The notes under the pieces: generated by a model
What the model saw: the letters and a program-made list of their open reading frames with translations, nothing else
The model's database searches: none
What the model was told of the DNA's origin: nothing
Position numbers and translations under genes: made by a program
Origin: Rhodospirillales bacterium
GTDB taxonomy: Bacteria; Pseudomonadota; Alphaproteobacteria; CACIAM-22H2
Assembly (NCBI GenBank): GCA_016794025.1
Contig: JAEUKX010000083.1
Coordinates: 1-36,043 of the forward strand
Direction of reading: 5' to 3'
DNA length: 36,043 bases
In this document: piece after piece, positions 1 through 36,043 of the stretch
How the letters are laid out: each line of letters begins with the position of its first letter
How positions within the stretch are numbered: the stretch's first letter is position 1

Positions 1-881
1 CCCCACGTGCCGAGCTGGTAGGCGGCTTCCCGGCAGATCCGGTCGATCTCGGGTTCGACGCCGATGCGCGCGATATCCGACACGTAGGCGACGCGCCGGC
101 CGGCCAGCGGCGCGTTGGCCGCCCCCATGAAGTCGCGGCCGTGGACGGGAAAGCTGCGCGGGTCGCGCCAGCTCGGGCCGGCAATGGCCGACAGCAGCAG
201 CGCGCAGTCTTCCACCTCGCGCGCCATGGGGCCGGCGACCGCCAGCATGTCGAAGGGCTTGGGCGTGGGGTGGATGGGAACGAGCCCCGGCGTGGGCCGC
301 AGGCCGACGACGCCGCAGAACGAGGCGGGCGTGCGCAGGCTGCCGCCGAGATCCGAACCGTCGGCGAGCGCGATCATGCGCGAGGCGAGCGCCGCCGCCC
401 CGCCGCCGGTCGAGCCGGACGCCGACATGCGCAGGTCCCATGGATTGCGCGTGGGCCCGAAGACGTCGTTGTAGGTGTTGGCGCCGGCCGCGAATTCGGG
501 CGTGTTCGTCTTGCCGATGACGACCGCGCCGGCATCCTTGATGCGCTGGACGATGGCGGCATCCTCTGCGGGCACGTTGTCGGCCATCGTGGGCGAGCCG
601 TAGGTCGTGAGGATGCCCTTGGTCGGGTGGACGTCCTTGATGCCGACCGGCACGCCCGCCAGTACGCCCGGATCCCCGCCCGCGGCGATCTTCGCGTCCA
701 CCTCGGCCGCCCAGCCGCGCGCCTTGTCCTCGGCAAGCGTGCAGATCGCGTTCACCTTGGGGTTCTCGGCGGCGATGCGCGCGAGATGCGCGTCGAGCAC
801 CTGCACGGCCGTCAGCTCGCGCGACTTCACGCGCTTTGCGATATCGCGGGCGGACAGGCTGACGATCCAGGAGTCGGACAT
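1..881 (-). CDS. Amidase signature family enzyme (partial, C-terminus off left edge)
   Basis: The frame reads from ATG at 881 to the window edge with no stop, giving the first 293 residues of a family whose members are usually 450-500 aa. The Ser-cisSer-Lys catalytic triad of amidase-signature hydrolases is visible: Lys82 in GVPVGIKDV, the cis-Ser at 157 in SGSTGGGAAA, and the nucleophile Ser181 in GSDLGGSLRTPASFCG. The family cleaves C-N amide bonds in aliphatic, aryl or amino-acid amides; the substrate cannot be read from sequence. A GAGG lies about 10 nt before the ATG. The gene is divergent from the molybdopterin oxidoreductase, with about 70 bp between the starts, including a short A-rich tract (903-911). 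It is cytoplasmic, with no signal peptide. The family call is firm; the substrate is unknown. Confidence 0.93.
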   Translation of the reverse strand, partial: MSDSWIVSLSARDIAKRVKSRELTAVQVLDAHLARIAAENPKVNAICTLAEDKARGWAAEVDAKIAAGGDPGVLAGVPVGIKDVHPTKGILTTYGSPTMADNVPAEDAAIVQRIKDAGAVVIGKTNTPEFAAGANTYNDVFGPTRNPWDLRMSASGSTGGGAAALASRMIALADGSDLGGSLRTPASFCGVVGLRPTPGLVPIHPTPKPFDMLAVAGPMAREVEDCALLLSAIAGPSWRDPRSFPVHGRDFMGAANAPLAGRRVAYVSDIARIGVEPEIDRICREAAYQLGTW

Positions 882-953
882 CGGAACGGGACCTCGGTTC
901 TCAAAAAATTGCGCGGAAAGTGGCGAATCCAGCGGAGGCTTGCCGCCCCCGAC

Positions 954-3053
954 ATGTTCCCGTACCGTCCGGCCATGCCCGATTCAAGCGCCGTTTTGCC
1001 CGACTGGCGGGCTTCCGCCTGCCCGCACGACTGCCCCTCGACCTGTTCGCTGGAGGTGGAGCGCCTCGACGCGCACCGCATCGGCAAGGTGCGCGGCGCG
1101 CGCGACAACGACTACACGGCCGGCGTCATCTGCGCGAAGGTCGCGCGCTATGCCGAACGGCAGCACCATCCCGCCCGCCTGTCGCGCCCGCTGCGGCGCG
1201 TGGGCCCGAAGGGCTGCGGGGCCGACGGTTTCGTTCCGATCGGCTGGGACGAGGCGCTCGACGAGGTGGCCCACCGGCTGAAGGCGGCGGCCGCGCGCCA
1301 CGGCCCACAGACAGTGTGGCCCTATTTCTACGCCGGCACGATGGGCCTCGTGCAGCGCGACGGCATCGAGCGGCTGCGCCACGCGATGGGCTATTCGCGC
1401 CAGTATTCGACCTTCTGCGTGACGCTTGCCGACGCGGGCTGGGCGGCGGGCGCGGGCGCCAAGCGTGGGGCCGACGCGCGCACGATCGCGGACAGCGATC
1501 TGGTCGTCGTGTGGGGCGGCAACCCCGTCTCCACCCAGGTCAACGTGATGACCCATGTCGCGCGCGCGCGAAAGACGCGCGGGGCGAAGTTCGTGGTCGT
1601 CGACCCCTACCGCACGCCGACGGCCGAGCAGGCCGACCTGCACCTGATGCTGCGGCCCGGCACGGACGCCGCATTGGCCGTCGCCGTCATGCATGTGCTG
1701 TTCGCCGAGGGCTATGCCGACCGCGACTACATCGCGAAATACACCGCCGGTGCGGACGAGCTGGAAGCGCATGTCGCGGCCCGGACGCCCGAATGGGCCG
1801 AAGCGATATGCGGCGTGCCGGCCGCGACGATCCGCGAATTCGCCCGGCTGTTCGGCCGCACGAAGCGCACGTTCGTGCGGCTCGGTTACGGTTTCTCGCG
1901 CCACCGCAATGGCGCGTCCTCCATGCATGCGGCGGCCTCGCTCGCCGCGATCACGGGGGCCTGGCAGCACAAGGGCGGCGGGGCGCTCTACGGCCAGTCG
2001 GCCATCTACCGGCTCGACAAGACGATGATCGAGGGTCTCGACCGGGTCGACCCGAAGATCCGGCGCCTCGACCAGAGCCGCATCGGCGCGGTGCTGACCG
2101 GCGATCCGCAGGACCTGGCCGGCGGCCCGCCGGTCACGGCGATGTTCATCCAGAACACCAATCCCATGAACGTGGCGCCCAATCTCGGCCGCGTGCGGGA
2201 AGGCTTCGCGCGCGAGGACCTGTTCGTGTGCGTGCACGAGCAGTTCCTGACCGATACGGCGCGCATGGCCGACATCGTCCTGCCCGCCACGACATTCCTC
2301 GAGCATGCGGACATGTACTATGCCAGCGGCAGCACCTACCTGCAGGTGACGAAGAAGGTCGTCGAGCCCTACGCCGAATGCCGCTCGAACCACACGGTCC
2401 ACCGGGAACTCGCAAGGCGGCTCGGCGCATCGCACCCCGGCTTCGACATGAGCGAGTGGGAACTGATCGACTGGACGCTCAAGGCCTCGGGCTACCCGTC
2501 GGCCGACGAGGTGCATGCCGGGCGCTGGTACGACAAGGCGGCTTCCTTCGAGACGACGAACTTCCTCGACGGCTTCGCGCATGCCGACCGGCGCTGGCAC
2601 TTCAAGGCCGACTGGGAACGGATCGGGCCGGGCTGGAAGGCGATGCCGGCCCTGCCCGACCAGATGACGAACTACGACGCCGCGACAAAGGACAGGCCCT
2701 TCCGGCTTGTCGCCGCGCCGGCGCGCAGCTACCTCAACTCCACCTTTACCGAGACGCCGGGCTCGCAGGCGCGCGAGGGGCGCCCGGCCGCGATGATCCA
2801 TCCTGCCGACCTTGCGGAAATCGGCGCCGAGGACGGATCGCGCGTGCGGCTTGGCAACGAGCGCGGCTCGCTCGTGCTTGCGGCCAAGGCGTTCAACGGT
2901 GTGCTGCGCGGCACCGTCGTGGTCGAGAGCATCTGGCCCAACGACGCATTCGAGGAAGGGCTCGGCATCAACGTGCTGACATCCGACGATCCGGGCTTCC
3001 CCGCCGGCGGCGGGGTCTTCCACGACACGTCGGTGTGGGTGCGCAAGGCGTAG
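954..3053 (+). CDS. Molybdopterin-dependent oxidoreductase (DMSO reductase superfamily)
   Basis: A protein of about 699 aa with the layout of bis-MGD molybdenum enzymes. It has an N-terminal 4Fe-4S site (Cys in CPHDCPSTC plus the Cys of GVICAKVARYAER), then the molybdopterin domains (VVVWGGNPVSTQVN, QNTNPMNVAPN, DIVLPATTFLEHADMYY), and a C-terminal dinucleotide-binding beta-barrel from about residue 580 (PARSYLNSTFTETPG). Such proteins are often annotated as formate-dehydrogenase-like, but the substrate is unknown. The region aligning by eye with the molybdenum ligand reads TFCVTLADAGW, so the ligand position may lack Cys or SeCys. There is no Tat signal, so it is probably cytoplasmic. The ATG at 954 has a GGAGG at 934-938, spaced rather far; the ATG at 975 (MPDSSAV) is an alternative start. 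No accessory subunit gene is adjacent. Confidence 0.88.
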   Translation: MFPYRPAMPDSSAVLPDWRASACPHDCPSTCSLEVERLDAHRIGKVRGARDNDYTAGVICAKVARYAERQHHPARLSRPLRRVGPKGCGADGFVPIGWDEALDEVAHRLKAAAARHGPQTVWPYFYAGTMGLVQRDGIERLRHAMGYSRQYSTFCVTLADAGWAAGAGAKRGADARTIADSDLVVVWGGNPVSTQVNVMTHVARARKTRGAKFVVVDPYRTPTAEQADLHLMLRPGTDAALAVAVMHVLFAEGYADRDYIAKYTAGADELEAHVAARTPEWAEAICGVPAATIREFARLFGRTKRTFVRLGYGFSRHRNGASSMHAAASLAAITGAWQHKGGGALYGQSAIYRLDKTMIEGLDRVDPKIRRLDQSRIGAVLTGDPQDLAGGPPVTAMFIQNTNPMNVAPNLGRVREGFAREDLFVCVHEQFLTDTARMADIVLPATTFLEHADMYYASGSTYLQVTKKVVEPYAECRSNHTVHRELARRLGASHPGFDMSEWELIDWTLKASGYPSADEVHAGRWYDKAASFETTNFLDGFAHADRRWHFKADWERIGPGWKAMPALPDQMTNYDAATKDRPFRLVAAPARSYLNSTFTETPGSQAREGRPAAMIHPADLAEIGAEDGSRVRLGNERGSLVLAAKAFNGVLRGTVVVESIWPNDAFEEGLGINVLTSDDPGFPAGGGVFHDTSVWVRKA

Positions 3054-3127
3054 GCAGCACGCAGGGCAGCGGCCCGGTCCGCCGCGATCGCCGCGGCATG
3101 CGCATTGGCCGGCCTGCCCCCACGCGA

Positions 3128-3143
3128 TGGCACGGAAACTGCT
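3128..3143 (+). promoter_or_regulatory. Candidate sigma-54 (RpoN) -24/-12 promoter
   Basis: The sequence reads TGGCACG-N4-CTGCT. The GG and GC elements fall at the exact 12-nt phase of the RpoN consensus TGGCACG-N4-TTGCA, with a mismatch at the first T of TTGC. It lies in the gap after the oxidoreductase stop (3053), pointing away from that gene, and predicts a start near 3154. No enhancer-binding-protein site was identified. It is a motif match only. Confidence 0.5.
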
Positions 3144-3153
3144 TATTGGAAAC

Positions 3154-3256
3154 CATGTCGCAGGCACTGGCCCTGTCTTTTGACGGGCTTCAGAGCAGGT
3201 GGACAGGTTTCTCCCCAACTTCGGGCCGCTGCCGAAAGGCGCGGCCCGTTCTTTTT
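3154..3256 (+). ncRNA. Candidate sigma-54-dependent small RNA, about 100 nt
   Basis: The interval runs from the predicted RpoN start to the end of the U-tract of a strong intrinsic terminator, and no convincing reading frame fits between them. Local pairing is visible: CCTGTC (3172-3177) can pair perfectly with GACAGG (3202-3207), or with a one-base bulge to GACGGG (3182-3187), so two alternative folds compete. A pyrimidine-rich stretch TTTCTCCCC (3208-3216), complementary to Shine-Dalgarno-like sequence, sits just before the terminator stem. This resembles the exposed seeds of trans-acting small RNAs. An alternative is that the terminator simply ends read-through from the upstream oxidoreductase, whose stop is 170 nt before it. 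I do not recognise a named RNA family. Confidence 0.42.
3222..3256 (+). terminator. Intrinsic terminator with GAAA tetraloop
   Basis: An 8-bp perfect stem CGGGCCGC/GCGGCCCG (3222-3229 with 3241-3248) encloses an inner GCC-GAAA-GGC hairpin (3231-3240). It is followed directly by TTCTTTTT (3249-3256). The U-tract exists only on the + strand, so it ends rightward transcription just before the 3' end of the convergent GT41 gene. Confidence 0.88.
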
Positions 3257-3263
3257 GCGGCTC

Positions 3264-5396
3264 TCAGCGGCGCGCGCCGGATCGTCCGCACCAGTCCCGC
3301 CACAGGCCCCGGAAGGCCGCCTCCAGATCGCGCGTGAACTTTCCGCCATCGCAGAGGGCCGAGGCGGCCATGCGCGGCCGGAGGGTCTTGCGCAAATCGG
3401 CAATCCTCGCCGGATCCGCGGCAAGTCCGGCGGCGATGCGGACATAGTCCGCGCCATCGCGCGCGACCCAGTCGTTCAGCCCGAGCGACGCGAGAAAGCC
3501 TTGCGTCTGGCGCGAGGGCGCCGTTGCCCCCGGCAGCGTCACCACCGGCACGCCCATCCACAAGGCCTCGCATGTCGTCAGGCCGCCCGAGAAGGGGAAC
3601 GGGTCCAGCGCGATGGCCATGTCGCCATACTCGGCCAGCATCGCCGCGTGCGGCGACGGGCCGCGAAGCACGAGGCGTTCGGCCGCGATGCCGGCCTGCG
3701 CGAACATCCGGCTCACGCGCTGGCGCTGACCCGGATCGCCCAGCGACCGCCATTTGAGCAGCAGGCGCGAATTCGGCACCGCCGCCAGCACCGCCGCCCA
3801 TAATTTCACCACTTCAGGGCCGACTTTCGACAGATTGTTGAACGAGCCGAACGTCACCGGACCGTCGCGCCATGCCGGCTCGGGCGCGTAGTCGGGCGGG
3901 GCATAGCAGAAGCGCGAACCGGGCAGCCGCACGACCCGCTCGACATAGTGATCCTCCTCGTCCGGCCGGATGGTCACGCCGTCGGACAGGATGAAGTCCA
4001 TCGCCGATAGCCCGGTCGTGCCCCAGAACCCCATCCACGTCACCTGGATCGGCGCCGGCCGCAGCGCGAACATCGTCAGCCGGTTGTGCCCGGTATGGCC
4101 GGAAAGATCGATCAGCAGGTCGATCCCGTCGGACCGCACGAGATCGGCCGCGTCCCTGTCGCCGAGGCCCGCAAGACTGCGCCAGTGATCGGCCCCGGCG
4201 CGTAGCCTCGCAGTCAGATCGTCGCCGCGCGGAAACGTGCTGTAGCAGAAGACGTCGACATCCGTCCGGTTGTGATGGGCCAGAACCGGCGCCAGGAAGT
4301 AGCCCACCGGATGACGCCCGAAGTCGCCCGAGACGTAGCCCACGCGAAGCCGCCGCGCCGCGTCCGGCACATTGGCGAATCCGGCTGCGGGAAGCCGGCG
4401 ATCGAACTGCGCGCCGAATTCGCGCGCCCTGTCGAGCACCGCACCCGATGCGGTCTGCTCCATGTAATGCAGGCTCATCAGGCGATTGCTGTGCGCCTCG
4501 GCATAGTCCGGCCGGATGCGCAGCGCCGTGTCGTAGGCCGCGAGCGCCGCGTCGAAGCGGCCGAGGTCCTGGAGGACATTGCCGCGGTTGGAATGCGCCT
4601 CGGCGTGGTGCGGCTCGATGCGCAGGGCCGCGTCGTAAGACGCAAGCGCCGCATCGAGGCGCCCCAGATCCTGAAGGACCACGCCGCGATTGCACAGCGC
4701 CTTCACATAGTCCGGCCTGATCTTCAGCGCGGCGTCGTGGGCGGCAAGCGCCTCCTCGAGGCGGCCGAGATCCTGAAGGGTGTTGCCGCGGTTGGAATGC
4801 GCTTCGGCGAAATCCGGCCTGATCTTCAGCGCGGCGTCGAGCGAGGCCAGCGCGTCGTCGAGACGGCCCAGTTCCTGTAGGGCGGCGCCTCGGTTGGAGA
4901 GCGCGTCGGCATAGTCCGGTCGGATCCGCAGCGCCGCGTCGTAGGAAGCCAGCGCCGCGTCGAGCCGGCCAAGGTCCTGAAGGACGGCACCGCGGTTGGA
5001 GAGCGCCTCGGCGTAATCCGGCTTCAGCCGCAGGGCTGCGTCAAAGGACGCCAATGCGTCGTCGAGGCGGCCCAGAGCCTTCAGGACGTTGCCGCGATTG
5101 GAATGGTAGGCAGCCACGTTCCCGTCGATGCCGATCGCCCTGCCGATGAGATCGGCGCCAACATCTGCCCGCCCCGCCTGATAGGCGGCCACGCCAAGAA
5201 GGTGCAGGGCGTCGGCATGGTTCGCATCGGTCGCCAGGATGCGGCGGTAGAGCGATTCGGCCTCGGCCAGCCGGCCGGCGACGTGAAGCTGGCGGGCTTC
5301 GTTGAAGAGGGTCTGCAACGAAGCGGCGTCCGCCGGCGGGGCCTCTGACGTGTCGCGTGCCACCTTGTCCTGCGCCCTGTGCTGCTTGCGGTTCAC
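3264..5396 (-). CDS. TPR-repeat protein with GT41 (O-GlcNAc transferase / SPINDLY-like) domain
   Basis: A 710-aa protein. Residues 27-298 form eight 34-aa TPR units; the last six are near copies of each other (NRGxxLQDLGRLDAALAS type). The C-terminal half (about 350-700) is a GT41 domain: RVGYVSGDFGRHPVGYF with the putative base His362, IDLSGHTGHNR, FGSFNNLSK with the nucleotide-binding Lys524, and LDPFPFSGGLTTCEALWMGVPVV. These match the residues used by O-GlcNAc transferase to hold UDP-sugar, so it should be an active protein or peptide O-glycosyltransferase, probably cytoplasmic. The acceptor is unknown. It stands alone, convergent with the candidate small RNA and divergent from the dioxygenase operon. 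The near-identical repeats suggest recent TPR expansion. Confidence 0.93.
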   Translation of the reverse strand: MNRKQHRAQDKVARDTSEAPPADAASLQTLFNEARQLHVAGRLAEAESLYRRILATDANHADALHLLGVAAYQAGRADVGADLIGRAIGIDGNVAAYHSNRGNVLKALGRLDDALASFDAALRLKPDYAEALSNRGAVLQDLGRLDAALASYDAALRIRPDYADALSNRGAALQELGRLDDALASLDAALKIRPDFAEAHSNRGNTLQDLGRLEEALAAHDAALKIRPDYVKALCNRGVVLQDLGRLDAALASYDAALRIEPHHAEAHSNRGNVLQDLGRFDAALAAYDTALRIRPDYAEAHSNRLMSLHYMEQTASGAVLDRAREFGAQFDRRLPAAGFANVPDAARRLRVGYVSGDFGRHPVGYFLAPVLAHHNRTDVDVFCYSTFPRGDDLTARLRAGADHWRSLAGLGDRDAADLVRSDGIDLLIDLSGHTGHNRLTMFALRPAPIQVTWMGFWGTTGLSAMDFILSDGVTIRPDEEDHYVERVVRLPGSRFCYAPPDYAPEPAWRDGPVTFGSFNNLSKVGPEVVKLWAAVLAAVPNSRLLLKWRSLGDPGQRQRVSRMFAQAGIAAERLVLRGPSPHAAMLAEYGDMAIALDPFPFSGGLTTCEALWMGVPVVTLPGATAPSRQTQGFLASLGLNDWVARDGADYVRIAAGLAADPARIADLRKTLRPRMAASALCDGGKFTRDLEAAFRGLWRDWCGRSGARR
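4503..5114 (-). repeat. Six tandem 102-bp TPR-coding repeats
   Basis: Residues 95-298 of the GT41 gene are encoded by six consecutive 102-bp units that remain similar at the DNA level, with recurrent blocks such as TCCTGAAGG, CGGTTGGA and GCGGCGTCG. The reading frame is kept throughout. Such an array can gain or lose whole units by recombination, changing the length of the TPR superhelix without a frameshift. Confidence 0.85.
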
Positions 5397-5669
5397 CGAA
5401 GTTCAGGGACGCAAAGCTATGCGCAAGGATGCGCGCGCGCAAATCCCAAGAAGCGGCATCTGCTGAGGCGACGCGCTGACCTCCGCGCCGGTGGCCAGGC
5501 TTCATGTCAACCCCGGGCCGCGCTCGCTGGACGGGCCCGCTCGGCAACGCGCACATTTGGCGTCGGTTCTGCGCCGTCCCGATGCTACATTCACGGCAGC
5601 TTCGCGGGGCCGCGCGACCGGCTTCACGGGATCCGCAAAAGGTACCATCAAGCAGCGCGCTTCCGAGAC

Positions 5670-6563
5670 ATGCCGATGATCAGGAATTTCCAGGACGTCA
5701 CGCCCGCCGTGCTTGCGGTCATGGAACAGACGCCCGATCCGCGGCTTCGCGAAATCATGGTCTCGCTCGTGAAGCATCTTCATGGCTTCGTCGTCGAGAC
5801 GAAACTGACGGAACCGGAGTTCCGCGCCGCCACCGCGATCCTGGCCGAGATGGGTCACCTTTGCACGGATACCCATCAGGAGTTCGTGCTCATGGCCGGC
5901 TCGCTCGGGGTGTCGTCGCTCGTCTGCCTGATGAACAACGGCGATCTGGGCAAGCGCGAAACCTCGCAGAACCTGCTTGGGCCCTTCTGGCGGATGCATT
6001 CGCCACGCGTCGAGAACGGGGAATCGATCGTCCGCTCCGACACGCCCGGCGCCGCGCTGTTCGTTTCCGCGCGCGTGGTCGATCGCGACGGAATTCCGAT
6101 TCCCGATGCCGAGGTCGACATCTGGCACGCGTCGCCGGTCGGCTACTACGAGAACCAGGATCCCGCGCAGGCCGACATGAACCTGCGCGGCAAATTCACG
6201 ACCGACGGCGACGGGCGATTCTGGTTCCGCTCAGTGATGATGGCGGGTTACCCGATCCCGACGGAGACGGTCGTCGGTCGCCTCCTTGCCGCCCAGAAAC
6301 GCCATCCATACAGACCGGCGCACCTGCATGCGCTGATCGTCAAACCCGGCTACAAGGTGCTGATCTCGCAGGTCTACGACCGCAAGGATCCGAACATCGG
6401 CAACGATGTCCAGTTCGGCGTCACCGAGGCGACGCTGGGCGACTTCGTCGGCCACGACGGGCCGCACCCGACATCCGGGAATATCGGTCCCTGGCACTCG
6501 CTCGACTACACCTACGTCATGGAAAAGGGCGACACGACTCTGCCGCGCGCACCGATCAAATAG
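5670..6563 (+). CDS. Intradiol ring-cleavage dioxygenase (hydroxyquinol/catechol 1,2-dioxygenase-like)
   Basis: A 297-aa non-haem Fe(III) enzyme that cleaves the ring between two adjacent hydroxyls. The N-terminal helical dimerisation domain (1-100) precedes the catalytic beta-sandwich (LLGPFW onward). All four iron ligands are present: Tyr160 in DIWHASPVGYY, Tyr194 in AGYPIP, and His218 and His220 in RPAHLHALI. The overall pattern is closest to hydroxyquinol 1,2-dioxygenases, which give maleylacetate, but a catechol or alkyl-catechol substrate is possible. ATG at 5670 is chosen; 5676 is an alternative, and no strong Shine-Dalgarno is seen. The downstream hydratase starts 52 nt later on the same strand. 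There is no maleylacetate reductase, muconate cycloisomerase or hydroxylase in the window. Confidence 0.92.
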   Translation: MPMIRNFQDVTPAVLAVMEQTPDPRLREIMVSLVKHLHGFVVETKLTEPEFRAATAILAEMGHLCTDTHQEFVLMAGSLGVSSLVCLMNNGDLGKRETSQNLLGPFWRMHSPRVENGESIVRSDTPGAALFVSARVVDRDGIPIPDAEVDIWHASPVGYYENQDPAQADMNLRGKFTTDGDGRFWFRSVMMAGYPIPTETVVGRLLAAQKRHPYRPAHLHALIVKPGYKVLISQVYDRKDPNIGNDVQFGVTEATLGDFVGHDGPHPTSGNIGPWHSLDYTYVMEKGDTTLPRAPIK

Positions 6564-6615
6564 CCGGCGCACCCGAGCCGCCCGATCACCATCCAACCGT
6601 CTCCGGAGGTCTTTC

Positions 6616-7398
6616 TTGCTTTCCCAGTCGCAACGCCAGGCGGCGGCCCAGTCCCTCTACGATGCCGAGAAGTCGCGCAAGGTCGTCCCGCAGATTTCGA
6701 AGACCTATCCGGATATGGACCTTGCCGACTCGTACGACGTGCAACGCCGGTGGGCGCAGCTCCACGTCGGAAAGGGAGCCGTGGTGATCGGCCACAAGAT
6801 CGGGCTGACCTCCCGGGCCATGCAGATGGCCTCGAAGATCACGGAACCGGATTACGGCCACCTCCTCGACACGATGATGTTCCGCGACGGGGAGACGATT
6901 CCCGCCGACCGCTTCATCAAGCCGCGTCTCGAGGTGGAACTTGCCTTCGTGCTGGGCGCCGACCTGCGGGGACCCGGCGTCCAGATTTACGACGTGATGC
7001 GGGCGACGGAATTCGTCCAGCCTGCGCTGGAGATCATCGACTACCGGACCGAGGTGCCGCGTGCGATCACCGACACGATCGCCGACAACGCGGCATCGGG
7101 CGGCATCATCGTCGGCGGCCGGACGGTCAGGCCGTTCGATGTCGATATCCGTTGGGTCGGGGCGACCCTGTCGCGCAACGGCGTGATCGAGGAATCCGGC
7201 GTTTCGGCCGCCATCATGGGTCATCCGGCCGCCGGCGTCGCATGGCTTGCCAACAAGCTCGCCGCCCAGGAAGACTATCTGAAGAAGGGCGAAATCCTGC
7301 TTGGCGGCTCGTTCACGCGGCCCGTCGACATCCGCAGCGGCGACACGATCCATGCGGACTATGGGCCGCTCGGCGCGATCGGCGTCTGCTTCCGCTAG
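6616..7398 (+). CDS. hpaH: 2-oxo-hept-4-ene-1,7-dioate / 2-keto-4-pentenoate hydratase family (HpaH-like)
   Basis: 260 aa, the usual length for HpaH/MhpD. The start is a TTG at 6616, fixed by a GGAGG at 6605-6609 (6-nt spacing) and by the family N-terminus. Family landmarks include GHKIGLTSRAMQ, EPDYGHLLDTM, the metal-site segment RLEVELAFVLG, SDNAASGG-like IADNAASGGIIVGG, GVAWLANKLA and LLGGSFTRPV. The enzyme adds water to a 2-hydroxy-dienoate product of meta (extradiol) cleavage. This makes its position directly after an intradiol dioxygenase unusual: either the substrate differs from HpaH, or the pathway is mixed. Cytoplasmic, Mg2+/Mn2+-dependent by family. The symbol reflects sequence resemblance only; the substrate is not established. 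Confidence 0.88.
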   Translation: MLSQSQRQAAAQSLYDAEKSRKVVPQISKTYPDMDLADSYDVQRRWAQLHVGKGAVVIGHKIGLTSRAMQMASKITEPDYGHLLDTMMFRDGETIPADRFIKPRLEVELAFVLGADLRGPGVQIYDVMRATEFVQPALEIIDYRTEVPRAITDTIADNAASGGIIVGGRTVRPFDVDIRWVGATLSRNGVIEESGVSAAIMGHPAAGVAWLANKLAAQEDYLKKGEILLGGSFTRPVDIRSGDTIHADYGPLGAIGVCFR

Positions 7399-7459
7399 TT
7401 TCGCCCGCCCCCTTTTTTTGGCATCCTCGCCGCCCCCGATCCGAAAGCCGGAGCACGAC

Positions 7460-7885
7460 ATGGCCGACACCGTTCCCCACCTGAAACTCACCTATGAAGG
7501 TGCGCGCAAGATGCTGGCCGCCTCCGTCGCCAAGGCAGAGGCGATGGGCGTGCCGCAATGCATCGCCATCGTCGATGACGGCGCCAATCTCCTCGCCTTC
7601 GCGCGCATGGACGGCGCCAAGTTCCTGTCGATCGATTCCGCCTGGCGCAAGGCGATGTCGGCGGCCTCCAGCCGCGCGGCCACCGGCGGCATGGCCGAGG
7701 GGCTCGACATCCGGCTCGCGATCGCCACGCAGGGCAAGCTCGTCAACGTCAAGGGCGGCGTGCCGATCGTCGTCGACGGCAAGACGATCGGCGCCATCGG
7801 CGTGGGTTCGGGCACGGGCGACCAGGATCTCGAGGTCGCCAAGGCCGGACTTGCCGCGCTCGCGGGCGCGAAGACCGATTTCTGA
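7460..7885 (+). CDS. GlcG/HbpS family protein (haem-degrading/haem-binding, DUF336)
   Basis: 141 aa, a single GlcG/HbpS domain (family length about 135-150). Diagnostic segments are the N-terminal helix LTYEGARKMLAASVAKAEAMG, the strand CIAIVDDGANLLAFARMDGA, and the glycine-rich GGVPIVVDGKTIGAIGVGSGTGDQDLEVAKAG. There is no signal peptide. HbpS-like proteins bind haem or iron, and members are often found inside catabolic operons with an unknown accessory role. It follows the hydratase by 61 nt on the same strand, and is probably the third gene of the dioxygenase operon. It might protect or supply the dioxygenase iron, but that is inference. Confidence 0.88.
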   Translation: MADTVPHLKLTYEGARKMLAASVAKAEAMGVPQCIAIVDDGANLLAFARMDGAKFLSIDSAWRKAMSAASSRAATGGMAEGLDIRLAIATQGKLVNVKGGVPIVVDGKTIGAIGVGSGTGDQDLEVAKAGLAALAGAKTDF

Positions 7886-7900
7886 TCGGTCGGCAAAGAA

Positions 7901-8398
7901 TCAGGCGATCGTCAGCGAAGCCGGTTCAATCGTCTTGAAGAAGCCGGTCACCGTGCGGCCGTCGGCCGACAGCGGCAGGATGAGGCGCGTGTAGCCATAA
8001 CGGCGTCCTTCGATCGTCACATAGTCGCGCCGCGCGAGACTGGGCTCGCCCGTTGCGGCGATGCGAACGAGGCTCTCGAACACGATCTCGGCGTCGGCAT
8101 CGTTGAAGAAGCCACGCAGGCCTCGCGTCGAAGAGCCGAAATTCGCACGCTCGCCGACATAGTTGCCCGCGATGCGCACGTGGACATCGCGGAGCTCAGG
8201 CCGATAGTCGAGCAGCATCGTGTAGGGCAGCGCCTCGTCGGGAATGAGTGACATGTCCATTGCAGCGGGAATCCTTCCGCCCGCACGACCCACCTTCCAT
8301 GCGGCAAAGCATTTCGACAGCACGGGGCATTCGCCAATCGAGGAGATCGGCAACTCGGTGTACCGGTCGAGTTTCAGGTTCGGCGGATCACTCTGCAT
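7901..8398 (-). CDS. PAS-domain protein (PAS_5 type)
   Basis: 165 aa made of one PAS_5-like domain typical of alphaproteobacteria. Recognisable features are an N-terminal FAAWKVGRAGGRIPAAMDMSLIPDEALPYTMLLDYRPE, then VRIAGNYVGERANFGSSTRGLRGFFNDADAE and a C-terminal RYGYTRLILPLSADGRTVTGFF. The frame extends further upstream, but the ATG at 8398 begins the conserved part and overlaps the upstream gene's stop by 11 nt (ATGCAGAGTGA). This suggests translational coupling. No output domain is attached, so it presumably senses a small ligand or redox state and acts through a partner, perhaps the coupled unknown protein. Function unknown. Confidence 0.83.
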   Translation of the reverse strand: MQSDPPNLKLDRYTELPISSIGECPVLSKCFAAWKVGRAGGRIPAAMDMSLIPDEALPYTMLLDYRPELRDVHVRIAGNYVGERANFGSSTRGLRGFFNDADAEIVFESLVRIAATGEPSLARRDYVTIEGRRYGYTRLILPLSADGRTVTGFFKTIEPASLTIA

Positions 8399-9329
8399 CA
8401 CTGTTTCCCCACGCTGAAACCGACCCCCCATTGCGGCCGGGCAGATCCCTCCGGATCCTGTCGAGATCGAAAAGGGCCGGGTCGAAGTCGGCCCACCGCA
8501 CCGAAACAATGCGCAGCATCTGGTCGAGATCGTGGGCCGTGGGCCCGCCGCGGCGGCCACGCGCGACATCCCAACGCTCCATCAGCGGCTCGATGTCGAG
8601 CGCGAAAGCGCGCAGTTCGGCGATCTTCGGCCACAGTCGCGCCGAGAATGCGGGCGTGTCGCGCAGCGCCGCGAGCGTATCGGCCGCGATCTGGTCGGCC
8701 GCCATCGCGCGTGCCGAAGCCCAAACGACGGCATCTCGCAGGCCTCGTGCGGTCGCGCGCGCCGCGTCGGATTGCTGCAGGTTCTGCCGACCCGCCGCCG
8801 TGCGCGCAAGCGCGCCAAGGCACTGCTGGACGGCGATTATCGCGCGGCATAGCCAGTCCACCCGCGCCGCGTCAGTCGCGATCTGGATAAGGTCGGCAGA
8901 GTCGACGCGTGTCTGTCCGAGCAGTCCCCGGTCGTGGATCCAGCGCGTCAGTTCCCGGCAGACGGCCGGAATATCGCTTTCGACATCCTTGGGCACGTCC
9001 GGCGCACCGATCGCGAGGCTGAGCCGGCGCACGGCGCGCGCGACCCGGTGCGGCTTGGGCATCCACGACGGGGAGCCGTCGACAAGCTCGCGCGGCAGCA
9101 TGTCGCCTTTTCGCAGCGTGCGACGGAAGCGCAGTGCTGCAGGCACGAAACGCAGCGCGCGACGATCAGGCGAATCGGCAGGCAGCCCCAGCATGACCGG
9201 CACCTGGTCCAGCTTGATAGCGGTACCGAGATCGCCAAGGGTCTGACGCATAACGATCTCGCGGTCCATGCCGGCCGCGAAATGCGCGTCGCCACGGCCG
9301 AATTCGGGATGAGCCAGTTCCAGTCGCAT
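8388..9329 (-). CDS. Conserved-looking hypothetical protein, mostly helical
   Basis: 313 aa with no domain I can name. It is soluble, rich in Ala and Arg, and predicted largely helical from residue 90 on (VARAVRRLSLAIG, AADQIAADTLAALRDT, LRAFALDIEPLMERW). The N-terminal part has a compact conserved look (FGRGDAHFAAGMDREIVMRQ, LDQVPVMLGLPADSPDRRALRFVP). There is no signal peptide or membrane segment. It starts 43 nt after the TRAP permease stop and overlaps the PAS gene, so it belongs to the leftward transporter unit. A role with the PAS protein is suggested only by coupling. ATG at 9329 is the first start in frame; no clear Shine-Dalgarno is seen before it. Confidence 0.75.
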   Translation of the reverse strand: MRLELAHPEFGRGDAHFAAGMDREIVMRQTLGDLGTAIKLDQVPVMLGLPADSPDRRALRFVPAALRFRRTLRKGDMLPRELVDGSPSWMPKPHRVARAVRRLSLAIGAPDVPKDVESDIPAVCRELTRWIHDRGLLGQTRVDSADLIQIATDAARVDWLCRAIIAVQQCLGALARTAAGRQNLQQSDAARATARGLRDAVVWASARAMAADQIAADTLAALRDTPAFSARLWPKIAELRAFALDIEPLMERWDVARGRRGGPTAHDLDQMLRIVSVRWADFDPALFDLDRIRRDLPGRNGGSVSAWGNSDAE

Positions 9330-9372
9330 CGTCCGTTCGTGGGGGGAGGGCCGAACAACTACGGCCCCTCAC

Positions 9373-11250
9373 TTAGGACGGCCGCGGCCGATTTCCAGCC
9401 CCAACGGATTGCGGCGCCGGCCGCAGCTTCTGCATCGCCACGACGGCGGCGCCCAGCGCCAGCCCGACGATGTCCCACACCGCGTCGGGATAGACGAGGG
9501 CGAGCGCCGCTGCGACCAGCAGTGCGCGCTCGACATTCGTTGCCCGCCGCAGCAGGTAGCCGTGCAGGCCCGCGGCCAGCATCAGGATGCCGAGCGAGGC
9601 CGTGCAGCATGCCTTGAGGATCGCGGGCCATTCCCCGATCATCAGCAGGGCCGGATCGAAGACGAACATGAACGGCACGATGAAGCCCGCCGCCCCCACC
9701 TTCACCGCCGCCCAGCCCGATGCCCACAAATCCGCTTTGGCAAGGCCCGCCGCCGCGAACACGGCCAGCGCCACGGGCGGCGTGATCGCCGACAGGATGG
9801 CGAAATAGAACGCGAACATGTGTGCGGCCGGCGTGATGACGCCGAGCTTCATGATCGCAGGAACCAGCAGCGAGACCATGATGATGTAGGCCGGCGTGGT
9901 CGGCATGCCCATGCCCAGCACGATGCCCGCCAGCGCCGTCACGGCCAGTGCCAGCACGAGCGTGTTCTGCGCGAGGTAGAGCACCCACTGCGTGAACTGG
10001 ATGCCGATGCCGGTGAGCGCGATGACGCCGATGACGATGCCCGCGCACGCGCAGGCCATCGCCACCGACAGCGCGTTGCGCGATCCGTCGATCAGCGCGT
10101 CCACCACGTGCCTCCAGCGCAGGTCCTTGCGCGTGTTGGCGCGCAGCATGGCCACGGGGAAGCAGGCGAGCGTGCCGGCAAGGGCCGCGAGCGGCGCCGA
10201 ATAGCCCGACATCATGCCGAACAGCACGATTCCTACCGGGATGAACAGGTGGCCGCGCGCGCGCAGCACCTCGCCCAGGCGCGGGCACTCCTCCTTCGGC
10301 AGGCCCATGAAGCCTTCGCGCTTGGCCTCGAAATGCACGGCGCCGAAGCATGCGACGTAATAGAGGACCGACGGGATCAGCGCCCAGAGCGTGACCTGGA
10401 AATACGTCGTCTGGAGATACTCCGCCATCACGAAGGCCGCGGCCCCCATGATCGGCGGCATGATCTGCCCGCCCGTGGAGGCGACCGCCTCCACCGCCGC
10501 GGCGAAATGGGGCTTGAAGCCGGTGCGCTTCATGAGCGGAATCGTGATCGGCCCGTCGACCATGACGTTGGCCACCGCCGAACCCGAGATCGTGCCGAAC
10601 AGCGAGGAACTGATGACCGAGACCTTGCCGGGTCCGCCGGCCTGCCGGCCCGTCAGCGCCAGCGCGAAATCCATGAAGAGCTGGCCCGTGCCCGTGCGCT
10701 CCATGAACGAGCCGAACAGCACGAAGATCAGCACGTAGGCCGCCGACACGCCCAGCGTCGAGCCGAAGATGCCCTCGGTCGTGAGGTACGTCTGGTCGAG
10801 CAGCGCCGACAGCGTGATGTTCGTGCCGAAAAGGCAGTAGACGATGAACACGCTGGCCGTAAGCGGCAGCGCCCAGCCGATGCAGCGCCGTGTCGCCTCG
10901 AAGACGAGCGCCACGGCGACTACGGCCATGACCTGGTCCGTCTTCGTGGGCTCGTCGATGTACTGGATGCGGTTGATGAGATAGTCGTAGTTGGCCCAGA
11001 GATAACCGATGAACGCGATCGAGCCGGCAAGGCAGAGCCAGTCGTAGAAGCGCGGATTCTGCGCCTCGCCCGACGAGGTGGCCGGCAGCGCCAGGAAAAC
11101 CAGCGTCATCGCGAAAAGAAGGTGGCCGCCGCGGAAGAAAAGCGCCTCCGGCGGGGCGAAGGCGATGACCCACATGTGCCAAAGCGACATCGCCACGCCG
11201 ACGGCGGCGACGATCAGGCCAACCGTTCGCCGGTATCCCGTCTCGACCAT
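9373..11250 (-). CDS. TRAP transporter, fused small and large permease subunits (TAXI type)
   Basis: A 625-aa membrane protein fusing the 4-TM DctQ-like and 12-TM DctM-like parts, as is usual for TAXI-type TRAP systems. Membrane spans run from TVGLIVAAVGVAMSLW at the N-terminus through the large subunit. Family signatures are FGTISGSAVANVMVDGPITIPLMKRTGF, GGQIMPPIMGAAAFVMAEYL, LGMGMPTTPAYIIM and FAILSAITPPVALAVFAAAGLA. It uses a cation gradient to import a solute delivered by the periplasmic TAXI protein encoded just upstream (95-bp gap). The frame is open further upstream, but the ATG at 11250 has an AAGGA about 10 nt before it and starts at the first helix. Substrate unknown; the neighbouring dehydratase hints at a sugar acid or another hydroxy acid. 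Confidence 0.94.
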   Translation of the reverse strand: MVETGYRRTVGLIVAAVGVAMSLWHMWVIAFAPPEALFFRGGHLLFAMTLVFLALPATSSGEAQNPRFYDWLCLAGSIAFIGYLWANYDYLINRIQYIDEPTKTDQVMAVVAVALVFEATRRCIGWALPLTASVFIVYCLFGTNITLSALLDQTYLTTEGIFGSTLGVSAAYVLIFVLFGSFMERTGTGQLFMDFALALTGRQAGGPGKVSVISSSLFGTISGSAVANVMVDGPITIPLMKRTGFKPHFAAAVEAVASTGGQIMPPIMGAAAFVMAEYLQTTYFQVTLWALIPSVLYYVACFGAVHFEAKREGFMGLPKEECPRLGEVLRARGHLFIPVGIVLFGMMSGYSAPLAALAGTLACFPVAMLRANTRKDLRWRHVVDALIDGSRNALSVAMACACAGIVIGVIALTGIGIQFTQWVLYLAQNTLVLALAVTALAGIVLGMGMPTTPAYIIMVSLLVPAIMKLGVITPAAHMFAFYFAILSAITPPVALAVFAAAGLAKADLWASGWAAVKVGAAGFIVPFMFVFDPALLMIGEWPAILKACCTASLGILMLAAGLHGYLLRRATNVERALLVAAALALVYPDAVWDIVGLALGAAVVAMQKLRPAPQSVGAGNRPRPS

Positions 11251-11345
11251 TCGCGACTGTTCCTTGAAAGAACGGGCCCTCGATAGAGCGACCCCAGAAG
11301 CCGGCGGGGCGGATGCCTTCGTGCGGCACCCGCCCCACCCGCGCC

Positions 11346-12293
11346 TTACATCTTGATGCCGGCCTCGACGTAGAAGCGCTTGGCGCCGGGATGGAAGGGC
11401 ACGCCGATATCCTCGGCCATGTCCTTGGGCGTCACGCGTTCCATCGCCTTGTTGACGGCCGACAGGTCCTTCATGGCGCCGGCGACGGCCTTGAGCATCG
11501 TATAGACGCGCTCTTCCGGCAGCTTGCACGACACGACGAGGTGCGCGGCATAGCCGATCATCGTGGCTTCCTGCGTCTGGCCCGGATAGGTGTTCGCCGG
11601 CAGCGAGACGCCCACGTAGCCGGAGTTGATCTTGCGCATCGGCTCGACCGCGTCCTTGAGGTCGAGGACGCGGATCTTGCGCGACGTGGCAAGGTCCATC
11701 ACCGACGCGGCCGGGATCGTGGTGCCCAGCGTGAAGGCCTGGGCATGGCCGTCCTTCAGCAGCGAGACGGCGTCGTTATATGACGGCAGGAAGTTCGCCT
11801 TCACGTCGCTGTAGGTCATGCCTGCGACCTTCAGGATGTGCTGGGTGATCGCTTCGGCCGTGTTGCCGCGCGTCTGGATGGCGATCGCCTTGCCGCGCAG
11901 GTCCTTGAGGCTCGAGATGCCCGAGTCCTCGTTGACGACGACCTGGAAATACTGCGGATAGAGCGAGGCGAACTGGCAGACATTCGCGGTCTTCTGCGGG
12001 AACGGCGCCAGGCCGTTGACGCCGTCGACCGTGGAGATCGAATTGCCGAAACCGATCTCGGCCTTGCCCTCGTCCACGCCGCGCACGTTGGCGATGCCCG
12101 CACCCGGCATGGTCTGCACCGACAGGCCGGGGATCGACTTTTCCCACAGGTTCTTCAGCGCGCCGCCCAGCGGCACCCACACGCCGCCCTGCGGGCCCGT
12201 CATCAGGCGGTAGTTGTTGTCCTGCGCGAATGCGGGCGCGGCCACGACGGCCGACGCCAGCACGAACGCGCAAACGAGATTCCGGCGGATCAT
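11346..12293 (-). CDS. TAXI family TRAP transporter solute-binding protein
   Basis: 315 aa with a clear Sec signal peptide (MIRRNLVCAFVLASAVVAAPAFA, cut before QDNN), so it is periplasmic. The TAXI family pattern is present: YRLMTGPQGGVWVPLGGALKNLWE, VQTMPGAGIANVRGVDEGKAEIGFGNS, LKDLRGKAIAIQTRGNTAE and the C-terminal HPGAKRFYVEAGI. It captures the solute for the fused permease encoded next. The Shine-Dalgarno-like GAGGGAGTGAG lies just before the ATG. The gap to the upstream dehydratase stop is 81 nt on the same strand, so one transcript is likely. Ligand not deducible from sequence. Confidence 0.94.
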   Translation of the reverse strand: MIRRNLVCAFVLASAVVAAPAFAQDNNYRLMTGPQGGVWVPLGGALKNLWEKSIPGLSVQTMPGAGIANVRGVDEGKAEIGFGNSISTVDGVNGLAPFPQKTANVCQFASLYPQYFQVVVNEDSGISSLKDLRGKAIAIQTRGNTAEAITQHILKVAGMTYSDVKANFLPSYNDAVSLLKDGHAQAFTLGTTIPAASVMDLATSRKIRVLDLKDAVEPMRKINSGYVGVSLPANTYPGQTQEATMIGYAAHLVVSCKLPEERVYTMLKAVAGAMKDLSAVNKAMERVTPKDMAEDIGVPFHPGAKRFYVEAGIKM

Positions 12294-12374
12294 GCGCTCT
12301 CACTCCCTCGTTCAAATCGCCCTCTTCCAGCGGGGCGGTCGGGAGCGATTAGAGCACGAGGCCGACCCGGCCCG

Positions 12375-14099
12375 TCAATGAATCTCGGGCTCGGCCGTGG
12401 CCTTGCCGCCGCGCAGGAAGTCGAAGTCGCAGCCCTCGTCGGCCTGCGTGACGTGCTGAAGGTGCAGAAGCCCGAAGCCGCGCTCGTAGTGCGGTGCGGG
12501 CGCCTTCCAGGCCGCCTTGCGCTTGGCCATCTCGGCGTCGGAAATCTCGAGCGTCAGCTTGCGCGCGGCCACGTCGAGCGAGACGATGTCGCCGGACTTC
12601 ACCAGCGCCAGCGGGCCGCCGACCGCCGACTCCGGTGCCACGTGCAGCACGCAGGCGCCATAGCTGGTGCCGCTCATGCGCGCGTCGGAGATCCGCACCA
12701 TGTCGCGCACGCCCTGCTCGAGCAGCTTCTTGGGGATCGGCAGCTGGCCCCATTCGGGCATGCCGGGCGCGCCCAGCGGACCGGCCGAGCGCAGGATCAG
12801 CACCGAATCCTTGGTGACATCCAGCTTGGGATCGTCGATGCGCGCGGCCATGTCGTTATAGTCGTCGAACACGACCGCCGGGCCCTTGTGCTTGAGCAGC
12901 TGCGGCTCGGCCGCCGTGGGCTTGATGACCGCGCCGTTGGGGCACAGGTTGCCGCGCAGCACGGCCACGCCGCCTTCCGGATAGACCGGGTTCTCGCGCG
13001 TGCGGATGACGTCGTCGTTGTAGACGCCGGCCCCCTTGATGTTCTCGCCCAGCGTCTTGCCGTTGCAGGTGACGCAGTCGACATTGAGCACGTCGGCGAG
13101 GCGGGCCAGCAGGCCCGGCAGGCCGCCGGCATAGAAGAAATCCTCCATCAGGTACTTGCCCGACGGGCGGATGTTGCCCAGCACCGGCACGCGCTTGGAA
13201 AGCCGGTCGAACTTGTCGAGGTCGAGCTTGGCCCCGATGCGCCCGGCCATCGCGATCAGGTGGATGATCGAATTGGTCGAGCCCGCGAGCGACATTGCGG
13301 CCATGACGGCGTTCTCGAACGCCTTGTCGGTCATGATGTCGGAGGGCTTGAGGTCTTCCCACACCATGTCGACGATGCGCCGGCCGCAGGCGGCGGCCAT
13401 GCGCGGGTGGGCGGAATCCGCCGCCGGGATCGACGAGGCGCCCGGCAGCGTCATGCCCAGCGCCTCGGCGGCGGAGGCCATGGTCGACGCCGTGCCCATC
13501 GTCATGCAGGTGCCGAACGAGCGCGCGATGCCGTCCTCGATCTCGACCCACGCCTTGTCGTCGATGTTGCCCGCGCGCTTCTCCGCCCAGTACTTCCACA
13601 CGTCCGAGCCCGAGCCCAGCGTCTTGCCGTGCCAGTTGCCGCGCAGCATGGGGCCGGCCGGCATGAAGATGGCCGGGATGTTCATCGACGCGGCACCCAT
13701 CAGCATGGCGGGCACCGTCTTGTCGCAGCCGCCCATCAGCACGACGCCGTCGACCGGGTTGGCGCGCAGCAGCTCCTCGACGTCGATCGACAGCAGGTTG
13801 CGGTAGATCATCGTCGTCGGCTTCATGAACGGCTCGCCCAGCGACATCGCGGGCATGTCGAGCGGGAAGCCGCCCGCCTGGAAGACGCCGCGCTTCACGT
13901 CGTCGACGCGGGACTTGAAATGGTGATGGCAGGGATTGATGTCGCTGAACGTGTTGATGATCGCGATGACGGGCTTGCCCGCGTAATCCTCGGCCGAGAA
14001 GCCCATCTGCTTGGTGCGCGAGCGGTGGCCGAACGAACGCATGTCCTGTGCGCCGTACCAGCGGTGGCTGCGCAGTTCCTCGGGCTTCTTGCGACGCAT
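12375..14099 (-). CDS. IlvD/Edd family dehydratase, L-arabonate dehydratase-like
   Basis: 574 aa, matching the 570-580 aa of the arabonate/xylonate branch of the IlvD/Edd family and longer at the N-terminus than true edd. The three Fe-S cysteines are Cys57 ([10 protein letters not shown]), Cys125 ([14 protein letters not shown]) and Cys198 ([13 protein letters not shown]). The Mg-site Lys127 follows Cys125, and the active-site serine loop is [18 protein letters not shown]. It should dehydrate a sugar acid to a 2-keto-3-deoxy acid, with an Fe-S cluster and Mg2+, in the cytoplasm. Start: the frame opens at 14159, but ATG at 14099 begins the family N-terminus [13 protein letters not shown]. It is followed on the same strand by the TRAP-TAXI transporter, consistent with uptake and catabolism of one substrate. 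Substrate remains inferred. Confidence 0.9.
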
Positions 14100-14130
14100 T
14101 TCCGGATTCCCCCCAAAATTCGTGGGGCGC

Positions 14131-14159
14131 AGAATGCGTTCTCCCTCCCCCGGCGTCAA
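14131..14159 (-). promoter_or_regulatory. Candidate sigma-70-type promoter for the dehydratase/TRAP unit
   Basis: On the minus strand TTGACG (14159-14154) and CATTCT (14136-14131) are separated by 17 nt, with the start expected near 14124, 25 nt before the dehydratase ATG. The -35 is strong and the -10 is weak. A small inverted repeat CCCCA-N7-TGGGG (14111-14127) lies at the predicted start and could be an operator. By-eye match only. Confidence 0.4.
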
Positions 14160-14198
14160 TCGTTCGGCTAAAAGGTTTCAGAAAAGGGGATATCGGGC

Positions 14199-15431
14199 AT
14201 GCGGAATCTGCGCGTCGATGGCGACAGGCTGTGGGAGAGCCTGATGGAGATGGCGAAGATCGGGGCCACGCCCAAGGGCGGCGTGGCGCGCCTTGCGCTC
14301 ACCGATCTCGACCGGCAGGGCCGCGACCTGTTCGCGAAATGGGCGAAGGCGGCGGGCTGCACAGTGTCGGTCGACCGCGTGGGCAACATGTTCGCGCGCC
14401 GCGAGGGAAGCGATCCGTCCCTGCCCGCCGTGATGACCGGCAGCCATCTCGACACGCAGCCCACCGGCGGAAAGTTCGACGGCGTCTACGGCGTGCTTGC
14501 GGGGCTCGAGGTGCTGCGCACGCTCGCCGACGCGAAGATCGAGACCGGACGCGCCATCGAGGTGGCCGTGTGGACGAACGAGGAAGGCTCGCGCTTCTCG
14601 CCCGCGATGATGGGCTCGGGCGCCTATGCGGGCGTCTTTCCGCTCGACGAGATCGAGGCGAAGAAGGATGTCGACGGCGTTTCCTTCGCCGAGGCGATTT
14701 CGAAGATCGGCTATCGCGGGCCCGAGAAGGTCGGCGGCCGGCCCACGGCCGCCTATTTCGAGGCGCATATCGAGCAGGGTCCGATCCTGGAGGCCGAGGG
14801 CAAGACGATCGGCATCGTCACCGGCGCGCAAGGGCAGCGCTGGTACGAGGTGACCGTGACGGGCCAGGAGGCGCATGCCGGCCCCACGCCCATGGCACGG
14901 CGCAAGGACGCGCTGGTGGGGGCCGCGCGCATGATCGACCTGGTCAACCGCATCGGGCACGAATTCCAGCCCGGTGCCTGCGCGACGGTGGGCTTCATCC
15001 AGTCGGCACCCAACAGCCGCAACACGATCCCCGGCCGCGTGTTCTTCACGGTCGATTTCCGCCATCCCGACGATGCAAGGCTTTCGGGCATGGATGGCGC
15101 GCTGAAGGCGGGCTTCGCGAAGATCGCGGCCGACGCAGGCCTGGAACTGGCCGTGACCGACTTCTGGTATTTCCCGCCCACGCCGTTCGACGCGCGGCTC
15201 GTCGATGCCGTGCGGCAGGGGGCCGCCCTGCACGGGCATCCGGCGATGGAGATCGTCTCGGGTGCCGGCCACGATGCGGTCTACATGGCGCGCGTGGCCC
15301 CCACCGCGATGATCTTCGTGCCCTGCGCGGACGGCATCTCCCACAACGAAATCGAGGACGCAAAGCCCGCCGACCTGACGGCGGGCTGCGACGTGCTGCT
15401 GCACGCCATCCTCGAGGCGGCGAAGGCTTGA
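14199..15431 (+). CDS. Zn-dependent M20-family hydrolase (N-carbamoyl-L-amino acid / allantoate amidohydrolase type)
   Basis: 410 aa, standard for the Zn-dependent hydantoinase/carbamoylase group. Metal-site residues are all visible: His83 (GSHLDTQPTGGKFDG), Asp94, Glu128-Glu129 (WTNEEGSRF), His190 (EAHIEQGP) and His382 (ADGISHNEIED). The dimerisation domain lies roughly at 205-325 (GQEAHAGPTPMARRKDAL). Members remove carbamoyl groups from N-carbamoyl amino acids, ureidopropionate or allantoate in the cytoplasm; which one cannot be told here. A good Shine-Dalgarno (AAAAGGGGA) precedes the ATG. It is divergent from the dehydratase, and its stop TGA overlaps the TTG of the next gene by 4 nt, so the two are co-transcribed and likely coupled. 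Confidence 0.92.
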   Translation: MRNLRVDGDRLWESLMEMAKIGATPKGGVARLALTDLDRQGRDLFAKWAKAAGCTVSVDRVGNMFARREGSDPSLPAVMTGSHLDTQPTGGKFDGVYGVLAGLEVLRTLADAKIETGRAIEVAVWTNEEGSRFSPAMMGSGAYAGVFPLDEIEAKKDVDGVSFAEAISKIGYRGPEKVGGRPTAAYFEAHIEQGPILEAEGKTIGIVTGAQGQRWYEVTVTGQEAHAGPTPMARRKDALVGAARMIDLVNRIGHEFQPGACATVGFIQSAPNSRNTIPGRVFFTVDFRHPDDARLSGMDGALKAGFAKIAADAGLELAVTDFWYFPPTPFDARLVDAVRQGAALHGHPAMEIVSGAGHDAVYMARVAPTAMIFVPCADGISHNEIEDAKPADLTAGCDVLLHAILEAAKA

Positions 15432-16699
15432 GCACCGACGCGTCCCGCCTGCTGCGCGAGGGCGAAGCGCTCGTGCGAAAGCGCGATTTCCGCGCCGCGC
15501 GCGATGCGCTTTCGCAGGCCGTCGCGATGGTGCCCGCGCTCGCACCGGCGCATTCGCTGCTCGGCCGCGCGCGCCACGGGCTTGGCGATGCCGGGGGTGC
15601 GGCCGAAAGCTATCGCGCGGCGCTCGATCTCGATCCGCGCGACGCCGACGCCTGGCGCCGCTTCGGCAACGCGCTGCTGGACCTCGAGCGCCCGGCGGAG
15701 GCCGCCGACGCCTTCCGCCGCGCGCGCGCGCTCAATCCGCGCGACAGCGGCTCGGTCTACGGGCTGGGCACGGCACTCGCCGAAGCCGACGACGTGGAAG
15801 GTGCGGAGGCCGCGTTCACCGAATGGGGCCACCTGCCGCCGCCCGCTTCGCTCGATCCGCACCTGCATTTCGCGGCCATCGCCGGCCAGATCCGGCTTTC
15901 CGACGGCTTTTTCGCGGGCCTCGATACCGGGCCCGGCCCCGCGCTCGACGGCAGCTTCGCGCAGGGCGACGCGCCGCTCGTCTTCGTCGCGGCGGATGCA
16001 GGCTATACCGCGCGCTTCGTCGATCTCATCGCGGGCAATCTCGCGGCGCAAGCGCCCGGCATCGCGCTTCACCTGCATGTCGTCAACCCGACGGCGGAGA
16101 GCGAGGCGAAGGTCGCGCGCGTGGCCGACCTCACGCAAGGCCATCTCGATCTCGCCGTCACGCGCGAGACGGTCGGCCTTGCCCGCTACGCCGCACCGGG
16201 TCTCGACCCGCTCTATGCCGCGAAGACCTACTATTCGTGCGCGCGGTTCCTCGCCCTGCCGCAGTTGGTCGCGCACTACCGCCGGCCGATCCTCGTGTGC
16301 GACATCGACCTGGCTCCCACGCGCGACCCGCGACCCTGGCTCGACGAGCTTGCCCCCTGCGATGCCGGCGCCAACGTCAAGATCCGCTACGATTTCGCCA
16401 ACCGCCTGCTGGCGACGATGGTCTATTTCGGCGACACGCCGGCCGGCCGGCGCTACGCGGGACTCGTCTCGGCCTATTGCCGCCACTTCCTTGAAGACCG
16501 CACGGCGACATGGACGATCGACCAGGTGGCCCTGCATGCGGCCTGGCTGCACATGCGCCGCCAGGGCCAGTGGAACGACTTTCGCGAGTTCGCGCCCGGC
16601 ACGATGAACTGGATGGACGACAGTTTCGATGCCGAGGAGGCCCGCCGCCGCTTCCTTTTCGTCTCGCTCTATTCGAGCGTGCCGAAGGCCGGCGGCTAG
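15428..16699 (+). CDS. TPR protein with a glycosyltransferase-like C-terminal domain
   Basis: 423 aa from a TTG at 15428 inside the TTGA overlap with the upstream hydrolase stop. No ATG fits the start of the first repeat. Residues 1-125 hold three TPRs (SRLLREGEALVRKRDFRAARDALSQA, GAAESYRAALDLDPRDADAW, AEAADAFRRARALNPRDSGS). The C-terminal part (about 175-423) looks like a GT-A fold: LVFVAADAGYTARFVDLIAG, HLHVVNP, AKTYYSCARFLAL, then PILVCDIDLAPTRDPRPWL carrying a DxD motif as in GT8-like enzymes, and WTIDQVALHAAWLH. It is probably a sugar transferase or an unusual TPR enzyme; the acceptor is unknown. The stop codon is shared with the convergent GntR gene (CTAG). The family call is my inference from motifs. 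Confidence 0.8.
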   Translation: MSTDASRLLREGEALVRKRDFRAARDALSQAVAMVPALAPAHSLLGRARHGLGDAGGAAESYRAALDLDPRDADAWRRFGNALLDLERPAEAADAFRRARALNPRDSGSVYGLGTALAEADDVEGAEAAFTEWGHLPPPASLDPHLHFAAIAGQIRLSDGFFAGLDTGPGPALDGSFAQGDAPLVFVAADAGYTARFVDLIAGNLAAQAPGIALHLHVVNPTAESEAKVARVADLTQGHLDLAVTRETVGLARYAAPGLDPLYAAKTYYSCARFLALPQLVAHYRRPILVCDIDLAPTRDPRPWLDELAPCDAGANVKIRYDFANRLLATMVYFGDTPAGRRYAGLVSAYCRHFLEDRTATWTIDQVALHAAWLHMRRQGQWNDFREFAPGTMNWMDDSFDAEEARRRFLFVSLYSSVPKAGG

Positions 16700-17460
16700 C
16701 CCAGGACCTCGCCGCTGGCGTCCATGCGCAGCGAATAGCGCGTCATGTCCGCGCGGTTGATCGAGCGCCCGCACGTCACCGGGCGGCCGTTGCGGTCGTA
16801 GACGACGAAGTGCTGCGTCAGGATCGGCGTGCCGGGCGGCATCAGCAAAAGCTCGACCTCCTCCGATCCGGACAGGCCGCCTTCGATATTCATGCGCACA
16901 TGGTCGAACGACACCGAGCGCGCGAGCGAACGGTAGATGCCCGTGCGCGCATCCTCGCGCCCGACGCGCCCGGCATAGGCGGCCGGCACGAAGCGCCAGT
17001 CGATCGCGATGGGGGCAAGGCTCGTCGAGCGCAGCCGCTTGATCGACAGGATTTCGGCGCCGGGATCGATGCCGAGATCGTCGGCGACGTCGGGGGCCGC
17101 ACCCACGCGCTCGAAGACGAGCAGCGAGATGTGCATGCGCTCGTCGTTGCCCCATTTCTTGGAGAGGTTGCGGCCGAGCTGCAGCCGTTCGTCGACCTTG
17201 CGGCCGACCACGCGCGTGCCCGCGCCGCGCGTGCGGCGCAGGTAGCCCGCCTCGACCAAGTCGGCGAGCGCGCCGCGCAGCGTGACGCGCGAGACGCCGA
17301 AAAGCTCGGTCAGCTCGTCCTCGGTGTGGAACATCCGCTCGGGGTCCGGCCACGAATTGACGATCGTCATCAGCCGGCTGCGGACCTGGATGTAGAGCGG
17401 GATCGGCGATCGGCGATCGACCGAGTAGATTGGCGGCCGCTTGCGGGACTTCCGTTTCAT
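16696..17460 (-). CDS. GntR family transcriptional regulator with UTRA domain (HutC type)
   Basis: 254 aa. The N-terminal winged helix-turn-helix is at about 14-85 (PIPLYIQVRSRLMTIV, DELTELFGVSRVTLRGALADLVEAGYLRRTRGAGTRV). The effector-binding UTRA domain follows (about 105-245: ILSIKRLRSTSLAPIAIDWRFVPA, PILTQHFVVYDRNGRPVTCGRSINRADMTRYSL). Such regulators are repressors released by a small metabolite. The frame is open upstream, but the ATG at 17460 begins just before the wHTH. It is the last gene of the pepF-GT41 leftward unit (43 nt after the GT41 stop) and ends convergently on the TPR gene, sharing the palindromic CTAG. The target is unknown; the divergent dehydratase/M20 promoter region is a reasonable candidate. 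Confidence 0.92.
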   Translation of the reverse strand: MKRKSRKRPPIYSVDRRSPIPLYIQVRSRLMTIVNSWPDPERMFHTEDELTELFGVSRVTLRGALADLVEAGYLRRTRGAGTRVVGRKVDERLQLGRNLSKKWGNDERMHISLLVFERVGAAPDVADDLGIDPGAEILSIKRLRSTSLAPIAIDWRFVPAAYAGRVGREDARTGIYRSLARSVSFDHVRMNIEGGLSGSEEVELLLMPPGTPILTQHFVVYDRNGRPVTCGRSINRADMTRYSLRMDASGEVLG

Positions 17461-17503
17461 GCCCCCGCAGGCTAGCCGCACGCCCGCAAAAGTTGAAGAA
17501 AAT

Positions 17504-19816
17504 TCAGCCGAGCGGACGGCCCGCGCGCGTCGGCGTCCGCGGTACGCGCCAGACCGCGCGGTAGGCCCGCTCGACATGGCGCATCCAGCGCGCCGGCCGG
17601 CAGGTGGTCGAGGCGGCAAGCCGGCCGCGCAGCGCCCGGCGCAGCGCGGCCCGGCGCGCCGGATCGGCCGCCAGCGCGGCGACGGTATCGACATATTCCG
17701 CCGCGTCCGCCGCGCACAGGTCGCCGAGCCCGACGCGGCGCAGGATCGCGGTCGCCCAGCGCGCGACCATCGTGCGGCCGACCAGCGTGACGACCGGGAC
17801 CCCCATCCACAGCGCCTCGAAGGTCGTCGTCGAGCCGTTGAAGGGGAACGGATCGAGCGCGATATCCACCTCGTCATAGGCCGCAAGATGCCCGGCCGCG
17901 TCCGCCGGCGGCGGGCGGAAGCGCACGCGCGCCAGGTCGACGCCGCGCGCGGCGAAGGGGGCCCGCACCCGCGCGACAAGGTCGGGATCCTCGAACGCGC
18001 GCTGGAAGCCCAGCGTCAGCGTCGCTTCAGGCAGCCGGGCGAGCACCTCGGCCCACAGCGCCAGCGTCGCGCCGTTGAGCTTGACGGGGTTGCTGAACGA
18101 GGCGAGCGCAAGTGCCGCGCCGGCCGGGCGCGGCCGGGGTTCCGGCACGCCTTCGGGCGGAAGGTTCACGTACTGGCAGGGCAGCCGCACGACGCGCTCG
18201 GCGAACGGCTCGGCCGAGACGCGCGGCACGAGGGCCGCGTCGGCGAAAAGATAGTCGGTCTCCGGCAGGCCGCTCGTCGCGCAGTCGCCGAAGCTGACGA
18301 CGACCGGGGCCGGATTGTGCAGCGCCAGCGTCGGCCGGTTGCGGTCGAAATGCCCGGCATAGATCACGAGGATGTCGATGCCGTCGGCCCGGATCGCCGC
18401 GGCAAGGTCGCGGTCGGTCAGCGCGTGCGCCTGCCGCCAGCCGTCGGCGAGCGCCCGGAAGCGCGCGCCCGTCGCGTCCTCGACCGGTGCCAGGCTGTAG
18501 CCGTAGGCCTCGAAGCGCGCGCGGTCGCGGCATTCGAACAGCGGCAGCAGGCAGTTTGCCGCCGGGTGGGCGCGGAAATCGGCCGAGACATATCCCACGC
18601 GCAATTTCGCGCGCGGACCGCGCGGCGGGCGCGCGGGCACCGGCCCGAGCCCCCCGCGCACGTGGCGGGAATAGGCCATGTGGCTTGCCGCGAAGCTCTC
18701 GGGCGTGGCCGCCGGGTCGTAGAGTTCGATCGCGATCAGGTTCTGCGCGGCATCGCGCACGCCGCCGCGCACCGCAAGGCCGACAAGTTCGCGCGCCATC
18801 GCGAAATCGTCGAACGCCAGAAGGAACGGCCCCACCGTCGCCGCGCAGGGCGCCAGCCGCGACATCGTGCCGGTCCCGAATTCGGGTTCGCCCGCCGCGC
18901 GCCGCCGCCCGGCCGCCTCGAGAACCGCCTGCAGGCGCGCGCGCAGGTCGCCGAACGGCATGTCGCCGGCCGGCGCGCCCGCATAGGCAAGGCAAGCCCG
19001 CATATAAAGGCGCACAGCCCGCGACATCTCGCGCCGCGCCATGGCGAGGGCGGCGTCGAAGGTCAGGATATCGCCCGGTGAAGCCGCATCGGCCCGCACG
19101 CTCTCGGCGAGTGCGGAAGCCTCGTCGAGCCGCCCGTCGCCGATCAGGATCTGCCCCAGCGCGATGAACGCGCCCGGATGGCAGGGTGCCAGGGCAAGGC
19201 ACGCGCGCGCGGCGGCTTCGGCCCCCGCGCGGTCGCCCACGCCCAGCCGCATGACCGCAAGCCCGCTCCACGAATCCGCCCCCGGCCCGGCCGCGTGCGC
19301 GCGCTCCATCGCCGCGAGCGCGCCCGCCGGATCGCCCGACGCCACAAGAAGGTTGGCCAGCGCGAAGTGCGCGGACGCAAGATCGGGCTTGCAGCGGATC
19401 GCGTCCGTCAGCGCCCGCCGGGCCCCGGCCATGTCGCCCTGCTCCTGCAGGACAAGGCCAAGCCCGTAGGGCCCGCCATACCAGTCGGGCGCCAGCGCCG
19501 CGAGCTTGGCGTAGGAGATGCGCGCGGCATCGAGCGCACCGGTCTGGCGCTGCACGTCCGCGAGGTTCTGGAGCGCGCCCGTGAACTGCGGGGCCGCCGC
19601 CACGGCGCGCGAAAGCATGTCGAGGGCCGCCGCCGGATTGCCGCGCTGGTGCTGGGCAAGCCCGCCGAGATTGAGCCCGTCGACATTGCCGGGATCGAGC
19701 GCCAGTGCCGCCGCATATTCGCCAAGCGCCGCGTCGAGCCGTCCGGCCCGGTGATGCTCGAGCCCGCGCGCGATCGCCGCGGCGGCCTCGCCGGCGGGGG
19801 AGCCGGTCGCGGTCAA
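17504..19816 (-). CDS. TPR-repeat protein with GT41 (O-GlcNAc transferase-like) domain, second copy
   Basis: 770 aa from a TTG at 19816, whose TTGA overlaps the stop of pepF. Residues 10-270 contain degenerate TPR units (LEHHRAGRLDAALGEYAAALALDPGN, YGLGLVLQEQGDMAGARRALTDAIRCKPD). Residues 270-400 are helical without a named fold. The GT41 domain follows: LRVGYVSADFRAHPAANCLLPL with His417, IYAGHFDRNRPTLALHNPAPV, LASFSNPVKLNG with Lys579, and IALDPFPFNGSTTTFEALWMGVPVVTLVG. The catalytic His and the nucleotide Lys are kept, so activity is expected. Unlike the copy at 3264-5396, its TPRs are diverged and do not form a DNA repeat. The acceptor is unknown; tight coupling to an oligopeptidase is notable. 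Confidence 0.92.
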   Translation of the reverse strand: MTATGSPAGEAAAAIARGLEHHRAGRLDAALGEYAAALALDPGNVDGLNLGGLAQHQRGNPAAALDMLSRAVAAAPQFTGALQNLADVQRQTGALDAARISYAKLAALAPDWYGGPYGLGLVLQEQGDMAGARRALTDAIRCKPDLASAHFALANLLVASGDPAGALAAMERAHAAGPGADSWSGLAVMRLGVGDRAGAEAAARACLALAPCHPGAFIALGQILIGDGRLDEASALAESVRADAASPGDILTFDAALAMARREMSRAVRLYMRACLAYAGAPAGDMPFGDLRARLQAVLEAAGRRRAAGEPEFGTGTMSRLAPCAATVGPFLLAFDDFAMARELVGLAVRGGVRDAAQNLIAIELYDPAATPESFAASHMAYSRHVRGGLGPVPARPPRGPRAKLRVGYVSADFRAHPAANCLLPLFECRDRARFEAYGYSLAPVEDATGARFRALADGWRQAHALTDRDLAAAIRADGIDILVIYAGHFDRNRPTLALHNPAPVVVSFGDCATSGLPETDYLFADAALVPRVSAEPFAERVVRLPCQYVNLPPEGVPEPRPRPAGAALALASFSNPVKLNGATLALWAEVLARLPEATLTLGFQRAFEDPDLVARVRAPFAARGVDLARVRFRPPPADAAGHLAAYDEVDIALDPFPFNGSTTTFEALWMGVPVVTLVGRTMVARWATAILRRVGLGDLCAADAAEYVDTVAALAADPARRAALRRALRGRLAASTTCRPARWMRHVERAYRAVWRVPRTPTRAGRPLG

Positions 19817-21597
19817 CCGATCGTCTCGAGCTCGTCGATGAAGCCCTCGACGACCTTCAGCCCCTCGCGCCAGAAATTCGGGTCGGCCGCGTCGAGCCCG
19901 AAGGGTGCAAGCAGCTCCTTGTGGCGTTTCGATCCGCCCGCGCGCAGCATGTCGAGATATTTCTGCGCGAAGCCTTCCGGCGCGCGGCGGTAGAGCGCGT
20001 AGAGCGAGTTCACGAGGCAGTCGCCGAACGCGTAGGCGTAGACGTAGAACGGCGTATGGACGAAGTGCGGGATATAGCTCCAGTACCACGCATATTCGCC
20101 GTCGTAGCGGAAGGCGGGGCCGAGGCTCTCGCGCTGCACGTCCATCCAGATCTCGCCGATGCGCTCGGGCACCATCTCGCCGCCGCGCCGCTCGTCGTGC
20201 AGGCGCCGCTCGAACTCGCAGAAAGCGACCTGGCGCACGACGGTGTTGAGCATGTCCTCGACCTTGCCCGCCAGCATCGCCTTGCGGCGCGAAGGCTCCT
20301 TGGCGCCGTCGAGCAGCTTGCGGAAGGTCAGCATCTCGCCGAAGACCGACGCGGTCTCGGCCAGCGTCAGCGGCGTGTCGGCAAGCAGGTGCCCCTGCCC
20401 CGCCGCCATCACCTGATGAACGCCATGCCCCAGCTCGTGGGCGAGCGTCATCACGTCGCGCGTCTTGCCCTGGAAATTGAGCAGCAGGTAGGGGTGCGCC
20501 GAGGGCACGGTCGGGTGCGCGAAGGCGCCGGGCGCCTTGCCGGGCCGCACGCCCGCGTCGATCCACGCATTGTCGAAGAAGCGCTTGCCGGTGGCGGCCA
20601 TGTCCTTCGAGAAATCGCCGTAGGCCTCGATCACCGTGTCGCGCGCGCGCGACCAGTCGAAGCTCTCCTCGTCGGCCTGCGGCAGCGGCGCGTTGCGGTC
20701 CCAGTAGTCCATCCTGTCGACGCCGAACCACTTGGCCTTGAGCGCGTAGTAGCGGTGCGAAAGCCGCGGATAGGAATCGCGCACGGCGGCGATCAGCGCC
20801 TCCACCACCTCGTCCTCGACGCGGTTGGCGAGGTTGCGCGAGGAGATCGGGCGCGGATAGCTGCGCCACTTGTCCTCGATCTCCTTGTCCTTGATGAGCG
20901 TATTGGTGATCAGCGCGAAAAGGCGCGAATTGTCGCCCAGCGTCTTGCCCACGGCCTTGGCCGCCGCCTTGCGCACCTTGCCGTCGCGGTCGGACAGCAG
21001 GTGCAGCGCCTCCGCCGAGGTGAGCTTCTTGCCGTCCACGTCGAAGCGCAGGCCCGCCATCGTCTCGTCGAAAAGGCGCGTCCACGCGGCACGTCCCGCG
21101 ACGTATTTCTCGTGCAGCAGCTTTTCCATGTCGTCGGCAAGCTGGTGCGGGCGGAAGGCGCGCAGGTCGCGCAGCCACGGCGCGTACTTCGCCAGCGCCG
21201 GGTCGGCGAGCTTCGCCTCGAGATCGGCGTCCGCAAGCCGGTTCAGTTCGAGCGCGAAGAAGAGCGTGTGCGAGGAGATCGCGTTCACGCGCTCCTGGAT
21301 GCCCTGGTAGAATTTCGCGATCGCCGGGTCGGCCTGGTCGGCCGCATAGGTGAGGTCGGCGAAGCTCGTCATGCGGGCAAGCCGCTCTTCCAAGGCCTCG
21401 TAGGCGGCCACGGCCGCCCCCAGCGCCTTGCCGTCGAGGCCCGCGAGCTTCTCGGCATATTTCAGGGCGAACGCCTTGGCGTCCGCTTCGGCCGCGTCGA
21501 GCGCCTTGGCCAGTTCGGGCGAATCCCGGCCCGGAAACAGGTCGGCAAGGTTCCAGACGGGCAGTTCGGCGGTCGCGGCGGCGGTTTTCAGGGGCAT
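19813..21597 (-). CDS. pepF: Oligoendopeptidase F (M3 metallopeptidase)
   Basis: 594 aa, full length for PepF/M3B. The zinc motif HELGH is at 387-391 (TLAHELGHGVHQVMA), with the third ligand Glu414 in LAETASVFGEML. Upstream are the PepF_N helical segments (LARMTSFADLTYAADQADPAIAKFYQ) and the conserved GVRPGKAPGAFAHPTVPSAHPYLLLNFQGKTRDVMTLAHE block. It has no signal peptide, so it degrades short cytoplasmic peptides. The ATG at 21597 is close to the divergent acyl-CoA synthetase. The stop overlaps the TTG of the GT41 gene (TTGA), so peptide hydrolysis and glycosyl transfer are encoded on one coupled message. Confidence 0.95.
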   Translation of the reverse strand: MPLKTAAATAELPVWNLADLFPGRDSPELAKALDAAEADAKAFALKYAEKLAGLDGKALGAAVAAYEALEERLARMTSFADLTYAADQADPAIAKFYQGIQERVNAISSHTLFFALELNRLADADLEAKLADPALAKYAPWLRDLRAFRPHQLADDMEKLLHEKYVAGRAAWTRLFDETMAGLRFDVDGKKLTSAEALHLLSDRDGKVRKAAAKAVGKTLGDNSRLFALITNTLIKDKEIEDKWRSYPRPISSRNLANRVEDEVVEALIAAVRDSYPRLSHRYYALKAKWFGVDRMDYWDRNAPLPQADEESFDWSRARDTVIEAYGDFSKDMAATGKRFFDNAWIDAGVRPGKAPGAFAHPTVPSAHPYLLLNFQGKTRDVMTLAHELGHGVHQVMAAGQGHLLADTPLTLAETASVFGEMLTFRKLLDGAKEPSRRKAMLAGKVEDMLNTVVRQVAFCEFERRLHDERRGGEMVPERIGEIWMDVQRESLGPAFRYDGEYAWYWSYIPHFVHTPFYVYAYAFGDCLVNSLYALYRRAPEGFAQKYLDMLRAGGSKRHKELLAPFGLDAADPNFWREGLKVVEGFIDELETIG

Positions 21598-21612
21598 GGG
21601 CGGTTCCGGCTC

Positions 21613-21643
21613 TTGTCGGGAAATGCGTCCATAAGCATATAAG
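21613..21643 (+). promoter_or_regulatory. Candidate promoter for the acyl-CoA synthetase operon
   Basis: TTGTCG (21613-21618) and TATAAG (21638-21643) are 19 nt apart, with a predicted start near 21650 and the ATG at 21692. The AT-rich CATATAAG core stands out from the GC-rich surroundings. The spacer is slightly long. Confidence 0.35.
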
Positions 21644-21664
21644 TCGAACGGACCGGCGCGCCAA
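21636..21664 (-). promoter_or_regulatory. Candidate promoter for the pepF operon, overlapping the divergent one
   Basis: On the minus strand TTGGCG (21664-21659) and TATATG (21641-21636) are 17 nt apart, leading into pepF (ATG 21597). The -10 uses the same AT-rich core as the rightward promoter, so the two could exclude each other. Confidence 0.35.
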
Positions 21665-21691
21665 GCGCCGGCAGGGAGACGCCGCAGGCCG

Positions 21692-23437
21692 ATGTTCGAT
21701 TACGCAAGCTGCCCCAGTCTGGTGCGCATGTTCCTCGATACCGCCGCGCGCGAGGGTGTCCGGCCCTATCTGGTCGCGCGGGAGGACGCCGGCTGGAAGG
21801 AATGGTCGTGGGCCGAAGTCGAGCGGCAGGTGCGCCTGCTTGCCCGCGGACTTGCAGCACTGGGCGTCAAGCGCGGCGATCGCATCGCGCTGGTGGCCGA
21901 GAACCGCCCGGAATGGATCGTGGCCGACCTCGCCATCATGGCGGCGGGCGCGATCACGGTGCCGGCCTACACGACCAACACGGTCGAGGACCACCGCTAC
22001 ATCTTCTCGAACGTGCAGGCGCGCGGCGTCATCGCGTCGGGGGCGGCGCTGGCGAAGAAGTCGATCGAGGCGGCGCGCCAGTCCGGCCCGCAATGCGGCT
22101 TCGTGATCGCCATCGAACCCCCGGCGCTGGAACAGCACGCGGGCGTCGACGTGCATGCGTGGGCCGACGTGCTGGCGATGGGCGCCGCCGGCCCCGACAC
22201 GGTCGACGCGACTGTGGCCGCGCTGGGCCGCGGCGACGTGGCGTGCGTCATCCACACGTCGGGCACGGGCGGCGCCCCGCGCGGCGTGATGCTCTCGCAC
22301 GGCGCGATCCTGACGAATGCCGAGGGCGCGGCCGAGGTGCTGAAGCTCCTCGAGCCCACCCGCGAGCGCTTCCTGAGCTTCCTGCCGTTGTCGCATTCCT
22401 ACGAGCACACCGTCTCGCTGGGCTTCGCCACCTCGATCGGCGCGGAAATCTGGTTTGCCGAGAGCCTCGAGAAGCTGTCGCAGAACATGCAGGAGGTCCG
22501 CCCGACAATCATGACGGCGGTCCCGCGCCTCTACGAAAGCATCCGCCAGCGCATCGCGCAGGGCCTGAAGCGCGAGAAGAAGTTGAAGCAGTGGCTGTTC
22601 GCGAAGACGGTCGAGCTCGGCACGAAGCGCTACGAGGGCGCGGCATTTGGTCCGCTCGACGCGCTTCTCGACGCGATCCTCGAACGCCTCGTGCGCGCCA
22701 AGGTGCGCAACCGCTTCGGCGGCCGGCTGAAGGCGTTCGTCTCGGGCGGGGCCGCGCTCAATCCGGAGATCGGCGTCTTCTTCCATGCGCTGGGCGTGCG
22801 CGTGCTGCAGGGCTACGGCCAGACGGAGGCCGCCCCCGTCATCGCCTGCAATCGCCCGTTCGAGGAGCGCATGGACACGGTCGGTCCGCCGCTGCCGGGC
22901 GTCGAGGTGAAGATCGCGCCCGACGGCGAGATCCTCGTGCGCGGCGGCCTCGTGATGAACGGCTACTGGAACGACCCGGAGGGGACCGCGCGCACCATCG
23001 TCGACGGGTGGCTGCACACGGGCGACGTGGGCGAGATCGACGCCGCGGGCCGCATCCGCATCACCGACCGCAAGAAGGACTTCATCAAGAATTCCGGCGG
23101 CGACATGGTCGCGCCCGCGAAGGTGGAAGGCACGCTGCTGCTCGAGCCCGAAATCGCGCAGGCCGTCGTCACCGGCGACGGGCGGCCCTATCTGGTGGCG
23201 CTTGTCGTGCCCAACGCCGAACTTGCGGCCGGATCGCCCGCGGCCGCGCGCGTGGCGGTCGAACGCGCGGTCGAGCGTGCCAACGCCAGGCTGCCGCTGC
23301 CCGAGCGCGTTCGAAAATTCGCGCTGGCGCCGGCCCCCTTCACCATCGAGAATGGCCAGATGACGCCAACCCTGAAGATCCGCCGGCACATTGTCCGGCA
23401 GGTCCATGCCGACGTGCTGGAGGGACTTTACCGATGA
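21692..23437 (+). CDS. AMP-forming acyl-CoA synthetase (long-chain fatty acid-CoA ligase type)
   Basis: 581 aa of the ANL adenylating superfamily. The phosphate loop is TSGTGGAPRGVMLSH (near residue 189), with Arg where Lys is usual. Then come PLSHSYEHT, GYGQTEAAPVIACN, WLHTGDVGEID, the hinge DRKKDFIKNSGGDMVAP, and the catalytic lysine Lys562 in GQMTPTLKIRR. It activates a fatty or related carboxylic acid with ATP and joins it to CoA. There is no transmembrane segment; it is probably peripherally membrane-associated as in FadD. Its stop overlaps the ATG of the BON lipoprotein by 4 nt (ATGA), making it the first gene of a four-gene rightward unit. Acyl chain length unknown. Confidence 0.94.
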   Translation: MFDYASCPSLVRMFLDTAAREGVRPYLVAREDAGWKEWSWAEVERQVRLLARGLAALGVKRGDRIALVAENRPEWIVADLAIMAAGAITVPAYTTNTVEDHRYIFSNVQARGVIASGAALAKKSIEAARQSGPQCGFVIAIEPPALEQHAGVDVHAWADVLAMGAAGPDTVDATVAALGRGDVACVIHTSGTGGAPRGVMLSHGAILTNAEGAAEVLKLLEPTRERFLSFLPLSHSYEHTVSLGFATSIGAEIWFAESLEKLSQNMQEVRPTIMTAVPRLYESIRQRIAQGLKREKKLKQWLFAKTVELGTKRYEGAAFGPLDALLDAILERLVRAKVRNRFGGRLKAFVSGGAALNPEIGVFFHALGVRVLQGYGQTEAAPVIACNRPFEERMDTVGPPLPGVEVKIAPDGEILVRGGLVMNGYWNDPEGTARTIVDGWLHTGDVGEIDAAGRIRITDRKKDFIKNSGGDMVAPAKVEGTLLLEPEIAQAVVTGDGRPYLVALVVPNAELAAGSPAAARVAVERAVERANARLPLPERVRKFALAPAPFTIENGQMTPTLKIRRHIVRQVHADVLEGLYR

Positions 23438-24006
23438 TCCGCAAGCGCACCGCCCTTGCCCTGCTTGCCGCCCTTGCGCTTTCCGCCTGCGGCGCGCCGC
23501 CCGGCGTTTCGACCGTGGCGCGGCTCGCGACCGAGGACCGCACGGCCTCGCAGATCACCGACGACAACCGCATCCTGCTCGCGTTCAACAAGGCCGTGGC
23601 AAGCGAGAGTGCCGCCCTGTTCCGCGACGTGTCGACGGACGTCTATGTGGGCCGCGTGATGCTGACCGGTGCGGTGGCGCAGCCCGCGGGCAAGACGCGC
23701 GCGGTGGCACTCGCCAGGGGCGTGGAAGGCGTGCGCGAGGTCGTCGACGAGATCCAGGTGACGAGCCAGGGCGGCTTCGCGGCCACGGCCAACGATCTTG
23801 TCGTGGAACAGAAGATCGGCGTGAAGCTGCTGGCGGAATCGGGCGTCAAGTCGGTCAACATGCGCTGGCGGTGCGTCAACGGCACGGTCTACCTGTTCGG
23901 GCGCGCGCACACGGCCGCGGAATCCGCCAAGGCGGTCGAGGTCGTGCGCGGCATCGAGGACGTGAAGCGCGTGGTCAACCACCTGCGGGTCCAGCCGCTC
24001 TCTTGA
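23434..24006 (+). CDS. BON-domain outer-membrane lipoprotein (DolP/OsmY-like)
   Basis: 190 aa. The N-terminus is a lipoprotein signal with lipobox LSAC (Cys19) after a hydrophobic ALALLAALAL. Two BON domains follow (about 48-115 with STDVYVGRVMLTGAV and VREVVDEIQV; about 121-188 with NMRWRCVNGTVYLFGRAHTAAESAKAVEVVRGIEDVKRVVNHLRV). This is the arrangement of E. coli DolP (YraP), which binds anionic phospholipids at the outer membrane and helps envelope integrity. Residue 21 is Ala, not Asp, so outer-membrane sorting is expected. It overlaps the synthetase upstream (ATGA) and the GNAT gene downstream (TTGA). Confidence 0.9.
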   Translation: MIRKRTALALLAALALSACGAPPGVSTVARLATEDRTASQITDDNRILLAFNKAVASESAALFRDVSTDVYVGRVMLTGAVAQPAGKTRAVALARGVEGVREVVDEIQVTSQGGFAATANDLVVEQKIGVKLLAESGVKSVNMRWRCVNGTVYLFGRAHTAAESAKAVEVVRGIEDVKRVVNHLRVQPLS

Positions 24007-24536
24007 ACCCGCTCGACATCCGCATCGAGACGGCCGACCTGCTGCTGCGCGCGCCCGCACCGGGCGATGCACCCGACATCGCGCGCTGGTGCGCGGACTG
24101 GGAGCTGGCGCGATGGACCGCGAACATCCCCCATCCCTACACGCTGACCGATGCCGAGCGCTTCGTTGCGGACGCGCGCCTCGCCATGGAAGAGGCGCGC
24201 ACGGTTTCCTTTGCCATCGAGACGTTGTCGGAACCGGGGCCCGTCATCGGCATGGTGAGCCTGATGCTCGACGCGCTGGGCGTGGAGGGCGACCTTGGCT
24301 GGTGGGTGGCGCCGCCCTGGCGCGGGCGCGGTTTTGCCACACAGGCGGCGCTTGCGATGGTCGATTTCGCGCGCGCGATGGGCGTGGCCCGCCTCACCGC
24401 CGGCACGCAGCCCGAAAACCTTCCCTCGCAGGGCGTCATCCGCCGGATCGGCATGCGCCCGGCCGGCCGCATGATGCGCGCGGCCCCGGCACGCGGCGCC
24501 CCGCGCGAGACGCTGGAATTCGTGTTGACGGGATGA
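24003..24536 (+). CDS. GNAT-family N-acetyltransferase (RimJ/RimL-like)
   Basis: 177 aa from a TTG at 24003 within TTGA, where the last A is shared with the stop of the BON gene. An ETADLLLRAPAPGDAPDIARW N-terminus, GWWVAPPWRGRGFATQAALAMVDFA with the acetyl-CoA pyrophosphate loop R-G-R-G-F-A, and TAGTQPENLPSQGVIRRIGMRPAGRM near the end are typical of RimJ/RimL-type acetyltransferases. These acetylate protein N-termini or small amines. The next Met is far into the domain, so the TTG start is well supported. Substrate unknown. It is third in the acyl-CoA synthetase unit and is followed after 23 nt by the hydrolase. Confidence 0.9.
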   Translation: MNPLDIRIETADLLLRAPAPGDAPDIARWCADWELARWTANIPHPYTLTDAERFVADARLAMEEARTVSFAIETLSEPGPVIGMVSLMLDALGVEGDLGWWVAPPWRGRGFATQAALAMVDFARAMGVARLTAGTQPENLPSQGVIRRIGMRPAGRMMRAAPARGAPRETLEFVLTG

Positions 24537-24559
24537 CCGGGCGGCTACACCCTTAGGGT

Positions 24560-25720
24560 ATGCGCCGGATCGCCGCCGCCATTCTTGCCTGCCTGCCGCT
24601 GGCAGGCCCCGTCGGGGCCGCGGAGCCCTACACCATCCTGCCCGGTTTCGACGACGTGCCCGCCAAGGGGCCGGACGCCGCACTCGGTCTCGTCATCTGG
24701 AACCACGGCGTCAGCGGCAACCGCGAACAGGGCATGAGCCCGCCGCCCGCCTTCCTGCGCCGGCTCGCCGCGGCGGGGTGGGACATCGTGCGCATCAAGC
24801 GCGACGCCCTGCAGGAGAGCAACTGGACGACCGGCGGCCTGCGCCATGTCGCACGCACGATCGAGGAAGCCGAGAGCGCCCGCGCGAAGGGCTACAAGCG
24901 CATCGTGCTGGCCGGGCAGAGCTATGGCGGCGCGATCACGCTGGAAGCCGCACGCCGCACATCCGTCTACGCGATCATCCCCTCCGCGCCCGGCACGGGC
25001 GTGGCACTGAACCAGATCGGCAGTGCGGCGCAGGATTCGCAAGGCACGCGCCAGCTCTACGAATCGCTGGCCGAGGGAAAGTTCGAGCGCGCGGTGCCGA
25101 TTTTGCCCTTCGCCGACGAGTTCGCGTTGAGCGACCCCGACCGCGGCAAGCGCGCGCGCGAGATCCTGACCGGCCGCGCGATCGCCTTCCTGCCGATGGA
25201 CGATGCCGGCTCGCAGCTCGCCGGGCACGGCGCCTCGTCCTCCGCGCTCATGGATTTCGCCTACGGCGCCTGCGTGGCGGCCTTCCTCGATCCCGACCGC
25301 AAGGTGAAACCGGGGGCCGCCGCGTGCGGTCGCGACGGGCTGCCGCGTGCCGACGACGTGCTGCCCGAAACGGCCGGACTCAAGCCGATGAAGATGGAAG
25401 CCGGCACGTGGTGGCATCCCTACGAGGGGATCTGGATTGGCGCCTGGAGCAATCCGATCCTCGTTTCCGTCACGATCGAGCGCGGCGCCGACGGAAAGCC
25501 CGAATTCGTCTATCTGTGGGGACAGGAGAAGCGCGCGAAGCTGCGCACGACCTACCGCGCGCCCGCCACGCTCGACGGCAATCTCGTGCGCGCGAAGCTG
25601 CCCACGCAGGACATCACGCTGTCGTTCGAGATGAAGACGCGCCAGGTCGTGCTGCGCTGGAAGAACGCCGACGGCCGGACCGGCTCGACCCTGCTGCGCA
25701 GGTACGAGCCGCCGGCCTGA
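24560..25720 (+). CDS. Secreted alpha/beta hydrolase-fold protein with extra C-terminal beta domain
   Basis: 386 aa. A signal peptide (MRRIAAAILACLPLAGPVGAA, cleaved before EPYT) sends it to the periplasm. The core has alpha/beta-hydrolase hallmarks: LVIWNHGVSGNREQG (oxyanion region), GYKRIVLAGQSYGG with nucleophile Ser in GQSYG, IIPSAPGTG, and AFLPMDDAGSQLAGHGASS with a possible catalytic His. From about residue 285 a strand-rich tail (WHPYEGIWIGAWSNPILVSVTIERGADGKPEF, EMKTRQVVLRWKNADG) resembles a small carbohydrate- or lipid-binding barrel and is not part of the hydrolase. Ester, peptide or lipid substrates are all possible. It is last in the synthetase-BON-GNAT unit and convergent, 10 bp away, with cytochrome b561. 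Confidence 0.82.
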   Translation: MRRIAAAILACLPLAGPVGAAEPYTILPGFDDVPAKGPDAALGLVIWNHGVSGNREQGMSPPPAFLRRLAAAGWDIVRIKRDALQESNWTTGGLRHVARTIEEAESARAKGYKRIVLAGQSYGGAITLEAARRTSVYAIIPSAPGTGVALNQIGSAAQDSQGTRQLYESLAEGKFERAVPILPFADEFALSDPDRGKRAREILTGRAIAFLPMDDAGSQLAGHGASSSALMDFAYGACVAAFLDPDRKVKPGAAACGRDGLPRADDVLPETAGLKPMKMEAGTWWHPYEGIWIGAWSNPILVSVTIERGADGKPEFVYLWGQEKRAKLRTTYRAPATLDGNLVRAKLPTQDITLSFEMKTRQVVLRWKNADGRTGSTLLRRYEPPA

Positions 25721-25730
25721 AAGACGCGCT

Positions 25731-26273
25731 TCAGCGCGGTACGAGGCGGCGCGGCAGCATCGCGCGCAGCACGTCGTCGCGCCGCACGAAATGATGCCAG
25801 AGCGCCGCCGCGGCATGGATGGCGGCCACGACGAGGATCGCGGTGGCGCCGGTTTCATGGATGCCGCCGAAGAGCTTGGCGAGCGCCCTGTCGCCGCCCA
25901 TCGGCGAGGGCAGCGTGACAAGCCCGAAGAAATCGAGCGCCCGGCCGCGCGCCCATTGCGTGGCGATGCCGGCAAGCGGCACGGCGGCCATGAGCGCATA
26001 GAGCGCCGCGTGCGCCGCGCGCGCGGCAAGCCGCTCGATCCGTGTCCCGGCACGCGCGGCCGCCGGGCGCACGGCCAGCCGCACGGCCAGCAGGGCGACC
26101 AGCACGAGCCCGAAGGACTGGTGCAGCAGCATCGCGAAGTCGCGCGGCGCGCCGCGCGCAAGCTCGTCCATCGCAAGGCCCAGCACGTAGAGGCCGAGGA
26201 TGAGGGCCGCCATCGTCCAGTGGATGAATCGCGCGGCCGCACCGGGGCCGGCATTGTCGGTCGTATCCGTCAT
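25731..26273 (-). CDS. Cytochrome b561 family protein
   Basis: 180 aa with four membrane helices (ALILGLYVLGLAM; FGLVLVALLAVRLAV; ALYALMAAVPLAGIA; GATAILVVAAIHAAAALW). Candidate haem ligands are His18 (FIHWTM), His51 (LLHQSFG), His139 (GGIHETG) and His153, the bacterial cytochrome b561 pattern. It would carry electrons between quinol and a periplasmic acceptor, or detoxify superoxide as E. coli CybB does. It lies 63 nt downstream of a PepSY gene on the same strand, a common pairing, so it probably shares that gene's operator-bearing promoter. Confidence 0.93.
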   Translation of the reverse strand: MTDTTDNAGPGAAARFIHWTMAALILGLYVLGLAMDELARGAPRDFAMLLHQSFGLVLVALLAVRLAVRPAAARAGTRIERLAARAAHAALYALMAAVPLAGIATQWARGRALDFFGLVTLPSPMGGDRALAKLFGGIHETGATAILVVAAIHAAAALWHHFVRRDDVLRAMLPRRLVPR

Positions 26274-26336
26274 GTCATGCTCCTTCGTCGGGAAGGTCCC
26301 GGCAGCGCCACCGCGCGCCGGGACCGGTTCGGGCGA

Positions 26337-26699
26337 TCAGCGGTGCGCGTGCCGGCGCCCAGCGTCCCGGTGCCCGGCATCCCCGTGCGCGGCATCATTG
26401 TCGCCGTCGTAGTCGTCGTCGCGGCCGTGGCGGGCACCCTTCTGGAGGAACTCGCCGGTATTCCCGTCGACGGCGAACTCCGCACGCCGGCCGGACGCGT
26501 CGACCGCCTTGACCGAGTAGCTGCCGTCGCGGCGCAGCTCGATCGAGCGGACCGACGCGTAGCCGTTTTCGCGCACGCGCGCGTCGATCTCGCCGACCGA
26601 CAGCTTCGGGGCCGTCTGGGGCTGTCCGCGGTCGCTGGCCAGCGCCGGACCCGCAAGCAGTGCCAGCGCCAGCGCGCCGAGGACGATGGGGTTCTTCAT
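26337..26699 (-). CDS. Periplasmic PepSY-domain protein with His/Asp-rich tail
   Basis: 120 aa. The signal peptide (MKNPIVLGALALALLAGPALA) is followed by one PepSY-like domain (KLSVGEIDARVRENGYASVRSIELRRDGSYSVKAVDASGRRAEFAVDGNTGEFL). The last 30 residues are a low-complexity run of Asp, His, Gly and Arg with five His, which looks metal-binding. PepSY domains often inhibit or sense periplasmic partners. It faces the second PepSY gene across a 134-bp gap containing two operator-like repeats, and its own -10 candidate CATATT lies 11 nt from one of them. A GAACGGAGA-type Shine-Dalgarno precedes the ATG. Confidence 0.88.
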   Translation of the reverse strand: MKNPIVLGALALALLAGPALASDRGQPQTAPKLSVGEIDARVRENGYASVRSIELRRDGSYSVKAVDASGRRAEFAVDGNTGEFLQKGARHGRDDDYDGDNDAAHGDAGHRDAGRRHAHR

Positions 26700-26754
26700 G
26701 GGGACTGTCTCCGTTCCTTTCGTCCGGCCGCACCAGCGCGGCGGAACGGGGGCG

Positions 26755-26788
26755 AATATGGGTGCGCGCGCCTGAACGGGGCGTGAGC
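26755..26788 (-). promoter_or_regulatory. Box C: 11-bp direct repeat plus -10, leftward
   Basis: On the minus strand GCTCAC-N5-GTTCAG (26788-26772), then 11 nt, then CATATT (26760-26755). The half-sites repeat every 11 bp, as for OmpR/PhoP-type regulators, and the 11-nt distance to the -10 is that of PhoP-type promoters where the box replaces the -35. It should drive the PepSY-cytochrome b561 pair with an untranslated leader of about 50 nt. Confidence 0.5.
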
Positions 26789-26793
26789 GGGCC

Positions 26794-26827
26794 GTTCATC
26801 GGGCATTCAGATTGGCCGCGGCAATGT
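26794..26827 (+). promoter_or_regulatory. Box A: 11-bp direct repeat, rightward
   Basis: GTTCAT-N5-ATTCAG (26794-26810) is followed by 11 nt and a weak -10 (CAATGT, 26822-26827). The flanking TTGG (26812-26815) is also shared with Box B. The predicted start is at about 26834, which coincides with the ATG of the PepSY-kinase operon, so the message may be leaderless. Confidence 0.48.
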
Positions 26828-26833
26828 GCGATC

Positions 26834-27136
26834 ATGTCGAAGATGACCTTCCGCACGATCCCGGTCCTGCTCCTGGCCTGCCTTGCGCTGGCGGCCCCCG
26901 CGCGCGCCGACGACCGCGACCACGATCGCGCGCGGATCGCGCGCGAGGCGGGCGAAGTCGTGCCGCTCGAAAGGCTGCTGGCCGAGGTCGCGCGCACCGA
27001 ACCGGGCAAGGTCATCGATGTCGACCTCGAGCGCGGGCACGGGCGCTATGTCTACGAGGTGAAGCTCCTCGCGCCCGACGGGCGGCGGCGCAAGATCCTC
27101 TACGACGCCCGCACGCTCGAGCGCGTCGAGCGGTAA
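26834..27136 (+). CDS. Small periplasmic PepSY-domain protein preceding the two-component system
   Basis: 100 aa. The signal peptide (MSKMTFRTIPVLLLACLALAAPARA) leaves a 75-residue mature protein that is one PepSY domain (VVPLERLLAEVARTEPGKVIDVDLERGHGRYVYEVKLLAPDGRRRKILYDARTLER). It is 18 nt upstream of the response regulator, so it is co-transcribed. Small PepSY proteins next to PhoQ/FeuQ-like kinases are plausible periplasmic modulators, comparable in position to rhizobial FeuN, which restrains the FeuPQ pathway; this parallel is inferred. ATG 26834 is chosen; ATG 26843 also fits the signal peptide. No Shine-Dalgarno is obvious, in line with a leaderless start. Confidence 0.87.
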   Translation: MSKMTFRTIPVLLLACLALAAPARADDRDHDRARIAREAGEVVPLERLLAEVARTEPGKVIDVDLERGHGRYVYEVKLLAPDGRRRKILYDARTLERVER

Positions 27137-27154
27137 CGGACGGGCCCGGCCGGA

Positions 27155-27829
27155 ATGCGCATCCTCCTCGTCGAAGACGATCCCGCCCTTTCCGCCCAGA
27201 TCGCGGCGGCGCTCGCTGCCGCCGGATATGCGGTCGACCGCGCGGCCGACGGCGAGGAGGCGCAGTTCCTCGGCGAGAGCGAGCCGTTCGATGCCGCCAT
27301 CCTCGATCTGGGTCTGCCGAAGCTCGACGGCCTGACCGTGCTGCGGCGGTGGCGCGAGGCCGGCCGCCGCCTGCCCGTGCTTGTCCTGACCGCGCGCGCG
27401 GGCTGGGCCGAGAAGGTCGAGGGGATCGACGCGGGCGCGGACGACTATCTCGCCAAGCCCTTCCACATGGAGGAGCTGCTGGCCCGGCTGCGGGCGCTGA
27501 TCCGGCGCGCGGCGGGCATGGCGAGCGCGGAACTCGTGTGCGGCAGGCTGCGGCTCGACACGCGCTCGGGCCGCGTGACGGTCGACGGCAATCCCGTGGC
27601 GCTGACCGCGCAGGAATACAAGACGCTCGCCTACCTGATGCACCGGCCGGGCACCGTCGTCTCGCGCACCGAACTGACCGAACATATCTACGCGCAGGAT
27701 TTCGACCGCGACAGCAACACGATCGAGGTGTTCGTCGCCAGGCTGCGCCGGAAGCTTGGCATCGACGCGATCGAGACCGTGCGCGGGCGCGGCTACCGGC
27801 TGCGTGCTCCGGGGGATGCGGCACCATGA
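27155..27829 (+). CDS. OmpR-family response regulator (FeuP/PhoP-like)
   Basis: 224 aa. The receiver domain is at 1-115 with acidic residues Asp8/Asp9 (LLVEDDP), phosphoacceptor Asp51 (LDLGLPKLDG), Thr79 and Lys101 (DDYLAKPFHMEELL). The winged-helix DNA-binding domain follows (about 128-218: RLDTRSGRVTVDGNPVALTAQEYKTLAYLMHRPG, SNTIEVFVARLRRKLG, ETVRGRGYRL). KPFHMEELLARLRALIRR and DFDRDSNTIEVFVARLR resemble alphaproteobacterial FeuP/PhoP regulators. It is phosphorylated by the adjacent kinase and should bind tandem 11-bp repeats; three such repeats occur nearby. Its stop overlaps the kinase ATG by 4 nt (ATGA). Confidence 0.95.
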   Translation: MRILLVEDDPALSAQIAAALAAAGYAVDRAADGEEAQFLGESEPFDAAILDLGLPKLDGLTVLRRWREAGRRLPVLVLTARAGWAEKVEGIDAGADDYLAKPFHMEELLARLRALIRRAAGMASAELVCGRLRLDTRSGRVTVDGNPVALTAQEYKTLAYLMHRPGTVVSRTELTEHIYAQDFDRDSNTIEVFVARLRRKLGIDAIETVRGRGYRLRAPGDAAP

Positions 27830-29166
27830 CCGCGCGGCCCTCGCTGCGCCGCCGGCTGGCGCTCGCCTCGTTCGTGTGGCTCGTGCTGGCACTCGCCGGG
27901 TCGGGCGCGCTGCTGGCCGGGATCTTCGCCAACTACGCGCGTTCGGTCGTCGAGGAACGGCTGATCGACGACATGGACCACATCGCCGCGGCGGTGGAAG
28001 CCGCATCCGACGGCGGCGTGCGCCTGACCCGCGCGCTGCCGGACAGTCGCTACGACGTGCCCTATGCCGGGCGCTACTGGCAGATCGAGATCGCCGGGCG
28101 CCCGCCGCTGCGCTCGCGCTCGCTGTGGGACGACACGCTCCCCAATCCGCCCGACGATCTGGCGAAGGGCGAGATCCATCACCACACTTTCCGGGGTCCG
28201 GCGGGCCAGTCGCTCATCGCGGTGGAGCGCAACCTCACCATCGACGGGCTGGACATGCCGATGCGGCTTGTCGTGGCCAGCGACGAGGCGGAGCTGGCGC
28301 ACGCGGTGGCGGAGTTCCGCAACACGCTCGTGCTGTCGCTGGCCGCACTCGGCCTCGGGCTGGCGCTGGCCGCGGCCCTGCAGATCCATTTCGGGCTCGC
28401 CCCGCTGCGCCGTCTGCGCGCGGCGGTGACCGCGCTCAAGGCCGGGCGGGAAACCACGCTCGACGGCCAGTGGCCCGCCGAGGTCGCCCCGCTCGTCGCC
28501 GACCTCAAGGACGTGCTCGCGCGCAACACCGCCCTTGTCGAACGGGCGCGCGCGGAGGCCGGGAACCTTGCCCATGCGCTGAAGACGCCGCTGGCCGTGC
28601 TGACCAACGCCGCCGACGGCCACGAGGATACGCTCAGCCAGACGGTTCGTGCGCAGGCAAGCGCCATGCGCGGCCATGTCGAGCGGCATCTTGCCCGCGC
28701 GCGCGCCGGTGCGGCGGCCACGCAGGTGGGGATCGAGACCGACGCGCGCGCGGTCGTCCTGAAGCTCGTCGACACGCTCGGCCGTCTCCATCCCGGCCGG
28801 CGGCTGCGGACCGCGCTCAGCGGCGGGCCGCTCGCCTTCGCCGGGCGCGCGGACGACCTGGCCGACATCGCGGGAAACCTGCTCGACAACGCGCTCAAAT
28901 GGTCGCACGGCGAGGTGCGCGTCTCGCTCGGAGCCGATTCCGGCGGCCTTGCGCTCGCGGTCGACGACGACGGGCCCGGCATCGCGCCCGACGCGCGCGC
29001 GGCGGCCCTGCGCCGGGGGATGCGGCTCGACGAGACGAAGCCCGGCACGGGTTTCGGCCTCGCCATCGCGGACGAGCTGGTGGCGCTTTACGGCGGCAGC
29101 CTCGTGCTCGGCGAATCCGATCTGGGGGGGCTGCGCGTGGCGGTCCGCCTGCCGTCGACGCGCTGA
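27826..29166 (+). CDS. Sensor histidine kinase (FeuQ/PhoQ-like)
   Basis: 446 aa, inner-membrane. TM1 is near 12-34 and TM2 near 167-186. Between them is a periplasmic sensor of about 130 residues (VVEERLIDDMDHIAAAVEA, DVPYAGRYWQIEIAG, HHHTFRGPAGQSLIAVERN). A HAMP-like linker (LAPLRRLRAAVTALKAG) leads to the phosphoacceptor His250 in NLAHALKTPLAVLTNAA. The ATPase domain carries the N box (NLLDNALKWS), G1 (DDDGPGIAPDAR) and G2 (GTGFGLAIADELV). The YAGRYWQI and NLAHALKTPL motifs are typical of PhoQ/FeuQ-type kinases that read envelope state, osmolarity or divalent cations; the signal here is unknown. HHH at 118-120 in the sensor could bind metal. Confidence 0.95.
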   Translation: MTARPSLRRRLALASFVWLVLALAGSGALLAGIFANYARSVVEERLIDDMDHIAAAVEAASDGGVRLTRALPDSRYDVPYAGRYWQIEIAGRPPLRSRSLWDDTLPNPPDDLAKGEIHHHTFRGPAGQSLIAVERNLTIDGLDMPMRLVVASDEAELAHAVAEFRNTLVLSLAALGLGLALAAALQIHFGLAPLRRLRAAVTALKAGRETTLDGQWPAEVAPLVADLKDVLARNTALVERARAEAGNLAHALKTPLAVLTNAADGHEDTLSQTVRAQASAMRGHVERHLARARAGAAATQVGIETDARAVVLKLVDTLGRLHPGRRLRTALSGGPLAFAGRADDLADIAGNLLDNALKWSHGEVRVSLGADSGGLALAVDDDGPGIAPDARAAALRRGMRLDETKPGTGFGLAIADELVALYGGSLVLGESDLGGLRVAVRLPSTR

Positions 29167-29179
29167 GGACGCCCGCCTT

Positions 29180-29213
29180 GTTCAGCCTGCGTTCAGGTTG
29201 GGCGTGCAAGAAG
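29180..29213 (+). promoter_or_regulatory. Box B: perfect 11-bp direct repeat downstream of the kinase gene
   Basis: GTTCAG-N5-GTTCAG (29180-29196), an exact repeat of the hexamer, is followed by 11 nt and AAGAAG as a mediocre -10 (29208-29213). Over 25 bp it matches Box A at 19 positions, including the trailing TTGG. It lies between the kinase stop (29166) and the GTG of the next gene (29236), so that gene is a likely separate target of the response regulator. Confidence 0.5.
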
Positions 29214-29235
29214 CGCCCGTTCCGGGGCAAGGCGC

Positions 29236-29547
29236 GTGGAAGCGGGCGTGGGCGACGAACTTTCGACCGAATATGAAAAGGCGATCGGCATCTTCGTGGC
29301 CTGCGTGCGGCAGGCCACGGGCGCCGTCCCGTCCGCCTATGACGAACTGCTGGCCGAATCGGCCCCCCGCCGCAAGGCCGCCATGGAAAACGTGCGCCGG
29401 CATTTCGGATCGCTGGCCGGCCCGTTGCGCGCGCAGATCATGACCGAAGCGACCGACGCTGCCCGCCGCCAGACGGCCGGCTACTTCGCGGCCATCGCCG
29501 CCCGATCCGACGAACTGGCCCTCGACGACCTGTTCGGCAAGGCCTGA
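29236..29547 (+). CDS. Small hypothetical protein downstream of the two-component system
   Basis: 103 aa from a GTG at 29236. It has no signal peptide and no membrane segment and is strongly helical (STEYEKAIGIFVACVRQATG, APRRKAAMENVRRHFGSLAGPLRAQIMTEATDAARRQTAGYFAAIAARSDELALDDLFGKA). I recognise no family. It begins 69 nt after the kinase stop with its own copy of the 11-bp-spaced repeat, so it may be a regulon member and not simply an operon tail. A GGGGCAAGG lies 6-14 nt before the start. No Cys and one His argue against a metal role. Confidence 0.7.
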   Translation: MEAGVGDELSTEYEKAIGIFVACVRQATGAVPSAYDELLAESAPRRKAAMENVRRHFGSLAGPLRAQIMTEATDAARRQTAGYFAAIAARSDELALDDLFGKA

Positions 29548-29597
29548 GCGGCCTGCGGCAATGCGGCAGCTTGCGGGAGGCCGGCCGCGTCTCTAGG

Positions 29598-30020
29598 ATG
29601 CGCGCTTCCATGCCTGCCCCCCGCCCCGCAACCCACGGATCCGCCCTGCCGCGTCATTCGCTTCGCGTGTGGCTGGCCGCACTCGCCCTGTTCGTGCAGG
29701 CGCTGCTGCCCGTGCAGGTGCTGCGCGCGGCCGCTTTGCCGGGCGAGGCCATTTCGTTCTGCTCGGCCGCCGGCGCGCCGGCCACACACCTGACCGGGGC
29801 CGATGGCGGCCCGCTTTCCGATTCCGGTCACAAGACGGGCATGGTCTGCCCGCTCTGCACGGCCGCGGGCGCTGCTGCCGTGCCGCCCGTCGATCCGGCC
29901 GGCGCGCTGCCTTCGCCGGTCCGTTTCGCGGCCGTCGACTTCGCGCGGCACGACGAGATCGTGCCCGCCGCGGGCGGCAGCGCCGCCTATGGTTCGCGCG
30001 CGCCGCCGACGATCCTCTGA
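29598..30020 (+). CDS. DUF2946-like small membrane/periplasmic protein
   Basis: 140 aa. One hydrophobic segment (VWLAALALFVQALLPVQVL, about 24-42) acts as signal or anchor. After it come the features of the DUF2946 family: a Cys at 55 in ISFCSAAG, His64 and His78, and a CPLC pair at 84-87. Family members cluster with copper and TonB-receptor genes, and copper handling is the usual guess. Here the copper chaperone gene follows 95 nt later, supporting that. The frame also offers a TTG at 29571; ATG 29598 is preferred because the upstream residues are poor signal sequence. Function not established. Confidence 0.75.
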   Translation: MRASMPAPRPATHGSALPRHSLRVWLAALALFVQALLPVQVLRAAALPGEAISFCSAAGAPATHLTGADGGPLSDSGHKTGMVCPLCTAAGAAAVPPVDPAGALPSPVRFAAVDFARHDEIVPAAGGSAAYGSRAPPTIL

Positions 30021-30115
30021 CGACATGATTCGCCTGTCCGCGCCGGCCCTGCTGCCGGTCGCGGATCATCCATGTTCAGGCCCGGCCGTCCGCCGGGCGC
30101 CAGAGGAATTTTCCG

Positions 30116-30634
30116 ATGACTTCCATCCGCTTCCGCTTTTCGTCGCCCGCCTTCGTCGGGCTTGCCGCCGCCGTCACACTTGCCATCGCCCTGCTGCTGT
30201 CGCCTTCCGCCGCGCGCGCCCACGACGGCGTGCATGTCGAGGACCCCTGGGCCCGCGCCACGCTGGGCGGTGCCAAGACCGGTGCCGGGTATGTCCGCAT
30301 CGTCAACCATTCCGACAAGGCGGAGCGGCTGGTTTCCGCCACCTCGCCCGTCGCGGGCCGCGTCGAGCTGCACGAGATGGCGACGGTCAACAACGTCATG
30401 CAGATGCGCCCGCTGCCCCGCGGCATCGACATCAAGGGCAAGGAGACGGTCGAGCTGAAGCCCGGCGGGCTGCACATCATGTTCCTCGACCTCAAGCAGC
30501 CGCTCGTCGCCGGCAAGAAGGTGCCGCTCACGCTCAAGTTCGAGCGCGAAGGCGAGGTGACGGTCGAGATCGAGGTGCGCGACATGCGCGGCAATGCCCC
30601 CGCCCAGGGCGGCCACGGACAGCATAAGCACTGA
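30116..30634 (+). CDS. Periplasmic copper chaperone PCu(A)C
   Basis: 172 aa. The signal peptide (hydrophobic 12-30, cleaved after SAARA) is followed by a PCu(A)C cupredoxin-like domain. The copper site reads His86-x-Met88 (ELHEMA), Met97, and His120-x-Met122 (GGLHIMFLDL), which is the family's H(M)x10M...HxM pattern with 22 residues in the last spacer. The tail GGHGQHKH adds further metal ligands. PCu(A)C delivers Cu(I) to the CuA/CuB sites of cytochrome oxidase or buffers periplasmic copper. A GAGGAA Shine-Dalgarno precedes the ATG. Its partner is the DUF2946 gene upstream; no SCO gene is present in the window. Confidence 0.94.
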   Translation: MTSIRFRFSSPAFVGLAAAVTLAIALLLSPSAARAHDGVHVEDPWARATLGGAKTGAGYVRIVNHSDKAERLVSATSPVAGRVELHEMATVNNVMQMRPLPRGIDIKGKETVELKPGGLHIMFLDLKQPLVAGKKVPLTLKFEREGEVTVEIEVRDMRGNAPAQGGHGQHKH

Positions 30635-30670
30635 GACAGGAACGCTGCGCCGCGCCTGCACGCCCCGAGG

Positions 30671-31648
30671 CTAAACGCCCGTGTAGGCGCGGTACCAGTC
30701 GACGAATTTCGGCACGCCCTCGTCGATCGAGGTGCGCGGCGCGAAGCCGAGATCGCGCTGCGAGGCGGCGATGTCGGCGCAGCTCTCGGGCACGTCGCCG
30801 GCCTGGAGCGGCTGCATGTCGAGGATCGCCTTGTGGTTGGTGGCGCGCTCGATGAGCTCGATATAGCGCATCAGCGGCTCGGACTTGTGGTTGCCGAGAT
30901 TGTACACGCGGTGCGCGGCGGCCTTGGCCGACTTCGCCGGCGGCCGGTCGAGCGCGGCGATCACCCCCGCCACGATGTCGTCGATATACGAGAAGTCGCG
31001 GCGCATCTGCCCGTTGTTGAAGACCGGGATCGCGCGGCCTTCGAGGATCGCCTTGGTGAAGATCCACAAGGCCATGTCGGGCCGGCCCCACGGCCCGTAG
31101 ACCGTGAAAAAGCGCAAGCCCGTCGCGGGCAGGTCGTAGAGATGGCTGTAGCAGTGGCCGACCAGCTCGTTGGCGGCCTTGGTGGCGGCGTAGAGCGACA
31201 CCGGCCGGTCGATCTTGTCCTCGACCGAGAAGGGCAGCTTGTCGTTGCCGCCATAGACCGACGAGGACGAGGCGTAGACGAGATGGCGGATGCCGCCGCG
31301 CCGGCGGCACGCCTCGACGACGTTGAAATGCCCGACGATGTTGGTGCGGATATAGACGTCCGGGTTCGTGATCGAGTAGCGCACGCCCGCCTGGGCGGCG
31401 AGGTGCACGACGCGGTCGATCGAGCCATCGGCCAGTGCGGCGGCGAACGCGCCGTCGGCGGCCACGTCGGCGCGCACCATGCGGAAGGCGCTGGAGCGGG
31501 CAAGCTCGGCCGCGCGGGCTTCCTTGAGCTTCACGTCGTAGTACGGATCGAAGCTGTCGAAGCCCACGACGCTCTCGCCGCGCGCCAGCAGCGCACGCGC
31601 GACGGAAAATCCGATGAATCCGGCAGCCCCGGTAACCAGAACAGTCAT
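30671..31648 (-). CDS. NAD-dependent UDP-glucuronate 4-epimerase-like sugar epimerase
   Basis: 325 aa extended short-chain dehydrogenase. The NAD loop TGAAGFIG is at 6-13, and the active site is SSSSVYGG with Tyr153 and Lys157 (YAATKAANE). The substrate segment GLRFFTVYGPWGRPDMALWIFTKAI and RDFSYIDDIVAGV are typical of UDP-GlcA 4-epimerases (LpsL/Cap1J group), which supply UDP-galacturonate for surface polysaccharide. Other UDP-hexose epimerases cannot be excluded. It is monocistronic, convergent with the copper chaperone and divergent from the trp leader. Length is slightly under the usual 335-340 aa. Confidence 0.92.
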   Translation of the reverse strand: MTVLVTGAAGFIGFSVARALLARGESVVGFDSFDPYYDVKLKEARAAELARSSAFRMVRADVAADGAFAAALADGSIDRVVHLAAQAGVRYSITNPDVYIRTNIVGHFNVVEACRRRGGIRHLVYASSSSVYGGNDKLPFSVEDKIDRPVSLYAATKAANELVGHCYSHLYDLPATGLRFFTVYGPWGRPDMALWIFTKAILEGRAIPVFNNGQMRRDFSYIDDIVAGVIAALDRPPAKSAKAAAHRVYNLGNHKSEPLMRYIELIERATNHKAILDMQPLQAGDVPESCADIAASQRDLGFAPRTSIDEGVPKFVDWYRAYTGV

Positions 31649-31733
31649 GGTTGCGGGCTTTTACCCGTGTCGGGCGGCAAAATCACGTGCTTTCGACGTT
31701 GCGCGCGCCGGAAAAGGCGGCTAGCGTCGATCC

Positions 31734-31784
31734 ATGGAGATCACCGCCGCCCGTATCGTCCGTTGGCAGGCTTGGTGGCGCTAA
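31734..31784 (+). CDS. trpL: trp operon leader peptide
   Basis: A 16-residue frame ATG-TAA encoding MEITAARIVRWQAWWR, with Trp at codons 11, 14 and 15, lies 99 nt before the trpE(G) start. Three Trp codons in 16 is the signature of a trp attenuation leader; fused trpE(G) genes of rhizobia and Azospirillum carry comparable leaders. Ribosome stalling on TGG codons when charged tRNA-Trp is scarce would keep the message open. The Shine-Dalgarno is weak (AAGGCGG about 13 nt upstream). Confidence 0.85.
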   Translation: MEITAARIVRWQAWWR

Positions 31785-31829
31785 GCGCCGCCAGATCCCT
31801 TTTCCCTATCCGTTAATACGTCCGTTTTT
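31764..31829 (+). promoter_or_regulatory. trp attenuator region
   Basis: The tandem Trp codons and stop lie within a 9-bp stem, TGGTGGCGC (31773-31781) with GCGCCGCCA (31785-31793), closing on the TAA stop. A T-tract (31825-31829) follows 31 nt later. The ribosome position on trpL would decide whether this stem forms. A classical terminator hairpin next to the T-tract is not obvious by eye (only CGT-TAAT-ACG, 31811-31820), so the exact mechanism needs folding. Confidence 0.65.
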
Positions 31830-31883
31830 CCGCCTTCGCGCGCTCCGTCCTGCGTGCGCGGCCCAGCCATCCGCGAGCGACCC

Positions 31884-34070
31884 ATGCGCTACGAGTTCCG
31901 CACCAAGTCCGGCCTGACCCTCACCCGCATCAAGCGCCCGCTCGACTATGCCAGCGCGCTCGACGGATTCGCCGAGCGGCTCGACCGCGCGCGCGGCGGG
32001 CTGTTCTCCTCGGGCGTCGACTATCCGGGACGCTATTCGCGCTGGGAATTCGGCTTCGTCGATCCGCCGGTCGAGATCGTGGGCCACGGCCGCAGGCTCA
32101 CGCTGCGCGCGCTCAACGAACGCGGCGAGCGCATCCTTTCGGCACTCGACCCCGTGCTGGCGGAGTTCGCCCCCGCTGCACCCGACGCGCGCACGCGCAC
32201 GCTCGACGTGCCGGCCGCACAGGGTCCCTTCCCGGAGGAAAAGCGCAGCCAGCAGCCCTCGCTGTTCTCGCCTCTGCGGCGCATCGTGGAGGAGTTCGCG
32301 GGGCTGGAGGATTCCTTCCTCGGCCTGTTCGGCGCGTTCGGCTACGACCTGCTGTTCCAGTTCGAGCCGATCGGCCTCAGGCATCAGCGGCCCGACGAGA
32401 CGCGCGAGCTGCACCTCTTCCTGCCCGACCGGATGTACATCCTCGACCGGCGCAAGGAGACGGCCTTCCGCTACGACTACGAGTTCGCCCGCGGAGAGGT
32501 GACCAGCGAAGGCGCCTCGCGCGCCTGCTACAGCCCGCTGCCCAGGCGCAAATACGCCGAGCCGGAGACCAAGCCCGAGATCACCTCCGACCTGACGGCC
32601 GAGGAATATGCCGCGATGGTCGACGTGGCGCGCGAGCGCATGCGGGTGGGCGACATCTTCGAGGTCGTGCTCTCGCGCCGCTTCGAGGCCTCGTATCAGG
32701 GCGCGCCCTCGGCGCTGTTCGCCAAGCTGAAGAAGGTGAACCCCTCGCCGTTCGAGTTCTACCTGCAGCTCGGGCCCGACCGGCTCGTGGGCACGAGCCC
32801 GGAGATGTATGTGCGCGTGGAGGGCGACCGGGTCGAATCCTGCCCGATCTCCGGCACCGCGCGGCGCGGGCGCAACGCGATGGAGGATGCCGAGCGCCTC
32901 AAGGCCCTGATCGATTCCGAAAAGGACGAGGTGGAACTCACGATGTGCACCGACGTCGACCGGAACGACAAGTCGCGCATCTGCGTGCCGGGCAGCGTCA
33001 AGCTCATCGGAAGGCGCCAGATCGAGACCTATGCGGGCCTGTTCCACACGGTCGACCATGTGGAAGGCCGCCTGCGCGCCGACGTCTCGGGACTCGACGC
33101 GTTCATCAGCCACATGTGGGCCGTGACGCTGACGGGCGCGCCGAAGAAGTGGGCGGTCGAGATCGTCGAGGCGATGGAGACAAGCCCGCGCGGCTGGTAC
33201 GGCGGTGCCGTCGGCGCGCTCCTCCTCAACGGCGACGTCAATACCGGCATCACGATCCGCACGGTGCATCTGGACGAGGACGCGAAGAAGAAGCAGCGCG
33301 TGCGCTACCGCGTGGGCGCCACGCTCGTGTGGGATTCGGTGGGGATGGAGGAGAACGAGGAGACGCACCTGAAGGCGAACGCGCTGTTCCGGGTGCTCGC
33401 CCCGCCGGCCGCCCCCGCGAAATCCAATGCCGCCGCGGCCGTGGGTGCAGGGCTGAAGGTCGTGCTCGTCGACAACGAGGACAGCTTCGTGCACACGCTG
33501 GCCGACTATTTCCGCCAGTCGGGGGCCGACGTGTCGACCTACCGGCACGGCCTTGGTGCCGCCGCCATCCTCGCGATGAAGCCCGATCTGGTGATCCATT
33601 CGCCCGGCCCCGGCACGCCCGCGCAGTTCGGCGTGCCCGCCCTCGTGCGCGAGCTTGCCAAGGCCGACGTGGCGCAGTTCGGCGTGTGCCTTGGCCTGCA
33701 GGGCACGGTCGAGGCGTTCGGCGGTGCCCTCGACGTGCTGGGCGAGCCGCGCCACGGCAAGCGCTGGGAGATCGAGCACGACGGCACCGGCCTGTTCGAC
33801 GGGCTGCCCAGCCCCTGCGCGGTCGGCGCCTACCATTCGCTGCACGCGCGCCTCGACGCCTTCCCGCAGGACGAGCTGGAGATCACGGCGCGCACCGCAG
33901 CGGGCCTCGTCATGGCCGTGCGCCACAGGCGCCTGCCCATCGCCGCAGTCCAGTTCCACCCCGAATCGATCCTGTCGATGGGCTGGGCCACGACGGGCGA
34001 GATCGGCCGCACGCTGGTGGACAACGTGCTTGTCCATCTGGTGCGCGCAAGGAAGGCAAAGGCGGCGTAA
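31884..34070 (+). CDS. trpE(G): Anthranilate synthase, fused TrpE-TrpG
   Basis: 728 aa, the usual length of the fused alphaproteobacterial enzyme. The TrpE part (1 to about 505) has the chorismate-binding motifs YLQLGPDRLVGTSPEMYVRVEGD, PISGTARRGRN, DEVELTMCTDVDRNDKSRIC and LTGAPKKWAVEIVEAME. The TrpG part (about 525-728) is a class I glutamine amidotransferase with SPGPGTP, nucleophile Cys602 (FGVCLGLQG) and His692/Glu694 (QFHPES). It makes anthranilate from chorismate and glutamine, the first step of tryptophan synthesis. ATG 31884 begins the conserved MRYEFRTKSGLTLTR; upstream in-frame codons are leader sequence. It is controlled by the preceding trpL leader and probably also by Trp feedback. 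No other trp gene is in the window. Confidence 0.96.
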   Translation: MRYEFRTKSGLTLTRIKRPLDYASALDGFAERLDRARGGLFSSGVDYPGRYSRWEFGFVDPPVEIVGHGRRLTLRALNERGERILSALDPVLAEFAPAAPDARTRTLDVPAAQGPFPEEKRSQQPSLFSPLRRIVEEFAGLEDSFLGLFGAFGYDLLFQFEPIGLRHQRPDETRELHLFLPDRMYILDRRKETAFRYDYEFARGEVTSEGASRACYSPLPRRKYAEPETKPEITSDLTAEEYAAMVDVARERMRVGDIFEVVLSRRFEASYQGAPSALFAKLKKVNPSPFEFYLQLGPDRLVGTSPEMYVRVEGDRVESCPISGTARRGRNAMEDAERLKALIDSEKDEVELTMCTDVDRNDKSRICVPGSVKLIGRRQIETYAGLFHTVDHVEGRLRADVSGLDAFISHMWAVTLTGAPKKWAVEIVEAMETSPRGWYGGAVGALLLNGDVNTGITIRTVHLDEDAKKKQRVRYRVGATLVWDSVGMEENEETHLKANALFRVLAPPAAPAKSNAAAAVGAGLKVVLVDNEDSFVHTLADYFRQSGADVSTYRHGLGAAAILAMKPDLVIHSPGPGTPAQFGVPALVRELAKADVAQFGVCLGLQGTVEAFGGALDVLGEPRHGKRWEIEHDGTGLFDGLPSPCAVGAYHSLHARLDAFPQDELEITARTAAGLVMAVRHRRLPIAAVQFHPESILSMGWATTGEIGRTLVDNVLVHLVRARKAKAA

Positions 34071-34376
34071 GGACATTGCGCGCCTTCTTCCCTTTCCGTC
34101 ACCCCCCGGGCTTGTCCCGGGGGTCCACGACTTCGATGCCGTGACTCGCGGCCAACTCGTGGATGCCCGGGTCAAGCCCGGGCATGACGGTGAAAAGGTA
34201 GAACGCAACGGAGTTGCGCGTCCGGCAAGCGGACCGGCAACTTCCGGCACGAGTGTGCGCTGCACCGGGGAAGGTCGTTGCTTTTTCGCGGTCCTGCACC
34301 CGGCCCGATTGAGCGGGACCGCGCGACGCGTTACCGTCGCTGCCAACGACACGAACAGACGGGACGGACCGCGCGC
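34071..34376. other. Intergenic region between trpE(G) and the oxidoreductase gene
   Basis: 306 bp without a believable gene. It contains the palindromic repeat (34097-34190). In the remaining 186 bp I see no clear promoter hexamers, no hairpin with a U-tract and no strong Shine-Dalgarno before the ATG at 34377 (GGGACGG is about 11 nt upstream). Confidence 0.6.
34097..34190. repeat. Palindromic intergenic repeat (REP/BIME-like)
   Basis: Two hairpins face each other: CCCCCGGG-CTTGT-CCCGGGGG (34103-34123) and ATGCCCGGG-TCAAG-CCCGGGCAT (34163-34185). The flanks are also inverted (CCGTCA...GTCCACGA against TCGTGGAT...TGACGG). Read on the minus strand it gives the MPGLDPGIHE string seen wherever this alphaproteobacterial repeat type is mis-translated. 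It starts 27 nt after the trpE(G) stop and may act as its 3' end or as an mRNA-stabilising element. Only one copy occurs in this window. Confidence 0.8.
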
Positions 34377-36043
34377 ATGACACCCCCCGCCCAAGCCCTG
34401 CTCGACGTTACGCTCGACGACAAGTACACCGCCCCGCGCGGCCGCGTGTTCCTGACCGGCACGCAGGCGCTGGTGCGCCTCACGCTCATGCAGCGCCAGC
34501 GCGACCTCGCCGCCGGGCTCAACACCGCGGGCTTCGTCACCGGCTATCGCGGCTCGCCGCTGGGCGGGCTTGACCAGGCGCTGTGGCGCGCCAAGCGCCA
34601 CCTGAAGGACCACCACATCCATTTCACGCCCGGCGTGAACGAGGATCTCGCCGCCGCCGCCTGCTGGGGCTCCCAGCAGGTCGCGATGAGCCCGCTTGCC
34701 AGCTACGACGGCGTCTTCGCCATGTGGTACGGCAAGGGGCCGGGCGTGGACCGCTGCGGCGACGTGTTCAAGCACGCCAACGCGGCCGGCACCTCGCCCC
34801 ATGGCGGCGTGCTGGTGCTGGCGGGCGACGACCACGCGGCCAAATCGTCCACGATGCCCCACCAGTCCGACCACGAGTTCGTGTCGGCGATGATCCCGGT
34901 CTTAAGCCCCTCGAGCGTGCAGGAGATCCTCGATCTCGGCCTCTATGGCTGGGCGATGAGCCGCTATTCGGGCTGCTGGGTGGCGTTCAAGTGCGTGGCC
35001 GAGACGGTGGAAAGCTCGGCCTCGGCGCTCGTCGATCCCGAGCGCGTGAAGATCGTCACGCCCGCGGATTTCGCCATGCCCGAGGGCGGGCTCCACATCC
35101 GCTGGCCCGACCACTGGAACGACCAGGAATTCCGCCTCCAGAAATACAAGGTCTACGCCGCCCTCGCCTTCGCGCGCGCCAACCGGCTCGACAAAATCGT
35201 GATCGACAGCCCGAACCCGCGGATCGGCATCGTCACGACGGGCAAGAGCTATCTCGACGTGCGCCAGGCGCTGGAAGATCTCGGCATCGACGAGGCTCTC
35301 GCCGCCAAGATCGGCCTTCGCGTCTACAAGGTCGCGATGCCCTGGCCGCTGGAGCGCGAGGGCGCGCGCCAGTTCGCCGAGGGCCTCGAAGAGGTGATGG
35401 TGATCGAGGAGAAACGCGCCCTCATCGAGAACCAGTTCAAGGAACAGCTCTACAACTGGCGCGCCGACGTGCGGCCGCGCGTGGTCGGCAAGTTCGACGA
35501 GAAGGGCGAGTGGATCCTGCCCTCCTCGGGCGAGCTCAACCCCGCGCAGATCGCGCGCGTCATCGCCAAACGGCTCGAACCCTATTTCACGTCCGAGAAG
35601 ATCCGCGAGCGCCTTGCCGTGCTGGAGGCGAAGGAGAAGTCGCCCGAGGGCCACGCCTTCAAGCGCACGCCCTATTTCTGCTCGGGCTGCCCGCACAACA
35701 CCTCGACAAAGGTGCCCGAGGGCAGCCGCGCGATGGCGGGCATCGGCTGCCACTTCATGTCCACATGGATGGACCGCTCGACCGTGACCTTCACGCACAT
35801 GGGGGCCGAGGGCGCGCCGTGGATCGGGCAGGCGCCCTTCACGAAGGAGAAGCACGTCTTCCAGAACCTGGGCGACGGCACGTTCTTCCATTCCGGTTCG
35901 CTCGCCATCCGCGCGGCGGTCGCGGCCAACGTCAACATCACCTACAAGGTCCTGTTCAACGACGCCGTCGCCATGACCGGCGGCCAGCCGCACGACGGCA
36001 CGCTGACCGTGCCGCAGATCACGCGCATGCTGGCGGCCGAGGG
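34377..36043 (+). CDS. Indolepyruvate ferredoxin oxidoreductase family protein (fused type, partial)
   Basis: The frame runs from ATG 34377 off the right edge; 555 residues are visible of a protein usually about 1,150 aa. The visible part is the pyrimidine-binding and core region of 2-oxoacid:ferredoxin oxidoreductases: LTGTQALVRLTLMQRQRDLAAGLNTAGFVTGYRGSPLGGLD, VNEDLAAAACWGSQQ, WYGKGPGVDRCGDVFKHANAAG, then FKRTPYFCSGCPHNTSTKVPEG and AGIGCHFMSTWMDR leading into the thiamine-diphosphate domain. It decarboxylates aryl (indole/phenyl) pyruvates to aryl-acyl-CoA with ferredoxin reduction. It is cytoplasmic. The repeat-containing gap separates it from trpE(G), so it probably has its own promoter. 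Confidence 0.93.
   Translation, partial: MTPPAQALLDVTLDDKYTAPRGRVFLTGTQALVRLTLMQRQRDLAAGLNTAGFVTGYRGSPLGGLDQALWRAKRHLKDHHIHFTPGVNEDLAAAACWGSQQVAMSPLASYDGVFAMWYGKGPGVDRCGDVFKHANAAGTSPHGGVLVLAGDDHAAKSSTMPHQSDHEFVSAMIPVLSPSSVQEILDLGLYGWAMSRYSGCWVAFKCVAETVESSASALVDPERVKIVTPADFAMPEGGLHIRWPDHWNDQEFRLQKYKVYAALAFARANRLDKIVIDSPNPRIGIVTTGKSYLDVRQALEDLGIDEALAAKIGLRVYKVAMPWPLEREGARQFAEGLEEVMVIEEKRALIENQFKEQLYNWRADVRPRVVGKFDEKGEWILPSSGELNPAQIARVIAKRLEPYFTSEKIRERLAVLEAKEKSPEGHAFKRTPYFCSGCPHNTSTKVPEGSRAMAGIGCHFMSTWMDRSTVTFTHMGAEGAPWIGQAPFTKEKHVFQNLGDGTFFHSGSLAIRAAVAANVNITYKVLFNDAVAMTGGQPHDGTLTVPQITRMLAAE

Follow-up and report, generated by a model that had tools for sequence, protein, structure and literature searches.

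The DNA analysed here, a stretch of 36,043 nucleotides from a Rhodospirillales bacterium (the window), carries at positions 3128-3256 what, judged from the sequences compared, is a real and conserved small RNA gene that is probably sigma-54-dependent. The element combines a conserved -24/-12 promoter, a UUUCUCCCC segment and an intrinsic terminator, and the reading we favour, at a probability of roughly three in four, is that it would specify a small RNA made with RpoN, likely a divergent paralogue of the alpha-r8 RNAs, with an anti-Shine-Dalgarno mode of action.

Location and architecture of the element

The element lies in the intergenic interval 3054-3263, between two convergent genes (Table 1). 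A re-reading of the sequence confirmed the coordinates that a first-pass annotation had assigned to the promoter, the seed, the terminator and the stems. The GG and GC of the promoter are separated by ten bases, which places the predicted transcription start (+1) at 3154. The core of the seed, TTTCTCCCC, is found at 3208-3216, and the terminator reads CGGGCCGC-T-GCC-GAAA-GGC-GCGGCCCG over 3222-3248, from where its tail runs up to 3256.

Table 1. Features of the small RNA locus and of the genes named in the text, in window coordinates
Feature	Position	Strand	Basis or remark
sigma-54 -24/-12 promoter, TGGCACG-GAAA-CTGCT	3128-3143	+	sequence; GG 3129-3130, GC 3141-3142
predicted small RNA, ~103 nt	3154-3256	+	start from promoter spacing, end from terminator
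5' hairpin, helix UGUCGC (3156-3161) with GUGGACA (3199-3205), inner stem variable	3156-3205	+	folds, pair counts
exposed anti-Shine-Dalgarno-type seed, TTTCTCCCCAACTT	3208-3221	+	exact presence in 10/11 genus genomes
intrinsic terminator, 8-bp stem with GCC-GAAA-GGC, tail TTCTTTTT	3222-3256	+	sequence
molybdopterin oxidoreductase gene, upstream	966-3053 (start approximate)	+	Pfam PF00384, PF01568, PF04879
TPR / glycosyltransferase family 41 gene, downstream, convergent	3264-5396	-	element stands alone in window genome
HbpS/GlcG-like gene, the window's own copy	7424-7885		Pfam PF03928

The strict promoter pattern TGGCAY-N6-TGCW has a single occurrence in the window, where the loose GG/GC form occurs nine times, and the combination of promoter, spacing and seed was found once over the whole window and in none of 100 shuffles. 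When genome contigs were scanned with the combined promoter and seed pattern, 13 stretches were retrieved, eight of them bearing the element; the matches L087, L088 and L090 look like chance. A separate pair of closely matching loci, L079 (2980-3069, minus strand) and L085 (6326-6409, minus strand), from a Nitrospirota MAG and a Nitrospinota MAG, carries sigma-54-like TGGCACARGGATTGCTTTAT and paired GGGGTTTTCTCGG arms and represents an unrelated element that is not alpha-r8-like. An Rfam scan of the whole window at gathering cut-offs gave no match, and ARAGORN reported a tRNA-??? with a two-base anticodon at 4523-4607 (plus strand), within the TPR gene, which is most likely a false call.

Conservation within the genus

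The host genus is likely Tagaea (Rhodospirillales), and 10 of its 11 genomes have preserved the seed GGRCAGGTTTCTCCCCAAC along with the promoter boxes, the 5' end and the terminator, while the spacer, the inner hairpin and the flanks have diverged among these ten. G010 has two copies, both at contig ends, which were scored as two loci of one genome, and each of the other genomes with the seed has one; in G007, a genome that is 74% complete, no copy of this alpha-r8 variant was found. The sigma-54 promoter proposed in the first-pass annotation was borne out, as its coordinates are right and the strict motif is present in all ten genomes with the seed (11/11 loci when both G010 contigs are counted). 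The end of the motif precedes the seed by 45-71 bases in all ten, and 2-8 of 2000 shuffles per locus contain the strict motif anywhere in the 110-base stretch before the seed.

Mean pairwise identity is 0.27 upstream of the promoter and then rises and falls in blocks, with values of 0.92 for the -24 box, 0.47 for the spacer, 0.82 for the -12 box and 0.49 from there to the start, followed within the RNA by 0.79 for the 5' end, 0.40 for the inner hairpin, 0.99 for the seed block and 0.62 for the terminator with its tail. Such an alternation of conserved and diverged blocks is characteristic of a promoter and an RNA that are each constrained in their own right. In all ten genomes the predicted start, 12 bases from the -12 C, falls at most 3 bases from the conserved 5' motif, which is TGTCGC in seven and TGTACGC or TGTTACGC in G001, G006 and G009. 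A model of the seed and terminator (62 positions) scored 72.4-84.5 bits in the 11 loci of the 10/11 genus genomes, at most 37.1 bits among the matches listed for the rest of the order (23 genomes) and, genus loci aside, at most 39.2 bits in a class sample of 385 genomes that includes two of the genus and was searched with stricter filters. At the level of sequence comparison, it is this conservation that is the decisive evidence that the promoter-seed-terminator element is real.

The same comparison bears on two simpler accounts of the locus. In the first, which we consider very unlikely, the promoter-like motif would be a product of chance or decay and 3222-3256 would simply terminate transcription of the molybdopterin oxidoreductase gene; terminator-like sites are indeed as frequent as in shuffles, the terminator alone being no rarer than chance (1 in 2.6 kb versus 1.4 expected), and the element directly follows the oxidoreductase gene in the window and in G008. 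However, the ten genomes keep the promoter, correctly spaced, even though other genes can lie directly upstream, for instance a TetR gene in G001, and the 99% conservation of the seed block would be needless for a terminator. In the second, whose probability is practically negligible, a small protein would be translated from the ATG at 3155, which coincides with the predicted +2; this ATG is missing in G002, G003 and G004 (GTTGTCGC), its frame would pass through both seed and terminator, and the start of the seed varies from +36 to +62, in no constant frame with the ATG.

Folding of the predicted RNA

In seven variant sequences, terminator included, fold z-scores of -2.2 to -4.1 were obtained, and 0-5 of 200 shuffles folded as well as each of them. 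The intrinsic terminator that had been claimed at 3222-3256 is present there with its stem pairs kept in 10 sequences: seven pairs were counted, all of them retained in 100% of cells, and two of the seven have changed on both sides. The 5' closing helix, formed by UGUCGC and approximately G[CU]GG[AG]CA before the seed, is paired in 94.8% of cells (10 sequences), with pair 57-104 failing in 3/10 and pair 56-106 gapped in two; because most of its pairs never vary, this helix rests on conservation more than on covariation. The helix is absent from the minimum-energy folds of G006, G009 and G010, and RNAalifold returned the terminator together with a weak local hairpin extending into the seed and nothing else, the closing helix having been tested by hand. 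An exposed anti-Shine-Dalgarno seed had also been predicted, and this agrees with a mean unpaired probability of 0.84 in the window for a block that is 99% conserved; across the ten sequences the value ranges from 0.47 to 0.85, being 0.80-0.85 in seven and lower, 0.47-0.62, in G001, G006 and G009.

The two mutually exclusive stems described by the first-pass annotation exist in the window, where CCTGTC at 3172-3177 is able to pair with GACAGG at 3202-3207 or with GACGGG at 3182-3187, but the CCTGTC arm is not kept in the nine aligned relatives. As CCTGTC is not conserved and the stems are specific to the window sequence, a switch between two alternative stems was rejected. Conservation in relatives had been set beforehand as a test of the element, and it was passed by the promoter and the seed, in 10 of 11 genomes, and failed by the alternative stems.

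Probable relationship to the alpha-r8 small RNAs

The RNA had initially been reported as one that was not recognised, whereas its most likely affiliation is with the alpha-r8 small RNAs, as a divergent paralogue; these include MmgR of Sinorhizobium meliloti and SisA-SisD of Caulobacter. It resembles these RNAs in possessing a hairpin, an anti-Shine-Dalgarno stretch and a strong terminator, and the alpha-r8 layout of a hairpin, a single-stranded anti-Shine-Dalgarno segment and a Rho-independent terminator is seen in the predicted folds, with a less exposed seed in 3/10. An alignment of six variant and six classic alpha-r8 sequences has the invariant columns GG.C.G.TT.CTCCC..A..T..GGCCG, and a CUCCC core is common to both. 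The two differ in that the alpha-r8 core 10-mer UUUCCUCCCU is absent from the element, which has UUUCUCCCCA, and UUUCUCCCCAACUU is present instead in 10 of the 11 genus genomes; the element furthermore has a clean -24/-12 promoter and no PhaR-type box near its seed. Unlike alpha-r8, matches to the variant model of 72-85 bits were confined to this genus among the genomes searched.

With the Rfam model RF00519 (suhB, mmgR) the window element scored 20.4 bits, below the gathering score of 41, and in a scan of seven variant loci five scored 25.7-33.3 while no hit at E<=1 was listed for those of the window and G008; the classic alpha-r8 copy in the window's own genome scored 55.8 bits. Since the element falls short of the RF00519 cut-off but aligns with classic alpha-r8 sequences, one of which its own genome carries, it is named a likely divergent paralogue that would act in the manner of the family, and not a member by cut-off, and descent of the element and alpha-r8 from a common ancestor is likely. 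This suggests that a conserved branch of the family escapes the Rfam mmgR model when the curated cut-off is applied. Loci in the second tier of the variant model carried the classic alpha-r8 10-mer (TTTCCTCCCT) at the matched place in 14/20 and 16/26 of those inspected. BjrC68 (RF02353) matched weakly over the same stretch, at 16.5 bits against a cut-off of 39, which probably reflects a shared terminator and pyrimidine stretch only.

Passages of PMC12559287 describe alpha-r8 siblings as present in several copies in some genomes, with differing promoters, and SisA as repressing mRNAs through its 10-mer; for the four Caulobacter siblings, they report that no common promoter motif was found. In the open-licence literature to which our search was limited, no description of a sigma-54-driven alpha-r8 sibling or of a Tagaea small RNA was found. 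Two further alpha-r8-like model matches within the genus, L077 (G009:C18) and L078 (G006:C11), contain a similar terminator preceded by repeated pyrimidine runs of the CTCCTCCT type and may perhaps constitute a third sibling class.

Genomic neighbourhood

A different role for the promoter and terminator is conceivable, in that sigma-54 would drive a 5' leader whose terminator attenuates an HbpS/GlcG-like or PAS_5 gene, any function in trans being secondary or nil. In eight of ten genomes a same-strand gene lies approximately 43-61 bases past the T-run, a distance that could hardly accommodate a separate promoter, and, as a parallel to such mixed layouts, passages of PMC9731577 place GlnZ, which they call an RpoN-dependent sRNA, between glnA and glnLG at a moderate terminator. 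We nevertheless regard such a leader as rather unlikely, as the downstream gene differs among the genomes, being HbpS/GlcG-like in G001, G006, G008, G009 and G010 (judged from similarity to the window copy) and a PAS_5-domain gene in G002-G004 (by Pfam in G004), and as the seed is the most conserved part of an RNA with a classic paralogue in a recognised small RNA family. In the window and in G005, moreover, promoter, seed and terminator have remained intact next to a downstream gene that is convergent, and it is this persistence of the element beside a convergent neighbour that favours a free-standing RNA. Upstream, a frame sharing the C-terminal sequence of the molybdopterin oxidoreductase, GGAVFHDTAIW, is present in all nine relatives.

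Candidate inputs

All 11 genus genomes encode RpoN, and 10 encode Hfq. The window's genome has seven PF00158 matches, of which three are weak (22-27 bits) and four strong, namely NtrC (714 bits), NtrX (705 bits), FlbD (750.6 bits, cut-off 750) and a LuxO-like protein (517.6 bits, cut-off 800). In the 300-350 bases upstream of the element in ten genomes, no strict NtrC, LuxO, NifA or FlbD motif was found, the LuxO-Qrr type site TTGCA-N3-TGCAA occurred in 0/10 within 300 bases, and an upstream search for an exact 4+4 dyad common to the six lineages retrieved none; a looser pattern, TGC-N9-11-GCA, gave one match in the window and two in G005. Enhancer sites can be distal or of other types.

Qrr, CrcZ and GlmY are RpoN-dependent small RNAs of other classes, and their citation as gammaproteobacterial parallels in the first-pass annotation holds as analogy only, because the host is an alphaproteobacterium. 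To our knowledge, neither these three nor GlnZ and NrsZ have any sequence relation to the element, and they differ from it in that their activators are known, the upstream search having found none for the element. GlnZ and NrsZ, in the passages available from PMC9731577, share with it a sigma-54 promoter driving a small regulatory RNA.

The predicted promoter would depend on an activator, for which NtrC is our leading guess, by analogy, because parts of PMC7143759 report that NtrC induces MmgR in Sinorhizobium; the same source tabulates MmgR with predicted RpoD and RpoN motifs. AniA (PhaR) is described in sections of PMC12542648 as a repressor of MmgR.

Predicted action and candidate targets

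According to the mechanism that we propose, RpoN would transcribe 3154-3256 into the predicted RNA of about 103 nt, Hfq would bind the tail of its terminator, and GUUUCUCCCC would pair with mRNAs that carry (G)GGGAGAAAC at the ribosome-binding site, thereby blocking their translation. The seed is complementary to ribosome-binding sites of the GGGGAGAAAC type. Its 11-base complement was found before an ATG in 0/11 genomes, and the 8-base complement precedes start codons at 122 sites in the 11 genomes as compared to 20 for the reversed pattern, an excess that is not proof of targeting because the 8-base complement is itself a strong Shine-Dalgarno sequence. Sixty of the 122 sites were fetched, chiefly sites with GGGGAGAAA, to which 10 of the window genome's 11 were added, and at least 12 of these 60 stand before genes for solute-binding proteins (7 by Pfam, 5 by BLAST clustering), a count to which no background rate is attached.

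The prediction of targets from the seed, as the first-pass annotation had advised, yielded as its best candidate the solute-binding protein of a TRAP transporter, while the 8-base counts correspond to ordinary strong Shine-Dalgarno sequences. The gene for this protein, which Pfam assigns to DctP in the window's genome, has orthologues in six of the 11 genomes, and GGGAGAAAC precedes the start in all six, four of them with GGGGAGAAAC. It is ranked as a candidate only, as such sites are also ordinary strong Shine-Dalgarno sequences and the six genomes include G007, in which the RNA was not detected.

Apparent exchange of a PhaR box for a sigma-54 promoter

The pattern YGCRNYGCR corresponds to the core of the PhaR motif as given in parts of PMC12542648. 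It was found within 110 bases upstream of the seed in 26 of 31 classic alpha-r8 copies, compared with a mean of 3.2 and a maximum of 7 in shuffles that ignore the relatedness of the copies. From this set of 31, copies with fewer than 100 upstream bases, duplicates in the last 60 bases and model hits without the classic core had been left out; the 31 that remained include 16 from the family to which the window belongs, which do not count as independent cases. By origin, the box is present in 16/16 copies from this family and in 10/15 from outside it, which suggests, on the strength of these motif matches, that PhaR control of the alpha-r8 family extends well beyond Sinorhizobium. A strict sigma-54 site was found in one of the 31 classic copies, and the variant loci present the reverse distribution, with the PhaR core within 110 bases upstream of the seed in 0/11 and the sigma-54 site in 11/11; in G005 and G010 a single match to the PhaR core lies farther out, about 150 bases before the promoter.

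Genome G117, from another alphaproteobacterial family, harbours at L105 (1467-1569) a classic alpha-r8 whose promoter is of the sigma-54 type and which lacks a PhaR box. It is the only alpha-r8 detected there (RF00519, 44.5 bits), and its predicted transcript would extend for about 69 nt from the base of the hairpin to the end of the T-run. This may represent a second, independent promoter exchange, a case that is only suggestive because 0.03-0.12 sigma-54 sites would be expected by chance among 31 copies at the shuffle rates.

Our tentative scenario, to which we would give somewhat less than even odds, is that an alpha-r8 gene was duplicated and its promoter exchanged, the old copy remaining with PhaR and the new one acquiring sigma-54 and a re-tuned seed, so that the siblings would feed signals of carbon storage and of nitrogen (or those of another activator) into the translation of uptake systems, with an independent repeat in G117. 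Already on the main reading favoured at the outset, one sibling would be under the carbon-storage sensor PhaR and the element under a sigma-54 signal such as nitrogen limitation. Why cells maintain sibling small RNAs is in many cases an open question, and with a conserved and differing sigma-54 input and a changed seed in the element such a division of labour is directly testable. As a minor observation, the classic alpha-r8 copy of the window's own genome, on G000:C112, has two PhaR-type boxes, TGCGCCGCA and TGCACTGCG, upstream (L002, 1501-1551; L075).
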